Below are positions 1 to 64,000 of a stretch of 64,000 bases of DNA, one piece after another; the first letter of the stretch is position 1; every line of letters begins with the position of its first letter. This DNA comes from Micrococcaceae bacterium Sec5.8 (lineage in GTDB: Bacteria > Actinomycetota > Actinomycetes > Actinomycetales > Micrococcaceae), in NCBI GenBank assembly GCA_039636775.1, contig CP143429.1, forward strand, positions 2,480,001 through 2,544,000, read 5' to 3'. The notes under the pieces are model-generated. The model was not told where the DNA came from. It saw nothing but the letters and a program-made list of their open reading frames with translations, and searched no databases. Both the position numbers and the translations under genes were made by a program.

Positions 1-305
1 GCCTCGGAAAGGTGCTGTTCCTCGATACCGATAAACGAGAAACGACGGTCGGTGGCGAGCCATTCCTGCAGCCTGGGCCGGCTGCCTGCAGGCGCCAGAA
101 TGTCAACGGCGAAGTCCTGGCAAGCGGAGCCGAAAAGTGAAGCGACGGTCGCTGCAACTTCCAGGTCTGTGGCCTTCGCGGCCCGGATCAGAATCTTGGC
201 CAGTGGCGTCTGGCGCCATGGCGTGTGCAGGTCCTTGAGAGCGAAGCCGGCGTTGCGCAGCTCCTCCTCCACGGATTCTGAAACGGTGTGGCTTTCCCTA
301 TCCAC
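1..305 (-). CDS. Partial protein of the glycopolymer operon, function not recognised (3' end beyond window)
   Basis: An open minus-strand frame starts at GTG 305 and runs off the left edge, showing about 101 residues. It overlaps the end of the wecC-like gene by 8 bp (GTG inside GGTGGATAG), the same tight coupling as the other genes of this operon. The visible sequence starts VDRESHTVSESVEEELRNAG and contains Trp-Arg and Leu-Leu rich helical-looking stretches but no motif I can name. By position it probably acts on the same surface polymer, for example as a glycosyltransferase or modification enzyme, but that is inference only. A second possible start is the GTG ten codons further in. The opposite strand is also open here, but the coupling favours the minus strand. 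Confidence 0.55.
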   Translation of the reverse strand, partial: MDRESHTVSESVEEELRNAGFALKDLHTPWRQTPLAKILIRAAKATDLEVAATVASLFGSACQDFAVDILAPAGSRPRLQEWLATDRRFSFIGIEEQHLSE

Positions 306-1608
306 CGACGCCGGCCCCCACCGGCGTGTGCTGGAGGCTTGCTTCCGCAAGGTCGGGCTGGTTCCAGATGCCCTTAGTGTCAATGATCTGCTTGCCTTCG
401 AGAGACAGCGGGTCAACGGCCAGGAAGTCATCGTGGTCCACCAGGAGCATGACAAGATCTGCTGCGGCTACTGCTTCGTCCATGCTGTGGAGACGGGTTA
501 GTCCTGACGCAGCCAGGGCCGCGGGGAGTTCCTCAACGTTCGGGTCAACAACCAGGATGGTGCTCTCCGGTAACTTCTTCACTAGTTCCTGCACGATGGT
601 CACCGACGGCGACTCGCGGACGTCATCAATATTGGCTTTGAAGGCCAGGCCTAAGACCGCCACGGTGGCCCCCGGCCGGTCTGCCAGTGCCCTCACGGCT
701 TGCCGGACCACATGGTGCGGTTTGGCATCGTTGACCTCGCGGGCGGTACGGATCAGCCCGGCGTGCTCAGGTGCGGCGTCGACGATGAACCACGGATCTA
801 CGGCGATGCAGTGCCCGCCCACACCGGGACCCGGGCGGAGCACGTTGACACGGGGGTGGTGGTTTGCCATTTCAATCAATTTCCAGACATCGATGCCCAG
901 GTTGTCGCAGATCAGCGAGAGCTCGTTGGCGAAGGCGATGTTGACGTCGCGGAAGGTATTCTCCACGAGCTTGGTCATCTCAGCGGTGGTGGCATCCGTC
1001 AAAAGGATCTGACCCTGGCAAATGACCTCGTAGAGGCGCTTGGCTAGCTGTGCACCTTCCTCCGTGAGGCCGCCGATGACGCGGTCATTAGTCACGATTT
1101 CGATCATGATCCGGCCCGGCAGGACGCGCTCCGGAGAATGCACAACGTGGATCTGGTTCCGGCCGGGAGCGGCATCCAGAGAGAGGTCCGGTCGCAGTTC
1201 CGTGAGGTAGGCCCCCAGTCGTTTGGTGGTGCCCGGAGGGGACGTCGATTCCAGAACCACTAGTTCGCCTCCCCGAAGCTGTGGAGCCAGGGCTTCGACT
1301 GCGCTGCGGAGGTAGGAGAGATCGGCGCCCTTGCCCTCGGCCAGTGGGGTGGGCACCGCGATGATGTACGCGTCGGCCGCGGGAACCGTGGACATGGCCA
1401 CTAGATTGCCCAGGCTGACGGCGCCTGAAACCACCACGCCCATGTCAGGCTCCACGAAGGGAACCTCACCGCGGTTGACGGCGTCCACGGTCGACTGCTT
1501 CACATCGACGCCGGCCACTCGCTTGCCTTTGGCGGCGAAGCTGGCCGCAGTGGGCAGGCCGATGTAGCCGAGCCCGATGACGGCAACATCAAAAATCGTC
1601 TCGTCCAT
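298..1608 (-). CDS. wecC: UDP-N-acetyl-D-mannosamine dehydrogenase family protein (WecC-like nucleotide sugar dehydrogenase)
   Basis: 436 residues. It belongs to the UDP-glucose/GDP-mannose dehydrogenase family, which oxidises a nucleotide sugar twice with NAD+ to the uronic acid in the cytoplasm. The N-terminal Rossmann motif is GLGYIGLP (residues 12-19). The middle domain has ESTSPPGTT (120-128) and SPERVLPGR. The catalytic Cys267 lies in GPGVGGHCIAVDPWF, a form typical of WecC (UDP-ManNAc to UDP-ManNAcA) rather than of Ugd. The C-terminal domain carries FKANIDDVRESPS. It starts 8 bp after the two-domain glycosyltransferase and overlaps the next gene by 8 bp, so it is part of the glycopolymer operon and probably supplies an acidic amino-sugar unit. 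No UDP-GlcNAc 2-epimerase gene is visible in the window. The exact substrate is not certain; UDP-GlcNAc or UDP-GalNAc dehydrogenases are close alternatives. Confidence 0.88.
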   Translation of the reverse strand: MDETIFDVAVIGLGYIGLPTAASFAAKGKRVAGVDVKQSTVDAVNRGEVPFVEPDMGVVVSGAVSLGNLVAMSTVPAADAYIIAVPTPLAEGKGADLSYLRSAVEALAPQLRGGELVVLESTSPPGTTKRLGAYLTELRPDLSLDAAPGRNQIHVVHSPERVLPGRIMIEIVTNDRVIGGLTEEGAQLAKRLYEVICQGQILLTDATTAEMTKLVENTFRDVNIAFANELSLICDNLGIDVWKLIEMANHHPRVNVLRPGPGVGGHCIAVDPWFIVDAAPEHAGLIRTAREVNDAKPHHVVRQAVRALADRPGATVAVLGLAFKANIDDVRESPSVTIVQELVKKLPESTILVVDPNVEELPAALAASGLTRLHSMDEAVAAADLVMLLVDHDDFLAVDPLSLEGKQIIDTKGIWNQPDLAEASLQHTPVGAGVGG

Positions 1609-1616
1609 GTCTTTCC

Positions 1617-3539
1617 CTAAACTAAAATGTGGTCTTCAGGCGAACCGAAGAACTGAATCATTGAAGAAGCCAGAAGCTCTTCATTGGTGATGGGCCAGGT
1701 ATGCGACGACACGTCGGCGCCGCGCATCTGGCAATAATTGAACCGGTCCGCCGAGTAGATCCGCGCGCCCGCCTCGATGACGTCGCGCAGGAAGCGCGAA
1801 TCCTCCCCGCGTTGCAGCGGCTCGAAGGGGAATTGCCGGAAGGTTTCGGTAGCGGCGAAAATCGTGGGTCCAGAGACTGCTTCGACGTAGCGGTGTTCCA
1901 GCTGCGGGTTCCGCAGGATGGTGGCCCCGGCACCGGCAAGGTGCATGTAGTGCGCCCGCTTGCCCACCACCGCCGCTTCGGAGTACATCATGGCGTGGAC
2001 CTGGTCGCCCAGGTAGAGCGGGCTGTAAACGTCATCATCGTCCCATTTAGTGGCGAAGCGGCCGTCGGCGCGGACCACGAGCCTGTTGAGGCATTCACCG
2101 AGCAGTGTCTGCTGCGGTTCCTGGAGGACGACGGCGTCGGCAATCCCGGTTTCAAGACACTGTCGCCGGAACGCGGCGTCGTCGATCTCAAAACCATGGG
2201 CAAGGTAGACCAGCTGGACATCCACGCCCTGCTGCGCGGCCACTCCGGCCAGGACATGGGCCAGTTGCTGCGGGCGGAAACTTGATACGAGGACAGATAC
2301 TTGGGCCCTGCCTGCCGCCGGGGCCGGGGCAGGCAGGGCCGCCGTCGCAATGGACTGCGCCCGGTGGGTGTAAGTGTGCTCCGACCAGATCCTGCGCTGG
2401 GCCTTATGCACCAGGCGCTCTGCATAGTCCGGGTTGGCGGTCAGTGCCTTCAGCAGGTGCGTGGCACCCTCGCGCGTGTCCGCCGTGGGAATCTCCCCCT
2501 CCGGGAAGAACTCCGTGATGGCCACGCTGGGGGTCGACACGACGCAGGTGCCAGCCGCAGTGATCTCAAAAATCCGCCGGGCACACATGGACGGCGAGTC
2601 CGTGACGGAGTTGACGTTCAGGAAGACTTTGTAGGCCTTGTAGGCGGTCAGCATCTGCTGGTAGGACAGTGACCCCACCACGTGCTTCTTCAGGACTCCC
2701 GGGAACTGGTACTGCGTTTGCTTGCCCAGCTGCCGCGAGAAGATCTCGAACCCCGGGCGTTTGCCCGCCGTCGCGTCCACGGCGGCCCCGAGCAGGTACT
2801 CCATCTGCCGCCGGCGGTCCGCATACTTGTGTGCGAAATACATCCCAGCAAAGGCTATCTCGCGGGCGTGCCAGCCGTGCCGGGGGCGGGCCGGGTTGTG
2901 GATGCGGGGCTGCGCAGCGAAGGGCAGCACGGAAATCCTGCTGTGGCCCAGGTCTGCCCGGTAGCGCGGAAGCATATTCGCGTCAGTGGTGAAGACGTGG
3001 TCGAACAAGGTCGCGGCGGGGAGGAAGTCCTCGTAGTGCGGCGGGTCTTCCTTGTTCCAGAAGACCGCCGGAACTCCGGCGGCCCGGCATCCTGAGAGCA
3101 GTTCCCGGAACACGGCCGAAGGGCCGGCAGGGCCGGTGATTTTGCCCCGCCACAGTCCGGCGTTTCCGGCCCAGGCGGACTCAACGACGACGAAGTCCAG
3201 CGCCCCGTCGCGCAACTGCTCTTCCCAGCTGTCCGGCCTGAGCACCACGACGGTCCACTCGGCAGCGAATGCCGCCGAGGAAAAGTCATCCATGATGATA
3301 CCAGCGCGCAGCTCCGGATTCCGCGGTGGGGCGGCGCCGACAGCCGTTTCCCGGAAGACCAGGTGCCGGCCGCGTCCCAGGCCGCGCCAAACTCCTTCAG
3401 CACCGCGGACGCCCGCCAGACTGGCCTCGTCGCGTTCCGTTGCGCTGCGGTGGAGGTAACTTCGTACCTGGGTCATGCCGCCCTGGCGGGCGTGCCACAC
3501 GGCACGGCGCCAGTAGGCCGTCTTGTCTCGAAAACCCAT
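1617..3539 (-). CDS. Two-domain glycosyltransferase: CgeB-like GT-B domain fused to a GT2-like GT-A domain
   Basis: 640 residues. The N-terminal part (about 80-395) resembles the CgeB/spore-maturation glycosyltransferase type: it has WNKEDPPHYEDF (161-172), HVFTTDANM and the late segment SPSMCARRIFEITAAGTCVVS (positions 315-335), where the conserved family Glu sits. The C-terminal part (about 413-620) looks like a GT2 domain: VSVLVSSFRP at 414 and an acidic metal-site cluster WDDDD at 499-503. Such GT-B plus GT-A fusions occur among enzymes that build teichoic-acid-like or capsular polymers, where two linkages are made by one protein. It lies 3 bp after the ABC exporter ATPase and 8 bp before wecC. 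There is no strong Shine-Dalgarno before ATG 3539; ATG 3476 is a possible alternative. The acceptor and donor sugars cannot be read from sequence. Confidence 0.8.
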   Translation of the reverse strand: MGFRDKTAYWRRAVWHARQGGMTQVRSYLHRSATERDEASLAGVRGAEGVWRGLGRGRHLVFRETAVGAAPPRNPELRAGIIMDDFSSAAFAAEWTVVVLRPDSWEEQLRDGALDFVVVESAWAGNAGLWRGKITGPAGPSAVFRELLSGCRAAGVPAVFWNKEDPPHYEDFLPAATLFDHVFTTDANMLPRYRADLGHSRISVLPFAAQPRIHNPARPRHGWHAREIAFAGMYFAHKYADRRRQMEYLLGAAVDATAGKRPGFEIFSRQLGKQTQYQFPGVLKKHVVGSLSYQQMLTAYKAYKVFLNVNSVTDSPSMCARRIFEITAAGTCVVSTPSVAITEFFPEGEIPTADTREGATHLLKALTANPDYAERLVHKAQRRIWSEHTYTHRAQSIATAALPAPAPAAGRAQVSVLVSSFRPQQLAHVLAGVAAQQGVDVQLVYLAHGFEIDDAAFRRQCLETGIADAVVLQEPQQTLLGECLNRLVVRADGRFATKWDDDDVYSPLYLGDQVHAMMYSEAAVVGKRAHYMHLAGAGATILRNPQLEHRYVEAVSGPTIFAATETFRQFPFEPLQRGEDSRFLRDVIEAGARIYSADRFNYCQMRGADVSSHTWPITNEELLASSMIQFFGSPEDHILV

Positions 3540-3542
3540 GGC

Positions 3543-4442
3543 CTACCGGGACCGCTTCCAACCGTCAGCGAGCAGCGTGGTCCGCATTTCGGGCAGGCTC
3601 GCCATCAACTCGGCGCGGATCTTTCGCCCGTAGTCCGCATTGCCCTCATTCATGCGCCAAATAAAGTTTCTATATTCTTTTGCCACGTCCGCTGGGCTGC
3701 CGTCCATGATGAAGTCGCCTTTGTCGATCCAAAAGGCGCGATTGCACGTGTCCGTTATTGTTCCCAGACTATGACTGACCACGAACACAGTCCCAGCTTG
3801 GTTGGTCACTTGCTCCATCCGCTTCTTGGAGCGGTCCTTGAACTGCGCATCGCCCGTGTTGAGAGCTTCGTCGACCAGCAAAATCTCAGGGTCCACCGCG
3901 GCGGCAATGGCAAAGCGGAGGCGTGCACCCATGCCGGAGGAGTATGACTTCATTGGATGATAGATCTCGTGCTCCAGCCCGGACATCTCTACGATGTCAT
4001 CGAACTTGGCGTCCACCTCAGCGTGGCTCATTCCCATCGCCAGGCAGCCGAGGCGAATATTTTGCGCGCCGGAGATCGACGAGATCAGGGCCGCGTTCAC
4101 GCCCAGGAGGATGGGGTTGCTTGCGGCGTATACAGTGCCCTCGTCAGGAATGATGAGACCGGCCAATACTTTCATTAGGGTGCTCTTGCCCGAGCCGTTT
4201 CTGCCGATGACGCCGATCGAGTCACCTTGGTTGGCAACGAATGACACCTTGTTCAAGGCCGTGGTCTGCACTTGACCGGCTCCCCGCCGTCGCCCGCGCC
4301 ATGCCTCGACGGCCGAAGTCCGGGAATTCGTTCTGCCGCCGGACTCGTTTTTTGTCCGGTAGACAACCGAAATGTCGTCTGCCACGACAGTCGGTTCAGG
4401 TAACGCGGGCGCTGTCAGGTCACTCATCCCAGACTCGGCCAT
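3543..4442 (-). CDS. ABC transporter ATP-binding protein for surface polysaccharide/teichoic acid export (TagH/Wzt type)
   Basis: 299 residues from ATG 4442. This start is chosen because GAGGAG lies just upstream; an in-frame ATG at 4469 would overlap the permease by 50 bp, and one at 4427 has no good ribosome site. Walker A is GRNGSGKST (80-88), the ABC signature YSSGMGARLRFA starts at 167, and Walker B ILLVDE is at 187-192. The order and the YSSGM form are typical of the TagH/RfbE/Wzt subfamily, which energises export of completed polymer through a two-gene ABC-2 transporter. It lacks the long C-terminal carbohydrate-binding domain of some Wzt proteins, although about 60 residues follow the nucleotide-binding core. 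It overlaps the permease gene by 23 bp, and the two surely form one transporter. Confidence 0.92.
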   Translation of the reverse strand: MAESGMSDLTAPALPEPTVVADDISVVYRTKNESGGRTNSRTSAVEAWRGRRRGAGQVQTTALNKVSFVANQGDSIGVIGRNGSGKSTLMKVLAGLIIPDEGTVYAASNPILLGVNAALISSISGAQNIRLGCLAMGMSHAEVDAKFDDIVEMSGLEHEIYHPMKSYSSGMGARLRFAIAAAVDPEILLVDEALNTGDAQFKDRSKKRMEQVTNQAGTVFVVSHSLGTITDTCNRAFWIDKGDFIMDGSPADVAKEYRNFIWRMNEGNADYGRKIRAELMASLPEMRTTLLADGWKRSR

Positions 4443-5307
4443 AACGCTCCTCTCCTCGCCAGAAAACAACCAGGCCTGCTGCGACGGAGGCCAGCGCCCA
4501 GAGCGACAGCACGGCCCAGCTCCGCCAGGACGGGGTGGTGTCGTAAAGAACCGAGTCCCGCATGATCTTGATAACTAAGAACACCGGATTGAAGTCCATG
4601 ATCGTGCGGAGCACGGGGTAGTTATCGAAGCGCTGCTCCGAAAAGAACACTGCGGAGGCGTACATCCAGAGACGCATGACAAAGGAGAGCAACATCCCCA
4701 GATCCGGGAATTTCAAAATGAGTGGAGCGAGCAGCATACCGATGCCCATATTGAACAAGAACTGCAAAAAGATCGCTGGAATTATCAAGAACCAGCGCCA
4801 GGAGATCACCTCAGCAGGTGGCGTAAAAATGATAAAAAGCAGCATCACAATGGTCACGGGCACGTTGGACAGCAACTCGCGCACGTTAAGGGCAATGGGC
4901 AGTGCTGCACGAGGAAATCGAAACGCCCGGATCATGGATGAATTGCTAGTGAGTGATTTCGCCCCGCCGAGGACTGATCGTGTGGTCATCTGGAACGTGA
5001 ATACACCAATGATCAGGTATCCGATAAAGTTTTCAATACCTTTGCTCGTATTCAAGAGCAGCCCAAATATCAGGTAAAAACTCAAGCCGCTCAGCGCCGG
5101 GGTCAGGACCAGCCACGCGATACCGAGGTTCGTCTTGTCGTGGCCGCTTTGTACCCGTGCCCGAGCATCGAAGAAAATGAAACTGCGACGGTCCCAGAGC
5201 TGTACAAGATAGTCAAGCAGGCCCGGACGCTGACCGACCTTGGTGAGCTTGGCGAGGTTGACGGGCACAGAGACAACAGAAGCCTCGGGCTGTTCCTTGA
5301 TGCTCAT
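4420..5307 (-). CDS. ABC-2 type permease for surface polysaccharide/teichoic acid export (TagG/Wzm type)
   Basis: 295 residues from ATG 5307, which overlaps the stop of the upstream glycosyltransferase by one base (TGATG) and has GGGAG about nine bases upstream. The protein has a short cytoplasmic N-terminus with an amphipathic segment (LWDRRSFIFFDARARVQSG), then about six hydrophobic segments, for example LGIAWLVLTPALSGLSFYLI and GYLIIGVFTFQMTTRSVLGG. This is the standard layout of TagG/RfbD/Wzm permeases. It partners the adjacent ATPase to move an undecaprenyl-linked glycopolymer across the membrane. The Arg-rich interface helix and the late segment FNPVFLVIKIMRD match the family pattern as I know it. 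The polymer itself is unknown. Confidence 0.92.
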   Translation of the reverse strand: MSIKEQPEASVVSVPVNLAKLTKVGQRPGLLDYLVQLWDRRSFIFFDARARVQSGHDKTNLGIAWLVLTPALSGLSFYLIFGLLLNTSKGIENFIGYLIIGVFTFQMTTRSVLGGAKSLTSNSSMIRAFRFPRAALPIALNVRELLSNVPVTIVMLLFIIFTPPAEVISWRWFLIIPAIFLQFLFNMGIGMLLAPLILKFPDLGMLLSFVMRLWMYASAVFFSEQRFDNYPVLRTIMDFNPVFLVIKIMRDSVLYDTTPSWRSWAVLSLWALASVAAGLVVFWRGEERYGRVWDE

Positions 5308-7046
5308 CAGATAAATACTCCCAGCTTTTCCAGCTCTGCTGCCAGCGCAACCACGTTGGCGGCCCATGTTCTTTCCCGTAACACTCGAGTCCTGCCTGCC
5401 GCCCCCATTTCCTGTGCCAGCGGTGGATTCGACAACAACTCCTCGATTGCTTCCGCCAACGCTCCCGGATCACCGGCCTTAGCCAGGCACCCAGTTACGC
5501 CGTCTTCTACAATCTCCGCCAGAGCGGGCAGCCTGCTTGCCACCACCGGGCGGGCACATGCCATTGCCTCCACCGGTTTGAGGGGCGTCACAGACCTCGT
5601 CACTTCGAGATCCTGACGAGGCACTACAAAAACATCCAGAGCCTGGTGGTAGCGCACTGCCTGCTCTCGGTCCACCCTCCCCGAGAAGATGATCCGTTCA
5701 CCGAAGCCCGACTCGAGGGCTAGCCCCTCCAGCGCCGACCTGGATAGCCCATCTCCCACTATGAGTAATTTGAGATCCGGAAAACGGGGGGCCAACAGTA
5801 TGAAGGCCTCTATGAGATACTCGAGGCCTTCATAGGCTACCAAACTACTAACCGTGCCGATGTATTGTCCGCTTTCGTTGAGCCCAAGCTCACGCCGCGC
5901 GCTGACCGTATCCAGCGGCTCTCCGAGGTAGCCGCCGCCCACGGCATTGGGGGCTATCAGTACCTTTGCCGCCGGGATGCCAGCCGCAACGATGTTGGCC
6001 TTCATCGCCGTTCCCAACGTCACCACCAGGTCCGCGTCCTGCATTACCTCGGCCTCGCGTTCCTGGAAAAGCCGGTACCGTTCGCTCTCCCTTGCCGCCT
6101 TTCCCCGTGTTGATGCCCAGGTGTCAGCTAGTTGCCCGCGCACCTCGTACACCCAGGGGATGCCGACAGCCTGAGCCACGGCGCGGACCGTTACGGCGTT
6201 CACGTAGTGCGTGGTGGTATGCAGGACGCTGGGCTTGAACTCCAGGACCAAGTCCAACAATTGCTCGGCTTGCTGCTGCAGCCGCGCGTCGAGGGTTGCG
6301 GCCAGTCGGTGCGGTAGAAGCCGCCGATAGCGGATCCCGTCCACCACGTCGATGGACCTGGCGAGGATTTTACCCACCTGGACCGGATAGCCAAGTCTGG
6401 TCACGGCGAGGACCTCCCAGCCGGCAGCTTGTTGCGCCATGAGGATGGAATGGGACCGCTGAGCATAGCCGCTTGAGGTGTGCGGCAAAGAATTGGTCAA
6501 CAGGTGCAGGACGCGGCCGGGTACGGCATTGTAGCTTCTGGGCTCGAGCATGGGTGTTGCACCAGACAAGACGGTAAGTTCAGCCGCCAGCCTGGCACGT
6601 TGCCCGCGGCCGGCAGGAGCGTTATCTGGCAGGACCGCGACGGCGTCGCTCACGGCGCCGTCGTACCAGAATCGCCGCGCGCGGACCCGGGCAAGGCCAG
6701 GTGTCCCTTCCACACGGGCCAGGAAGTTGTCAGCCTCGGCGGGCAGGTGGGCGGCGAGGGCCACGTCGGCGAGCCGCAAGGCTCGCTCGCCCACGACGTT
6801 TGCGTCGGCTGCCAGTTGGAGTCGTCGCTGCAGTTCAGCGTGGTCCCCTGTTACCAGGCACGCAATGAGGCTCGGGAGGGCCGCGGAGCGCCGGGGCGTG
6901 AGACGTAGAACTGCCACGGAGAGCTGGCGTACCAGCCGCGTCGGAAATCTGCGGCTGAACTGCAGGAGCAGCAACAAAGGGTCGTCAGTCAGGTGGCTGC
7001 TTGCCACGCCTGAAGCCAAGCTGATGTTCCGAAAAAACTGAATCAT
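5307..7046 (-). CDS. Glycosyltransferase family 4 protein with an extra N-terminal domain
   Basis: 579 residues from ATG 7046, which overlaps the upstream stop as ATGA. There is no clear Shine-Dalgarno, so it is likely translationally coupled. Residues from about 175 form a GT4 (GT-B fold) enzyme: HLLTNSLPHTSSGYAQRSHS near the start of the fold, EVRGQLADTW, GTVSSLVAYEGLEYLIEAF, and the late donor-site block PLKPVEAMACARPVVAS with its conserved Glu. The first 170 residues are a helical, Ala/Leu/Arg-rich region (two blocks resembling short helical repeats, HLPAEADNFLARVEG) not usual in GT4 enzymes and not recognised. It sits between another GT4 gene and the exporter permease, so it probably adds a sugar to the exported polymer on the cytoplasmic side. 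Confidence 0.87.
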   Translation of the reverse strand: MIQFFRNISLASGVASSHLTDDPLLLLLQFSRRFPTRLVRQLSVAVLRLTPRRSAALPSLIACLVTGDHAELQRRLQLAADANVVGERALRLADVALAAHLPAEADNFLARVEGTPGLARVRARRFWYDGAVSDAVAVLPDNAPAGRGQRARLAAELTVLSGATPMLEPRSYNAVPGRVLHLLTNSLPHTSSGYAQRSHSILMAQQAAGWEVLAVTRLGYPVQVGKILARSIDVVDGIRYRRLLPHRLAATLDARLQQQAEQLLDLVLEFKPSVLHTTTHYVNAVTVRAVAQAVGIPWVYEVRGQLADTWASTRGKAARESERYRLFQEREAEVMQDADLVVTLGTAMKANIVAAGIPAAKVLIAPNAVGGGYLGEPLDTVSARRELGLNESGQYIGTVSSLVAYEGLEYLIEAFILLAPRFPDLKLLIVGDGLSRSALEGLALESGFGERIIFSGRVDREQAVRYHQALDVFVVPRQDLEVTRSVTPLKPVEAMACARPVVASRLPALAEIVEDGVTGCLAKAGDPGALAEAIEELLSNPPLAQEMGAAGRTRVLRERTWAANVVALAAELEKLGVFI

Positions 7047-8311
7047 CGGGGAGAGACCGGCTTCCGGCTGAGCAGCTCCTCGATTTGCCCCATGTAGCGT
7101 TCCGCAAGCAGCGAGTAATCGGCGTGCTCCTTGACCCACTGCCGGCTGGTTCCGTCACGGACCAGCCGCGAACGGTCTGCGGCCAATTCGCGCCAGAGCT
7201 GGGCGACTGCCTCTGGACTGCTGGGCACGATGTCCCCGGCCTCGGCGTCTTCAACAATGCGTGCGGCCTCACCCTTGACGACGGCAGTTATGTGACGGCC
7301 GATGGCCAGGACTTCGTACGTTTTGGACGGAATGGTGGTCTCAAACGACTTCCAGTCATCGCGCAGCGAAACAATGCAGGTGTCCGCGGAGGCATAGCGG
7401 TCCATTACGTCCTGGCCATGCATGGACGGATGGAACGTCACGGGCGCTTTCAGTTCAGCAGCGAGTTTCTTGAGAGCAGGGCTCTGGGTGCCATGGCCCA
7501 CGAGATGCAGGTGCATGGCATCTCCTACCAAGGCGCTGGCCCGAATCACCACGTCCAGCCGTTGGCTTTCGCCGTGGTTCCCGAGATAGAGCGCTTCGAA
7601 TACATCCCGTTCCGGCTCCGGGGAAACCAGGAAGGGGATGGTGTCAACGTGAAGGCCGTTGCTCACAGTGGATACATTCTTCAGTCCCCGCGTCCGCAGG
7701 GTGTCGGCAAAGCCCTCCGTCACGGTCACCACGAGATCCGCGCGTTTCTGGACGAACTCCACGGCCCGTTCCACGATGCTCTTTACCCGGCCGCGCACCA
7801 TGCGGGAGTCTCGGGCAAGGTCCGGCCAGGCGTCGCGCATTTCCACGATCAGGGGAACGCGCCGCAACCGGGCGAGAAGATACCCGGCGGCAAGGATCGG
7901 GAGGCTGGGTGCCGTCGCGATCACCACGTCCGGCCGGCGCGTCAGGAGACCGAGCGGAACCGACATAGCCGCGGAGAAGCACTGGTCCAGCAATCTGGCG
8001 AGGTGCGAGTTCCCGTGGGGCAAGTACGGGACCCGTCGGATCAGCTCGGTGAATTGCCCTTCCTGCCTTCGAAAGGCATGTCCGGCCTGGTCGCGAGGAA
8101 GCTCCCGCCGGCCTACGGGAAAGTGCGCCACGGGCGTGACCACATCGAACTCCCAGCCCGAGGCGCAGAACTCGCGAAGCAACGCGGTCCAGCGGCGCTG
8201 GGGAGGGCTGTTCTCCGGCCAGTAAGAGTGGGCAAGCAGGGTCACCCGGACAGGTCGAAGCTGGGCTTCCCCGCCTGCCTCTGTAGTGCTGGCAGTCTGA
8301 AGACGCGGCAT
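7043..8311 (-). CDS. Glycosyltransferase family 4 protein (WcaI/WbuB-like)
   Basis: 422 residues from ATG 8311. The N-terminal motif LLAHSYWPENSPPQRRW and the downstream VVTPVAHFPVGR are typical of WcaI/WbuB-like GT4 enzymes that act on lipid-linked sugars. The C-terminal half has YLGNHGESQRLDVVIRAS and the donor-site block PSKTYEVLAIGRHITAVV with the conserved Glu. It lies 6 bp after the proline-rich wall protein and overlaps the next GT4 gene by 4 bp. It is predicted to act in the cytoplasm on the growing glycopolymer. Sugar specificity is not readable. Confidence 0.87.
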   Translation of the reverse strand: MPRLQTASTTEAGGEAQLRPVRVTLLAHSYWPENSPPQRRWTALLREFCASGWEFDVVTPVAHFPVGRRELPRDQAGHAFRRQEGQFTELIRRVPYLPHGNSHLARLLDQCFSAAMSVPLGLLTRRPDVVIATAPSLPILAAGYLLARLRRVPLIVEMRDAWPDLARDSRMVRGRVKSIVERAVEFVQKRADLVVTVTEGFADTLRTRGLKNVSTVSNGLHVDTIPFLVSPEPERDVFEALYLGNHGESQRLDVVIRASALVGDAMHLHLVGHGTQSPALKKLAAELKAPVTFHPSMHGQDVMDRYASADTCIVSLRDDWKSFETTIPSKTYEVLAIGRHITAVVKGEAARIVEDAEAGDIVPSSPEAVAQLWRELAADRSRLVRDGTSRQWVKEHADYSLLAERYMGQIEELLSRKPVSPR

Positions 8312-8317
8312 GCCGGC

Positions 8318-9007
8318 CTATTTCCCGGACCTGGAAGCAGGGCGGGTCCCCTTGGAGCCAAGGGCTCGGAAGTACGCAAAGCCCGCGCCAAGCAGCGCAA
8401 GCACTGTAAGCAACTGGACAATGAAGGGGCTGCCCGTCGCGGCCACTGCCTCGGTCGGAATTCCATTGCCCGCCTTGGGGGCTGCCGTGGACGCCGTCGG
8501 GCGCGTTGCGGACGGCTTGGTGGGTGTGGCGGTCGGCGACGGGGTTGACGTTGGTTCCGTCGTCGGCTCTGGGGAAGGCTCTGGTGCTTCCTGCGTCGGC
8601 TCCGGAAGTGCAGGGACGACCGGTGCTGCCGTGGTGGGTACTGGCACCACCGGCACGGGAACGGGGTCCACCACAACGGGTGGGACTACGACTATTGCAG
8701 GAGGAACTTCGGGGGCTGGCGGGGGTACAGGAATGCTGGGGACAGACGGCTCCGGCGCGGGAGGCTGAGCTGGCGTCGTATCCGTCGGTATCGGTGCGGG
8801 ATCTGACGGAACAGGAGTAGCAGTCGGCGATTCGGTGGCGGTCGGTGCAACGACCACCGGACCCGCGTCAGGAGAGGTGTTGTCCTCAGCGTAGGCCGCC
8901 GGCGCTCCCAGAGTGAGGGCGAGAACGAAGGCGGCCGCCACTGCGGACGTAGGTACGAAGCCAGTCGCCGACAAGCGACGGGGAAATTCCCTTTGCGATG
9001 TATCCAA
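8318..9007 (-). CDS. Secreted Pro/Thr/Ser-rich protein with LAxTG-like cell-wall sorting signal
   Basis: 229 residues if started at TTG 9007, which gives a classic signal peptide: a basic start (REFPRR), then SAVAAAFVLALTLGAPAAYA and cleavage near AYA-ED. GGGGGAG lies a few bases upstream. A longer frame opens at ATG 9172, but its extra 55 residues look non-coding and contain a promoter-like -10. The mature region (residues about 45-175) is almost only Pro, Thr, Val, Glu and Ala, a wall-spanning stalk. The C-terminus has AVAATGSP (about 187-194), then a hydrophobic stretch of about 18 residues and the basic tail KGTRPASRSGK: a sortase-type signal close to the LAxTG motif used by class E sortases. 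No sortase gene is in the window. It is the first gene of the glycosyltransferase operon or just upstream of it. Confidence 0.72.
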   Translation of the reverse strand: MDTSQREFPRRLSATGFVPTSAVAAAFVLALTLGAPAAYAEDNTSPDAGPVVVAPTATESPTATPVPSDPAPIPTDTTPAQPPAPEPSVPSIPVPPPAPEVPPAIVVVPPVVVDPVPVPVVPVPTTAAPVVPALPEPTQEAPEPSPEPTTEPTSTPSPTATPTKPSATRPTASTAAPKAGNGIPTEAVAATGSPFIVQLLTVLALLGAGFAYFRALGSKGTRPASRSGK

Positions 9008-9100
9008 GTGCTCCCCCAGGCCGTTCCAGTTCGTTACGTTGCGGTGTTCGTCGTCGAACCTTGATGAGGCGCCGCTAGGAGATAGTAACGCCAACGTGTA

Positions 9101-9106
9101 ATCATA
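9101..9106 (-). promoter_or_regulatory. Possible -10 element (TATGAT) for the wall protein and glycopolymer operon
   Basis: On the minus strand TATGAT lies about 94 bp before TTG 9007, in a stretch that is locally less GC-rich than its surroundings. No convincing -35 is 17 bp upstream, which is common in actinobacteria. The position fits transcription of the wall-protein gene and the glycosyltransferase genes behind it. Confidence 0.3.
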
Positions 9107-9179
9107 CCTGTTCCGCCGGGCGCGACGCTCGGAACCACCGATACTGAGGGAAATCCTTGCCCGCTCCGCCACCCGGGCC

Positions 9180-10220
9180 CTACTTTGCTAGTCCGGCGTC
9201 CTGCACATAGGAACCCAATGAATTCTCGGTCAGGGCCTTCCCGATATTCTTGATTGCCGCGTCGTCACGGAGGACAATCGACTGGCCGTCATTGGAGGTA
9301 CCAACACCCAGGGTGGGCAAAGTAAAGCTGACGACGTCGGAGCCGCGGACATCCCGAAGCCCGATGGCCAGGGAACCGGCAGCAGCGGCGTCAAGGGACT
9401 TATCGGCACTGATGTACGGCGAGACCGTATCCACCAGGCTGCTGATTCTACCGGGGTTGGTCAGCGTCTCAGCGGTGAGGAATTTGGTCATGAGGGCTTT
9501 TAGGAAGAGCTGCTGATTCTTGACGCGCTGGTAGTCGCCGTCGCTGAATGCTTTGCGTTCCCGCACGAACGCGAGTGCCTGTTCTCCGCTCAGCTGCTGC
9601 TTACCCTCGGCGAAAGAGAACTGTTTGGTATTGAAGGCCACGGGCACGTTCACGTTGACCCCGCCCAGGGCATCCGTCATGGCCTTGAAGCCTTCGAAGT
9701 CGATGACCGCCACGTGGTCGAGCCTGGTGCCGAACATTCCTTCCAGCGTCTGAACCACCAGAGGAATGCCGCCCAACGCCATGGCAGCATTCATCTTTGC
9801 CTCGCCACGTCCGGGGATCTGCACCCACGTATCGCGCATGATGGACATCATGTAAATGTTCTTGTGGTCCTTGGGGATGTGAACCCACATCATGGTGTCT
9901 GAACGCTGGTCCGACGAGTCGCCGGCCTCGGCTGACCCCAGCGCTGCGGCGCGGCTGTCGCTCCCCAGGAGCAGAAAGTTGGTGGCACCGGCCTCCACTT
10001 TTGCGGGCCGTGCAGTCTCGGCTGGGAACGCCTGTTCAATCTTCTGCGACTTGGAGTTGAAACTGTTGGCCAGGTTGACGGCGTAGACGCCGGCGCCTAG
10101 TGCCACCACGAGAAAAACAGCTACGAAACCCAGGAGCACGTTGCGGGCAGTTTTCTTCTTCTTTGTCCCGGTTCCCAGTGGCTCCTCGGGAGGAGTCCGA
10201 TTTTCGACGACAGAGACCAT
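9180..10220 (-). CDS. LytR-CpsA-Psr (LCP) family cell-wall glycopolymer ligase
   Basis: 346 residues from ATG 10220, chosen because GGGAAG lies 6-7 bases upstream; earlier in-frame ATGs (10253, 10355) lack this. A cytoplasmic start with a KKKK patch is followed by one membrane helix (about 25-49). The outer LCP domain has LLLGSDSRA, RSDTMMWVHI, MSIMRDTWVQIPG, KMNAAMALGG and FEGFKAMTDALGGV: the Asp and Arg residues that bind polyprenyl pyrophosphate in this family. LCP enzymes move glycopolymers (teichoic acids, arabinogalactan, capsule) from lipid carrier to peptidoglycan outside the membrane. Its place next to a TagGH-type exporter operon suggests it attaches that polymer. A C-terminal LytR_C domain is not present. 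Confidence 0.92.
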   Translation of the reverse strand: MVSVVENRTPPEEPLGTGTKKKKTARNVLLGFVAVFLVVALGAGVYAVNLANSFNSKSQKIEQAFPAETARPAKVEAGATNFLLLGSDSRAAALGSAEAGDSSDQRSDTMMWVHIPKDHKNIYMMSIMRDTWVQIPGRGEAKMNAAMALGGIPLVVQTLEGMFGTRLDHVAVIDFEGFKAMTDALGGVNVNVPVAFNTKQFSFAEGKQQLSGEQALAFVRERKAFSDGDYQRVKNQQLFLKALMTKFLTAETLTNPGRISSLVDTVSPYISADKSLDAAAAGSLAIGLRDVRGSDVVSFTLPTLGVGTSNDGQSIVLRDDAAIKNIGKALTENSLGSYVQDAGLAK

Positions 10221-10330
10221 GTGTTGCTTCCCAACTCTAACCACGGTGGACATAAACGGCTCGGCCAAGTATGCCACGGACGCCTCTTCGGCTTGTGAAT
10301 GGCGGCCGCACACCGGGATAGGGTTGAAGG

Positions 10331-10834
10331 ATGCAGCGCTCCCGTTTCCCGGCACCCGCCCGTTCGTTCCGCATTCTGGCCACGGCGGCGGCTACCGGAA
10401 TCCTGCTGAGCGCCTGCGCTCCCGTGGTCGACGTCGCCCCGGCCAAGGACGCCGCGAATGCCGCGTGCGCGCCCATGATGGTGGCGCTGCCGGATGCGAT
10501 TGGCGAGTCGAAGCTGCGCAAAACGAACAGCCAGGCGACGGCGGCCTGGGGCGATCCGTCGCTGGTTATCCTGCGCTGCGGGGTCAACGTTCCCGGGCCC
10601 ACGACGGACCGCTGCGTCAGCGTCAACGGCGTCGACTGGGTCATCAAGGAAGGCGACCCGGTGTGGACGCTGACCACGTTCGGCCGCGAACCTGCCACCG
10701 AAATTCTCATGGACCCGGACAAGATCAGTTCGGCCACCGTCCTCGCCGACCTAGCGGCGGCTGCCGCCAAGGTGCCGGCCGCGCGGAACTGCGTGGGCCA
10801 GGCTGACCTGCAGAGCGTCCCGCCGGGCCAGTAG
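10331..10834 (+). CDS. DUF3515 family lipoprotein
   Basis: 167 residues. The N-terminus has a basic start and a lipobox LLSACAP with Cys29, so it is a predicted lipoprotein outside the membrane. The mature part carries four further Cys (in NAACAPMM, ILRCGVN, TDRCVSV and NCVGQ) that could form two disulfides, plus WGDPSLVILRCGV, the typical core of DUF3515. This family is almost always beside ddl in actinobacteria, as here, where the two genes converge with only 3 bp between them. Its role is unknown. It is divergent from the LCP gene, with 110 bp between the starts. Confidence 0.85.
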   Translation: MQRSRFPAPARSFRILATAAATGILLSACAPVVDVAPAKDAANAACAPMMVALPDAIGESKLRKTNSQATAAWGDPSLVILRCGVNVPGPTTDRCVSVNGVDWVIKEGDPVWTLTTFGREPATEILMDPDKISSATVLADLAAAAAKVPAARNCVGQADLQSVPPGQ

Positions 10835-10837
10835 CGG

Positions 10838-11983
10838 TTAGCGCAGGCCGGTCCTGCGGTGCAGCGCCAGGTGGATGAGCTCGTCGATCAGCTCGGCGTA
10901 GCCCACACCGGATGCCTGCCACATCTGCGGGTACATGCTTTTGGGCGTGAACCCGGGCATGGTGTTAATCTCGTTAATGATCAGCGCACCCTCGGGTGTG
11001 TAGAAGAAGTCCACCCTGCTCAGGCCTTCGGCGCCGACGGCGTCGAACGCGACCGCTGCCAGCTCGCGGACCCTCGCGATGGCCTCGTCCGGAAGGTCCG
11101 CCGGGCAGCTGAGGGCCGCGGCGTCGTCGACGTACTTGGCGTTGAAGTCGTAAAAGTCGTGGCCGCCGCCGGCCACAGAAATTTCACCGGGCATGGACGT
11201 GCGGGGAGCATCGGTCCCCCGGCCCTCCAGCACAGCGCACTCAATCTCGCGGCCCACGATGCCGGCCTCGATCACCAGCTTCGGGTCGTGTTCGCGGGCG
11301 GCCTCTATCGCTGCGTCCAGCCCCTCGAGCGTGTCCACCTTGGAGATGCCCATGGAGGACCCTGCCCGGGCGGGCTTGACGAAGACCGGGAAACCGAGCT
11401 GGTCCACGCGCTTGCGTACGGTCTCCGGGTCATTGCGCCACTGCCGGTCGGTGACGGCAATATACGGCCCCACCTGCAGGCCGGCGGACTCGAAGACCAC
11501 CTTCATGAAGTGCTTGTCCATACCGACAGCGGACGCCAACACCCCGGCGCCTACGTACCGGGTGTCGGAAAGTTCCAGGAAGCCCTGGATGGTGCCGTCC
11601 TCGCCGAACGGGCCGTGCAGCAGCGGGAACACCACATCAACCGTGCCCAGCTCCTGCGGAACGGTATTGGGCGACGCGACGATCAGCTGGTGTTCACCGC
11701 CGATCTCGGTCAGCGCCACGGTCTGCGTCGAGGACGCGACCTCGGGCAACGACGTCGCCGACAGTGACCATTCCTGGGTGTCTCCGGAGGCCAGGACCCA
11801 TTGGCCGGTTTTGGCAATCCCGATCGGAATTACCTCGTACTTCGTCTGGTCGATGGCGCCCAATACCCCGGCCGCCGTTACGCAGCTGACAGCGTGTTCG
11901 CTGGAACGGCCGCCAAACAGCACTGCCACACGCGGCCGGCGTCGGCGGCTCGGGCCCGCTGTGCTCACGATTTCTTCAGACAC
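10838..11983 (-). CDS. ddl: D-alanine--D-alanine ligase
   Basis: 381 residues, GTG start at 11983 directly abutting the gpsA stop. The ATP-grasp enzyme joins two D-Ala for the peptidoglycan stem peptide in the cytoplasm. Visible hallmarks are VAVLFGGRSSEHAVSC near the N-terminus, PLLHGPFGEDGTIQGFLEL, FVKPARAGSSMGISKV (ATP and Ser loop), REIECAVLEG and the late metal site LIINEINTMPGFTPKSMYP. It closes the murA-plsC-gpsA-ddl series, so the genes are likely co-transcribed. The length and motifs are normal. Confidence 0.97.
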   Translation of the reverse strand: MSEEIVSTAGPSRRRRPRVAVLFGGRSSEHAVSCVTAAGVLGAIDQTKYEVIPIGIAKTGQWVLASGDTQEWSLSATSLPEVASSTQTVALTEIGGEHQLIVASPNTVPQELGTVDVVFPLLHGPFGEDGTIQGFLELSDTRYVGAGVLASAVGMDKHFMKVVFESAGLQVGPYIAVTDRQWRNDPETVRKRVDQLGFPVFVKPARAGSSMGISKVDTLEGLDAAIEAAREHDPKLVIEAGIVGREIECAVLEGRGTDAPRTSMPGEISVAGGGHDFYDFNAKYVDDAAALSCPADLPDEAIARVRELAAVAFDAVGAEGLSRVDFFYTPEGALIINEINTMPGFTPKSMYPQMWQASGVGYAELIDELIHLALHRRTGLR

Positions 11984-13036
11984 TCAGTGATCGCCTTCCG
12001 GTTTCAGGTCACGGGACAGCAGCAGCGGCCCCAGTTCATCAACGGACAGTTTTCCGGCCAACACGGCCACCACCGCAGCGGTGATGGGCATCTCGACGCC
12101 CAGCTTACCGGCCAGCTCATTGACGGCCTGGGCGGACTTGATGCCCTCGGCCGTCTGGGTCATTTCGGCCGTGACCTCCTCGAGGGTCAGGCCCTTGCCG
12201 AGCAGCCGTCCGGCGGTGTGGTTCCGGGACAGCGGCGAGGAGCAGGTGGCCACGAGGTCGCCCAGGCCTGCCAGCCCCGCCATGGTCCGGGCGTCGCCGC
12301 CGAGGGCCAGTGACAGCCGTGAGGTCTCGGCAAGTCCGCGGGTGATGACCGAGGCCTTGGTGTTGTCGCCCATTTGCTTGCCTTCGCAGATGCCTACGGC
12401 CAGGGCGATGATGTTCTTGACGATCCCGCCGATTTCGACGCCGACGACGTCGGAGGTCGTGTAGGGGCGAAAGTACGGCGCGGTGCAACTCCGTGCTACC
12501 CAGCCCGCCGCCCCGGAGTCGGCGCAGGCCACCACGGAGGCGGTGGGCTCTTCCCGCGCGATTTCCATGGCGAGGTTGGGACCGGAGACGACGGCCACCT
12601 GCTCGGCCGGGATCCCCAGCTCTTCGCAGATTGCTTCGCTCATCCGGGCGTCGGAGTGCAGTTCAAGCCCCTTCATCAAAGAGACCACCAGCGCCCCAGG
12701 CTCCACGAAGCCTTTCCACTCGCGCAATTGCGGGCGCAGCGTTTGAGCGGGTACGGCCAGCACCACAAGATCCGCACCGGCGAGGACCTCCGCGACGTTG
12801 GTGGACGCGCTGATGGTGGGCGGAAGGGCAATGTCTTTGAGGTACTGCTCGTTCCGGTGTTTCACGTTGATCTGCTCGACAACTTCGGCGCGCCGGCCCC
12901 AGAGCCGGATGTCACGTTCGACGCCGGAGGCTGTGGCCGCGTCGGCGAGGATCTTTGCGAACGTGGTTCCCCAGGAGCCGGCTCCGAGCACGGCTACCCG
13001 GGTGGCCGATCCCGTCACCCGGATGTCCGCCGTCAC
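11984..13036 (-). CDS. gpsA: Glycerol-3-phosphate dehydrogenase [NAD(P)+]
   Basis: 350 residues, GTG start at 13036 overlapping the plsC stop by 4 bp (GTGA). It reduces dihydroxyacetone phosphate to sn-glycerol-3-phosphate, the backbone for phospholipids. Seen: the dinucleotide motif VAVLGAGSWGTTFAK (15-29), SLMKGLE, VSGPNLAMEIA, the catalytic Lys region GGIVKNIIALAVGICEG, and GLGDLVATCSSPLSRNH near the C-terminus. Its place after plsC gives a phospholipid-precursor pair. Confidence 0.97.
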   Translation of the reverse strand: MTADIRVTGSATRVAVLGAGSWGTTFAKILADAATASGVERDIRLWGRRAEVVEQINVKHRNEQYLKDIALPPTISASTNVAEVLAGADLVVLAVPAQTLRPQLREWKGFVEPGALVVSLMKGLELHSDARMSEAICEELGIPAEQVAVVSGPNLAMEIAREEPTASVVACADSGAAGWVARSCTAPYFRPYTTSDVVGVEIGGIVKNIIALAVGICEGKQMGDNTKASVITRGLAETSRLSLALGGDARTMAGLAGLGDLVATCSSPLSRNHTAGRLLGKGLTLEEVTAEMTQTAEGIKSAQAVNELAGKLGVEMPITAAVVAVLAGKLSVDELGPLLLSRDLKPEGDH

Positions 13037-13854
13037 TCGGTGCCGTCCGCGCCCGCGGCCGCCCCGGCGTCGGAACCGCCGGCTGCGGAACCGCCGTTCT
13101 TCGCACCCGTAGTGCCGCCCTGATCGATGATGCGGCCATGCGTGGATTGGTTGTGGGCCGACGGGTCCCAGCGGACCAGTGGAGGCTGCCCGCCGCGAAG
13201 GGTGGCCAGGAGTTCGGTGATGGCGTCCATGATCACGTGGGTTGCTTCGCTGAGGGTGGCTTTATCCAACGGCCGTCCGGCGAAGGCGCTGAGGTCGACG
13301 GGGTCGCCGACCACCAAACGTGAGGTTTTCCGTGGGAAGACGTGGAAGCGCTTGGCGTAGCGGGGCAAGACCTCGTGGGCTCCCCAGTGGGCCATCGGGA
13401 CCACGGGGATTCCGCTTTCCAGCGCCATGCGCGCGGCCCCGGTGTGGCCTTTCATGGGCCACAGCTCAGGGTCCCGGGTGAGGGTGCCCTCGGGATAGAT
13501 GATGATGGCGCCGCCCCCATTCACTACCACTTTGGCAATCTGAAGCGAGCGGTTTGCGCCCGCTGACGAGCGTTCCACCGGGATCTGTTTGGTGGCGCGG
13601 AGCACGAATCCCAAGACGGGGACTTTGAACAGCCCTGCCTTGGCAAGGAAGTGTGGCATCCGTTGCTGGTTGTACAGCATGTGGCCCACCACCAGGGGAT
13701 CTATCTCGGTGCAGTGGTTGGGCGCCGCGATGAACCCGCCGTCGGGCAGTTTCTCAAGTCCGATCCACTGCTTGCGCATGAGGAGGTTCATCGCGGGCCG
13801 GACGATTCCGGCCACCACCACAAAGGTGATGTGGCTTTTGGCCGTTTCTTTCAC
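13033..13854 (-). CDS. plsC: 1-acyl-sn-glycerol-3-phosphate acyltransferase family protein
   Basis: 273 residues from GTG 13854, which has GGGGAG a few bases upstream; a longer frame from 13899 would overlap murA. Lysophospholipid acyltransferase family: acceptor and catalytic block NHCTEIDP (the NHxxxxD motif), then RSSAGANRSL and YPEGTLTRDPELWPMKGHTG, where EGT is the second conserved block. It transfers an acyl chain to lysophosphatidate at the membrane. The C-terminus is a low-complexity Gly/Ala tail without clear role. It is flanked by murA (10 bp gap) and gpsA (4 bp overlap). Confidence 0.93.
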   Translation of the reverse strand: MKETAKSHITFVVVAGIVRPAMNLLMRKQWIGLEKLPDGGFIAAPNHCTEIDPLVVGHMLYNQQRMPHFLAKAGLFKVPVLGFVLRATKQIPVERSSAGANRSLQIAKVVVNGGGAIIIYPEGTLTRDPELWPMKGHTGAARMALESGIPVVPMAHWGAHEVLPRYAKRFHVFPRKTSRLVVGDPVDLSAFAGRPLDKATLSEATHVIMDAITELLATLRGGQPPLVRWDPSAHNQSTHGRIIDQGGTTGAKNGGSAAGGSDAGAAAGADGTE

Positions 13855-13864
13855 GTGCTCCCCG

Positions 13865-15190
13865 CTACTTTTCCGTGGTGATGTCGAAATCGGCGCCAAG
13901 GCCGGCGAGCTTTTCCGTGAAGCGCTCGTAGCCGCGGTTAATGATGTCGATTCCGGTAACGCGCGAGGTGCCGTTGGCGGCGAGGGCAGCGATCAAGTGG
14001 CTGAACCCGCCGCGGAGGTCCGGCACGTCGATGTCGGTGCCGGTCAGTTGGGTGGGACCGGAAATCACGGCTGAATGCAGAAAGTTGCGCTGCCCGAAAC
14101 GGCAGGGGACACTGCCGAGGCATTCGCGGTGGACCTGGATGTTGGCGCCCATCCGGATCAGCGCCTCCGTGAAGCCGAAGCGGTTCTCATACACGGTTTC
14201 GTGCACGATCGACACGCCGTCGGCCTGGGTCAGGGCCACAATGAGCGGCTGCTGCCAGTCGGTCATGAAACCGGGGTGCACGTCCGTCTCCAAGACCAGC
14301 GGGTTGAGCTTGCCGCCCTTGTGATAGAAACGGATGCCATCGTCGCCGATGTCCATCCCGCCGCCCACCTTGCGGTAGGTGTTCAGGAAAGTCATCATGT
14401 CGCGCTGGGTGGCGCCCTCAACGAAGATGTCGCCGCGGGTGACGAGGGCGGCGGATGCCCAGGACGCTGATTCGTTGCGGTCCGACAGCGCACGGTGGTT
14501 GTAGCCGCCGAGATCCGGGACGCCCTCGATCCGGATGGTGCGGTCAGTCTGGACGCTGATGATGGCGCCCATTTTCTGCAACACCGCAATGAGGTCAACG
14601 ATCTCCGGCTCGGTGGCCGCACCGGAGAGCTCGGTGATGCCCTCGGCCCGCGTGGCGCTCAGCAGGACCTGTTCGGTGGCTCCGACAGAGGGGTAGGGCA
14701 GGGAGATTTTGGCACCCTTGAGCCCGTCGGGTGCGGAGATGTGGATGCCGCCGGGACGCTTTTCGACAACGGCACCGAACTGCCGCAGCACGTTCAGGTG
14801 GTAGTCGATGGGCCGGTCGCCGATCTTGCAGCCGCCCAAGTCCGGGATAAACGCCTCGCCGATCGCATGGATCAAGGGACCGCACAGCAGGATCGGGATG
14901 CGGGAATCACCGGCGTGTGCGTCGATCGCCGTGTGGGAGGCGGTCTTGGCGTTGGTGGGATCGAGGGTCAGATCCCCGGTGACGGGGTCCTTCTCAACCG
15001 TCACGCCGTGGAGTTGAAGCAGGCTGGTGACAACCTCGACGTCCTTGATTTCGGGAACGTTGCGCAACACGGACGGCTCATTACCCAGCAGGGCAGCCAC
15101 CATAGCTTTAGGGACAAGATTCTTGGCCCCACGCACGGTGACGCGGCCAGTTAGCGGGACGCCTCCGCGGATTGTCAGAACACTACTCAT
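13865..15190 (-). CDS. murA: UDP-N-acetylglucosamine 1-carboxyvinyltransferase
   Basis: 441 residues. First committed step of peptidoglycan synthesis: enolpyruvyl transfer from PEP to UDP-GlcNAc. The start MSSVLTIRGGVPLTGRVTVRG and GAKNLVPKAMVAALL match the family, and the catalytic Cys121 lies in GGCKIGDRPIDYH. The late block LRGGFSHLIAALAANGTSRV is also typical. The Cys is retained, unlike the Asp of some actinobacterial enzymes that confer fosfomycin resistance. A good ribosome site (GAGGAAA) precedes ATG 15190. It is the first gene of the murA-plsC-gpsA-ddl series, and a promoter is proposed just upstream. Confidence 0.97.
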   Translation of the reverse strand: MSSVLTIRGGVPLTGRVTVRGAKNLVPKAMVAALLGNEPSVLRNVPEIKDVEVVTSLLQLHGVTVEKDPVTGDLTLDPTNAKTASHTAIDAHAGDSRIPILLCGPLIHAIGEAFIPDLGGCKIGDRPIDYHLNVLRQFGAVVEKRPGGIHISAPDGLKGAKISLPYPSVGATEQVLLSATRAEGITELSGAATEPEIVDLIAVLQKMGAIISVQTDRTIRIEGVPDLGGYNHRALSDRNESASWASAALVTRGDIFVEGATQRDMMTFLNTYRKVGGGMDIGDDGIRFYHKGGKLNPLVLETDVHPGFMTDWQQPLIVALTQADGVSIVHETVYENRFGFTEALIRMGANIQVHRECLGSVPCRFGQRNFLHSAVISGPTQLTGTDIDVPDLRGGFSHLIAALAANGTSRVTGIDIINRGYERFTEKLAGLGADFDITTEK

Positions 15191-15244
15191 ATACCGGTTT
15201 CCTCACGATCACTTGCCCCCAAATCCTTACCAAGGCACCTGCTA

Positions 15245-15273
15245 AGCATAGGAGCTTGCGTTACCGATCTGAA
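15245..15273 (-). promoter_or_regulatory. Putative promoter of the murA operon (TTCAGA-17-TATGCT)
   Basis: On the minus strand -35 TTCAGA (15273-15268) and -10 TATGCT (15250-15245) are exactly 17 bp apart, about 55 bp before the murA start. Four of six bases match each housekeeping consensus. The rest of the 230-bp gap to the divergent repeat-protein gene shows no other clear element. Confidence 0.45.
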
Positions 15274-15423
15274 ATACGGCACGGCTGTGCGCCTCGGTTG
15301 ACGGCGCGTGTGCAGCCGGAGACGTTAGAGCTCGACCGTCCGCTACGATCACGAAGTCCGCTCTTGCGGATGCACACTTGGCGGTGGTCTCAAGCCGCAC
15401 TACACCCGGGGGTCTTTAATTTC

Positions 15424-16776
15424 GTGAACGCTAGATCTAAACTATTCCGCACAGCAATGGCAACTTCTCTCGCCATCGCTGCTGTCCTCTCGTTAGCAAC
15501 GGCGCCAACGGCCTCGGCCGCTTCAGATGTGTCGGGGCCAGTTCTCTTCAGCCCCAAAGTGACGCCAACAACTCTCAACATCGCAACCGGACCGGCCAAC
15601 ATCAAGGTATCCCTCCGACTCACGGACCAGACCGGAACCAGCGCCCCCGTCGTAACCCTCGGCCACGACCTCACCGGACAAAGCTACGGCTTTGGCCGCA
15701 TGAGCCTCATCGCCGGCACCCCCAAAGACGGCATCTGGGAACGGACCATGACCATCCCCCAAGGCGCTGCCACCGGCACCTGGAACGTCACCCTCTACCC
15801 ACTCAGCGACACACTCGGAAACTCATCCACCAACTTCCAGGACCTCGCCACCATCAACGTCACCGGACCAGCTTCGGATGTGTCGGGGCCAGTTCTCTTC
15901 AGCCCCAAAGTGACGCCAACAACTCTCAACATCGCAACCGGACCGGCCAACATCAAGGTATCCCTCCGACTCACGGACCAGACCGGAACCAGCGCCCCCG
16001 TCGTAACCCTCGGCCACGACCTCACCGGACAAAGCTACGGCTTTGGCCGCATGAGCCTCGTCGCCGGCACCCCCAAAGACGGCATCTGGGAACGGACCAT
16101 GACCATCCCCCAAGGCGCTGCCACCGGCACCTGGAACGTCACCCTCTACCCACTCAGCGACACACTCGGAAACTCATCCACCAACTTCCAGGACCTCGCC
16201 ACCATCAACGTCACCGCGGTTCCGGATAAGTCGACATTGACAGCGGCCCCAGCACCCAAAATCACGGGTATCACCAAGGTCGGTTCCACACTCACCGTGG
16301 CCCCTGGGACCTGGTCACCGGTGCCCGTCGGTCTCTCCTACCAGTGGTACCGCTCTGGCACTGCCATTACCGGTGCCACCTCGGTCACTTACAAACCCAC
16401 AGCGACCGACACAGGCACGACTTTGACAGTGCGGGTCACCGGCCGGAAATCCGGCTACACCACCACAACACGGACCTCACCAGCAACCGCGCCCATCGCC
16501 GCCGGAACACTGTCGGCCCCAGCACCCAAAATCACGGGTATCGCCAAGGTCGGTTCCACACTCACCGTGACCTCGGGCACCTGGTCACCGGCGCCCGTCG
16601 GTCTCTCCTACCAGTGGTACCGCTCCGGCACTGCCATTACCGGTGCCACCGCGGTCACCTACAAGCCCACAGCAACCGACGCAGGCAAGACCTTGACAGC
16701 GCGCGTCACCGGCCGGAAATCCGGCTATACAACCGCATCACGGACCTCACCAGCAACCCTAAGCGTCAGCCGGTGA
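15424..16776 (+). CDS. Secreted multi-repeat protein with duplicated 117-residue modules and two Ig-like repeats
   Basis: 450 residues from GTG 15424. This start is preferred because it gives a proper signal peptide (basic start NARSKLFRT, then MATSLAIAAVLSLATA and TASA-AS cleavage). An open frame from 15172 would add 84 unlikely residues. The mature protein has two nearly identical 117-residue modules beginning SDVSGPVLFSPKV, followed by two 90-residue Ig-like repeats with the core SYQWYRSGTAITGAT. There is no membrane anchor or sorting signal, so it is likely exported and free or loosely wall-bound. Function unknown; such modules usually bind surfaces or sugars. Its distal repeats are the same type as those of the esterase gene at 24.3-26.0 kb. 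Some frames on the opposite strand are open only because of the duplication. Confidence 0.82.
   Translation: MNARSKLFRTAMATSLAIAAVLSLATAPTASAASDVSGPVLFSPKVTPTTLNIATGPANIKVSLRLTDQTGTSAPVVTLGHDLTGQSYGFGRMSLIAGTPKDGIWERTMTIPQGAATGTWNVTLYPLSDTLGNSSTNFQDLATINVTGPASDVSGPVLFSPKVTPTTLNIATGPANIKVSLRLTDQTGTSAPVVTLGHDLTGQSYGFGRMSLVAGTPKDGIWERTMTIPQGAATGTWNVTLYPLSDTLGNSSTNFQDLATINVTAVPDKSTLTAAPAPKITGITKVGSTLTVAPGTWSPVPVGLSYQWYRSGTAITGATSVTYKPTATDTGTTLTVRVTGRKSGYTTTTRTSPATAPIAAGTLSAPAPKITGIAKVGSTLTVTSGTWSPAPVGLSYQWYRSGTAITGATAVTYKPTATDAGKTLTARVTGRKSGYTTASRTSPATLSVSR
15520..16217 (+). repeat. Near-perfect 351-bp tandem duplication inside the secreted repeat protein gene
   Basis: The block from about 15520 recurs from about 15871 with a period of 351 bp (117 codons). 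Reading the two copies side by side I find only two base differences: cttcagatg versus cttcggatg at the start, and cctcatcgcc versus cctcgtcgcc later (Ile to Val). Such high nucleotide identity indicates a very recent duplication or ongoing gene conversion. Confidence 0.95.
16245..16773 (+). repeat. Two tandem 270-bp repeats encoding 90-residue Ig-like units
   Basis: The segment starting ggccccagcacccaaaatc at 16245 recurs at 16515, a period of 270 bp or 90 codons. The copies are clearly more diverged than the upstream 351-bp pair. Each encodes a unit with KVGSTLTV, a central SYQWYRSG and a late RVTGRKSGYTT. Confidence 0.9.
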
Positions 16777-16811
16777 CTCTGGGATAGCGGCTTGCACGAA
16801 GCTTCAGGCAC

Positions 16812-16847
16812 AGGTGCCGCCGTCGAACCTTCTCGACGGCGGCACCT
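16812..16847. terminator. Bidirectional hairpin between repeat-protein gene and leuD
   Basis: A 15-bp perfect stem (AGGTGCCGCCGTCGA and its complement, 6-base loop) sits between the two convergent genes ending at 16776 and 16879. There is only a short T stretch after it. Confidence 0.8.
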
Positions 16848-16878
16848 TGTCTCGGCGACCAGTTCAGATCAGCTACCC

Positions 16879-17481
16879 TCAGGACAGCCTGGCGGGCAGT
16901 GTTTTGGGCATGAACGCGGGCCGGGTGGCCTCGAAAGCGGTGATGTCTTCCTCGTGTTTGAGGGTCAGGCCGATGTCGTCCAGGCCCTCGAGGAGCCGCC
17001 AGCGGGTGTAGTCGTCAATCTCGAACGGGGCCACGATGGTGCCGCACTGGACGGTCTTGGACACGAGGTCCACGGTGACGGCGGTGCCGGGGGCGTTTTC
17101 GAGTTCCTTCCAGATGAGCTCGATGTCGTCCTGGGCCAGTTCCGCGGCGAGGAGACCCTGCTTGCCGGAGTTGCCGCGAAAGATGTCCGCGAAACGGGAG
17201 GACAGCACGGTCTTGAAGCCGTAGTCCTTCAGTGCCCAGACGGCGTGCTCCCGCGAGGAGCCGGTGCCAAAGTCCGGACCGGCCACCAGCACGGAGCCGG
17301 CGTTGAAGGGTTCCTGGTTCAGGATGAACGCCGGATCCTTCCGCCAGCCCGCGAAGAGGGCGTCCTCGAAGCCGGTGCGGGTGATGCGCTTGAGGTAGAC
17401 GGCCGGGATGATCTGGTCCGTGTCGACGTTGCTTTGGCGCAGCGGGACGCCGACGCCGGTGTGGGTGGTGAACTTTTCCAT
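16879..17481 (-). CDS. leuD: 3-isopropylmalate dehydratase small subunit
   Basis: 200 residues. With LeuC it isomerises 2-isopropylmalate to 3-isopropylmalate in leucine synthesis. The start [14 protein letters not shown] and the motifs [28 protein letters not shown] (substrate-binding loop) and [15 protein letters not shown] are those of LeuD. It begins 42 bp after the end of leuC, so the two are co-transcribed. Confidence 0.97.
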
Positions 17482-17523
17482 GGCGGATCCTTCGGTGCTG
17501 TGGGGATCGGAGACGATCGGAGG

Positions 17524-18978
17524 CTAGGCTGCGTCGGCCCGGACCGCGGCGGACGCCGGGGCGGGGTCCAGGTCCGAGGGTGAGCTCAGGGTGCCGCGCA
17601 CCGCCGTGGCGGCGGCCACCACCGGGGAGACCAGGTGGGTGCGCCCGCCCTTGCCCTGGCGGCCCTCGAAGTTGCGGTTCGAGGTGGAGGCGCAGCGCTC
17701 CCCCGGTTCCAGCTGGTCCGGGTTCATGCCCAGGCACATTGAGCAGCCGGCGAAGCGCCATTCGGCGCCGAAGTCCTTAAAGACCTTGTCCAGGCCTTCG
17801 GCTTCGGCCTCGAGCCGGACGCGGGCGGAGCCGGGCACCACGAGCATCCGGACGTTGGGGTCCTTGGCCCGGCCGCGGATGATGTCCGCTGCCGCGCGGA
17901 GGTCCTCCATCCGGGAGTTGGTGCAGGAGCCCAGGAAGACGGTGTCCACCCGGATTTCCTTCATGGGGGTGCCGGCTTCCAGGCCCATGTACTGCAGTGC
18001 CCGTTCCGCGGCGGCCTTGGCGTTCTCGTCGCCGAAGTCCTCAGGTGAGGGCACCTTGGCGGAAAGGGACACGCCCTGGCCGGGGTTGGTCCCCCAGGTC
18101 ACGAACGGTTCCAGCGTGTCGGCGTCGAGGTCCACCTCGACGTCGAACGTTGCGTCGTCCTCGGTGCGCAGGGTGTTCCAGTACTCGACGGCGGCATCCC
18201 ACTCGGTGCCCTGCGGTGCGTGCGGGCGGCCGGACATGTAGTCGTACGTGGTCTGGTCCGGGGCAACGAGTCCGGCGCGGGCGCCGGCTTCGATGGACAT
18301 GTTGCAGATGGTCATCCGGGCTTCCATGGACAGCGCCCGGATCGCGGAGCCGCGGTATTCCAGCACGTAGCCCTGCCCGCCGCCGGTGCCGATCTTGGCG
18401 ATGACCGCCAGGATGATGTCCTTCGCTGATACGCCGGGGCGCAGGGTGCCCTCAACGTTGATGGCCATGGTCTTGAACGGCTTCAGGGACAGCGTCTGGG
18501 TGGCCATGACGTGCTCCACCTCGGAGGTGCCGATGCCCATCGCCAAAGCACCGAAGGCCCCGTGGGTGGAGGTGTGGGAGTCGCCGCAGACCACGGTCAT
18601 GCCTGGCTGGGTGAGGCCAAGCTGCGGCCCGACCACGTGGACGATTCCCTGCTCGGCGTCCCCGAGCGAGTGCAGCCGGACGCCGAATTCCTGGCAGTTG
18701 TTGCGCAGGGTCTGGATCTGCGTGCGGCTGGTGAGATCGGCGATTGGCTTGTCGATGTCCAGCGTGGGAGTGTTGTGGTCCTCGGTGGCGATGGTGAGGT
18801 CCGGCCGGCGCAGTGGGCGCCCGGCGAGCCGGAGGCCCTCGAAGGCCTGTGGCGAGGTCACCTCGTGCACCAGGTGGAGGTCGATGAAGAGAAGGTCGGG
18901 CTGGGCGTTGGCTCCTTCGCCATCGCCTTTGCGCACCACGTGCGCGTCCCAGACTTTCTCGGCCAGTGTCTTTGCCAC
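17524..18978 (-). CDS. leuC: 3-isopropylmalate dehydratase large subunit
   Basis: About 484 residues. Aconitase-family subunit that carries the [4Fe-4S] cluster: the ligand regions [13 protein letters not shown] and [11 protein letters not shown] are intact, along with [21 protein letters not shown] prefer GTG 18978 as the start because AAGGGAG lies eight bases before it, whereas the ATG at 18984 directly abuts that ribosome site. This yields the usual [14 protein letters not shown] beginning. It is transcribed divergently from the IclR-type regulator gene, and the shared 120-bp region holds a palindrome that is a likely operator. The C-terminus has a short Ala/Pro-rich tail. Confidence 0.96.
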
Positions 18979-19073
18979 GGCCATCTCCCTTCACTGCGGT
19001 GTTCCGTACTTGCGGGCTTGTTCTCTCCACTGAATCAGCACGCCCGCGTCATGCGCCAGCGCGTTGACTTGCA

Positions 19074-19088
19074 TCTCAGATAATGAGA
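19074..19088. promoter_or_regulatory. Candidate LtbR/NdgR operator (TCTCA-N5-TGAGA) between leuC and ltbR
   Basis: A perfect inverted repeat TCTCA-gataa-TGAGA lies 16 bp before the regulator start at 19104 and about 95 bp before leuC. IclR-type LtbR/NdgR regulators bind the leuCD promoter region in other actinobacteria and repress it. The central bases also contain -10-like sequence on both strands, so binding here could block both promoters. Confidence 0.55.
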
Positions 19089-19103
19089 CGGCAATATCAT
19101 TAC

Positions 19104-19823
19104 ATGGACAATTCTAGTGGCGTCGGTGTCATCGATAAAGCGGCCCATGTGCTTGATGCACTCGAGGCCGGGCCCACCACCTTGGCGCAGCTGGTGGCAG
19201 CCACGGGTCTGGCGAGGCCCACCGTGCACCGGCTGGCCCTGGCACTGGTCCACCATCGCCTGGTCAGCCGCGACATCCAAGGCAGATTCGTGCTCGGCAG
19301 CCGCCTCGTGGAGCTCGCCTCCGCCGCGGGCGAGGACCGCCTGATCGCCTCCGCCGGGCCGGTTCTGATGCAGTTGCGCGACGCCACCGGGGAAAGCGCC
19401 CAGATTTTCCGGCGGCAGGGTGAATGGCGCGTCTGCGTCGCCTCCGCCGAGCGGCCCATCGGCCTGCGCGACACCATTCCCGTCGGCACGCAGTTGTCCA
19501 TGAAGGCCGGCTCCGCTGCCCAGGTGCTGCTGGCGTGGGAGGACCACGACCGGCTTCTGGAGGGCCTGCAGTCCGCCCGTTTCACCCCCACCGTGCTGGC
19601 CGGTGTCCGACGCCGGGGCTGGGGCCAGAGCCTCGGCGAACGCGAGCCGGGGGTCGCCTCCGTTTCGGCCCCGGTGCGCGGTCCGTCCGGCCGGGTGATC
19701 GCGGCAGTGTCCATCTCCGGCCCGATCGAACGCCTCACCCGCCAGCCCGGCAGGCTCCACGCCGAAGTGGTCTGCAACGCGGCCCGGGTGCTGACCGAGG
19801 CGCTGCGCAAGACCAACGACTAG
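19104..19823 (+). CDS. ltbR: IclR family transcriptional regulator of leucine genes (LtbR/NdgR type)
   Basis: 239 residues from ATG 19104 (an upstream ATG at 19083 lies in the operator-like DNA and is less likely). N-terminal winged helix: VIDKAAHVLDAL, then LAQLVAATGLARPTVHRLALAL as the helix-turn-helix (residues about 25-46). The effector domain contains LRDTIPVGTQLSMKAGSAAQVLLAW and GVASVSAPVRGPSGRVIAAVSISGP, typical of IclR. Genes of this type divergent to leuCD are known to repress leuCD, often ilv genes too, in response to branched-chain amino acid supply. A palindrome lies in the shared promoter. The name rests on position and family, not on a computed tree. Confidence 0.88.
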   Translation: MDNSSGVGVIDKAAHVLDALEAGPTTLAQLVAATGLARPTVHRLALALVHHRLVSRDIQGRFVLGSRLVELASAAGEDRLIASAGPVLMQLRDATGESAQIFRRQGEWRVCVASAERPIGLRDTIPVGTQLSMKAGSAAQVLLAWEDHDRLLEGLQSARFTPTVLAGVRRRGWGQSLGEREPGVASVSAPVRGPSGRVIAAVSISGPIERLTRQPGRLHAEVVCNAARVLTEALRKTND

Positions 19824-19838
19824 CCCTATGCTGTCCGC

Positions 19839-20375
19839 ATGAGCAGTTACGCAGTGTTCCTCCGCGGCGTCAACGTGGGCGGCATCACCATCAAAATGGC
19901 CGACCTGAAGCAAGCTCTGGCATCCCGTCCATTCTCGAAAGTAAGGACGCTCCTGGCGAGCGGCAACGTGGTACTCGCCAGCGGGCTGCCGTCCGCCGGG
20001 GTGAAGAAGGAATTCGAGGCGTGCCTGCGGGAGGTTTTCGGGTACGACGCGTGGGTGGTGGTGCTGCCGGCGGACCGGGTGGGTGACCTGGTGGCGGCGT
20101 GCCCCTACCCTGCCGACGACGCGTCCACCCATACCTATCTCACCCTCGGCTCGGACAGTGGCGTTCTGGCCGAACTCCTGGAGGCCGGCCGTGCCCTCGA
20201 CGGCGCGCAGGTCACTGCGCTGGGACCTGAGGCGCTGGCTTGGCTGGCGCCGGCAGGCGGCACCCTGGACAGTCCGTTCAGCAAGCTCTCGTCAAAGCCG
20301 AAGTACAAGGCCTCCACCACCACCCGCAACCTGCGCACCATGATCAAGGTCCGCGACGCAGCCGCTGCCCTATAG
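19839..20375 (+). CDS. DUF1697 domain protein
   Basis: 178 residues. The start SSYAVFLRGVNVGGITIKMADLK and the block LLASGNVVLASG are the usual DUF1697 opening, and SSKPKYKASTTTRNLRTM is its typical end. Function is unknown. It lies 15 bp after ltbR on the same strand and may be read with it, although no functional link is known. Confidence 0.9.
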   Translation: MSSYAVFLRGVNVGGITIKMADLKQALASRPFSKVRTLLASGNVVLASGLPSAGVKKEFEACLREVFGYDAWVVVLPADRVGDLVAACPYPADDASTHTYLTLGSDSGVLAELLEAGRALDGAQVTALGPEALAWLAPAGGTLDSPFSKLSSKPKYKASTTTRNLRTMIKVRDAAAAL

Positions 20376-20388
20376 AAGCGAGCTGTGG

Positions 20389-20410
20389 GCGGCCCGGTCA
20401 GAGGGGCCGC
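20389..20410. terminator. Possible hairpin between convergent DUF1697 and GTPase genes
   Basis: GCGGCCC and GGGCCGC form a 7-bp stem with an 8-base loop in the 68-bp gap between convergent genes. No T tract follows on either strand. Confidence 0.4.
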
Positions 20411-20443
20411 ACGCTCACCGGCAGCTGCGAACGCCGTACAGGC

Positions 20444-22060
20444 TTAGCGCGCCGCGGCCTGTATTGCCTTATTGAACGAGGCCAGCCGGGAAACCTCCAG
20501 CGCCACGGGCTCCACCACCCGATCATCCGCCACCGCAGCGACGGCAGCCTTCAGCCGTCTCCGGGCGGTCGCGCCGCGACCCCGTGCTGCGAGGCCGGCG
20601 ATGAACTTCGCCAGGAGGGCAAGGGCAATTCCGAGCAGCGCCCCACCGGCGATCATGATGGTAGGCAGCGGCCAGCCCTGCTCGCGCGGAACCTCGGGCA
20701 CAGGAAGTTGAAAGTAGCCCAGCCCCGCGAGCACGCCCAGCCAGGCGAAGCCGCCAAACGCTGTCAGCAGCGCCAGCCATTGCACGATATTGAACGGCGT
20801 CCACCACCATGCCTTGCTCCCGGCCTTCAGCTCAGTGGACGCGACGGCCTGATCCAGCGCATCCGGCAGCTGTTCCCGGCCCTCGCGGGCGGCGCCCCGG
20901 ATGACAGAGCGCCAAGGGCCAGGAGCGCCGTCAGAGGCGGCGTCGGCGAAGGCCCGCACTGCAGCGTCTGTGCGGGCACGCTCGGGGGCGCCTGCCGGCG
21001 GCAACGACGTGCGGTTCACCGCCGGGCTGGCGCCCCCGCGGCGGAGGTTCAACCGGCGGAGCGGATCGGGGCGGAAGCGGACCAGCCAGCGCGTGACGGG
21101 CCAGCCCGTGCGGCGGGTGGACTCCAGCTGGTAGGACCGGACGACGGCGTCCACCACCACGGGGACGTTCGCCGCGACAGCGAGTTCCTCCGCCAGCCGG
21201 GACCTCGTGGCCGCCGTGGCCCCGGCCGCCTCCCCCGTTCCCGAGGCTTGGGCGAGCAGTGCAGCGGCGCGGCTGACGTCTGCGCCGAGGCGTTGTGACT
21301 GGGCCTGACGCTGCGTGGCCACCTGCCGGATGGCGGCCCGCACGTTGCCAACGCCGGTTCCTACGACGGCGGAGGCGCCGAGGACCTGGACCTTGCCCAA
21401 CCCGTCCCGGGCCAGGATGCCTTTCAGGGATTCCAGCACGGCCGGGACGTCCCGGTCCGGCAGGCGGTCGATCTGGTTCAGCACCACCAGCGTGACCGCG
21501 CCATGCGAGGCCAGCGGGGTGAGGAAGTCGTTGTGGACTGCGGCGTCGGCGTACTTCTGTGGATCGAGGACCCAGATCAGGACATCCACGAGCCCCACCA
21601 TCCGTTCCACAATCTCCCGGTTGGCGGCGCGGGTGGAGTCAAAGTCGGGCAGGTCCAGGAGGATCAGGCCCGTGTCCTCAGCGGCGAGCCCCGGTACGGG
21701 ACTCGCGTGATGCCGGTTCCGGACCTCCAGCCAGTCCAGGAGTTCGTCGCTGCCCTCGGCTCCCCAGATGCCGGCCAGCGGCTCGGAGGTGGTGGGCCGG
21801 CGGGCGGCCGCCGTGGCGATTTCCGCTCCGCTGACAGCGTTGAAGAGGGAGGATTTTCCGCTGCCTGTCGCTCCGAAGAAGCCCACGACGGTGTGGTCCG
21901 CTGAGAGGGAACGCCGGGAGCCCGCCCGGTCCAGGACCTGGAGCACGGCGTCCAGGTCCTCGTCGGGGAGAGCCCCGGCGGCCAGTTCCCGTGCCTGGTT
22001 CAGCGCGTCGAGCCTGCGGTCCAGCCGGGTAGCTTCGACGGCGGCGGCGTGGCGGCTCAT
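20444..22060 (-). CDS. Membrane-bound dynamin-like/YfjP-type GTPase (second gene of pair)
   Basis: 538 residues. Near the N-terminus is the P-loop GATGSGKSSLFN (G1), then RRPTTSEP (G2 Thr), LLDLPDFDS (G3, DxxG-like DLPD) and VVLNQIDRLPD (G4, NxxD form). C-terminal: a helix-rich stretch, then two hydrophobic segments around IVQWLALLTAFGGFAWLGVL and TIMIAGGALLGIALALLAKF, so the protein is membrane-anchored. Its start overlaps the stop of the partner GTPase gene (ATGA). Two tandem GTPases with a membrane-bound second protein recall the paired dynamin-like proteins of Streptomyces and other actinobacteria, which help in septum stability. That role is inference here. Confidence 0.8.
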   Translation of the reverse strand: MSRHAAAVEATRLDRRLDALNQARELAAGALPDEDLDAVLQVLDRAGSRRSLSADHTVVGFFGATGSGKSSLFNAVSGAEIATAAARRPTTSEPLAGIWGAEGSDELLDWLEVRNRHHASPVPGLAAEDTGLILLDLPDFDSTRAANREIVERMVGLVDVLIWVLDPQKYADAAVHNDFLTPLASHGAVTLVVLNQIDRLPDRDVPAVLESLKGILARDGLGKVQVLGASAVVGTGVGNVRAAIRQVATQRQAQSQRLGADVSRAAALLAQASGTGEAAGATAATRSRLAEELAVAANVPVVVDAVVRSYQLESTRRTGWPVTRWLVRFRPDPLRRLNLRRGGASPAVNRTSLPPAGAPERARTDAAVRAFADAASDGAPGPWRSVIRGAAREGREQLPDALDQAVASTELKAGSKAWWWTPFNIVQWLALLTAFGGFAWLGVLAGLGYFQLPVPEVPREQGWPLPTIMIAGGALLGIALALLAKFIAGLAARGRGATARRRLKAAVAAVADDRVVEPVALEVSRLASFNKAIQAAAR

Positions 22061-23802
22061 GCGGAGGCCGCCAGCCGGCGAAGGGCCGCGGCGTGGCCGG
22101 CGAGCACTGCCGGTTCCAGCCCGATGGAAGGTGCGAGCCGGTCCAGAAAGCGCTGCTGTTCTTGCTGAAGCAGGTTCTGGCAGCGGAAGTGGAGGTCCTC
22201 GCGTGCCGTCTTGGCGAGACGGCGGACCGCGTCCTCACCGAACACCGCTTCGAGCAGCCGCTGGCCGGCAATGGCCGTACCTCCGGCAACGCCGACTTCC
22301 AGCCCGGTCAACCCGGCGGTCATGGAGAACACCACGATCATGAGGGCGGCGCCGAGGCCGTTAATGCCGAAGGACAGCCAGCGCGCCTGCGTGCGTTTGC
22401 CCTGCCCCTCGGTCCGGATCAGTTCCATCAGGCTCCCCTGCCAGGCTCTGATCTCGGCGGCGGCTTTCTCGGCGAACCCGTCGGAAGTCCCGGAGAGTTC
22501 GTCGTTGCCCAGCAGTTGGCGGCCGGCCGGATCGGAGCGCCAGCGTCCGTCCGCATCGTCGCCCGCGTTGGCGGCCTCATCGATGATGACGGCCTGCAGG
22601 CCGGTCTCGATCGCCGTCTCGACCCGTACGGCCGGTGCCGGTTCGCCGCGGAAGAACGCGCCCATCCGGTCACGGAACCGGCCGATGTTTTGTTCCATGG
22701 CCCGGAAGAACTCGCCCGTGCCCACAAAATCCTGCCACCGGGCCAGGACCTCACCCCGCAGCAGTGCACCATCACGGGTGGCCTCGAGAATTCTGATGAC
22801 GGCGTCCTCGTAGGCGCCTCGGGCATCGCCGGCGAGGACGTCAGCGGCATGCTCCTGGGCCCCGGCGGCGTTCGCCGCCGCCTCCACCCGCTCCCCCAGC
22901 GCCTTGACCGTTCCGTTGAGGGTCCTCCTGGCGATGTCGGCGCGCCCTGCGGCGTCCGCGGCAAGTTCCTGCAGCCAGAGCCGCAACGGTTCCACGGCCG
23001 GGGCCGGCAGCATCCCCATGCTGTCCAGGGCGGCTTCGGGGACAACGAAGAAGCGCGCCGCGCCAAGGCCTTGCCTGCTGAGCATGGACTGCAGGTCGGC
23101 ACTGACCTCGGATTCGGCGGCCGCCGGGACCCGGTCCAGGACCACCGCCACCGTGATGTCCCGGGAGGCCGCGTCGAGCAGCAGCCGCCAGGGGACGGCG
23201 TCGGCATAGCGGTTGGCGGTGGTGACGAAGATCCAGAGGTCAGCCGCCGCCAGCAGTTGCCCCGCGAGCTTGCGGTTATCGGCGGAGATCGAGTCGACGT
23301 CGGGCGCGTCCAGCAGCGCTATTCCTTCCGGCACCGCGGCGTCGGCAACAAGCACCAGCGAGGTGATCGCCGCCGCGTCCGGAGTGGGGCCGGCCTGGCT
23401 GGCGGGCAGCGGCTCCCGGTTCACCGTGCCGCGGATCCGGCTCAGGCCCGGGAGCACCCGCTGGCCTTCGAACCAGCGCCCGTCAGCCGGGTGGTGGAGC
23501 AGGATGGGCTGGCGGGTAGTGGGCCGGATGGCACCGGCCCGGGTGACCGCATGTCCCACGAGGCCGTTCACCAGGGTCGATTTCCCGGCCCCGGTGGAGC
23601 CCCCCACCTCAGCAAGCAGCGGAGCGTCCAGGCTGCGGTATCGGGGCAGGATGTAGTCCTCAAGCTGGGCGAGGGCGTTGCGGATGTCGCGCCGGGCCTC
23701 ATCGGCGCCGGGCAGTGCCAGGGGCAGTTCGTTTGACGCCAGATCACGGTAGACGGCGTCCAGCAGTTCGACTGCCTGGCTGGTGGTTTCGTCGGAGCTC
23801 AC
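22057..23802 (-). CDS. Dynamin-like GTPase (first gene of pair)
   Basis: 581 residues from GTG 23802. P-loop GGSTGAGKSTLVN (G1, about residue 67), AIRPTTRQP (G2), LLDAPDVDS (G3). A G4 NKxD-like motif is not obvious (VVLDRVPA is at its place), as in several bacterial dynamin-like proteins. A long helical stalk region follows and a hydrophobic pair around GINGLGAALMIVVFSMTAGL and LEVGVAGGTAIAG, which could insert in or press on membranes. No Shine-Dalgarno is seen before the start, but a CATGAT -10-like box lies 6 bp upstream, so the message may be leaderless. It overlaps the second GTPase by 4 bp. Some annotations call this family ABC transporter; that label is not supported because the ABC signature is missing. 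Confidence 0.8.
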   Translation of the reverse strand: MSSDETTSQAVELLDAVYRDLASNELPLALPGADEARRDIRNALAQLEDYILPRYRSLDAPLLAEVGGSTGAGKSTLVNGLVGHAVTRAGAIRPTTRQPILLHHPADGRWFEGQRVLPGLSRIRGTVNREPLPASQAGPTPDAAAITSLVLVADAAVPEGIALLDAPDVDSISADNRKLAGQLLAAADLWIFVTTANRYADAVPWRLLLDAASRDITVAVVLDRVPAAAESEVSADLQSMLSRQGLGAARFFVVPEAALDSMGMLPAPAVEPLRLWLQELAADAAGRADIARRTLNGTVKALGERVEAAANAAGAQEHAADVLAGDARGAYEDAVIRILEATRDGALLRGEVLARWQDFVGTGEFFRAMEQNIGRFRDRMGAFFRGEPAPAVRVETAIETGLQAVIIDEAANAGDDADGRWRSDPAGRQLLGNDELSGTSDGFAEKAAAEIRAWQGSLMELIRTEGQGKRTQARWLSFGINGLGAALMIVVFSMTAGLTGLEVGVAGGTAIAGQRLLEAVFGEDAVRRLAKTAREDLHFRCQNLLQQEQQRFLDRLAPSIGLEPAVLAGHAAALRRLAASA

Positions 23803-23862
23803 TGGACAATCATGCCAGTGTTGGGCTCACCAGATCCGTCCACCGGTGCCCGTGGCAACGAA

Positions 23863-23894
23863 AAACGGCCCCGGGCTGATGCCCGGGACCGTTT
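23863..23894 (-). terminator. Terminator after tRNA-Glu
   Basis: On the minus strand a long stem (AAACGGTCCCGGGC and its near complement, 4-base loop) ends in TTTTTCG just after the tRNA-Glu gene. It also separates the tRNAs from the GTPase genes downstream. Confidence 0.85.
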
Positions 23895-23900
23895 CATCTG

Positions 23901-23973
23901 TGACCCCAGCGGGATTCGAACCCGCGTTACCGCCGTGAGAGGGCAGCGTACTAGGCCGCTATACGATGGGGCC
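23901..23973 (-). tRNA. tRNA-Glu (anticodon CTC)
   Basis: 73 nt. The acceptor stem GGCCCCA pairs with TGGGGTC and the discriminator is A. The T arm is GCGGGTTCGAATCCCGC, and the anticodon loop GCCCTCTCACGGC gives CTC. CCA is not encoded. It lies 129 bp behind tRNA-Gln on the same strand, with no T-rich terminator between, so both are probably on one transcript that ends at the hairpin just downstream. Confidence 0.97.
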
Positions 23974-24102
23974 GCGTACTCTCCAGAACAGCATTTCTGC
24001 CATTCGCGCTCAGTGATTATTTCATCCACTCAGCAAGTGGTTCAAACCGGCGAACCGGCCTAAACCCCTGATTAGCCGCGGTGTACCGCGGATTTTTCAG
24101 AG

Positions 24103-24174
24103 CTGGGATACCAGGACTCGAACCTAGAATGACGGTACCAGAAACCGTAGTGTTGCCAATTACACCATATCCCA
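24103..24174 (-). tRNA. tRNA-Gln (anticodon CTG)
   Basis: 72 nt. The acceptor stem TGGGATA pairs with TATCCCA and the discriminator is G. The T arm is CTAGGTTCGAGTCCTGG, and the anticodon loop gives CTG within GGTTTCTGGTACC. CCA is not encoded. A short hairpin (CCGCGG arms, 24076-24091) follows but has no T run, so it may be a processing site. The 170 bp upstream to the esterase gene holds no gene and is the likely promoter region. Confidence 0.96.
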
Positions 24175-24345
24175 ATGATACTTTCGGGCTGGATTCGAGG
24201 GTCTAAACCCGCGCTCCCGGCGCCTCAGCACGAGTAATTACTTTACCCGAGAGTTTCCGTCTGTACAAATCGAGCCCTCAAGCGTCGACCGTGGCCGGGG
24301 CGCCGATCCCAGGGCGGCGGGGAACCTGCAATTTCGGCGCGCCGC

Positions 24346-26046
24346 TTAGTACCCCGCTCCGGCGCTCGCGAGCGTTCCGGACAAACTGATCTTCAGGCCG
24401 GCGGAGGTCCTGGTGACGGTGGAGTAACCCGCCTTGGCGCCTGTAACTTTCGCGGTGATCGTCCTGCCCGAGTCACTGCCACTAGGAGTGTAGGTGACAC
24501 CGGTTGCCCCGCTGATTTTCACTTGTGAGCGGTACCACTGATAGGACAGGCTGACCGGCGCCGGACCCCAAGAGCCGGCCGCTACGGTCAGCTTCGCCCC
24601 GACTCTCGCGGCACCGCTAATCACGGGAATCGCAGGTGTCAGCGTCCCAGGCGTAATTATCTTCACGCCGGAGGAAGTTCTGGAGATCGTGGAGTAGCCG
24701 GATTTGGTTCCGCTGACCTTTACGGTGATGGTCCGACCCAGCTCGGCCCCACCCGGGGTGTAGGTGGGGCCGGTGGCACCGCTGACCTCTATGTGCGAGC
24801 GATACCACTGGTAGGACAGGGTGACCAGCCCCGGACCCCACGAACCAGGCACCGCAGTAAGCGGGGCCCCCACTTTGGCGGCACCAAATATTGCGGGCGT
24901 GGCCGACGTAAGGGTGCCGGGCGTGCTGATCTTCACGCCCGGGGAAATTCTGGAAACTGCGGCATAACCGGCTTTGATGCCGGTAACCTTCACCGTGATG
25001 GTCCGATCCAACTCCGTGCTCCCGGGTGTGTAAGTAGCACCGGTGGCACCGCTGACGGCCACATTCGAGCGGAACCACTGATACGTCAGGGAGACCGGCG
25101 CCGGGCCCCAGATTCCAGGAAAGGCTGTGAGTCTGACGCCCACCTTTGACCCGTCGATTATGGTCGGAGCCGACCCCGAGAGCGAAGTGGGCGGAGGGCT
25201 GGTGGCCTGCTTGAATGCGTCGAGATAGGTCCTTCCAAGGTATTCCACGCCCTTCCGGGAGAGATGGGTCGTATCGCCTACGTTGATGCCGCCCGTCGTG
25301 GACGGGGCAAAGCCGGTTCCGGCCACCCGGGACGGCGTTTCGAAGTGTGCCCTGTCCACGTTCATGCGGCCGGGAGTTGCCGCGATTCCCTCCGGCGCCA
25401 TGCGCCCAACGACGAAGGGCAGGCTGGGTGCCGCCAACCCGGTTCTCAGCGTAGAGATGAGCTTATCCAGCATGACGCTGTATGCCGCCGTCGAAGTCGA
25501 CGAGTTGTTTTCTCCTTGATGCCAAAGCACACCCTGGAGCACGACGACGTAACCGGCTGCTCGCGCTGCCGCCATGCCCGCGACCGCCTGAGACACGGCT
25601 TTCGCGGGCAGGTCATACTCTGGCGACGAGGCCGCACCCACAGACCACGTGGGAGTGTTTGGCGTACTCGTGAACCCAGTTCCGCCGTAGGCTGCCGGGA
25701 TAAGGAGCACACCCACGTTAGAGGGCTGCGCCGCCAAGTATTCACGGGCGAATGTTGTTGCCGGGGAGATGCCGGTGGCGGTGTCGAACATATCCAGGGG
25801 AACCGTCGCTAGACGCAGCGTCCGGACCTTGGCGCCGAACTGGAATATCCGCGTGTCCGCCAGGTCCTCGGTGGAAAAACCCGGAAGGCCGCGTCCGGAC
25901 ATATTTGACTGCCCTGCGGCCAAGAAAACGTGCAGGACAGTAACCTGCGATTGGGCGTGCCCTGGCGTCACGCCGGCCATCATGAGGGCACACACCGCGA
26001 GACCCAGCACCAGCCGTCGCAGCCGCCCGCCTGTAGACGCCTTCAC
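24346..26046 (-). CDS. Secreted sialate O-acetylesterase-like SGNH hydrolase with three Ig-like repeats
   Basis: 566 residues from GTG 26046, nine bases after GGGGG (GTGs at 26055 and 26052 are too close to it). A signal peptide runs to about GHAQ-SQ. The catalytic domain (about 35-285) is of the SASA/CE6 type of SGNH hydrolase: AAGQSNMSG with nucleophile Ser47, LWHQGENN and GDTTHLS with the presumed Asp258/His261 pair. It probably removes acetyl groups from surface or plant sugars outside the cell. Residues 293-562 are three 90-residue Ig-like repeats with cores like SYQWYRS and SGATG. They are the same type as in the gene at 15.4-16.8 kb. There is no wall-anchor signal. Confidence 0.82.
   Translation of the reverse strand: MKASTGGRLRRLVLGLAVCALMMAGVTPGHAQSQVTVLHVFLAAGQSNMSGRGLPGFSTEDLADTRIFQFGAKVRTLRLATVPLDMFDTATGISPATTFAREYLAAQPSNVGVLLIPAAYGGTGFTSTPNTPTWSVGAASSPEYDLPAKAVSQAVAGMAAARAAGYVVVLQGVLWHQGENNSSTSTAAYSVMLDKLISTLRTGLAAPSLPFVVGRMAPEGIAATPGRMNVDRAHFETPSRVAGTGFAPSTTGGINVGDTTHLSRKGVEYLGRTYLDAFKQATSPPPTSLSGSAPTIIDGSKVGVRLTAFPGIWGPAPVSLTYQWFRSNVAVSGATGATYTPGSTELDRTITVKVTGIKAGYAAVSRISPGVKISTPGTLTSATPAIFGAAKVGAPLTAVPGSWGPGLVTLSYQWYRSHIEVSGATGPTYTPGGAELGRTITVKVSGTKSGYSTISRTSSGVKIITPGTLTPAIPVISGAARVGAKLTVAAGSWGPAPVSLSYQWYRSQVKISGATGVTYTPSGSDSGRTITAKVTGAKAGYSTVTRTSAGLKISLSGTLASAGAGY
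24361..25170 (-). repeat. Three tandem 270-bp Ig-like repeats
   Basis: The C-terminal third of the esterase gene consists of three units with an exact period of 90 codons, each with KVG, a W-G-P turn, a YQW core, SGATG, TYTPG and a late KVTG/KSG block. The units differ at many bases, so the array is older than the 351-bp duplication at 15.5 kb. Confidence 0.88.
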
Positions 26047-26208
26047 GAACACCACCCCCGTAGTCGACCGGGTGGCGCCTCAATGGGACTTCATCGCGGA
26101 AGCCGAAACATCCCCCCAGAACCAGCTGTGGTGGTAATCGTTGCGGCAGGACCTTGAGTTTTCCTTGCGCGGGCGCTGCCGGAGGGGCTGGTGCCAGGGT
26201 CGTGGCGG

Positions 26209-26952
26209 CTAGGCCAGCAGCTCCATTAGGGATGCGATCTCGCGGCCCTCGAAGCCCGGCGCCGGTACCCCGCCGCGGTTCAGCCAGACGCCCAGCAGGC
26301 CGGCCGCCGTCGAGCCGTCCGCGTCGAGTAGGCGGTTGTCCCCCACGTAAAGCGTCTCGCCGGCTCCGGTCCCCAGCCGGCGGACGCCTTCGAGGTAGAT
26401 GGCCGGGTCCGGTTTCGCCGCGCCCACGGTGTCGGTCCCCACGAGCACGCTGATACGTTCCAGGCCGGCGGCGTTCAGTTTGACGCGCTGGTAGTCGTGG
26501 ACGTTGTTGCTCACCGCACCGTAGGGGATGCCGGCGGCATCGAGCGCATCAAGGATCGGGGTGACGTCATCAAACGCGCGGATGTAGCCGTGCTGCCGGC
26601 TGGCGTAGGAGCTGACCCAGTGGTGGGCCTGATCCCCTTCGTCCAGCTGCACGCCGAAGTGGCCCAGCGCCGCCCGGCCGCGGAGCAGCCGCTGTTCATC
26701 GAAACTCAGCTCACCGGCGAGATAACGGTCGTAGAAGTGGGTGGTCTCGCGGGTGAAGATCCGGCCAAACTTCTCCCACCCGGCCTGGTCAAGGCCGGGC
26801 AGGAGATGTTCGCTGACGTCGCGGAGGGCTGCGGTCATGGCGAACTCCAAGTCCACCAGGGTGTCGTCAATGTCGAACAGGACGCCGCGGACGCCGCCCA
26901 GGCCAGCAGCCAGGGCACTGGTCCGGGTGTGGGCCTGGGGTGAGCTCATCAT
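26209..26952 (-). CDS. HAD family hydrolase
   Basis: 247 residues from ATG 26952, which overlaps the gltX stop by one base (TGATGATG). HAD phosphatase motifs are clear: motif I FDIDDTLVDLE, motif II AVSNNV, motif III Lys in GAAKPDP and motif IV YVGDNRLLDADG. The cap between motif I and II is helical, so subfamily I. Members dephosphorylate small metabolites; the substrate is unknown. It is the last gene of the series FAH - small membrane protein - gltX - HAD and lies 150 bp from the esterase gene. Confidence 0.9.
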   Translation of the reverse strand: MMSSPQAHTRTSALAAGLGGVRGVLFDIDDTLVDLEFAMTAALRDVSEHLLPGLDQAGWEKFGRIFTRETTHFYDRYLAGELSFDEQRLLRGRAALGHFGVQLDEGDQAHHWVSSYASRQHGYIRAFDDVTPILDALDAAGIPYGAVSNNVHDYQRVKLNAAGLERISVLVGTDTVGAAKPDPAIYLEGVRRLGTGAGETLYVGDNRLLDADGSTAAGLLGVWLNRGGVPAPGFEGREIASLMELLA

Positions 26953-28484
26953 CAGCCGCGGAACGCGCGCAGCCGTGCCAGGGATGAGTCCTTGCCCAGG
27001 ATCACCATGGATTCGAAGAGCGGCGGTGAGATCCGGCGCCCGGAAATGGCAGTGCGGACCGGGCCGAACGCCAGCCGCGGCTTGACGCCGAGGCCTTCCA
27101 CGAGGGCTTCCCTCAGGGCAGCCTGAATGGTGTCCGCGGTCCATTCGGCCAGCGGCTCGAGGGCGGCCAGGGCGGCGTCGAGCACCTCGGTGAGGTTCTC
27201 CGGAAGGCCCTTGCGGGCGTCATCCGCGACGTCGATCGCGGTGTCGTTCTTGAACAGGAACGCGAGCATCTCGGGGGCTTCGCCCAGCAGCGAGATCCGT
27301 TCCTGGATCAGCGGGGCCGCCTCGGCGAGGATCTCCTCCTGGCGCACCGTGAGGGTGTCGCCGACCAGCCCGGCGGCGCGCAGGTACGGCACGAGCCGGC
27401 CGCGGAAGTCCTCGGCACCGAGCATCCGGATATGCGTGCCGTTGATGGCCTCGGCCTTCTTGATGTCGAAGCGGGCCGGATTGGCCAGGACGTCGTTGAC
27501 GTCAAAGTGCTCGATTAGCTGCTCCACGGTGAAGATATCCTCGTCGGCCGAGAGGCTCCAGCCGAGCAGGGACAGGTAGTTGAGCAGGCCCTCGGGGATG
27601 AAGCCGCGGTCCCGGAGCAGGAACAGGTTGGACTGCGGGTCGCGCTTGGAGAGCTTCTTGTTGCCCTCGCCCATGACGTACGGCAGGTGGCCGAAGACCG
27701 GCAGGTAGCTGGCGACGCCGATGTCCATCAGCGCGCGGATCAGGACCACCTGGCGGGGCGTGGAGGAGAGCAGGTCCTCGCCGCGGAGCACGTGGGTGAT
27801 GCCCATGAGCGCGTCGTCGACGGGGTTGACCAGGGTGTAGAGCGGGGAGCCGTCGGCGCGGACAATCACGTAGTCCGGGATGCTGCCGGCCTTGAAGGTG
27901 ATGTCCCCGCGGACCATGTCGGTGAAGGTGACGTCCGTATCCGGCATCCGGACCCGGAGCACCGGCTGGCGGCCTTCGGCCTGGAACGCGGCGAGCTGTT
28001 CGGCGCTGAGGTCGCGGTCGAAGTTGTCATAGCCCAGCTTGGGGTCCCGGCCGGCAGCGCGGTGGCGGGCCTCGACCTCGTCCGGGGAGGAGTAGCACTC
28101 GTAGGCGTAGCCGGCCTCGACCAGCTTGGCGACTACGTCCTTGTACAGGTCCAGCCGCTGGGACTGGCGGTACGGCTCATGCGGTCCGCCGACCTCCACG
28201 CCCTCTTCCCAGGAGATGCCGAGCCACTTGAGCGCCTCCAGCAGCTGCAGGTAGCTCTCCTCCGAGTCGCGCGCCGCGTCCGTGTCCTCGATGCGGAACA
28301 CGAAGGTGCCCTTGGTGTGCCGGGCGTGGGCCCAGTTGAAGAGGGCGGTGCGGATCAGGCCGACGTGCGGGGTGCCGGTGGGCGACGGGCAGAACCGGAC
28401 CCGCACGGGGGTGTCGGCGGTGACTTCGCGAATCACACGGGGGGCGGAGCTGGAGACGGCGTCGGGCGCAGTAGGAGTAGTCAT
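26952..28484 (-). CDS. gltX: Glutamate--tRNA ligase
   Basis: 510 residues from ATG 28484, with GGAG seven bases upstream; the frame stays open further up but no good start is there. Class I synthetase: HIGH-like block [19 protein letters not shown] and KMSKS-like block KLSKRDPQS, with [16 protein letters not shown] between them. It charges tRNA-Glu and, in actinobacteria that lack glutaminyl-tRNA synthetase, usually also tRNA-Gln, to be amidated by GatCAB. The tRNA-Glu and tRNA-Gln genes are only 3 kb away. It lies 35 bp after a small membrane protein gene. Confidence 0.97.
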
Positions 28485-28519
28485 AGTGACTCCAACTTTA
28501 CCGCTTGCGGCCGGGCGCT

Positions 28520-28753
28520 TTACCGCTTGCGGGCGCGCGCCGGCTGCGGACGGGACAGCAACTTCAGGAGGTAGTACCCTGCCAGCGCCAGGCCCACCCC
28601 GAGGAAGGCCAGCGCCAGCCAGGGCGGCCCGTCCAACCAGTGGACGGCGCGGGCGGCCATGGCGAAGGTGCCGATGGAACCCAGGGCGAAGAGCAGGAAC
28701 GACCGGCTGCGCCGGGACCCCGGCCGGGGTCCGCGCCACCAGCCGTTGCTCAT
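28520..28753 (-). CDS. Small two-helix membrane protein
   Basis: 77 residues. A basic N-terminus ([12 protein letters not shown]) is followed by two hydrophobic helices, [19 protein letters not shown] and [20 protein letters not shown], and a basic tail ([10 protein letters not shown]). GGGA is seven bases before ATG 28753. It lies between the FAH-family gene and gltX on the same strand with short gaps, so it is likely translated. The function is unknown; homologues in this position would support it as a real gene. Confidence 0.7.
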
Positions 28754-28773
28754 GATCGGTCCCGGCGTTGCAT

Positions 28774-29550
28774 TTAGCGGCGGACCACCGGGTTGGAGAG
28801 GCGGCCGATGCCCTCGATTTCAACCTCGAAACGGTCACCGGCTTCCACGAGTCCGACGCCGGCGGGGGTGCCGGTCATGATGACGTCGCCGGGCAGCAGG
28901 GTGAAGGCCTGCGACACGATGGAGACGAGTTCGCGGACGCCGCGGATCATCTGGCTGGTGCTGCCGTCCTGGCGCAGCTCGCCGTTGAGGCGGCCCTGGA
29001 TCTGCAGGTCTTCGGTGTTCAGTTCGGTCTCGATCCACGGTCCCAGCGGGGCGGAGGTATCAAAACCCTTGGCCCGGGCCCACTGCAGGTCCGTCTTCTG
29101 GACGTCGCGGGCGGTGAGGTCGTTGCCGCACGTGTAACCGAAGATGACGTCGTCGACGCGCTCCTCGGGGACGTCCTTGCAGATCCGGCCGATCACGACG
29201 CAGAGCTCGGCTTCGAAGGACACTTCCTCGGAAAACTCCGGCAGGACGATTGGATCGTTGGGCCCGATCACGGAGGTGTTGGGCTTGAGGAAGAGCAGCG
29301 GCTGCGCCGGGACTTCGTTGCCGAGTTCGCGGGCGTGTTCGACGAAGTTGCGGCCCACGCCGATGACCTTGCTGCGCGGAATGATCGGGGCGAGCAACCG
29401 GACGTCCTCCAGCTTGTGCCGGACGGTGGTTCGCTCCACCCCGTGGAAGAAGGGGTCGCCGTGGATGACAGTGACTTCCTCACTGCCGGACTCACCTTCA
29501 ACAATGCCGTAGAGGGGATCAGAATCGACTACAAACCGGGCGATACGCAT
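28774..29550 (-). CDS. Fumarylacetoacetate hydrolase (FAH) family protein
   Basis: 258 residues. FAH-fold enzymes cleave or hydrate/decarboxylate 2-oxo acids with Mg2+ or Mn2+. Seen: the conserved [27 protein letters not shown], the metal ligands in [14 protein letters not shown], and [14 protein letters not shown] and [19 protein letters not shown] near the C-terminus. Many actinobacteria carry this gene before gltX. The substrate is not clear (acylpyruvate hydrolase or 2-hydroxyhepta-2,4-diene-1,7-dioate isomerase types are options). Confidence 0.92.
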
Positions 29551-29588
29551 GGCTCCTAGCGTACCGTCTCCGGCGCGCCCGGCCGGAC

Positions 29589-30386
29589 CTAGCCGGCGCC
29601 GCCGCCTGAGCGCAGGTAGTGCAGCTGCGCGGCCACGGACAGTTCAGCCGCAGGCCGCACGGCGGGATCGACGGCGGCGTACACGGCGTCGGCTACCGCA
29701 GCCACCCCGGCGTCGGGGCCCAGGTGGTCGAGGGCGGACCGGATTTGGGCGAGGCGGTCCTGCCGGTGGTCCTGGTAGGACCGGACGATCGTGTCCAGCG
29801 CCGGCAGCAGGGGGCCGTGGGCGGGCAGGACGGTGGCGGGGCCCAGACGTTTTAACTTCTCCAGCGAGGCCAGGTAGTCCCCCAGCGTGCCGTCGGGGAA
29901 ATCCAGGACCGTGGTGCCGAGGCCCAGGATCGTGTCGCCGGTGAGGACCGAGCCGCGGGCGCCGTCGTGCGGCAGGTGGAAGCAGACCGAGTCCGAGGTG
30001 TGCCCCGGCGTCGCCACCACACGGATGTCAGTGCCGGCGGCCTGGATGACTTCCCCGTCCACCAGGGGGCTGCCGCCGACACAGTGGGCGGGATCCATGG
30101 CGCGCACGGGCGCCCCGGTCAGTTCGGCGAACCGGGCCGCTGCCGCGGTGTGGTCCGCGTGCCGGTGGGTGATCAGAATGAGTTCGACGGCGCCGGCGCC
30201 GGCCAGGTCCTGCAGGTGCGGTTCATCCAGCGGGCCGGGATCCACCACGACCGTGCCCGCCGCTCCGGGCGCGGAAATCACGTACGAGTTGGTCCCGTTC
30301 AGGCTCATCGGTCCCGGGTTGGGGGCGAGCCGGAAGCGGGTCAGCTCGGTGCTGCGCAGCACGGCGCGGGAGTCATCGGGGATCAC
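29589..30386 (-). CDS. Metallo-beta-lactamase fold hydrolase
   Basis: 265 residues from GTG 30386, preceded by AGGATGG; a longer open frame to 30755 runs antisense into ilvE and is not likely. Zinc-binding motif THRHADHT (HxHxDH), later His in VATPGHTSDSVCFHL, Asp in VLTGDTILGLG and His in VLPAHGP. The type is that of RNase-Z/LACTB2-like thioesterases or glyoxalase-II-like enzymes. The LNGTNSYVI start is typical of the LACTB2 branch. Substrate unknown. It ends 38 bp before the FAH-family gene. Confidence 0.9.
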   Translation of the reverse strand: MIPDDSRAVLRSTELTRFRLAPNPGPMSLNGTNSYVISAPGAAGTVVVDPGPLDEPHLQDLAGAGAVELILITHRHADHTAAAARFAELTGAPVRAMDPAHCVGGSPLVDGEVIQAAGTDIRVVATPGHTSDSVCFHLPHDGARGSVLTGDTILGLGTTVLDFPDGTLGDYLASLEKLKRLGPATVLPAHGPLLPALDTIVRSYQDHRQDRLAQIRSALDHLGPDAGVAAVADAVYAAVDPAVRPAAELSVAAQLHYLRSGGGAG

Positions 30387-30472
30387 CTGACCATCCTGCC
30401 ACCGACGTGGACGGGAAACGATCGCCCGCTCCGCCGCCCACGGCCGTGGCGCGGCATCGCCCGAGAATGCAC

Positions 30473-30509
30473 GACGGCGGCCCCGCACCGGAAGGTGGGG
30501 GCCGCCGTC
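30473..30509. terminator. Strong hairpin after ilvE
   Basis: GACGGCGGCCCC pairs perfectly with GGGGCCGCCGTC over 12 bp with a 13-base loop. It lies just after the ilvE stop and before the metallo-hydrolase gene. There is no T run, as often in this group. Confidence 0.75.
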
Positions 30510-30535
30510 GAACGCTGCGTGCTGCCGGGAACTGC

Positions 30536-31648
30536 TTAGGCGAGGCGGGTCAGCCAGCCGTGGGTGTCCTCGATGGCGCCGGTCTGGATGCCCAGGAGCT
30601 GCTCGCGGATAGCCATGGTGGTCTCCCCCGCTGTGGCGTCCTCGGAGCCGATGAACTCGGTGTCGTCCTTGAGCACGCCGATGGGGGTGATGACGGCGGC
30701 GGTGCCGCAGGCGAAAACTTCGGCGATCTCGCCGGACGCCACGCCGTCGCGCCATTCATCCAGCGTGATCTTGCGCTCGGAGACCTCGCGGCCCATGTCC
30801 CGGGCCACCTGGATGACCGACATGCGGGTGATGCCCTCCAGGATGGTGCCGCTCAGCGCGGGGGTGACCAGTGAGCCGTCCTTCATCACGAAGAACACGT
30901 TCATGCCGCCGAGTTCTTCCACGGCGTTGTCGTTGAACTGGTCCAGGAACAGCACCTGCTTGCAGCCGTGGGATTCAGCTTCCTGCTGGGCGATCAGCGA
31001 CGCCGCGTAGTTGCCGCCGCACTTGGCGGCGCCGGTGCCGCCGCGGCCGGCGCGGGCGTATTCGCGGGAAATCCAGATGGAGACGGGCTTGAGTTCGCCG
31101 CCGAAGTAGTTCCCGGCCGGGGAGGCGATGACGCGGAAGGAGACTTCGCGGGCGGCGCGGACGCCGAGGAAGGCCTCGGTGGCGATCATAAACGGGCGCA
31201 GGTACAGGGCTTCACCGTCGCCGGCGGGAACCCATTCCTTGTCCGCGGTGACAAGCTCGCGGATGGCGCCGAGGAAGTACTCCTCGGGGAGCTCCGGAAG
31301 CGCCAGACGGCGGGCGGACTTGTTCAGGCGCGCGGCGTTGGCTTCCGGGCGGAACGTCCAGATGGAACCGTCGGAGTGGCGGTAGGCCTTGAGGCCCTCG
31401 AAGATTTCCTGGCCGTAGTGGAGCACCGCGGCGGAGGGGTCCAACGAGATGGGACCGTACGCCTCAACCCGGGCATCGTGCCAGCCGCCCGTGCCCTCGG
31501 CGTCGGCGCTGTAGTCGACGATGGCGGTGTGGTCGGTGAAATAGTTGCCGAAACCCGGGTTCGCCAGGATGGCAGCACGTTCGTCAGCGGACTTCGGGGT
31601 TGCCGAGAGCTGCTGGGTGAATTCGACGCCATGGGCAGTCTGAGTCAT
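30536..31648 (-). CDS. ilvE: Branched-chain amino acid aminotransferase
   Basis: 370 residues from ATG 31648, with GGAGGA a few bases upstream. PLP-dependent fold type IV enzyme that makes the last step to Ile, Leu and Val. Motifs: FEGLKAYRHSDGSIWTFRPE, the PLP Lys in GTGAAKCGGNYAAS, ELGGMNVFFV and the late EVFACGTAAVITPIG. It follows leuB with a 123-bp gap on the same strand. Confidence 0.97.
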   Translation of the reverse strand: MTQTAHGVEFTQQLSATPKSADERAAILANPGFGNYFTDHTAIVDYSADAEGTGGWHDARVEAYGPISLDPSAAVLHYGQEIFEGLKAYRHSDGSIWTFRPEANAARLNKSARRLALPELPEEYFLGAIRELVTADKEWVPAGDGEALYLRPFMIATEAFLGVRAAREVSFRVIASPAGNYFGGELKPVSIWISREYARAGRGGTGAAKCGGNYAASLIAQQEAESHGCKQVLFLDQFNDNAVEELGGMNVFFVMKDGSLVTPALSGTILEGITRMSVIQVARDMGREVSERKITLDEWRDGVASGEIAEVFACGTAAVITPIGVLKDDTEFIGSEDATAGETTMAIREQLLGIQTGAIEDTHGWLTRLA

Positions 31649-31771
31649 GGTTCCTCCACGGTCGGCTGCCGGGCGTGGGACGTGGTTCATCCCCGGACCA
31701 CGGCAGCATTTTGGTGATTCGGATCAAGTTTACGCCCGATGACGGCCCGCCCGGCCCGTGCCCGGAGGGCC

Positions 31772-32824
31772 CTACAGGGCGGCGGCGATGGCGTCACCGA
31801 TGGCGCTGGTGCTCCGGGCCGTGGCGCCGCGGCCGGCAACGTCGGCAACAACGGCGGCTTCGATGTTGCGGGCGGCGGTGCCGTACCCAAGGTGGTCCAG
31901 CAGGAGGGCGGCGGAGAGGATGGCCGCCGTCGGGTCCGCCTTCTGCTGGCCGGCGATGTCCGGCGCCGAGCCGTGGACAGGTTCGAACATGGACGGGGCG
32001 GTGCGTTCCATGTTGATGTTGCCGGACGCGGCGAGGCCGATGCCCCCGGTGATGGCCGCGGCGAGGTCGGTGATGATGTCGCCGAAGAGGTTGTCCGTGA
32101 CGATCACATCGAACCGGGCGGGATCGGTGACCATGAAGATGGTGGCGGCGTCAATGTGCAGGTAGTCGTGCGTGACCTCGGGGAACTCCTGGGCCACGGC
32201 TTCCACGGTGCGTTTCCACAAATGTCCAGCGAAGACCAGGACGTTGTGCTTGTGCACCAGGGTGAGCTTTTTGCGCGGGCGTCTGCTGGCCCGGCGGAAG
32301 GCGTCCCGGACCACGCGCTCCACGCCGTAGGCGGTGTTCAGCGAAACCTCGGTGGCCACTTCCTGCGGGGTGCCGGCGCGCAGGGCCCCGCCGTTGCCCA
32401 CGTACGGGCCCTCGGTGCCCTCACGGACCACGATGAAGTCGACGTCGCCGGGGTCGGCGAGCGGGCTGGCGACGCCGGGGTAGATCCGGGAGGGCCGCAG
32501 GTTGACGAAGTGGTCCAGGCTGAAGCGCAGCTTGAGCAGCAGTTCGCGCTCGATGATGCCGGAGGGGATCCGGGTGTCACCCGGAGCCGCCCCGACGGCA
32601 CCAAAGAGGATCGCGTCGCGGGTGCGGAGATCGGCGAGGATCTCCGCCGGCAGGGTCTCCCCCGTCTCGAGCCAGTGCTGCGCCCCCAGGGTGTAATGGG
32701 TCTGCTGCAACACGATGCCCTCCGCGGCTGCGGCCTTCTCGAGAACCTTCACGGCCTCGGCGGTGACCTCGGGGCCAATGCCGTCGCCGGGGATAACGGC
32801 CAGATCAATCGTGGATGCACTCAT
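31772..32824 (-). CDS. leuB: 3-isopropylmalate dehydrogenase
   Basis: 350 residues. Oxidises and decarboxylates 3-isopropylmalate to 2-oxoisocaproate with NAD+. Motifs: [20 protein letters not shown] at the start, [13 protein letters not shown] with the substrate Arg, [14 protein letters not shown], the metal-binding block [19 protein letters not shown] and [13 protein letters not shown]. The size and the missing early insert fit the actinobacterial LeuB branch. It lies between metG and ilvE. Confidence 0.97.
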
Positions 32825-32894
32825 GATGTCAGCGTAGCCAAGGCATCCACATACTGGTCAAGTTGTCTCACTATCCGAACTCCCGGCGCAACGG

Positions 32895-34454
32895 TTACGC
32901 CTCGGCGGGCTCCTCGTACTTCGGAAACACCGGAGCCGGGGCCGGCAGCGCCGTTCCGGCGTCGAGCGGTGTGCCCAGGGCGGCGAACTCCCGCGCGTCA
33001 CCCTCCGGCTGGCCCAGGGTGCGCAGGATGGCCGCCGCGGCAGCCGGCATGACCGGCTGGGCGAGGATGGCAACGATCCGCAGCACCTCAAGGGTGACGT
33101 ACAGGACGGTGTTCATGCGCTCGACGTCGGTCTTGCGCAGCACCCAGGGTGCCTGCTCGGCGAAGTACGCGTTGGTGTCACCCAGGACGGTCCAGATGGC
33201 CTCCAGCGCGCGGCTGAACTCCTGCTTCTCGAACGCGGCGCGGGCGATGTCCAGCAGCCCGTTCGCCTGGCCCAGGAGCGCGGCGTCCTCGGCGGTGAAG
33301 CCTCCGGGGACGGGGACGGCGCCGTCGCAGTTCTTGGCCACCATGGACAGGGACCGCTGGGCCAGGTTGCCGAAGTTGTTGGCGAGGTCCGAGTTCATCC
33401 GGCCCACGATCGCGTCATGGCTGTAGGAGCCGTCGGCGCCGAACGGCACTTCACGCAGCAGGAAGAAGCGCACCTGGTCCAGCCCGTACTGCGCCACCCA
33501 GTCCGCGGGAGCCACCACGTTGCCCAGCGACTTGGACATCTTCACGCCGTTGTTGTGCAGGAAGCCGTGGATCATCACGCGCTTGGGCAGTTCCAGCCCG
33601 GCGGACATCAGGAAGGCCGGCCAGTAGACGGCGTGGAAGCGGGAGATGTCCTTGCCGATCACATGCACGTCCGCCGGCCAGTATTTCCGGAACGACTCCG
33701 ATTCGGTGTCCGGGAAGCCGACGCCGGTCAGGTAGTTGGTCAGGGCGTCCACCCAGACGTACATCACGTGGTCCGGGTTGCCCGGGACGGGGACGCCCCA
33801 GTCGAAGGAGGTACGGCTGATGGAGAGGTCTTCCAGGCCGCCCTTGACGAAGCTGACCACCTCGTTGAAACGGTTGTGCGGGGCGCCGAACGACGGGTGG
33901 TCCGCGTAGAGCGCCAGCAGCCGGTCCTGGTACGCGGAGAGCTTGAAGAAGTAGCTCTCTTCCTCGGTCCAGGTCACCTCGGTGCCGGTTTCGGTGGCGT
34001 AGCGGAGGCCGTCGGCGTGCACCTCGGTCTCGTCCTCCACGAAATAGCGCTCGTCGCGGACGGAGTACCAGCCGGCGTACTTGGAGAGGTAGATGTCGCC
34101 GTTGGCTTCCATCCGCTGCCAGAGGGCCTTGGCGGCCTCGTAGTGGTCCTCGTCCGTGGTGCGGATGAAACGGCTCAGGGAGATGCCGAGGTCGTCGCTC
34201 ATTTGGCGGAAGGCACCGGAGTTGCGGTCGGCCAGTTCCTTGACCGGGATGCCCTCCTTTTCGGCCGTCTGCTGCATCTTCAATCCGTGCTCGTCCGTGC
34301 CGGTCATGAAGAAGACGTCGTAGCCGTCCAGGCGCTTGAAGCGGGCCATCGCATCGGTGGCGATGACCTCGTAGGCGTGGCCGATGTGCGGCACGCCGTT
34401 GGGGTAGCTGATGGCGGTGGTGATGTAGAACGGGGTCTTTTCGGAAGTTGTCAC
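32895..34454 (-). CDS. metG: Methionine--tRNA ligase (short, zinc-knuckle-free form)
   Basis: 519 residues, GTG start at 34454. Class I synthetase: HIGH block [15 protein letters not shown] and KMSKS block [16 protein letters not shown]. The connective region reads [18 protein letters not shown] and contains no Cys where many MetRS enzymes have a zinc knuckle, so it is the zinc-free form. The C-terminal dimerisation (EMAP/Trbp111-like) domain is absent. It lies between an ABC transporter and leuB on the same strand, 10 bp after the ABC gene. Confidence 0.96.
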
Positions 34455-34464
34455 AGTTTTCAGC

Positions 34465-35235
34465 CTAAATCAGTTCGGTGAGGGTATCGCTCTGGCGGAC
34501 GAGTTCGTGGTCATGTGAAGCGACCAGGACGGCGATGCCGTCCGAGGTCGTGTCCTTGAGGATGCTGATGATGCGGTTGGCCGAGGACCGGTCCAGGCTC
34601 GCGGTGGGCTCGTCGACCACCAGCACGCGGGTGCCCAGGATCAGGGCCCGGGCGATCGCCACGCGCTGGCGTTCGCCGCCGGAGAGCTGGGCCGGGCGGT
34701 GGCGCATGCGCCGGCCGAGGCCCACGAGGTCCAGGAGGTCTTTGGCCATGTCGCGCCGCTCCGCCACCTGGCCGTCGGGCACGGCGGGCAGCAGCACGTT
34801 CTCGAGGGCGCTCATGCCGTCGATCAGGGCACCGCCCTGGTCGACGTAGCCGATGAGGGCACGGCGGCGGTCGGCGATTTCATCCTCGCCCATAGTCTCG
34901 AGCGCGTCGCCCTCCCAGAAGACCCGGCCCGACGTCGGCAGGGTCAGGCCCGCGCCGACCGTCAGGATGCTGGTCTTGCCGGAGCCGGAGCGGCCGGCCA
35001 CGCAGTGCATCTCGCCGGCGTGCAGGGTCAAGTTGAAGTCATCCACCACGTTGACAGGTTCGGCGCCGCCCTGGCCGCCGCCGCCGTAGTGGATGGTGAT
35101 GTTGCTGAGCTCCAGCGGTGTGGCGTGGTCCGCGGCCTTCACGATCGTGTTGGCACGGGTCTGGTGGACACCGCGGCGGGTGCTCGCCGCCATCCGCTCG
35201 TGCGCCTCACGGTCAAGGTTCGGGTCGTTGTTCAT
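34465..35235 (-). CDS. ABC transporter ATP-binding protein (MacB/LolD-like)
   Basis: 256 residues from ATG 35235, which overlaps the permease stop as ATGA. Walker [13 protein letters not shown] signature [15 protein letters not shown] and Walker [13 protein letters not shown] are intact, as is the switch His in [10 protein letters not shown]. The subfamily is that of MacB/LolD, whose permeases carry an FtsX domain. It works with the large permease next to it. An unusual N-terminal extension of about 35 residues precedes the fold. Confidence 0.92.
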
Positions 35236-38021
35236 CGGACCACTTTCGTTGCAATCGGAATCCAGCAAAGTACGGCCACGAGCCCGGCGACAGCGGCCCA
35301 GAGCGCGGCATAGGGGGCCAGGATCAGGCCCACGCCCAGGGCGCCCAGGACACCCACCGGCAGCGCCACAGCGCCCACCACGGCGTTTTCAAAGAACCGG
35401 ACCTGGCCCAGCATGTCCGGGTTCCAGCCCATGGCCTTCAGCGTGCCGAGATACTGGCGTTTGGCCTGCAGCTCGAAGCGGCCGGTGACCATGGTCAGCA
35501 GCAGGCCCACGGCCACGCCGGCGAGTCCGAGGATGATGCTCGGCACGGCGATGGACGCGGCAGCCACGCCGCCGAGGGCACTCGCTCCGGCCGTGCGGGG
35601 AATGTCGATCAGCAGCGCCACCATCGCGCCCACGGCGGCTCCGAAGACGGCGACGGCGACGGCCAGGGAGATGGTGTTGAACTTGTTGGTGCTCAGCTGC
35701 CGGGTGGCGAAGGTCAGCGGGGAGTCCACGGAACGGAGCCGCTCATCGTGCTGCGGTTCCTGGTCCACCACGTCGCGGTGGCGCAGCTCCCGGGCCGCGA
35801 AGAGGGCCGCGGCGACGTACAACGCCAGCACCAAGGCCGAGACGATGGCCGTGGCAAGGCTCCAGCTGAGCAGGCTGAGGATGATGCCTGCGGCGGCGAT
35901 CACGCCGGCACCCACGCCGAACTCGGCCAGCACCCAGGAGCGGATCCGTCGCTGGGTCCAGCCCATGGCACGCAGGGTGCCGGCCTCGGTGCGGCGTTTC
36001 CGGACGTAGCTGACAGTGGAGGCGCCGGTCAGCAGGGCCGCGCCGCACAGGGTCAGGAACAGCAGGGCCAGGTTGGTGCCGGCGAGGGAGCCGGAGACGG
36101 CGTCTGCGGCGTTCTGGCGGACCCAGGACTGCTGCACGGTGCCGAGCGGGAACTCCTTGCCGGCGTCGTCCTTGGAGTAGCCGGGGACGAAGATGCTGGT
36201 GTCCTCGCGTGCCGAGCCGGCCACGACGGTGGCCTGCAGGCCCAGGTCCCGGATCTCGTTGGCGAGCTTCTCCACCTCGGGCTGCGCGTCCTTCCAGCTG
36301 CCGGGGACGTTGGCGCGGACACGCACGGCGTCGATCACGGCGCCGTTCTCCGCGTAGCCGCGGGCAGCGGCCAGGCCGGAGTAGTCAGTGATGGCACCGG
36401 CGGACTGGCTTACCAGGCCCGTGGCGCTGAGCGAGGGCTTGAGTTCGGTGTTTCCGGCGTCCTTGCCGGAGCCGTCCTTGATGAGCGTGAACGGTGTGGG
36501 GTCATAACCCCCCAGCGGCAGGCGGTTGACGTCTCCGGCTGCGTCCTGGACGGCGGCGGCGTCGAACGTGCCGTACACCATGGCCAACGGAGTGGCAGGT
36601 TTCTTACCGGTTTCCAGGGACTCGCGGTACGCGCGCTCGTCGACGGGCGTGCGCTGGGTCTGGTCCACGGCGGCGCCGTTGGCTGCTTTCTCGGGCAACC
36701 GGTTCACGGTGATCCAGTCACCGGGGGTGGCGGTCTTGGCGACGGCGCCGTTGCCAGCGGTTTTCCCGTCCCGGTATTGCGGGGCGGCCGCGAAGTCGGT
36801 GCTCCAGGTGGCGGGGTTGTAGAGGCCCTGGCTGAAGCTTCCGGCGTCCCCGAGGAGCTGCGAGAGGTCCGTGGATCCGGGCCAGTCGAGGGCGAACGGG
36901 GACTTGGAGACGAACGGGAGGTAGTCCTTGTCCAGCGAGCGGGCGGCGGTGCCCACCTCCCTGGTGACGTTCCCGGCGGCGTCGATTTCCTCAATCTTGA
37001 CGGAGTACGTGAGGTCAACGGCGGTGCCGGAGCGGACGATCAGCGGGATGGCCTGCGAGTCCTCGGTCAGCGCGCCGTTGCGCTTGGCCTGCTGGTACTG
37101 GCTCATCAGCGGGGCCCAGTATTTGAGCTTGACGCCGAGGAAGTCCGGGCCCTCCTTGAGTTCGTCCATGCCGATGCCGGTGGTGAAGAGCTCTTCCAGC
37201 TGCTGGCCGATGGCGCCGGCGTTGCGGGCGTCCGCGGCGGGCGCCTTCTCCAGGGGGGCGAGGAAGTCACCGGCGGGTCCGAGCAGGGCTCGTTCGGACG
37301 CGGGGTCGACGGCGACGACGGCTTCTGTCACCTGGGGCGCGGAGGGCAGCGCGACGGAGAGGTTGAAAAGGTTGTGCTCGGAGCCGCCGGCCGGGGCCGG
37401 GAACTTGATGCCGGTCTCCCCCGCGGGGCCGGCGATGCGGACGTTCTTACCCCCTGCGACCTCTTCCTCGATGAGTTTGGCCTTGCCGAGGGAACCTTCG
37501 GCGGTGGTGTTGAAGAGGGTCTGGTCGGAGTGGCCGTCGGAGCTGACGGCGCTGGCGGTGAGCCGGTATTTCTTGGGCGTCTCGGACAGGACCGATTCGG
37601 CGGCCGGCCATTTGCCCGGGTCCGTGGTGCTGGGGTCCCCGGCGGTGCCGGCCAGCGCGGCGTTGTAGCCCAGATAGTCGGTGGCTTCCAGCCGCGGGGA
37701 CTCGAGGTTCTGGGTGACGCGGGAGACGAGGCTGATCGGGGCCGCCACGGACGTGCCGGAGAGCTCGCGGAGGGAACCCAGCTGCTCGAAGCTGATGCCG
37801 CCCTGGCCGGTGGCGATGTCCGGCTGCACGAGCCCGCCGTTCCCGCCTGCCCTGGCCTGGACGAGGATGTCGTAGAGGCCCCGGGAGTTCTGGTCGACGG
37901 TCCGGTTCAGCGCGGCCTGCGACTGGCTTTGCACGAGAACCGAGAGGCACATGGAAGCGATCAAAATGGACGCGGTCAGCAAAAGCACTCGGCTTCTGAT
38001 GAACCTCTGGACGGCGTTCAT
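35232..38021 (-). CDS. Large FtsX-domain ABC permease (MacB-like)
   Basis: 929 residues from ATG 38021, with AGGAG five bases upstream. An N-terminal membrane helix (VLLLTASILIASMCLSVLV) is followed by a very large extracellular part of about 600 residues, then a first FtsX block with three helices (SLAGTNLALLFLTLCGAALL, GVGAGVIAAAGIILSLLSW, ALVLALYVAAALFAARELR) and a second block at the C-terminus (about 790-925). It is of the non-canonical MacB type that moves or senses substrates at the outer face rather than pumping through the membrane. The substrate is not known; roles in lipoprotein handling, antibiotic export or cell-wall hydrolase control exist in the family. It ends beside metG, with no obvious link. 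Confidence 0.88.
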   Translation of the reverse strand: MNAVQRFIRSRVLLLTASILIASMCLSVLVQSQSQAALNRTVDQNSRGLYDILVQARAGGNGGLVQPDIATGQGGISFEQLGSLRELSGTSVAAPISLVSRVTQNLESPRLEATDYLGYNAALAGTAGDPSTTDPGKWPAAESVLSETPKKYRLTASAVSSDGHSDQTLFNTTAEGSLGKAKLIEEEVAGGKNVRIAGPAGETGIKFPAPAGGSEHNLFNLSVALPSAPQVTEAVVAVDPASERALLGPAGDFLAPLEKAPAADARNAGAIGQQLEELFTTGIGMDELKEGPDFLGVKLKYWAPLMSQYQQAKRNGALTEDSQAIPLIVRSGTAVDLTYSVKIEEIDAAGNVTREVGTAARSLDKDYLPFVSKSPFALDWPGSTDLSQLLGDAGSFSQGLYNPATWSTDFAAAPQYRDGKTAGNGAVAKTATPGDWITVNRLPEKAANGAAVDQTQRTPVDERAYRESLETGKKPATPLAMVYGTFDAAAVQDAAGDVNRLPLGGYDPTPFTLIKDGSGKDAGNTELKPSLSATGLVSQSAGAITDYSGLAAARGYAENGAVIDAVRVRANVPGSWKDAQPEVEKLANEIRDLGLQATVVAGSAREDTSIFVPGYSKDDAGKEFPLGTVQQSWVRQNAADAVSGSLAGTNLALLFLTLCGAALLTGASTVSYVRKRRTEAGTLRAMGWTQRRIRSWVLAEFGVGAGVIAAAGIILSLLSWSLATAIVSALVLALYVAAALFAARELRHRDVVDQEPQHDERLRSVDSPLTFATRQLSTNKFNTISLAVAVAVFGAAVGAMVALLIDIPRTAGASALGGVAAASIAVPSIILGLAGVAVGLLLTMVTGRFELQAKRQYLGTLKAMGWNPDMLGQVRFFENAVVGAVALPVGVLGALGVGLILAPYAALWAAVAGLVAVLCWIPIATKVVR

Positions 38022-38179
38022 TTGGCTCCTGAAAGCTCGGTTGCGTGCGCACACCGAAGTTCATTTCCTGCGGAAGTGAAGGCGTCCCCTGCCGGGTGTG
38101 CAAAAGTAAAGGCCGGGCTGCGGGCCGGGATCCGATAATCGGACGTTGCCATTGTACGCAGACCGGCCATGTGATTGCG

Positions 38180-38213
38180 GCCACCCGCGGCGGTCGAAAC
38201 CGCCGCGGGTGGC
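38180..38213. terminator. Strong hairpin between serA and the ABC permease gene
   Basis: A perfect 15-bp stem (GCCACCCGCGGCGGT, loop cgaa) just after the serA stop and before the permease gene's promoter region. Confidence 0.85.
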
Positions 38214-38226
38214 TGCCGCCGAAACC

Positions 38227-39822
38227 TCAGTCCTCGAGGTCCACTTCACGGACCATGTCGGCGCCGATTCCGGCCTTGATGGCGTCCAGGACCTGCTGCG
38301 GAACCGAACTGTCGATGGTCAGCAGGGCCAGGACCTGGCCGCCTTCGTCCTGGCGTGCCACCTGCATGCCGGCGATGTTGATGTTGTTCATGCCTAGGAT
38401 GTGTCCGATGGTGCCGATCACGCCGGGGCGGTCCGCGTAGGCGACCACCACAAGGTGTTCGCTGATGGGAATTTCCACCTCGAAGCCGTTGATGCCGACG
38501 AGCTTCTGGATCTGCTTGGGCCCGGTCAGGGTTCCGGCCACGGAGATCTGCGTGCCGTCACTCAGTGCCCCGCGCAGGGTCAGGACGTTGCGGTAGGACT
38601 CCGTGTCCGGCGTCGTGATCAGCCGGACGTTGATGCCGCGCTGCTCGGCGATCACGGGGGCGTTGACGTAGGAGACCTGCTCGGTGACGATGTCGGCGAA
38701 GATGCCCTTAAGCGCGGCGAGTTCGAGGACCTTGACGTCGAGGGAGGAGATTTCGCCGGCCACTTCGACGTCGAACTGGGTCAGCGAGGCGTGCGTCATG
38801 GCGGTGAAGATCCGGCCCAGCTTTTCCATCAGCGGGATGCCGGGGCGGACGTCCGGGGCGATCACGCCGCCGGCGACGTTGACGGCGTCGGGCACCAGTT
38901 CCCCGGCCAGGGCAAGGCGGACGGATTTGGCGACCGAAACGCCGGCTTTTTCCTGCGCTTCGTCCGTGGACGCGCCCAGGTGCGGGGTGACCACCACGTT
39001 GTCGAGGCCGAAGAACGGCAGGTCGGTGCTGGGTTCCTGGACGAAGACGTCGACGCCGGCGCCGGCGATGTCGCCTGCCTCCAGCGCAGTGTAGAGGGCT
39101 TCCTCGTCGACGAGGCCGCCGCGGGCGACGTTGACGACGTACGCGGTGCTCTTCATCTTCTTGAACGCCTCGGCGCCGAGCATGCCCACCGTTTCCGGCG
39201 TCTTGGGCATGTGGATGGTGATGAAGTCCGATTGTGCGAGCAGCTCATCCAGGGTCACCAGCTGCACGCCGAGCTGGGCGGCGCGGGCGGAAGTGATGTA
39301 GGGGTCGTAGGCGAGGATCTTCGTATCAAAGCCCTTGAGGCGGGCCGCGACGAGGGCGCCGATCCGGCCCAGTCCGATGATACCGATCTTCTTTTCGAAG
39401 AGCTCGATACCGGTGTACTTGGAGCGCTTCCACTCGCCGTCCTTGAGGGCCGCGGACGCCTGCGGGATGTGGCGGGCGAGGCTGAGGATGTGGCCCACCG
39501 TGAGTTCCGCGGCGGAGACGATGTTGGAGGTGGGGGCGTTGACCACCATGACGCCGGCCTGCGTGGCGGCCTTGATGTCGACGTTGTCGAGGCCGACGCC
39601 GGCGCGGGCGATGACCTTGAGGTTCTTGGCGGCCGCAATGGCCTCGGCGTCCACTTTGGTTGCGGAGCGGACCAGGATCGCGTCGACATCGGCGATCGCA
39701 GAGAGCAGCTGGGAACGGTCGGCACCGTCGGTGTGGCGGATTTCGAAGTCCGGGCCGAGGGCCTCGATCGTGGCGGGCGAAAGTTCCTCAGCGAGGAGTA
39801 CTACAGGTTTGGTGCTTGTCAC
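38227..39822 (-). CDS. serA: D-3-phosphoglycerate dehydrogenase
   Basis: 531 residues from GTG 39822, with AGAGG seven bases upstream. First step of serine synthesis. It has the long bacterial/actinobacterial form: substrate and nucleotide domains with LGLGRIGALVAARLKGF-type dinucleotide block (GLGRIGALVA), VARGGLVDEEALYTAL and VTPHLGASTDEAQEKAG, then an allosteric substrate-binding domain and a C-terminal ACT domain (AYADRPGVIGTIGHILG), which senses serine. It lies 130 bp after ilvC with a terminator hairpin between, so it has its own promoter. Confidence 0.97.
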   Translation of the reverse strand: MTSTKPVVLLAEELSPATIEALGPDFEIRHTDGADRSQLLSAIADVDAILVRSATKVDAEAIAAAKNLKVIARAGVGLDNVDIKAATQAGVMVVNAPTSNIVSAAELTVGHILSLARHIPQASAALKDGEWKRSKYTGIELFEKKIGIIGLGRIGALVAARLKGFDTKILAYDPYITSARAAQLGVQLVTLDELLAQSDFITIHMPKTPETVGMLGAEAFKKMKSTAYVVNVARGGLVDEEALYTALEAGDIAGAGVDVFVQEPSTDLPFFGLDNVVVTPHLGASTDEAQEKAGVSVAKSVRLALAGELVPDAVNVAGGVIAPDVRPGIPLMEKLGRIFTAMTHASLTQFDVEVAGEISSLDVKVLELAALKGIFADIVTEQVSYVNAPVIAEQRGINVRLITTPDTESYRNVLTLRGALSDGTQISVAGTLTGPKQIQKLVGINGFEVEIPISEHLVVVAYADRPGVIGTIGHILGMNNINIAGMQVARQDEGGQVLALLTIDSSVPQQVLDAIKAGIGADMVREVDLED

Positions 39823-39898
39823 CGGTGACCTCTTTAGCTCTCTTGTATAACAGGCGGGGATTTTGGTGAATCGGGTGGGTGCGGACCTCACGCAACAG

Positions 39899-39938
39899 CA
39901 GGGAAGCCGGACCCCAGAAATGGTGTCCGGCCTCCCTG
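39899..39938 (-). terminator. Terminator of the ilvBNC operon
   Basis: CAGGGA-A-GCCGGAC and GTCCGGC-C-TCCCTG form a 13-pair stem with one mismatch, directly behind the ilvC stop at 39950. Confidence 0.8.
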
Positions 39939-39949
39939 CCGGTCAGTGC

Positions 39950-40987
<1,038 letters not shown>

Positions 40988-41087
40988 TTATTGATGGATT
41001 CGTAGATGGTGCTTGGTCAGGAAAAAACTTGGGGGTGCGGCCGTGGCATCTTTGGTGTTCGGGTGCCCTGGGTCCTGCTCCGCTGCC

Positions 41088-41600
41088 TTAGGCGCTGCGC
41101 AGGGCCCGGTCACTCATGGAGCGGGATCCCCGTCCCACGGCCAGGGTGCCGGACTGGACGATTTCGCGGATGCCGAATGGCTCGAGCACTGAGAGCAGCG
41201 CCGTGAGTTTCTCGGGGTGGCCTGTCGCTTCAATGACCACCGACTCTATGGAGACGTCGACCACGGCGGCGCGGAACAGGTCTGCAGCCTGGGTGACCTG
41301 CAGCCGGGTTGCGGCATCCGCCCGTACCTTGACCAGGATGTGGTCACGCTGCACGGACAATTCGGAGGTGAGCTCCACGATTTTGATCACGTTGACCAGC
41401 TTGTTCAGCTGTTTGGTGATTTGTTCGATGAGCTCCTCATCGGCGTCGACGACGACGGTCATCCGGGACATGCCCGGAACTTCCGTCGGTCCGACGGCCA
41501 GGGAGTTGATGTTGAAGGCCCGGCGGGCGAAGAGGCTGGAGACGCGGGTCAGCACGCCGGGTTTGTCTTCGACCAGAACGGACAGTGTATGGCGGGTCAT
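41088..41600 (-). CDS. ilvN: Acetolactate synthase small (regulatory) subunit
   Basis: 170 residues from ATG 41600, two bases after the ilvB stop. The N-terminal ACT domain starts HTLSVLVEDKPGVLTRVSSL, with FNINSLAVGPTE. It binds valine and gives feedback inhibition to IlvB. A second ACT-like half with PEKLTALLSVLEPFGIREIV follows. Size is normal. Confidence 0.97.
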   Translation of the reverse strand: MTRHTLSVLVEDKPGVLTRVSSLFARRAFNINSLAVGPTEVPGMSRMTVVVDADEELIEQITKQLNKLVNVIKIVELTSELSVQRDHILVKVRADAATRLQVTQAADLFRAAVVDVSIESVVIEATGHPEKLTALLSVLEPFGIREIVQSGTLAVGRGSRSMSDRALRSA

Positions 41601-41602
41601 GT

Positions 41603-43501
41603 TCAGTCCTCCTCTTCCCATTCCGGGGTCATGTTGCGGGCCACCTGGATTTGATCGTTGCTGACTCCGGAGGGGACCATCGGCCACACCATGGAGTTGG
41701 GGCTGACCACGAAGTCGATGACCACGGGGCGGTCGTTGATCTCCAGGGCCTTCTGGATGGTGGCGTCGATGTCCTCGTCGCGTTCACAGCGGAACGAGGC
41801 GCAGCCGTAGGCGTCCGCGAGCTTGACGAAGTCCGGGATCCGGACGGTGTCATGGCCGGTGTTCAGATCGGTGTTGGAGTAGCGGCCCTCGTAGAAGAGG
41901 GTCTGCCACTGCCGCACCATGCCCAGTGAGGAGTTGTTGATGATGGCGACCTTGATCGGGATCTTGTTGATCGCGCAGGTGGCCAGTTCCTGGTTGGTCA
42001 TCTGGAAGCAGCCGTCGCCGTCGATGGCCCAGACCACGCGGTCCGGGTTGCCCACCTTGGCGCCCATGGCGGCCGGCACGGCGTAGCCCATGGTGCCGGC
42101 TCCGCCGGAGTTCAGCCAAGCGTGCGGGCGTTCGTACTTGATGAACTGCGAGGCCCACATCTGGTGCTGCCCGACGCCGGCGACGAAGACGCCCTCGGGG
42201 CCGGTGAGCGCGCCGATGCGTTCGATCACCCGCTGCGGTGCGCTGAGGCCGTCGTCGGGTTCGGTCCAGCCCAGCGGGTAGGTCTCCTTGAGGTTGTTCA
42301 GGAAGGTCCACCAGTTGGTGATGTCCGGGGTTCCGGAGGCGGCGAACAGGGTCCGCAGAGCCTCGCTCAGTTCCGGGATGATCTCCTTGACCGAGCCGAC
42401 GATCGGCACATCGGCGGTGCGGTTCTTGGAGATCTCCGCCGGGTCGATGTCCGCGTGGATGACCTTGGCGTTCGGGGCGAAGGACTTCAGGATGCCGGTG
42501 ACCCGGTCATCGAAGCGCGCACCGAGCGTGATCAGCAGGTCCGACTGCTGCAGGGCCGTCACGGCGGAGACCGTGCCGTGCATGCCCGGCATGCCGACGT
42601 GCTGCGGGTGGGAGTCCGGGAAGACGCCGCGGGCCATCAGGGTGGTGACCACGGGGGCCCCGCAGAGTTCCGCGAGCTCCAGCAGTTCCGCCGAGGCGTG
42701 CGCCTTGACGACGCCGCCGCCCACGTAGAGCACGGGCTTGTTGGCCGCGGCAATGAGCCGCGCGGCTTCGCGGACCTGCTTGTTGTGGCCGCGCAGCACC
42801 GGGTGGTAGCCGGGCAGGTCGATCTTGGGCGGCCAGGAGAAGGTCATCTGGCCCTGCTGGGCGTCCTTGGCGACGTCCACCAGCACCGGGCCGGGACGCC
42901 CGGTCGAGGCCAGGTGGAAGGCCTCGGCCATGACGTGCGGGATGTCGTTGGGGTCGGTCACCAGGAAGGAGTGCTTGGTGATCGGCATGGTGATGCCCAC
43001 GATGTCCGCTTCCTGGAAGGCATCGGTGCCGATCACCCCGCTGGAGACCTGGCCGGTGATGGCCACGATCGGCACGGAGTCCATGTGGGCATCCATGATG
43101 GCGGTGACGAGGTTGGTGGCACCGGGGCCGGAGGTGGCGATGCAGACGCCCACCCGTCCGGTGACCATGGCGTAGCCTTGCGCGGCGTGGCCGGCTCCCT
43201 GTTCGTGACGGACCAGAACGTGGTTCATTCTCGAAGCCATCAAGGGGTCGTAGGTGGGCAGGATCGCGCCACCGGGCAAACCAAAAATATCGTCCACGCC
43301 GAGTTCTTCGAGCGAGCGGACAATAGCTTGTGAACCGGTCATCACCGTCGGGGGTACGACGTTGTTCGGTCCAAGGACAGGAGAGACAGCAGCAATGTCG
43401 ACGCCGGCGTCAGCCGCGCGTTCGACGCGGTCCGAAGCCTTGGGGGCTCCAGCGGACTTAGTGGCCATCAGCGAGGGGCTGATCGGCGATCCTTTGCTCA
43501 T
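41603..43501 (-). CDS. ilvB: Acetolactate synthase large subunit
   Basis: 632 residues from ATG 43501, with AGGAAGA upstream. Thiamine-diphosphate enzyme that makes acetolactate and acetohydroxybutyrate, the first common step for Ile and Val. Seen: the [15 protein letters not shown] start of the Pyr domain, [15 protein letters not shown] with the catalytic Glu, [14 protein letters not shown], and the ThDP motif starting [14 protein letters not shown] and ending in NN. About 50 N-terminal residues before the fold are low-complexity. Expression is probably set by the attenuator and leader peptide about 60-200 bp upstream. Confidence 0.98.
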
Positions 43502-43552
43502 CGGACTCTTCCTTAGTGGATCTTCGGTGGATCATCAGTGATCTTGCGGTGC

Positions 43553-43595
43553 GGAAATAAAAGAACCCCTCAGCCGGAGGCTCTTCGAGGGGTTC
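43553..43595 (-). terminator. Attenuator hairpin upstream of ilvB
   Basis: On the minus strand GAACCCCTC and GAGGGGTTC form a perfect 9-bp stem that encloses a smaller AGCC/GGCT hairpin and is followed by TTTTATTT: a textbook intrinsic terminator. It lies 28 bp after the leader-peptide stop and about 50 bp before the ilvB start, the position of an attenuator. Confidence 0.88.
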
Positions 43596-43623
43596 GCGCG
43601 TGACGGTTCGTTACCGGTGCAGG

Positions 43624-43695
43624 CTATGGAGCCACGCGCTTGGTAAGGACGACGGAGACACCTGCAGCGGCGCCGACGGTAACGGATGCGATCAT
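43624..43695 (-). CDS. ilvL: ilvBNC leader peptide (attenuation)
   Basis: A 23-residue open frame from ATG 43695 to TAG 43624, beginning MIASVTVGAAAGVSVVLTKR and then ending Val-Ala-Pro. Six Val, one Leu and one Ile in 23 codons are a strong enrichment for the products of the operon. A terminator hairpin with a T tail lies 28 bp downstream. Codons 4-7 contain CGTTACCG (43677-43684), which pairs over 8 bp with CGGTAACG beyond the stop (43609-43616). A ribosome on the leader would open this pairing, and so choose between structures. A GAGGGA sequence is 11 bases before the start, but a leaderless mRNA is also possible (see promoter). Leader-peptide attenuation of ilvBNC is known in corynebacteria; use here is inferred. 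Confidence 0.8.
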   Translation of the reverse strand: MIASVTVGAAAGVSVVLTKRVAP

Positions 43696-43701
43696 GCAAT
43701 C

Positions 43702-43731
43702 AGTTTTCCCTCTGAGTGAGACACGTGTCAA
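43702..43731 (-). promoter_or_regulatory. Candidate ilv leader promoter (TTGACA-18-AAAACT), leaderless type
   Basis: A perfect -35 TTGACA (43731-43726 on the minus strand) is 18 bp before AAAACT (43707-43702), which lies six bases before ATG 43695. Transcription would start at or very near the A of that ATG. The -10 is weak. An alternative TATGGT box lies further up at 43756-43751 and would give a 55-base leader. Confidence 0.4.
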
Positions 43732-43772
43732 CGAGCCCACGCACTGTCTCACCATATGGACTTCACTGTCCA
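43716..43772. promoter_or_regulatory. Two inverted repeats in the ilvB promoter region
   Basis: GTGAGACA (43716-43723) and TGTCTCAC (43745-43752) are perfect 8-bp inverted arms 21 bp apart, and share the TGAGA/TCTCA half-site of the leuC-ltbR palindrome. Next to them TGGAC-ttcact-GTCCA (43757-43772) forms a second inverted repeat. Either may bind a regulator such as LtbR or the nearby LysR protein. Confidence 0.4.
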
Positions 43773-43834
43773 CCTGTTGAACTTCACATTTCCCTGTGAC
43801 CTGACAGCCTCCGGCGGCAGGCGGGAGGCTCCTT

Positions 43835-43870
43835 CCCCAAACGGACGGCGCGGACGCCGTCCGCTTGGGG
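43835..43870 (-). terminator. Terminator behind ilvD
   Basis: CCCCAA-a-CGGACGGCG and CGCCGTCCG-c-TTGGGG form a 15-pair stem with one mismatch and a 4-base loop, 50 bp after the ilvD stop. There is no T run. Confidence 0.75.
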
Positions 43871-43919
43871 CCCCTCGGAGTCTCCCTTATTAAGCCTGGT
43901 TACCCCTGCTTAGAGAGAA

Positions 43920-45641
43920 TCACCCGCAGTAGGCGCCGGTGGAGGCGCTGTGGACGAGCTTGGCGTACTTGGCGAGCACACCCTTGGTGAACTTGGCCGG
44001 GAGCGGTTCCCAGCCCACCTTGCGGGCGTCAAGCTCGGCCTCGTCCACGAGGAGGTCGAAGCTGCGCGCGGCGATGTCCACGCGGATCCGGTCGCCGTCC
44101 CTGACGAAGGCGATGGGGCCGCCGTCGGCCGCTTCCGGGGCGACGTGGCCGATGCACAGTCCTGTGGTGCCGCCGGAGAAGCGCCCATCGGTGAGCAGCA
44201 GGACGTCCTTGCCGAGGCCGGCGCCTTTGATGGCGCCGGTGATGGCGAGCATTTCGCGCATGCCCGGTCCGCCCTTGGGGCCTTCGTAGCGGATGACGAC
44301 GACGTCGCCGGCCTTGATCTGGCCGTGGTCGAGTGCGTCCAGGGCACCCTGCTCGCGCTCGAACACGCGGGCCGTGCCTTCGAAGACGTCGGCGTCGAAG
44401 CCGGCGCTCTTCACGACGGCGCCTTCCGGGGCCATGGTGCCGTGCAGGATGGTGATGCCGCCGGTCTTGTGGATGGGGTTGTCCATGGCCCGCAGGATCT
44501 TGCCGTCCAGGTCCGGCGGGTTGATCGCCGCGAGGTTCTCCGCGACGGTCTTGCCCGTGACGGTGAGGCAGTCGCCGTGGAGGAGGCCGGCGTCGAGCAG
44601 GGCGCGCATGATGACCGGCACGCCGCCGATCCTGTCGACGTCGGTCATGACATAGCGGCCGAAGGGCTTGAGGTCTCCGAGGTGCGGGATCTTGTCGCCG
44701 ATGCGGTTGAAGTCCTCGAGGTTCAGCTCGACCTCGGCTTCGCGGGCGATCGCGAGGAGGTGCAGGACGGCATTGGTGGAGCCGCCGAAGGCCATGGTCA
44801 CGGCGATGGCGTTTTCGAAGGCTTTCTTGGTCATGATGTCGCGGGCGGTGATGCCCAGACGGAGGAGGTTCACCACCGCTTCGCCGGACTTGCGGGCAAA
44901 TTCGTCGCGACGGCGGTCTGCCGAGGGCGGTGCGGCCGAGCCGGGAAGGGACATGCCCAGCGCCTCGCCGATGCAGGCCATGGTGTTGGCGGTGTACATG
45001 CCGCCGCAGGCGCCCTCGCCCGGGCAGATGGCCTTTTCGATCCGGGTGAGGTCTTCCATGCTCATCTTGCCGGCCGCGCAGGCGCCGACGGCTTCGAAGG
45101 CGTCAATCAAGGTGACTTCCTTCTCCGAGCCGTCCTCCAGCTTGACCCAGCCCGGCATGATGGAGCCGGCGTAGAGGAAGACGCTGGCAAGATCCAGGCG
45201 GGCCGCTGCCATCAGCATGCCCGGCAGGGACTTGTCGCAGCCGGCCAGCAGGACCGAGCCATCGATCCGCTCAGCCTGCATGACGGTTTCCACGGAGTCG
45301 GCAATGACTTCCCGGGAGACCAGGGAGAAGTGCATGCCCTCATGCCCCATGGAGATGCCGTCCGAGACGGAGATGGTGCCGAACTGCATCGGGAAGCCGC
45401 CGCCGGCGTGCACGCCTTCCTTGGCGCCCTGGGCCAGCCGGTTCAGGGAAAGGTTGCAGGGAGTGATTTCATTCCAGGAGCTCGCGACGCCGATCTGCGG
45501 TTTGGCGAAGTCGTCGTCGCCCATGCCCACCGCACGGAACATGCCGCGCGCGGGGGCCGCATGGATGCCGTCGGTGACCACCCGGCTGCGGGGCTTGATG
45601 TCCGGTTTGGTCGCTGTCGCTGTCTGGATGTCCTCACTCAT
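43920..45641 (-). CDS. ilvD: Dihydroxy-acid dehydratase
   Basis: 573 residues. Dehydrates dihydroxyisovalerate and dihydroxymethylvalerate in Ile/Val synthesis. The Cys ligands of the Fe-S cluster are in [26 protein letters not shown] and [15 protein letters not shown]-terminal: [23 protein letters not shown] block (DGRFSGGT). The cluster is probably the oxygen-tolerant [2Fe-2S] plant/actinobacterial type, but this cannot be settled by eye. It has its own promoter region and ends before the ilvB regulatory region, separated by a hairpin. Confidence 0.98.
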
Positions 45642-45695
45642 GGGTCAAAGTCTAGGGCTCCGCGATGAGGCGCAACGACCCGAAATGGCGCATTA

Positions 45696-45723
45696 AGCGT
45701 AAAACCGGGAATGTTTCGGTCAA
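45696..45723 (-). promoter_or_regulatory. Putative ilvD promoter (TTGACC-16-TACGCT)
   Basis: On the minus strand TTGACC (45723-45718) and TACGCT (45701-45696) are 16 bp apart, and about 55 bp before ATG 45641. Five of six bases match the -35 consensus and three the -10. Confidence 0.45.
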
Positions 45724-45727
45724 ATAG

Positions 45728-45754
45728 TGGACAGCTATCTCATTAGATGGACAG
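45728..45754. repeat. Two TGGACAG direct repeats before the ilvD promoter
   Basis: TGGACAG occurs at 45728-45734 and 45748-45754, 20 bp apart (two helix turns), with ATCT-catt-AGAT between. The spot just upstream of the -35 suits an activator or repressor site. The same TGGAC core is in the ilvB promoter region. Confidence 0.4.
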
Positions 45755-45765
45755 TCCGGTCCGGG

Positions 45766-46707
45766 TCATCGCTCCGGGCGGGCGGCGATCCGCAGCTCCG
45801 GTGCCGCCGCGACGGACTGCGCCTCAGCCTTGAGAAGCGTCAGGACCTGCTCGATGGTGGTGCGGGCAGCGACGTCCGGGCGGGCCAGAGCGACGATGCT
45901 GCGGCGGGCTTGGACCCCGGCGAGCGGTCGCAGCACAAAGCCCCTCCCCTGGTTCTTCAAGGCCGTGTAGCGCGGCAGCAGGCTCAGTCCGTGCCCCGCG
46001 CTGACCAGGGCCTCGAGCACCCTCAGATCGGGGAACATCTGGGCGCGGTCCGCCGGGGAGTCCGCCTGGACCTCGATCTGGCGGAGGACGGTGTCGAACG
46101 GAAATCCTTCGGGCACACCCATCCACGGGAAGCCGATGACGTCTTCGGCGCGGAGCTCCGCCTTCCCGGCGAGCGCGTGACCGGCGGGGAGGGCCACATC
46201 CAGGGGTTCCTCCAGGAGCGGCACAACCGTCAATCCCAGCCGGGCAAAGACGTCAGGCCCGTCAACACTGTGCGCCAGCACGATGTCGTAGTCGGCGGTC
46301 AGCCCGGCGAACCCGGCGACGTTGGGATCCTCAAAGTGGGCCTGGAAACGGAGCCCGTCAATGGCTTTGACCCGGTGCAGGAGGCCGGGGAGGAACATTT
46401 CGGCGGCGCTGGGAAAGAATGCCGCCTTCACATGTGTCTGCCAGCCCTGCCGATAGGTGTCGATCGTGGCCTCCGCGCGGGCCATGGCGGTGGAGACCTC
46501 GGCGGCTGCCCCCGCCATGGCCAGACCGGCCTCCGTGAGACGCACCCCTCTGCCGGACTTCTCCACCAGGACGACCCCCAGCTCCTCCTGGAGGGTTTTG
46601 AGCTGCTGCGACACGGCGGAAGGGGTGACCTTCATGGCCTCCGCCGTGGCTCCCACCGTCCCCCGGTCGGCGAGCTCGCGGAGGATGCGCAGTCTCTTAA
46701 AATCCAT
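45766..46707 (-). CDS. LysR family transcriptional regulator
   Basis: 313 residues. An N-terminal winged helix (MDFKRLRILRELADRGTVGA, then ATAEAMKVTPSAVSQQLKTL) is followed by a two-lobed effector domain (VKAAFFPSAAEMFLPGLLHR, DIVLAHSVDGPD, EALVSAGHGLSLLPRYTA). It is read in the same direction as ilvD, 124 bp before it. That could mean control of ilvD, but LysR regulators more often act on a divergent gene, here the membrane protein at 46812. The effector is unknown. Confidence 0.9.
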   Translation of the reverse strand: MDFKRLRILRELADRGTVGATAEAMKVTPSAVSQQLKTLQEELGVVLVEKSGRGVRLTEAGLAMAGAAAEVSTAMARAEATIDTYRQGWQTHVKAAFFPSAAEMFLPGLLHRVKAIDGLRFQAHFEDPNVAGFAGLTADYDIVLAHSVDGPDVFARLGLTVVPLLEEPLDVALPAGHALAGKAELRAEDVIGFPWMGVPEGFPFDTVLRQIEVQADSPADRAQMFPDLRVLEALVSAGHGLSLLPRYTALKNQGRGFVLRPLAGVQARRSIVALARPDVAARTTIEQVLTLLKAEAQSVAAAPELRIAARPER

Positions 46708-46811
46708 GATGCGAGGCTACAGGCCGGATTCCGGCCGGCTGGACAGTCCCCTCACGGCAGACGTACCGTCGAGCAACGGCAACCTTGCCCTCTGGACCGA
46801 AAGGCTCTGCT

Positions 46812-47579
46812 ATGGATTGGATCATCTGGCTTGTCGTCATCGTGGCGATTGTCGCCATCGTCTGGTGGCTGCTCAACCGCAACAGTTCCCGGCGCAATTC
46901 CGGGTCCACGCGCGTCGGGACAGCTGCCACCGGTACGGCTTCCACCTCCCCCACGGAGCACGACGCCGGCCACGCCGCGTCCCACGCGGAACCGGAATCC
47001 CCCGCGGAGCCGGAGCGTGAACCGGAGCGGATTTCCGAGCCCCGACGTCCCGCGGCAGCTGAGCCCGCGCCCACGGCGGCCGCCACCGAGGAGCCTATTG
47101 CGTCCGGGACGCCTTCCGCCGCACCGCAGGCCGCTTCGAACGTCCCCGTGCACCACCGTGAATACACGCAACCCCAGGCGCCCACCCTGCCGGGCGCAGA
47201 GTCCGCTGCGGCAGAAGCCGGCCCCGACGTGTCGGCCACGGATGGCCGGGTGACGCCCTCAACCGCGGCGCCGGCGCTGACCGAAGCTGACAGCCGGCAC
47301 TCGGCCATGTTCCTCGATACGCCACAGACCGCGGCACGCCCGGAAGCCGAACCCGCCGGACATCTCGCCGCCGCCCAGCCCTATGGCGAGGGGTCGGCAG
47401 CACCCGCCGCTGATGGCAGCGGACCCGACGGTTTCACGGTCAAGGGCGACGCGGCCTCCATGGTCTACCACGACGAGACCAGTTCCGCGTTCGAGGACAC
47501 CCGGGCCGAAGTCTGGTTCCTGTCCACAGCCCATGCCGAAGCCGCAGGATTCCGGCCGCCGCGGCGGACCCGGCAATAG
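46812..47579 (+). CDS. Single-span membrane protein with long Ala/Pro/Glu-rich tail
   Basis: 255 residues from ATG 46812, with GAAAGG seven bases upstream. One N-terminal helix (DWIIWLVVIVAIVAIVWWLL) anchors a long, disordered Ala/Pro/Glu/Thr-rich region. The only folded-looking part is at the C-terminus (FTVKGDAASMVYHDETSSAF then EVWFLSTAHAEAAGFRPP), which resembles the conserved end of actinobacterial proteins linked to ribosomal protein L-like or 'helix-hairpin' surface tails (TAxAExxGFRxP). The last feature, xxVWFxxxxAAxxAGFRP, also occurs in several conserved actinobacterial hypothetical proteins. Function not recognised. It is divergent from the LysR gene and 8 bp before the next gene. 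Confidence 0.75.
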   Translation: MDWIIWLVVIVAIVAIVWWLLNRNSSRRNSGSTRVGTAATGTASTSPTEHDAGHAASHAEPESPAEPEREPERISEPRRPAAAEPAPTAAATEEPIASGTPSAAPQAASNVPVHHREYTQPQAPTLPGAESAAAEAGPDVSATDGRVTPSTAAPALTEADSRHSAMFLDTPQTAARPEAEPAGHLAAAQPYGEGSAAPAADGSGPDGFTVKGDAASMVYHDETSSAFEDTRAEVWFLSTAHAEAAGFRPPRRTRQ

Positions 47580-47587
47580 GGCCAGCT

Positions 47588-48781
47588 GTGCGGGCCACCC
47601 GAGGACGCGGCACGTTCCGGGCCGGTGCGGGGGCGGCCGCCGTCGCGATCCTGCTGTCCGGTTGCACTGCCGGCGCGGGCGGCGCCCCGCCCCCTGCAGG
47701 CAGCGCCCCGCCGCCGTCAAGCCAGGCAGCGTCAAGCCCGGCACCGGCCAGCCCGGCAGCCCCCAGCTCCGCCGCCACCACCCAGGCGGCCGCCACCGGA
47801 GCGGGGGTGGACCAGCCAACCGTCACCGGCCAGATCAACGCCGAGCTGCAGGTGCCCTGGTCCACGGTCTTCCTGCCCGACGGCACCGCCATCATTTCCG
47901 AACGCGAGACCGCCCGGCTGCGCATCATTCCGCCGGGCCCAGTGACCGGAAAAGCCGGCTCGCTGGGCAAGGTGCCCGGCGTCGTTCCCGGCGGTGAAGG
48001 CGGCCTGATGGGCCTGGCCCTGTCGCCGGACTTCGCGAGGGACCGGTTCCTGTACGCCTATCTGACCGCCGCCAGCGACAACCGCATCGTCCGGCTGCGC
48101 CTCGAGGACGACGCCGGAACGCTGCGGCTGGGGACACCGGAGGTCATCTTTACCGGAATCCCCAAGGCAGCCACGCACAACGGCGGCCGGATCCGGTTCG
48201 GGCCGGACGGCCATCTCTACGTCGGCACCGGAGATTCCCAGCGCCGCGGGCAGCCGCAGGACCCGAACGCCCTGGGCGGCAAAATCCTGCGCATCACCGC
48301 CGAGGGCCAACCCGCGCCTGGCAATCCCATCGACGGCAACCCGATGTACAGCCTGGGCCACCGCAACGTGCAGGGACTTGCCTGGGACAGTGCCGGCCGG
48401 CTGTGGGCGAGCGAATTCGGACCCGACGTGGACGACGAACTCAACCTGATAGTTCCCGGCGGCAACTACGGTTGGCCGGCCGTCACCGGCGCGCCGCACC
48501 GCACCGGATTCCTGGACGCGAAAGTGGTGTGGCCCTCAACTGCCGATTCTTCGCCCAGCGGGCTGGAAATTGTCGGCGACCGGGCGTACCTGGGCGCGCT
48601 GCGCGGGCAGCGGGTGTGGCAGGTTCCCCTCAACGGCGAATTCGCCGGCGATCCTGTGGGCTATTTCACACGGATGTACGGCAGAATTCGGAACGTCACG
48701 CTGGCCCCGGACGGACGCCTGTGGGTGCTCACCAACAATAAAAACCCCGACTTTGTGCTGGTTTTGGAGTTGCCGGGATAG
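47588..48781 (+). CDS. PQQ-dependent sugar dehydrogenase-like lipoprotein (glucose/sorbosone dehydrogenase family)
   Basis: 397 residues, GTG start at 47588. A lipobox LLSGCTA (Cys about 26) and a Pro/Ala/Ser-rich linker precede a six-bladed propeller: LQVPWSTVFLPDGTAIISER, GGEGGLMGLALSPDF, HNGGRIRFGPDGHLYVGTGD, LGGKILRIT and GHRNVQGLAWDSAGRLWASE then VPGGNYGWP. This is the GSDH/soluble glucose dehydrogenase type. PQQ synthesis genes are not in the window, so whether it binds PQQ is open. It is likely exposed outside the membrane, and coupled to the preceding membrane-protein gene. Confidence 0.88.
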   Translation: MRATRGRGTFRAGAGAAAVAILLSGCTAGAGGAPPPAGSAPPPSSQAASSPAPASPAAPSSAATTQAAATGAGVDQPTVTGQINAELQVPWSTVFLPDGTAIISERETARLRIIPPGPVTGKAGSLGKVPGVVPGGEGGLMGLALSPDFARDRFLYAYLTAASDNRIVRLRLEDDAGTLRLGTPEVIFTGIPKAATHNGGRIRFGPDGHLYVGTGDSQRRGQPQDPNALGGKILRITAEGQPAPGNPIDGNPMYSLGHRNVQGLAWDSAGRLWASEFGPDVDDELNLIVPGGNYGWPAVTGAPHRTGFLDAKVVWPSTADSSPSGLEIVGDRAYLGALRGQRVWQVPLNGEFAGDPVGYFTRMYGRIRNVTLAPDGRLWVLTNNKNPDFVLVLELPG

Positions 48782-48897
48782 GTGCGCCCCGGCCCACCGC
48801 CGCCGATTTCGCACTCCGCAGAATCTCGTGTAGAGTTTCATGTCGTTGCGGAGAACAACGCGGGAACAAGAAGACCGCGATGAACCAAACAACAGCT

Positions 48898-48973
48898 GCA
48901 CCTCTAGCTCAACTGGCAGAGCAATTGACTCTTAATCAATGGGTTCCGGGTTCGAGTCCCGGGGGGTGCACCA
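48898..48973 (+). tRNA. tRNA-Lys (anticodon CTT)
   Basis: 73 nt plus an encoded CCA end (48971-48973), unlike the other tRNA genes of the window. The acceptor GCACCTC pairs with GGGGTGC, the discriminator is A, the anticodon loop is GACTCTTAATC, and the T arm is CCGGGTTCGAGTCCCGG. A terminator follows 9 bp later. Confidence 0.97.
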
Positions 48974-48981
48974 CTCAGAGG

Positions 48982-49027
48982 AAAACCCCGTCTTCACTGG
49001 CTTATCGCCAGGAAGGCGGGGTTTTTT
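48982..49027 (+). terminator. Terminator after tRNA-Lys
   Basis: AAAACCCCG and CGGGGTTTT form the base of a long hairpin that ends in TTTTTT; TCTTC/GAAGG and CTGGC/GCCAG extend it. Confidence 0.9.
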
Positions 49028-49198
49028 GCGTGAGGAAAGCAGCGATGCGCCGGCGGACGGCACACCCGCCCCGGTGGACGGTAACGCCCAGGCGATTGCG
49101 GGGCACAGTTACTTCCAAAGCGGATAGCCGCCCATCGTCCGGCGCCCAGCAACCAGACGGGTCTTCCCGCACGGTAACTTCAGTGGAACGATGCCAGT

Positions 49199-49474
49199 AT
49201 GAGCGAGAAGAACGACGGGCCGGTGCGGGACCGGCGACAACATCTTCATTCCCATACGGCATCAACGACACAACAACTCCGGACCATCGGACAGCGGCGG
49301 CGGGAAGCGGAAGAAAAGCTGGAGCATCACCTGGACGCGGCACGCCACAGAAACGAACACCATCATGACGGTTGGAAGGCAGAGCCGGAGCCGGCCGCCG
49401 TGGCGGCTCCTCCGCGTGGAGCGGGCCCGGAAGGTCCTGGCGGGGTTACGGGCCGTCCGCGGCAAGGGTCCTGA
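49199..49474 (+). CDS. Doubtful small ORF, His/Arg/Glu-rich
   Basis: A 91-residue frame from ATG 49199 (MSEKNDGPVRDRRQHLHSHT and a Glu/Lys/Arg-rich helix). The first 60 residues look like a charged helix, the rest like random GC-rich translation, and the end overlaps a convergent gene by 29 bp. There is no good ribosome site. The remaining bases of the gap 49028-49445 show nothing else I can support. Confidence 0.25.
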   Translation: MSEKNDGPVRDRRQHLHSHTASTTQQLRTIGQRRREAEEKLEHHLDAARHRNEHHHDGWKAEPEPAAVAAPPRGAGPEGPGGVTGRPRQGS

Positions 49475-49946
49475 CCCATTCCGGGGTTTGCTTGTTGAGG
49501 CGGCGGTCGGTGACCAGGCGCAGCTGCGCCGCGGCAATCCACACCGCTCGCAGGTCACCGTCTGATGCCCCGGGGGCGAGAACGTTGGGCAGGGCGCGGG
49601 CTTGCGCCCCGTGACCCTCCCACGCTGCCTCGAGGACGGCGAGTTCACCGGCGCCGGCCAACTCACTTTCGCCCAGGACCCGCAGGACTTTCAGCCCCAC
49701 GGTGGCCTGCTTCTTGTTGCCCGAGTGGACAGCGTCCAGCGCCCATTGGGCCCGCTTCCACCACTCGGCCCGGTTATCGGCGACGGACTTCTGCTTCAGG
49801 GTATTGATGCCGATGACCGCGGCGATGGCGGCGCTGACCAGGACGGCCAGGGGTCCCAGTGCGGCGAGGACCTGCCACCACTCGGCCGGGCCGGAGTGAA
49901 CCAGGACCTCGACGGGCACGGGCGCCGGTGACGGTGTGGTGGTCAT
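49446..49946 (-). CDS. Conserved-looking hypothetical membrane protein
   Basis: 166 residues. An N-terminal segment with a membrane helix (WWQVLAALGPLAVLVSAAIAAVIGI) is followed by a soluble helical domain (EWWKRAQWALDAVHSGNKKQATVGLKVL, given here as positions 60-87; later VWIAAAQLRLVTDRRLNKQ). The Trp-rich AEWWKRAQWALD stretch is typical of small phage- or host-encoded proteins of unknown role. Codon use is like its neighbours. The function is not recognised. Confidence 0.7.
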   Translation of the reverse strand: MTTTPSPAPVPVEVLVHSGPAEWWQVLAALGPLAVLVSAAIAAVIGINTLKQKSVADNRAEWWKRAQWALDAVHSGNKKQATVGLKVLRVLGESELAGAGELAVLEAAWEGHGAQARALPNVLAPGASDGDLRAVWIAAAQLRLVTDRRLNKQTPEWVRTLAADGP

Positions 49947-49980
49947 GCCTCAAGGGTAATCCTGCCCCGTGACTCGGGGC

Positions 49981-50018
49981 ATAAGGAAGGCCCCGTCGGA
50001 CGACGGGGCCTTCCTTAT
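49981..50018. terminator. Perfect bidirectional hairpin
   Basis: An 18-bp perfect stem (ATAAGGAAGGCCCCGTCG and its complement, 2-base loop) follows the DUF805 gene. Confidence 0.88.
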
Positions 50019-50025
50019 GGTGCGC

Positions 50026-50523
50026 TTAGTGTCCCGGGTACGCAGGCACGCCTTCCGGGCGGTCGAACCGCTGGCCCTCCGGCTTGGAACCCATCGCGGT
50101 GAGGACGATCAGGATGATGCCGCCGGCGAACGGCACGAGCACGAGCAGGTACATCCAGCCGCTGAAGTTGGCATCATGCAGGCGCCGGACGGTCACTGCC
50201 AGGGACGGGACGATAACTGCCAGGAACCAGATGCCGGCCAGGATCAGACCAACGGTGAAACCCGGGCCCGGGACGGTGGAGCCGTCTGCGGCGCGCGTGG
50301 CACCGGCGGAGCCAGCCACCAGCATGATGAAGTTCAGGACCATGGAGACGATGAAGGCCACGAGGGTCCACCACCAGTACTCGCTGCGGCTGGCCCGGCC
50401 GGAGAACGTCGCGTACTTCTTAAAGAACCGTGAGACGGCGACCGGCAAGGACGCGCCGTACAGAGGCGCCCAAAGGGGAACCGGTCCGGTGGATTGCTGT
50501 TGTTGCTGCGGTGCGTATGTCAT
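50026..50523 (-). CDS. DUF805 family membrane protein
   Basis: 165 residues from ATG 50523, with GAGGAG seven bases upstream. A Gln-rich start (QQQQQ) is followed by the typical DUF805 layout: FFKKYATFSGRASRSEYWWW and then four hydrophobic helices, with the late VTVRRLHDANFSGW and VPFAGGIILIVL. The family (YhaH/YhaI-like) is an inner-membrane protein of unknown role. Its promoter is not clear. Confidence 0.9.
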   Translation of the reverse strand: MTYAPQQQQQSTGPVPLWAPLYGASLPVAVSRFFKKYATFSGRASRSEYWWWTLVAFIVSMVLNFIMLVAGSAGATRAADGSTVPGPGFTVGLILAGIWFLAVIVPSLAVTVRRLHDANFSGWMYLLVLVPFAGGIILIVLTAMGSKPEGQRFDRPEGVPAYPGH

Positions 50524-50656
50524 GTGAGTCTCCTCGAAGGTTGCGTGTTGTAAACCCTGGTGCCGGGATCGGCAACGGGTTGTGGTTGATGTGTGAGCCC
50601 TGGCGGGGAAGTCCCCGTCCGCAGGCGCAGTACCGGCGCCACACCAAAGTGAGGCC

Positions 50657-50839
50657 TCAGGCGTGCTTGAGAGGGAGCCGGGGAAGCGTGGGACGGGCGG
50701 CCGCAATCGGGACCGCCGGCCCGGTGCTGTGAACAGGCAGCCGAGGTGCGGTAACAGACGGCCGGACCGCCGCTACGAGCAACGCTCGGGCCGCAACCGC
50801 GCCGGAAGTCTTGCCTGTGAAAGGGCGTGCGTACGCCAT
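50657..50839 (-). CDS. Doubtful 60-residue Ala/Arg-rich ORF
   Basis: From ATG 50839, which has GGGGGA a few bases upstream and a TACAGT -10-like box about 70 bp upstream (50876). The peptide (MAYARPFTGKTSGAVAARAL at the start) is basic, Ala/Pro/Val-rich and without a recognisable domain. It stands before the DUF805 gene. A spurious frame is quite possible. Confidence 0.28.
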   Translation of the reverse strand: MAYARPFTGKTSGAVAARALLVAAVRPSVTAPRLPVHSTGPAVPIAAARPTLPRLPLKHA

Positions 50840-50981
50840 ATGTCCCCCAATACCGGGCACCCCCCAATGGGCCCCGGTGACACTGTACTTGCGTTTTACT
50901 GGCAGCAGCACTGTGCGGCGACGGGCGGCGTGTCTGGTGGGCCCGCGCGCCCAGGGCGAGAAGTCGTTGGAGGACGAAAGT

Positions 50982-51122
50982 CTAGAGCCCGCTCCGGACC
51001 GCGGCGGCTAGCTGAAAGTGAATGGGCAACAACAGTTGAACCGGTGAGGCGCCCACGGGCTCGTCAAGCAGCTCATTGATCGAGGTCTGCCCTTCCAGCT
51101 CCTCTGTGGGGTGCGCATCCAT
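50982..51122 (-). CDS. Doubtful 46-residue ORF
   Basis: From ATG 51122 the peptide starts MDAHPTEELEGQTSINELLD, an acidic, plausibly folded helix, then turns hydrophobic. AAGGG touches the ATG, which is too near for a normal ribosome site. Real only if conserved elsewhere. The gap 51123-51225 between this and the Cys-rich ORF holds nothing I can name. Confidence 0.3.
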   Translation of the reverse strand: MDAHPTEELEGQTSINELLDEPVGASPVQLLLPIHFQLAAAVRSGL

Positions 51123-51225
51123 CCCTTGAGCCTAGATGCAGCCGGCACTCCGTCCGCTGAGGGACACGGAATAGCCGGCCCCTAAGGATGCAGGAGCCGT
51201 GCGCTAACCGCTGTGCCGGGTTTAC

Positions 51226-51378
51226 TCAGTGCGCGGGGTGCGGCAGGATTCCCGTTCCGGAATCTGCCGGGCATTGATCGTGAGGATCGCAGGCTTCACA
51301 GAAGACGGCTGCTGCAAACTCACCACAGCACTGACAATGGTGCTCCAAGGACCGGGCTTCCAGGATGTAGCTTGTCAT
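51226..51378 (-). CDS. Small Cys-rich (zinc-ribbon-like) protein
   Basis: 50 residues from ATG 51378, with GGGGGAG nine bases upstream. The Cys are at 15, 17, 18, 27, 30 and 36 (HCQCCGEF, FCEACDPHDQC), i.e. CxCC and CxxC pairs spaced as in small zinc ribbons, and several His are near. This order is not expected by chance in non-coding GC-rich DNA. No match to a named family is claimed. It stands alone between the DUF805 and MarR genes on the same strand. Confidence 0.5.
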   Translation of the reverse strand: MTSYILEARSLEHHCQCCGEFAAAVFCEACDPHDQCPADSGTGILPHPAH

Positions 51379-51520
51379 GAGGATATGCTCCCCCACCGCC
51401 GCCCGCGGGAACCCAGTAGTTTGTACTCGTTTTTGGAGCGGGACAGCCCTTAGGGACCAAATTATTGCGCACCGGCGCGGCATGGCGGGGAAAAGCTCCG
51501 CGCGGTGAAGGGTGAGCTGC

Positions 51521-52003
51521 TTAGTTGGCGTCCACGGGCAGCACGGGCGCCGGGGCGGTGACGATTGCCTTGGCGTCGGTGGAGGAGATCCGCGTGGCGA
51601 GTTCGGTGACAACCGCCTGGAGTTCCTGGCGCAGGACGTCAGGGTCGATGGAAGCGGCGGCGAGAACTGAACGCTCCATATCTGCCGCTTCAACAACAGC
51701 TTCGCGGCCCCGGTCCGTTAAAGACACAACGTGGCTGCGCCGGTCCGAGGGGCTGCGTTCCCGGGAGATATGGCCGTGCGCCTCCAGCCGGCTGAGCGTC
51801 TTGCCCATGGTCTGCGCTTGGACTCGCACCAATTGGGCGAGCTGGGCCTGGGTCATCGGTCCGTTGACGGCGAGCACTTCCATGGCGATGACTCCGGCAT
51901 GGGTCAGGCCAATGGCCCCCAGCTTCTCGTTCCAGGAGTGTTCAACAAGGCGCGCTGCCGTGGACAGTAGGCGGCCCGTGGGCCAGCGATCCATATCAGG
52001 CAT
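51521..52003 (-). CDS. MarR family transcriptional regulator
   Basis: 160 residues from ATG 52003 (ATG 51994 also possible). A winged helix with NGPMTQAQLAQLVRVQAQTMGKTLSRLEAHGHISRERSPSDRRSH (positions 46-90 in this frame) has the basic DRRSH wing of the family. A TATACT box ends 7 bp before ATG 52003, so the mRNA may be leaderless. It is divergent from bcp, 98 bp away, and may control it; MarR-type sensors of oxidative stress often lie beside peroxiredoxin genes. The ligand is unknown. Confidence 0.88.
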   Translation of the reverse strand: MPDMDRWPTGRLLSTAARLVEHSWNEKLGAIGLTHAGVIAMEVLAVNGPMTQAQLAQLVRVQAQTMGKTLSRLEAHGHISRERSPSDRRSHVVSLTDRGREAVVEAADMERSVLAAASIDPDVLRQELQAVVTELATRISSTDAKAIVTAPAPVLPVDAN

Positions 52004-52101
52004 ACCACCGAGTATAGCGAGCCTAGGATTCTGCGCTGCCACCACCGCTCATTAGGCTGGGATGGAGCAACCCTGCGTCCACCCTAAGAAGGAGCACCCC
52101 T

Positions 52102-52575
52102 GTGCCTGAACGACTCATCTCCGGCGATCCAGCGCCCGCGTTCACCCTGAAGAATTCCGATGGGAAGGATATGTCACTCGAGGACTTCCGAGGCAACAGC
52201 ACAGTGGTCTATTTCTACCCCGCGGCCTCCACCCCCGGCTGCACCAAGCAGGCCTGCGATTTCCGGGATTCCCTGCCCGCACTGCAGCAGGCGGGCTACG
52301 CGGTGGTCGGCATTTCCCCCGATCCGGCGGAAAAGCTCGCCAAGTTCGCCGCTGCTGAAGGGCTGACGTTCCCCCTGCTCTCGGACCCGGACCACGCCGT
52401 CGCTGAGGCCTACGGCGCCTGGGGAGAGAAGAAGAACTATGGCAAAACGTACGACGGACTCATCCGGTCAACGGTGGTGGTGGACCCCGACGGGGTGGTT
52501 ACGGTCGCACAATATAACGTTCGGGCCACCGGGCATGTCGCGAAGCTCCGCCGGGACCTCAAGGTGGACAGCTAG
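52102..52575 (+). CDS. bcp: Thioredoxin-dependent thiol peroxidase (Bcp/PrxQ)
   Basis: 157 residues, GTG start at 52102 with AAGGAG eight bases upstream. Peroxiredoxin with the peroxidatic Cys in STPGCTKQACDFRD, where the second Cys five residues on is the resolving Cys of the atypical two-Cys PrxQ type. VVGISPDPAEKLAKFA and FPLLSDPDHAVAEAYG complete the usual pattern. It reduces hydroperoxides in the cytoplasm with electrons from thioredoxin. Confidence 0.96.
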   Translation: MPERLISGDPAPAFTLKNSDGKDMSLEDFRGNSTVVYFYPAASTPGCTKQACDFRDSLPALQQAGYAVVGISPDPAEKLAKFAAAEGLTFPLLSDPDHAVAEAYGAWGEKKNYGKTYDGLIRSTVVVDPDGVVTVAQYNVRATGHVAKLRRDLKVDS

Positions 52576-52684
52576 CCGCACGCCGGCCACGGACGGGGGT
52601 CGCCCCAGGGCGGGCGGTGAAATGTACAATGGAGCCTGGCATGCGCCGCTGACTGTCCCAGGACGGGCCGGGCGACGCGGCCGA

Positions 52685-52766
52685 GCGCGAGTGGTGAAAT
52701 TGGCAGACACGCAGGATTTAGGTTCCTGTGCCTTCGGGCGTGGGGGTTCAAATCCCCCCTTGCGCA
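52685..52766 (+). tRNA. tRNA-Leu (anticodon TAG)
   Basis: 82 nt with a short variable arm (GTGCCTTCGGGCGT). The acceptor GCGCGAG pairs with CTTGCGC (one G-T), the discriminator is A, the anticodon stem is CAGGA/TCCTG around TTTAGGT, and the T arm is GGGGGTTCAAATCCCCC. CCA is not encoded. Confidence 0.96.
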
Positions 52767-52786
52767 CAATTCGATATACACAGTGG

Positions 52787-52820
52787 AAGAGCCCCGGTCG
52801 TTGGACCGGGGCTCTTTTTT
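52787..52820 (+). terminator. Terminator after tRNA-Leu
   Basis: AAGAGCCCCGGTC, loop gttg, and the full complement form a 13-bp stem that ends in a run of six T. Confidence 0.93.
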
Positions 52821-52884
52821 GTTATCGGCTTTGTTATTCCCGCGAGCTGTGTGCCCCGCCGTATCGAGACAAAACCGCAGAAAA

Positions 52885-52915
52885 CCGGGCCGTCGGGGGG
52901 CCCGGAAAGTTTTTT
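52885..52915 (+). terminator. Possible second hairpin before the fasciclin gene
   Basis: CCGGGCC and GGCCCGG form a 7-bp stem followed by AAAG and six T. Just beyond it the SigK-like promoter starts. Confidence 0.4.
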
Positions 52916-52926
52916 CCATCCTCCAC

Positions 52927-52953
52927 CCATCCGTCTCCACGCAGCCCCCGAAT
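52927..52953 (+). promoter_or_regulatory. SigK-like promoter (CCATCC-15-CCGAAT) of the fasciclin gene
   Basis: CCATCC (52927-52932) and CCGAAT (52948-52953) match the hexamers reported for the extracytoplasmic sigma factor SigK of mycobacteria, which drives fasciclin genes (mpt70/mpt83) there. The spacing of 15 bp is one or two shorter than I know for that consensus. A second CCATCC is at 52916-52921. The start would be about 100 bp before ATG 53060. Confidence 0.55.
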
Positions 52954-53059
52954 ACACATTGAGACACCAACCAAGGGTCGGTGCCCAACCAGTCGTAAAA
53001 GGGCCAGAGCGGAATAGTTCGCCGCTGGCAACAATCGGCACAACAAAGGAGAAACCGAA

Positions 53060-53740
53060 ATGCAGAACATCAAGCGCACGACACTTTCCGTTGCTGGTAT
53101 CGCTGCTGCAGCCATGATCAGCCTCACTGCCTGCGGCGGATCCACCACAACCGCCGCCCCCAGCTCCTCCGCTCCGGCGTCCGCGCCGATGGAATCCAGC
53201 ATGGCACCGTCGCCGTCCACCAGCACCTCGGCAGCAGCGATGGACCCGGCCGCCAACCTCGTCGGCAGCGGTTGCGCCGCTTACGCCGAGCAGGTGCCCA
53301 GCGGCGCCGGCTCCGTCTCCGGAATGGCCCTTGACCCGGTAGCGGTTGCAGCGTCCAACAACCCGATCCTCACCACCTTGACGGCCGCTGTGTCCGGCAA
53401 GCTCAACCCGAAGGTTGACCTGGTGGACACCCTGAACGGCAGCGAGTTCACGGTCTTCGCACCGACGGACGACGCCTTCAAGAAGCTCGACCCCGCCACG
53501 ATCGAAACGCTGAAGACGGATGATGCCCTGCTCAGCAAGATCCTGACCTACCACGTGGTCCCGGGCAAGATCAGCCCGGACGAGATCGTCGGCACGCACA
53601 AGACCGTCCAGGGCGGTTCCGTCACCGTGACCGGTTCCAAGGACGCGCTGAAGGTTGACGAGGCCAACGTCGTCTGTGGCGGCGTCATGACCGCCAACGC
53701 CACCGTGTACATGGTCGACTCGGTACTGATGCCCAAGTAG
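53060..53740 (+). CDS. Fasciclin domain lipoprotein
   Basis: 226 residues, with AAAGGAG eight bases before ATG 53060. A lipobox SLTACGG (Cys25) gives a membrane-anchored lipoprotein. A Ser/Pro/Ala/Met linker precedes a FAS1 domain (about 95-226): [20 protein letters not shown], then the H1 box [21 protein letters not shown] with the conserved His motif, and a late [15 protein letters not shown]1 proteins serve in adhesion and polysaccharide binding. MPT70/MPT83 of mycobacteria are relatives under SigK/RskA control. No sigK or rskA gene is in the window, but they could be elsewhere. Confidence 0.94.
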
Positions 53741-53801
53741 GCAGCACAAAACGCTCCCGCACCGGCTCCAGCCTGACTCACTGGACCACCTGGGAGAAAA
53801 C

Positions 53802-53828
53802 AAGGCCCGCACCTTCGGTGCGGGCCTT
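53802..53828 (+). terminator. Terminator after the fasciclin gene
   Basis: AAGGCCCGCACC, loop ttc, and its full complement form a 12-bp perfect stem, with GTTTGTG behind. The remaining 150 bp to the next gene show nothing else. Confidence 0.9.
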
Positions 53829-53985
53829 GTTTGTGTGGCGGCCCTCTGGCACTGCACCCGTCTGCGGGGTCCGGAGGCGGAGACCAGCCGACAGCGCCCG
53901 GTCACAGCTTTCGTCCGGACTGGTCATCTAGAATGGGCCTGTTCCGCAGCCGGCGGTCCACCAGTCCCCCGAGGTGATGCCCGAA

Positions 53986-55728
53986 GTGCCCAGACGAACA
54001 CTGCCCAGCCGTACCGCGCGCCCCAGCACTGCCAGCGGCATGCAGGCCCGCGGGCCGCGGTCCAGTGCGGTGCGCCGCGTTGCAGCCGGTCTCGGCGCTA
54101 TGCTCCTGATGCTGCCTCTGGCCGCCTGCACCGGAAGCCCCGGCCCGGGGCCGGGCTCCGCCACGGCGTCGGGCAGCCCCACGGCGGCCGCCCCCAGCGC
54201 CGTCTTCACGTTCGGCACCGCCTCCCGGCCGCTGGGGCTTGACCCCGCCGTCGTCTCGGACACCGAGTCCTACCGGATCACGCGCCAGGTCCTGGAAGGG
54301 CTCGTCGGCGTTGACCAGACCACCGGGCAGCCCACGCCGCTGCTGGCCACGGAGTGGAGCTCCAGCGAGGACGGCCGCGCCTACACATTCAAGCTCCGCG
54401 ACAGCGTCCTCTTCCAGGACGGGACAACCCTCGACGCCGCTGCGGTCTGCAGCAACTTCAACCGCTGGTTCAACTTCCCCGAATCCCTGCGCCAGCAGGC
54501 TCCGGGAACCACCTTCAAGGGCGTTTTCAAAGCCCACGCCGACCAGGCCTCCCTCTCCATCTTCAAGGGCTGCACCGCGTTGGCCCCGGACAACGTGCGG
54601 ATCGACCTGACCCAGCCCTTCACCGGGTTCCTGCAGGCCCTCACGCTGCCCGCCTTCGCCATCTCTTCGCCCCAGGCCCTCACGTCCCAGACAGCGGACC
54701 AGCTCAACCAGAGCCGCGACGGCCAGCCGATCTCCGCCTACGGCCTCCACCCCGTGGGAACCGGTCCGTACGTCCTGAGCTCCTGGGATCCGGAAAGCAT
54801 CACGCTGTCCAGCAACAAGGACTACTGGGGGGACAAGGGCCAGATCGGCACCATCAAGTTCGTCACCTACGACCACACCCAGACCCGGATGCAGGCCCTG
54901 CTCGACGGCAAGATTGACGCCTATGACGCCGTGACCGTCGACAACTTCGACCAACTCGTCAAGCGTGGGCAGCAAATCATCCAGCGCGATCCTTTCTCCG
55001 TGATGTATCTGGGCATGAACCAGGAAGTGCCCATCCTGCAGAACCTTAAGGTCCGCCAGGCGATCGAAATGGCACTGGACAAAGACACCGTGATCCGCCG
55101 GTTCTTCATCGACAACACCGCGCAGGCGACGCAGTTCGTTCCGCCCAAGCTCAGCGGCTTCAACAACAACGCCCCGGCCCTGGGCCACAACCCGGACAAA
55201 GCCAAGGAGCTGCTGGCCGAAGCCGGTTACAAGGGGGAGGAACTGAAGTTCTACTATCCCCTGAACGCCACCCGGCCCTATCTGCCGACGCCGGAAAAGG
55301 TGTACGCGGAAATCAGCAAACAACTGACCGCCATCGGCCTCAACATCAAGCCGGTACCGGTCGAGTGGTCGGACGGCTACCTGCAAAAAGTCACCTCCCC
55401 CGGCGACCACGCCCTTCACCTGCTGGGCTGGAACGGTTCCTACTCCGATCCGGACAACTTCGTGGGCCCGCTCTTCGGCGAAAAAACGGGCGAATTCGGG
55501 TACCAGGACCCGCAGGTCTTCTCCAAGATCGCCCGGGCCCGGGGCCTGCCCGAGGGCAAGGAACGGACGGAGCAGTACCAGACCATCAATGCGCAGATCG
55601 CTGCCACGGTACCGGCTGTGCCGATCGCGTTCCCGATCTCAGCCCTGGCGCTCTCGGACCGGGTGCTGAAGTATCCGGCGTCGCCGGTCCTGAATGAAGT
55701 TTTTACGAAGGTCGAGCTGAAGCCTTGA
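53986..55728 (+). CDS. ABC transporter substrate-binding lipoprotein (family 5, oligopeptide/nickel type)
   Basis: 580 residues from GTG 53986, which has GAGGTGATG nine bases upstream; GTG 53974 and ATG 53977 lie within that site. Lipobox LPLAACTG (Cys about 48). The family 5 fold is clear: [35 protein letters not shown] and [44 protein letters not shown], and [14 protein letters not shown] near the C-terminus. It would capture peptides outside the membrane for a Dpp/Opp-type transporter, but no permease or ATPase gene is next to it in the window, so its partner is elsewhere (an orphan binding protein). Confidence 0.92.
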
Positions 55729-55807
55729 CGGGTGGAGCCAATTTCAGTTAGAGGGCTGTGCGGGGATATTCTGTGACAGCCAGACCCGCTGCTATCGGAG
55801 ACTGATT

Positions 55808-57310
55808 GTGACTTTCATTTCCAAGACCCAACATGCCGACGTCGTCCTGATTGGCGGCGGCATCATGAGCGCCACGCTCGGTGCCTTCCTCAAGCAGCTC
55901 GAGCCGAACTGGACCATATCCCTGTTCGAGAAGCTGGACGAGCCGGGTCTGGAAAGCTCCGACCCGTGGAACAACGCCGGTACCGGACACGCCGCGCTGT
56001 GTGAGCTTAATTACTCCCCCGCAGCCAAAGACGGCTCGGTGAACCCCGCCAAGGCACTCCTGATCAACGAGCAGTTCCAGCTCTCGCGCCAGTTCTGGTC
56101 CCACCTCGTCACGAACGGCATGATCGGCTCCCCCAAGGGCTTCATCAACACCGTTCCGCACATGAGCTTCGTCATCGGCGACGAAAACGCCAAATTCCTG
56201 CGCACCCGCTACGAGGCCCTCAAGCCGAACCCGCTGTTCCGCTCGATGGAATACTCCGAGGACCACGCACAAATCGCCAAATGGGCCCCGCTGATCGTTA
56301 AAGGCCGGGACCCGAAGCAACGGATCGCCGCCACCCGCGCCGCGGAAGGCACCGACGTCGACTTCGGCGCCCTCACCCGCGAGTTGACCACCTACCTCGG
56401 GAACAACGGCGTAGAGGTCAACTACGGCCACACCGTGGCCGACATCAAGCGCGCGTCCGACGGCGGCTGGGACCTCGCGCTCAAGCACCCCCAGTCCGGA
56501 GAGCGCGGCTCCATCCACGCCAAGTTCGTCTTCGTGGGTGCCGGCGGTGGCGCCCTGCACCTCCTTCAGGCTTCGGGCATTCCCGAGAGCAAGGGGTACG
56601 GCGGATTCCCGGTTTCCGGGCAGTTCTTCCGCTGCACCGACGAGTCGCTCGCGGCCCAGCACGGCGCCAAGGTCTATGGCCAGGCGTCCGTGGGCGCCCC
56701 GCCCATGTCCGTCCCGCACCTGGACACCCGTTACGTCAACGGCAAACGTTCCCTGCTGTTCGGCCCGTACGCCGGCTTCTCCACGAACTTCCTGAAGCAG
56801 GGCTCGTATTTGGATTTGCCGCTGTCCATCCGCCCGTCCAACATCATCCCGATGCTGGCCGTGGCCAAGGACAACATGGACCTCACCGCCTACCTGGTCA
56901 AGGAAGTCGCCAAGCGGCACGGCGCCAAGGTCGAAGCCTTGCGCGAATATTACCCGGCCGCGCAGGACGGCGACTGGGAACTCATTACCGCCGGCCAGCG
57001 TGTACAGATCATCAAGAAGGACCCGAAGAAGGGCGGGGTGCTGCAGTTCGGCACGGAGGTCATCGCCGGCCGCGACGGCTCCATCGGCGCCCTGCTCGGC
57101 GCGTCCCCCGGGGCGTCCACGGCGGTGCCGATCATGATCGAACTGCTGCAGAGGTCCTTCCCGAGGCAGTTCAAGGGCTGGCAGCCCAGGTTCAAGGAGA
57201 TGATGCCCGGTTATGGCGTCAAGCTCAACGAGAACCCGGACCTCGCTGCCCAGCTCGAAGCCGCCACGGCCAAGACGCTGCAGCTGGAAACGGTTTCCAC
57301 GCGCAACTGA
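55808..57310 (+). CDS. mqo: Malate:quinone oxidoreductase
   Basis: 500 residues, GTG start at 55808 with GGAG eight bases upstream. FAD-dependent membrane-associated enzyme of the citric acid cycle that passes electrons from malate to quinone. Motifs: [19 protein letters not shown] (FAD), [19 protein letters not shown], the substrate region [31 protein letters not shown] and the C-terminal [19 protein letters not shown]. It stands alone between an orphan binding protein and the RND gene. Confidence 0.97.
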
Positions 57311-57380
57311 TGCCCGCTCCGGGTTGCGGCAGGTTTGATCGCTTAGAAGAACGTCCGTCGACCCACCAGGAGAGCATCAG

Positions 57381-60300
57381 ATGTTTCGGCTTGCAAAGTT
57401 GTCGCTGGCCAACCGGGCCCTGATCGCGCTGATCACCGTCTTTGCGTCGGTCTTCGGAGTGATCACCATGTCCTCGCTGAAGCAGGAACTCATTCCGTCC
57501 ATTGAGTTCCCGCAGATCACGGTGATCACGTCCATGCCAGGGGCCTCCCCCGAAGTGGTGGACAAGCAGGTCAGCGGCCCGCTGGAAACGGCGCTCAACG
57601 GCGTCGAGGGCCTGGAGTCGACGTCGTCGACCTCCCGCAACGGCGTATCCCAGATCAGCATGGCCTTCACCTACGGATCGAACCTGGACCGCGCCCGGAA
57701 CCAGATCGACCGGGCCATCTCCAATGCCAAGCGGACGCTGCCCGACGACGTCCAGCCGCAGGCAATCGCAGGCAGCATCAGCGATTTCCCGATCGTTTTC
57801 CTCGCGGTTTCCTCGGACAAGCCCCTCAGCGAGCTCAACGCCGACCTGGCCCGGCTCACCGTTCCGCGGCTGCAAAAGCTCGACGGCGTCCGCGGTGCCG
57901 AGGTGACCGGCGGCGCCACCCAGCACATCAGCATCCTGCCCCGCCCCGACGCCATGACCGCCTCCGGTGCCAGCATCCAGTCCATCAGCGACGCGCTGAA
58001 AAACAACGGCGCCCTGGTTCCGGCCGGCACCATCGAGGAGCAGGGCAAGACGCTTTCGCTGCAAATCGGCAGCCCCGTGGACTCACTTGACGCCATCAAG
58101 GCTCTGCCGCTGGGCGGCGCCAAGAACGCCGCCACCATTGGCAGCGTCGCGGACGTCAGCATCGCCGAGGACGCCCGCACCTCGATCACCCGGACCAACG
58201 GCAAGGAAACCCTGGCCCTGTCCGTCACCAAGAAGCCCGAGGGCGACACGGTCGGGATTTCGCATGCGGTGAAAGACTCCATCCCCCAACTGGAAGCCGA
58301 GCTCGGCTCCAACGCCCGGTTCACACCGATTTTCGACCAGGCCCCGTTCATCGAGAAATCCATCAAGGACCTGACCACCGAGGGCCTGCTCGGACTGGGC
58401 TTCGCCGTCGCCGTGATCCTGCTGTTCCTGATGTCCGTCCGCGCCACCCTCGTCACCGCCATCTCCATCCCGCTGTCCCTGCTGATCACCTTCATCGGCC
58501 TCTCGGCCACGGGGTACTCGCTGAATATCCTGACGCTGGGCGCGCTCACCATCGCGATTGGCCGGGTGGTGGATGACTCGATCGTGGTGATCGAAAACAT
58601 CAAGCGCCACCTAAGCTACGGCGAAGCTAAGATCACCGCGATCCAGACCTCCATCCGCGAAGTTGCCGGGGCCATCACCGCATCGACGCTCACCACGGTG
58701 GCGGTCTTCCTGCCGATCGCGTTTGTGGCCGGGCTCGCCGGTGAGCTGTTCCGGCCGTTCGCGCTGACCGTCACCATCGCCCTGCTGTCCTCGCTCCTGG
58801 TGTCCCTGACCATTGTCCCGGTGCTGGCCTATTGGTTCCTGCGGAACCCCGCCGACAAGGCGGGCATAGCCGGGGTAGCGGTTTCGCAGGGATCCGCGGT
58901 GCAGGGGAGGTCAGCCCGGGAGGTTGCCGAGGCTGCCGAGGAAGCGGAGCAGCGCACGGTCCTGCAGCGCGGCTACCTGCCCGTCCTGACCAAAACCCAG
59001 AAGCACCCGGTGGTGACCCTGATCGCGGCCCTTCTGGTCCTCGGCGGCACTGCGGCCATGACGCCGCTGCTGGCCACCGACCTGCTGGGCAACTCCGGCG
59101 AAAACAGTATGACCGTGCGGCAGGCACTCCCGGCCGGCACCAGCCTGGCCGAGGCCGGCGCCTCAGCCATCAAGGTCGAGGAAGTGCTGCGCGGGATCGA
59201 CGGCGTCAAGGACGTCCAGGTCACCACCGGCAACGCCCAGTCCGGCTTCTCCGCGCTGCTCTCCGCCGGAGCCTCAAGCTCCAGCTTCACCGTGGTCACC
59301 GAGTCAAAAGCCAATCAGGGCAAACTCAAGGAAGCCGTCCGCAGCGAACTCGCCGCGATTCCGGATTCCGGCAAAATCACCGTGGGTTCGCAGCAGGGCG
59401 GTTTTGGTACGTCCTCCACGGTCGACATCACACTCAAGGCGGCCACCACGGCGGACCTCCGCACCGCCAGCGACGCCATGGTTAAGGCCATGGACGGCGT
59501 CCCCGGCTCTTCTGAAGTGGCGACCAACCTCGCCGCCAGCCAGCCGGTGGTGCAGGTCAAAGTGGACCGCGCCAAGACCGTTGCTGCCGGGCTGTCCGAG
59601 CAGCAGGTGGCCGGCGTACTCGCCTCCACCATCAGTCCCGTCCCCGCCGGAACGGTCCGCATCGATACCAACGACTTCCCGGTCCGTATCGGCGAGGGTA
59701 CCCGCTTCGCCAGCATCGATGCCGTCCGGCAGACCCCGCTGCCGACGGCGGCCGGTCCCGTGCCGTTGTCCAGCATCGCGACCGTGGAGCAGGTGGACGT
59801 CCCCGTCTCGATCACCGCCAGCAACGGACAGCGGACCGCCCGGGTGTCCATCACGCCGTCGGGCGCCAATCTCGGCGCGGTCAGCACCGAGGTCCAGGCC
59901 CGGCTCAAGACCGTCCAGCTGCCCCCGGGCGTCACCGCAGAGATTGGCGGTGCCACCACGCAGCAGGCCGAATCCTTCAGCCAGCTGGGCCTGGCCTTGC
60001 TCGCTGCCATCGCAATCGTCTACGTGATCATGGTGGCGGCGTTCAAATCGCTCATCCAGCCGCTGATCCTGCTGGTCTCTGTCCCCTTCGCGGCCACCGG
60101 CGCCATCGGGCTGCTGCTGATCACGAAGGTGCCGCTGGGCCTGCCCTCCCTGATCGGCATGCTGATGCTGGTGGGCATTGTGGTGACGAACGCGATTGTG
60201 CTGATTGACCTCATCAACCAGTACCGCCAGCCGCGGAACGGCTCCCCGGGAATGTCGGTGGCGGACGCGATCACCCACGGCGCCCGCCAGCGCCTCCGGC

Positions 60301-60653
60301 CGATTTTGATGACGGCCCTGGCCACCGTGTTCGCCTTGACGCCGATGGCACTGGGGCTCACCGGCGGCGGCGGCTTCATCTCCCAGCCGCTCGCCATTGT
60401 GGTGATCGGCGGCCTGATTTCCTCCACGGCCCTCACACTGGTGCTGGTGCCGGTGCTCTACCGCCTCGTGGAGGGGCGGCGGGAACGCAAGACGCTGGCC
60501 AGGGCGGCAGCGGGGGCCGGATCGGATGCGCAGGACGGTGCACGGACAGGTTCCGCCCCGTCCCGCGGCCGCCGGGCCGCGCCGGGTGCCGTCCCGGACG
60601 ACTTCCCGGATGACGTCCCCGACGGCGCCCGGGTCCCCACCGGCTCGCACTGA
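57381..60653 (+). CDS. RND superfamily efflux transporter (HAE1/SwrC-like)
   Basis: 1090 residues, with AGGAG eight bases before ATG 57381. The full HAE-RND layout is present: first helix ALIALITVFASVFGVIT, large outer loop to about 335, helices 2-6 (LGLGFAVAVILLFLMSVRAT and others) with the proton-relay GRVVDDSIVVIENIKRHL at about 393-410, a second outer loop to about 865, then helices 8-12 with VGIVVTNAIVLIDLINQY. Relatives in Gram-positive bacteria (YerP/SwrC) export surfactin-like lipopeptides and other amphiphiles without outer-membrane parts. No adaptor gene is beside it. The C-terminal tail is charged and Gly/Pro-rich. Substrate unknown. Confidence 0.93.
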   Translation: MFRLAKLSLANRALIALITVFASVFGVITMSSLKQELIPSIEFPQITVITSMPGASPEVVDKQVSGPLETALNGVEGLESTSSTSRNGVSQISMAFTYGSNLDRARNQIDRAISNAKRTLPDDVQPQAIAGSISDFPIVFLAVSSDKPLSELNADLARLTVPRLQKLDGVRGAEVTGGATQHISILPRPDAMTASGASIQSISDALKNNGALVPAGTIEEQGKTLSLQIGSPVDSLDAIKALPLGGAKNAATIGSVADVSIAEDARTSITRTNGKETLALSVTKKPEGDTVGISHAVKDSIPQLEAELGSNARFTPIFDQAPFIEKSIKDLTTEGLLGLGFAVAVILLFLMSVRATLVTAISIPLSLLITFIGLSATGYSLNILTLGALTIAIGRVVDDSIVVIENIKRHLSYGEAKITAIQTSIREVAGAITASTLTTVAVFLPIAFVAGLAGELFRPFALTVTIALLSSLLVSLTIVPVLAYWFLRNPADKAGIAGVAVSQGSAVQGRSAREVAEAAEEAEQRTVLQRGYLPVLTKTQKHPVVTLIAALLVLGGTAAMTPLLATDLLGNSGENSMTVRQALPAGTSLAEAGASAIKVEEVLRGIDGVKDVQVTTGNAQSGFSALLSAGASSSSFTVVTESKANQGKLKEAVRSELAAIPDSGKITVGSQQGGFGTSSTVDITLKAATTADLRTASDAMVKAMDGVPGSSEVATNLAASQPVVQVKVDRAKTVAAGLSEQQVAGVLASTISPVPAGTVRIDTNDFPVRIGEGTRFASIDAVRQTPLPTAAGPVPLSSIATVEQVDVPVSITASNGQRTARVSITPSGANLGAVSTEVQARLKTVQLPPGVTAEIGGATTQQAESFSQLGLALLAAIAIVYVIMVAAFKSLIQPLILLVSVPFAATGAIGLLLITKVPLGLPSLIGMLMLVGIVVTNAIVLIDLINQYRQPRNGSPGMSVADAITHGARQRLRPILMTALATVFALTPMALGLTGGGGFISQPLAIVVIGGLISSTALTLVLVPVLYRLVEGRRERKTLARAAAGAGSDAQDGARTGSAPSRGRRAAPGAVPDDFPDDVPDGARVPTGSH

Positions 60654-60695
60654 GCCTGCGGGGACCGGCGCAGGCCGCCGGTCAGCTCCGGAGTG

Positions 60696-63600
60696 TCAGA
60701 CCCGGATTTCAGACCCTGACCGTGCTGTGGCGCCGTTGCTGCTGTGGCGCCGTTGCGTATGGGCGCCGTGGCGGGGCCTCGAGGACTTCAGGGGCCGGCC
60801 CGAGGCATCGGTCAAGGCCCGGTGCTTGGGCCCCCGGTTGGCCCGCGTGGGACGCTTGCCGCCCGGGGACAGGACCTCGCGGGCCGGGTTGCCGACGTAG
60901 GAGGTGCCTTCCGGAACGTCCTCGCCCTTCATCAGGAGAGCGTCGGCCCGCAGTGTGGATCCGTCGTGCATGGTCGCCCCGTAGTTGATCCAGACATCCA
61001 CCCCCAGGCTGCAGCGGTCGCCGATCATCACATAGTCGGACTTGAACGTGCCGTCTTCCATGGAATGGCCCTGGATCGTTGCTCCTTCGTTGAACGTACA
61101 GTCATCGCCGATCGTCACGAGGGTTTTTTCCGGGATGGTCGCCCCGGCGTCGTACAGCCGCTTACCGACCTTGACGCCCAGGAGTCTCCACATCAGGGGT
61201 TTGAACGGTGTCCCGTTGAACCGGGGCACGACGAGCAGTTTCCAGAGCCGTTCGTGCCGCCAGAAGTAACCGTCGTAGATGGAGCAGAATTGGGGCCTGA
61301 GTCCGCGGAAGCCCATCACTGACCGCTCCACCAGGGCGGTGACCAGGATCCGGAACACCAGCAGCGCCAGCATGGCCAGGGCAACCGCCAGGACGCCAAG
61401 GAAGCTGTAGGCCGTCACCGCGACGGCGGAGGCTATCGTGGCCGTAAACAGCAGGACCCAGCGAACGGCCAGGAAATACACCATGCTCATAATGTTGTGC
61501 CGGTTCTTGGCCGGAAGCTCCCGGTTTTTTGCCTCCTCCATGGCCTTGTCATCGAATTGGGCGTCCCGCTGCACGGACCGGGGAATTTCAAACGGGGGCG
61601 AACCGAGCAGACCCACGTCCCGCCGCGATGGTCCGTCGATCGGCACCATGACTTTCGTCGCGAGCAGGACGTTCTGCCCCACATGCGCACCGATGGGAAA
61701 GGTGATGTGGTTTCCGAGGAAGTTCCGGCCGGCGATGTGGACCGTGGACAGGCGGAACGATGAGCTCGTGTAATCGGCGTTCATCATATTGAGCCCGTCC
61801 GCGACCATGGTTCCCGTTCCGACGTCGCACAGGAACGGTGACTCGTGCCCCAGGGTGGGTCCGAAGTTTGATCCGGTCTGTTCCACCTTGTTCAGGTTCC
61901 AGCCGAGGGCCAACAGGTAAGGCACGATGTAGGAGCTGTCGCCGAAGAGATCCTTGTAGAACCGGACGTTGGAAAGCCGGGCAATGAGCCGATGGACCGA
62001 AAAGTGCCAGCCGTAGAGCGGATACACGACATCCGGCGTGAGGAAGCGGCGCAGGATCCGCGGAATGCAGACCACGGCCACCAGGCCAGTGAACAGCCCG
62101 ACGATGAACAGCACCAGCGACACGGCCAGCGCATCGGCGAAGAACGACATCGCACCCAGCTGCAGGTGCCCGGTGGCCAGGTATGGCTGCAGCAGTACTG
62201 CCAGCCCCAGCACGGCGGCCGGTACCACCAGCACCAGGCGGTTTGTCAGTTGCAGCAGGCTGTAGATCACCCGCCTGCGGGTGCTGCAGTCCGCTGCGGG
62301 AACGCGCCGGTAATTGGTGCTGGTGCGCACAGCCGGCGAGCCGTGCCAGACCTGGCCGGCTGGGACCGCCTGCGCGGCCTGCAGTGAGGAGGCATGCCCG
62401 AGCTGGCTGTCGTCGCCCATGGTCGTACCGATGTCCAGCGTGGTCCGCTCCGACACGTAGACGTTGCTTCCCAGCGTCACGGTGCCCTTCTCAATCATTC
62501 CCGAACGCGCCCGGTAGCACAGGAACGAGGCGTTCTTATTGATGACGGTGTTATCGCCAATGGTGAGCAGGTCAGGGCACGCCGGGACCATCCGGGAAAG
62601 GATCACCACGCCTTTGCCGATCTTGGCCCCCATGAGCCGCAGGTACAGGACATACAACGGCGAGCCGGCAAACAGGACGAGCGGATTGGCCCGGGTGAGG
62701 GTCTTGACCGCCCAGAACCGCAGGTAATCCGGACTCCAGATCCGGATGGTGCCCGGCTTCCACCGGCCAACGAGCAGCCATTTGGCGATGATCGGGGTCA
62801 CGGACAGCACCACGAACATGGCTACACCGAACCCGATGGATCGCAGCCACATCTCCAGGAGTCCGTTGCCTCCCGAAGTCCACTCGTATCCGATAATCAG
62901 GATCCAGGCGGCGTACATCATGAAGCCCAGAAAGCACAGGAACTGGACAGCCCCGCAGAAGGCGTACTGGAACGAACTGACCGGCGGCGGCGGTACCGGC
63001 AGCACCACGTCTGCCTCGGGCCCGGTGGTGCCCAGGGCGGCTTCGAGGTGCCGGGCTTCCAGGCACGCCGCAAGTTGCCGCACGGTGGGGCACTCGTAGA
63101 TGTCCTGCATGGCTGCCGGCGGCAGGGCGGTCTCTTTCCGGATGCGGGCGCAATAGTGCGCCATCAGCAGGGAATCGGCACCGAGGTCGTTGAAGAAATG
63201 GGCATCGGTGGACACCTTCTCCAGCCCCAGCACGGCCTGAAGCTGCTCGGCCAGGGCTTCTTCAGCCGCGGTCACCGGTGCGGTGAACGCTCCGGAAACC
63301 GTTCGGCTGATCCGGTTTTCCGGACGTGGCAGGCTCTTCCGGTCCACCTTGTCGCTGGCCATCATGGGAATGGTCCGGAGTTCCTCAAAGTAGGCGGGGA
63401 CCATGTACCCGGGGAGCCTGGTGCGCAGCATCCGGTGGAGCTCATGGACATCGACGTCCATGACGTCCGGGCGGAGGGTGAAATAGGCGGCGAGTTCTAC
63501 GGATCCTTGCTCGGGTTCAAACGTTTGGACCACGGCCTGTGCGATGCCCGGCAGCTGCACGAGAACGGACTCTATTTCGCTCAGCTCGATGCGGTAGCCC

Positions 63601-64000
63601 CGGATTTTGACCTGCGTGTCGATCCGGCCAAAGTACTCAAGTTCACCGGCGTCGTTGATCCTGCCGAGGTCCCCGGTCCGGTAGATCCGGCCGGAGGGGT
63701 TGTTCTCGATGCCCAGGAAATCCGGGATGAACGCCCGTTCGGTGAGGTCGGGCCGGTTCACATACCCCCGCGCCAGCCCCACCCCGGCAAGACCGATTTC
63801 GCCCATTTCACCGGGCGGCAATGCCCGGAGCCCGTCGGCGTCGACGATGATGGCGGTGTAGGTGGGCAGTGGCACGCCCAGGGACACGGGCGTGTCCGGA
63901 TCGAGGAGCGACCAGGTGGCCGTCACGGTCGCCTCGGTCGGGCCGTAGACGTTCAGGAAGCGAAGGCCCGGCCGGTGCCAGCGCAGAACGAGGTCCCGGG
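60696..64000 (-). CDS. Pls/PosA-type membrane-bound nonribosomal peptide synthetase, 5' part outside the window
   Basis: The frame is open to the right edge, with 1100 residues visible. They start inside an adenylation domain: A5 NVYGPTEATVTATW, A7 GRIYRTGDLGR, A8 FGRIDTQVKIRGYRIELSE and A10 SDKVDRKSLP. A carrier domain follows with the phosphopantetheine Ser in NDLGADSLLMAHY. The rest has about six hydrophobic helices that alternate with three soluble blocks rich in hexapeptide (left-handed beta-helix) repeats, e.g. LTIGDNTVINKNASFLCY and VTIGDDCTFNEGATIQGHSM. This A-T-TM-C-like order is that of epsilon-poly-lysine synthetase (Pls) and its relatives, which make homopoly-amino acids at the membrane. 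A basic 60-residue tail ends the protein. The specificity residues are outside the window, so the monomer is unknown. Confidence 0.88.
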   Translation of the reverse strand, partial: RDLVLRWHRPGLRFLNVYGPTEATVTATWSLLDPDTPVSLGVPLPTYTAIIVDADGLRALPPGEMGEIGLAGVGLARGYVNRPDLTERAFIPDFLGIENNPSGRIYRTGDLGRINDAGELEYFGRIDTQVKIRGYRIELSEIESVLVQLPGIAQAVVQTFEPEQGSVELAAYFTLRPDVMDVDVHELHRMLRTRLPGYMVPAYFEELRTIPMMASDKVDRKSLPRPENRISRTVSGAFTAPVTAAEEALAEQLQAVLGLEKVSTDAHFFNDLGADSLLMAHYCARIRKETALPPAAMQDIYECPTVRQLAACLEARHLEAALGTTGPEADVVLPVPPPPVSSFQYAFCGAVQFLCFLGFMMYAAWILIIGYEWTSGGNGLLEMWLRSIGFGVAMFVVLSVTPIIAKWLLVGRWKPGTIRIWSPDYLRFWAVKTLTRANPLVLFAGSPLYVLYLRLMGAKIGKGVVILSRMVPACPDLLTIGDNTVINKNASFLCYRARSGMIEKGTVTLGSNVYVSERTTLDIGTTMGDDSQLGHASSLQAAQAVPAGQVWHGSPAVRTSTNYRRVPAADCSTRRRVIYSLLQLTNRLVLVVPAAVLGLAVLLQPYLATGHLQLGAMSFFADALAVSLVLFIVGLFTGLVAVVCIPRILRRFLTPDVVYPLYGWHFSVHRLIARLSNVRFYKDLFGDSSYIVPYLLALGWNLNKVEQTGSNFGPTLGHESPFLCDVGTGTMVADGLNMMNADYTSSSFRLSTVHIAGRNFLGNHITFPIGAHVGQNVLLATKVMVPIDGPSRRDVGLLGSPPFEIPRSVQRDAQFDDKAMEEAKNRELPAKNRHNIMSMVYFLAVRWVLLFTATIASAVAVTAYSFLGVLAVALAMLALLVFRILVTALVERSVMGFRGLRPQFCSIYDGYFWRHERLWKLLVVPRFNGTPFKPLMWRLLGVKVGKRLYDAGATIPEKTLVTIGDDCTFNEGATIQGHSMEDGTFKSDYVMIGDRCSLGVDVWINYGATMHDGSTLRADALLMKGEDVPEGTSYVGNPAREVLSPGGKRPTRANRGPKHRALTDASGRPLKSSRPRHGAHTQRRHSSNGATARSGSEIRV

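Follow-up and report, generated by a model that had tools for sequence, protein, structure and literature searches.

Control of branched-chain amino acid biosynthesis by short leader peptides is an established theme in the Actinomycetes. In 2005, ilvB leaders followed by terminators were predicted for Corynebacterium, Mycobacterium and Streptomyces (PMC1262725), and regulation by ilvB leaders has been shown in Corynebacterium (PMC10272879, PMC11857589) and in M. tuberculosis (PMC13236596). In C. glutamicum, changing VVV to AAA in the leader is described as causing the loss of valine dependence, and hairpins H2 and H1 are assigned the roles of antiterminator and anti-antiterminator, respectively (both as told in PMC11857589). 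In M. tuberculosis, changing LVVI to AAAA is reported to abolish induction (PMC13236596). What we regard as the strongest published counter-example comes from S. coelicolor, where swapping the candidate regulatory codons of the ilvB leader is stated to have left regulation unaffected (PMC1262725). Leaderless ilvB leaders have been reported for C. glutamicum, with transcription starting 1 nt away (PMC11857589), and for S. lividans (PMC8079986), and the leader motif of Corynebacterium is known as the ilvB-II motif (PMC10272879). A search of the literature, restricted to open-licence papers and therefore weak evidence of absence, found no title or abstract on an ilvB attenuator of Arthrobacter or the Micrococcaceae.

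The 64,000-nucleotide stretch of DNA analysed here (the window) carries, in the ilvD-ilvB gap of an Arthrobacter-type genome, a unit that lies entirely on the minus strand; the closest named IlvB to the window's protein is that of Arthrobacter sp. U41 (98%). The unit begins with a promoter (43702..43731) in which TTGACA (43731-43726) and AAAACT (43707-43702) are separated by an 18-nt spacer. The -10 box is followed, after 6 nt, by the ATG at 43695, which opens a 23-codon reading frame ending at TAG (MIASVTVGAAAGVSVVLTKRVAP, 43624..43695). A spacer of 28 nt leads to a hairpin with an inner stem and a U tract (43595-43555), and ilvB (41603..43501), which encodes the large subunit of acetohydroxyacid synthase and is the first gene of the regulated ilvB-ilvN-ilvC run, starts at 43501. 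An earlier sequence-only reading had described a 23-codon leader with six Val, one Leu and one Ile, and both composition and coordinates are exact: Val occupies codons 5, 7, 13, 15, 16 and 21, the single Leu is codon 17 and the single Ile codon 2. Thus, 8 of the 23 codons specify V, L or I, and this richness is conserved in relatives. The branched-chain run Val15-Val16-Leu17 (43645..43653) lies 5 nt upstream of the pairing arm b described below, and further candidate sensing codons are Val5 (43683-43681), Val7 (43677-43675) and Val13 (43659-43657). We consider it highly probable that the unit is a ribosome-mediated transcription attenuator for ilvBNC, and such a tiny Val-rich leader followed by a terminator very likely restricts the synthesis of branched-chain amino acids in this soil bacterium to times of shortage.

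The intrinsic terminator between leader and ilvB, which the earlier reading had also proposed, is confirmed by sequence and by the minimum-energy fold. It occupies 43555..43595 on the minus strand and consists of the stem GAACCCCTC/GAGGGGTTC with an inner stem AGCC/GGCT (43595-43563), followed by the U tract TTTTATTT (43562-43555). It is absent from the output of a simple terminator scan, because only loops of 3-8 are allowed there. Taken whole, the leader does not exceed shuffled sequence in stability (z -0.60; 55 of 200 shuffles were at least as stable). A T-box or riboswitch was considered and rejected, since Rfam 15 contained no such match: at the gathering threshold only four tRNAs were found over the window, and at E<=1 the region 43450-43950 gave only two sub-threshold matches, to a truncated RNase P and a CRISPR repeat.

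Conservation was assessed with a covariance model (R1) that was built from 16 aligned leaders and whose structure comprises only the leader-end helix and the terminator. At family level, 272 of 395 genomes (25 of 32 genera) matched; the order gave 147 of 396 (45 of 109 genera) and the class 65 of 394 (39 of 137 genera), the three samples overlapping. Each matching family or order genome, including the window's own, contains a single match, and the N-terminal part of IlvB is encoded downstream on the same strand in all 141 filtered loci outside the named records L001-L080. The sequence-only reading had staked its case on the conservation of leader frame and hairpin, and frame, layout and hairpin are indeed conserved among relatives, which argues strongly for the unit.

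For closer comparison, we used 234 records, namely the window and L001-L235 minus L081 and L113, both of which represent the window; the fetched regions covered 80 of the 117 order hits without a prior locus and 20 further family hits. A candidate leader was obtained from 189 records, and comparable reading frames from 181, the window included, passed a filter that required a promoter score of at least 6 and two adjacent V, I or L codons. These were clustered into 99 representatives, which form an order-wide sample. Among the 53 records that did not pass, 41 belong to the 80 named records, mostly from Microbacterium and other genera, which we take to be members of the Microbacteriaceae, but also including L022 and L024 (Nesterenkonia) and L052 (Quadrisphaera). 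The remaining 12 are other loci that do match the model, and thus the script misses some true units. In L027, L028 and L029, ilvB follows almost directly after the apparent end of ilvD, as judged by eye, and the attenuator therefore seems to be lost or absent; other failures may be script misses. Two records carry unexpected titles, L019 (Sporosarcina beigongshangi) and L039 (a proteobacterial MAG). Their IlvB proteins are 82% and 71% identical to that of the window, and the L019 leader, MQPKLPVVIS, is also that of L140, a genome of the window's family; hence, these are probably wrong titles or contaminated assemblies.

A consensus promoter scan found no promoter at the leader of the window. 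In 90 of the 99 representatives, the best-scoring promoter in the 70 nt upstream places the end of its -10 box 6-8 nt from the start codon, a figure that is partly circular because start codons and representatives were partly picked for a promoter at this place. With only 6 nt between the -10 box and the ATG in the window, transcription probably begins at the ATG or right beside it, which would make the leader leaderless. Past the first residue, V, L and I make up 43% of the leaders of the representatives, and at least three of them occur in a row in 96 of the 99, a run of two having been a filter. With respect to codon usage, 102 of the 314 leader Val codons are GTA, versus one of 62 in the window's ilvB, and CTT is the commonest Leu codon in the leaders. 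Rare codons may be favoured in leaders because they provide greater sensitivity to tRNA charging. These features bear on the idea that the reading frame is spurious, i.e., that an ordinary terminator in the ilvD-ilvB gap happens to follow a chance frame. Short frames are indeed common by chance (13 of at least 20 amino acids overlap 43300-43800), and codon changes between near neighbours are largely non-synonymous (74 versus 20 synonymous in 26 pairs), but a chance frame explains neither the branched-chain run, the RVA tail and the fixed distance between start codon and promoter, nor the fact that the frame is kept while length varies from 12 to 33 codons among 57 unique RVA-type leaders, the window's being longer than many. 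We therefore consider a spurious frame extremely improbable.

The pairing proposed by the earlier reading, 8 bp between leader codons 4-7 and the region past the stop, is present at exactly the coordinates that were given. Arm a (CGTTACCG, 43677..43684), which extends from the last base of codon 4 to the first base of codon 7 and is the candidate 5' arm of an anti-antiterminator, pairs with a' (CGGTAACG, 43609..43616) on the minus strand. By itself, this match is marginal against chance and not convincing (p = 0.08 for shuffles of the 22-nt spacer and 0.079 for spacers of other species). Among the representatives, a:a' beats shuffles at p<=0.05 in 20 of 99, where 5 are expected, and seven reach p 0.01; against swapped spacers from other representatives, p<=0.05 was found in only 7 of 99. 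Many leaders of the genus carry the helix as TCGTTACC/GGTAACGA, and it stands out in several lineages whose sequences are unrelated, as in L017 (TGCAGAAGC/GCTTCTGCA, p 0.005) and L020 (TCGATGTTCT/AGAACATCGG, p 0.01). It has no base in common with the terminator, and so cannot by itself decide termination. The proposal that ribosome position decides terminator formation is thus not supported for a:a' alone. The earlier description of an ilvBNC attenuator stands with its leader rich in branched-chain codons, its competing pairings and its intrinsic terminator, but it had missed the probable leaderless start and the key helix, b:b'.

This second helix joins the end of the leader to the spacer. 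Arm b (GCGCGTGGC, 43631..43639, codons 19-22), the candidate 5' arm of an antiterminator, pairs with b' (GTCACGCGC, 43596..43604), both on the minus strand. Arm b' abuts the terminator with a gap of 0, i.e., GTCACGCGC and GAACCCCTC are adjacent and share no base in the window. As a:a' and b:b' cross, only one of the two can form in simple folds. The window's b:b' reaches p = 0.01 against shuffles, and 73 of the 99 representatives reach p<=0.05. Against foreign arms, p<=0.05 was found in only 13 of 99, the own helix being better than the mean foreign one in 81; foreign arms often fit because one b sequence is common to many representatives. The original choice of candidates used the energy of b and an adjacency of -3 to +4 nt; re-tests on the chosen loci dropped both conditions, but still inherit loci, start codons and terminators from that choice. 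When the reading frame was searched against everything from the stop to the first terminator bases, with no adjacency condition, the best leader:spacer helix ended within -3 to +4 nt of the terminator start in 83 of 99 representatives and exactly at it in 48; it lay 0-2 nt from the terminator in 62 and overlapped it in 23. The best helix was near the terminator G/C core in 76%, versus 19% for shuffled spacers. In Kocuria (L018, L021, L023) and Nesterenkonia (L025), the equivalent helix reaches 5-7 nt into the terminator, so that candidate antiterminator and terminator share bases in these relatives, but not in the window. In L012 (Arthrobacter sp. CAU 1506), the arm b sequence AAGCGCGTGGC is repeated between -35 and -10, about 20 nt upstream of the ATG.

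Outside an invariant GCGC core, b and b' change in concert. The GCGC-core set comprises 77 of the 99 representatives with 61 distinct arm pairs; at its positions 6-10, pairing is seen in 229 of 305 cells, compared with 154+-8 when partners are dealt at random (2000 shuffles, highest 180). With anchoring by motif only (85 of 99, 52 distinct), the figures are 189 of 260 versus 127+-7, with a highest value of 149; sequence relatedness is still present in both counts. The covariation that the sequence-only reading had suggested looking for is thus found for b:b' in the order-wide sample, but not in the 16-sequence alignment, where nothing rose above shuffles and most rows are near relatives. The helix also fixes codon choice at the RVA of the leader: in unique RVA leaders, Arg is CGC in 58 of 58 and Val is GTG in 57 of 58, whereas GTG is used for only 11 of the 242 remaining Val codons. 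The same layout was read by eye in hits outside the order, e.g., as GCGCGTTGGTG/CACCAACGCGC in L237 and L238, although two of the eight loci L236-L243 yielded no leader in the script.

The position of b fits control by a translating ribosome. With a footprint of 26 nt, the value used for M. tuberculosis (PMC13236596), at least 70% of b is free on some codon of the branched-chain run in 97 of 99 representatives, at least half of it is covered at the stop in 87, and both hold in 85, including the window. Exactly 5 nt separate the last branched-chain run from b in 54 of 99, and the fold probability of b is higher on a stall than at the stop by at least 0.5 in 75. Equilibrium folding, in contrast, kept the terminator at any ribosome position: on stalling, its probability dropped by at least 0.3 in only two of the 99 (L025 and L080) and rose in one. 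In the window it was unchanged on a stall, and no equilibrium switching is predicted; the fold probability of b:b' was 0.00 without a ribosome, on the stall that leaves b freest and at the stop. In the window, minimum-energy folds with the ribosome placed on Val7 or Val13 contain b:b', those for Val5, Val15, Val16 and Leu17 lack it, and among the constrained folds the exact a:a' helix appears only with the ribosome on Val15. Ribosome-free folds disagree: with flanks b:b' forms, whereas in the fold that begins at the ATG both b:b' and the exact a:a' are absent, and early leader and spacer are paired in a shifted register. A ribosome-dependent choice is thus supported by the crossing of the two helices and by an arm b that a stalled ribosome leaves open but a ribosome at the stop occupies, and only partly by the folds of the window. 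A ribosome on the Val15-Leu17 run leaves arm a of the window uncovered, and since Val5 and Val7 touch this arm, sensing in this strain may effectively depend on these two codons and Val13.

These features can be combined into a mechanism. RNA polymerase would start at or beside the leader ATG, as suggested by the promoter, and a ribosome would load on the 5' end and follow. When charged Val, Leu and Ile tRNAs are plentiful, the ribosome at the stop would cover b, b:b' would not form and transcription would terminate. When these tRNAs are short, the ribosome would halt on the Val codons and b would be free to pair with the emerging b'; the resulting helix, which ends exactly where the terminator stem starts, would lower termination. 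An arm that is exposed during stalling and masked when the ribosome sits at the stop has the right sign for an antiterminator, and we lean towards this role for b:b'. In the absence of a ribosome, pairing of the early leader with the spacer, in the form of a:a' or something close to it, would come before b' has been transcribed; b:b' would thereby be excluded and the terminator left active. Because a' is transcribed before b', a:a' has the right sign for an anti-antiterminator, and we regard this ribosome-free branch as evenly balanced between true and false. As a whole, the attenuator with these roles for b:b' and a:a' is probably the best explanation of the locus.

What this mechanism has to explain is how b:b' acts. 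Since a:a' and b:b' both leave the terminator bases untouched, either b:b' prevents termination without competing for bases, or the switch works in some other way. As an antiterminator, b:b' would have to operate through kinetic or steric effects. A classical antiterminator, in which upstream RNA pairs with either terminator arm, was sought over the 99 representatives and rejected: upstream partners reached p<=0.05 against shuffles in three representatives for the 5' arm and in two for the 3' arm, which is about chance. The antiterminator role of a flush b:b' is suggested mainly by the Kocuria and Nesterenkonia helix that runs into the terminator. We tentatively infer that a flush helix obstructs closing of the hairpin in or at the RNA exit channel of the polymerase, and that this geometry is common to the genus and many other Actinomycetes, a joint proposal that we hold to be possible but rather doubtful. 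The locus could also be an attenuator in which b:b' stacks end to end on the terminator, strengthening termination or protecting the RNA, while the switch resides in some other, unseen pairing. The compatibility of b:b' and terminator in equilibrium folds and the lack of shared bases in the window agree with such stacking. However, it would have the wrong sign, since in 85 of 99 representatives b is covered under plenty and free under shortage; furthermore, the chance-level search described above left no other conserved partner for the terminator arms, and the Kocuria and Nesterenkonia helices enter the terminator as an antiterminator would. We consider the stacking explanation unlikely.

A further explanation places the main control of ilvB at its promoter. 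Upstream of the -35 box lies a conserved, operator-like sequence (GTCCATATGGTGAGAC, 43746..43761, minus strand) with the consensus GTCCAnATnnTGAGAY, which may be a putative operator. TGAGAY is present in 63 of the 99 representatives, and 60 of 64 sites lie 55 to 58 nt before the start codon. A second copy with one mismatch (45737-45752, minus strand) is found 111 nt upstream of ilvD, counted from motif start to ATG. With at most one mismatch, the pattern occurs five times in the window's own genome, twice before branched-chain amino acid genes (ilvB and ilvD); the other three hits, which may be due to chance, are near transketolase-like, amino-acid permease-like and proline-dehydrogenase-like genes, named by eye from their translations. 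In Streptomyces, the IclR-type regulator NdgR is reported to bind sites containing GTCCAC, with the ilvB and ilvD promoters among its targets, but the second half of its motif differs from the box seen here (PMC4340878). A protein bound at this fixed place could be the main regulator, the terminator merely setting a constant level and the leader being a relic or of minor importance, in line with the ineffective codon changes in S. coelicolor (PMC1262725). A relic, however, would not keep its branched-chain runs, the b:b' covariation and the ribosome spacing, and the leader mutations of M. tuberculosis and C. glutamicum cited above likewise speak for a working leader. We therefore judge predominant promoter control to be quite improbable, although promoter control and attenuation can coexist.

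With the attenuator described here, ilvBNC attenuation reaches the window's family and a large part of the order to which it belongs, and it includes a helix that is backed by covariation and has no Rfam 15 match in this window. As ilvB attenuators were already predicted or shown in Corynebacterium, Mycobacterium and Streptomyces, the element belongs to a known kind of switch, and what may be new about it is that a flush geometry without overlap could be the common rule. This is relevant to a recently published view, which takes a trinucleotide common to antiterminator and terminator as a hallmark of the ilvBNC switch. If abutment does prevent closing of the hairpin, then a single conserved geometry would include the base-sharing forms, i.e., those of Kocuria and the published one of Corynebacterium, as special cases.

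The closest parallel is ilvBNC of C. glutamicum, where a leader with branched-chain codons likewise precedes the operon; it starts about 1 nt from the transcription start, much as is probable for the window (PMC11857589, PMC10272879). The three-hairpin model proposed there has anti-antiterminator, antiterminator and terminator in front of ilvBNC in the order of the candidate elements of the window (PMC11857589). Different from the window, where the two elements abut with no shared base, antiterminator and terminator of C. glutamicum overlap at GCC, which is called a hallmark of the operon, and the leader sequence (MTIIRLVVVTARRLP) is not that of the window (PMC11857589). With ilvB1NC of M. tuberculosis, the window shares a branched-chain run in a short reading frame, the logic of a 26-nt occlusion and an intrinsic terminator; there, regulatory codons were found to matter and transcript ends and ribosome occupancy were measured, whereas the present case is built from sequence (PMC13236596). 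The ilvL leaders of Streptomyces (S. lividans MRTRILVLGKRVG) are leaderless, as the leader of the window probably is, and are likewise short and followed by a terminator before ilvB (PMC8079986, PMC1262725). They are shorter than the leader of the window, but their KRV tail recurs in its TKRVA (PMC8079986).
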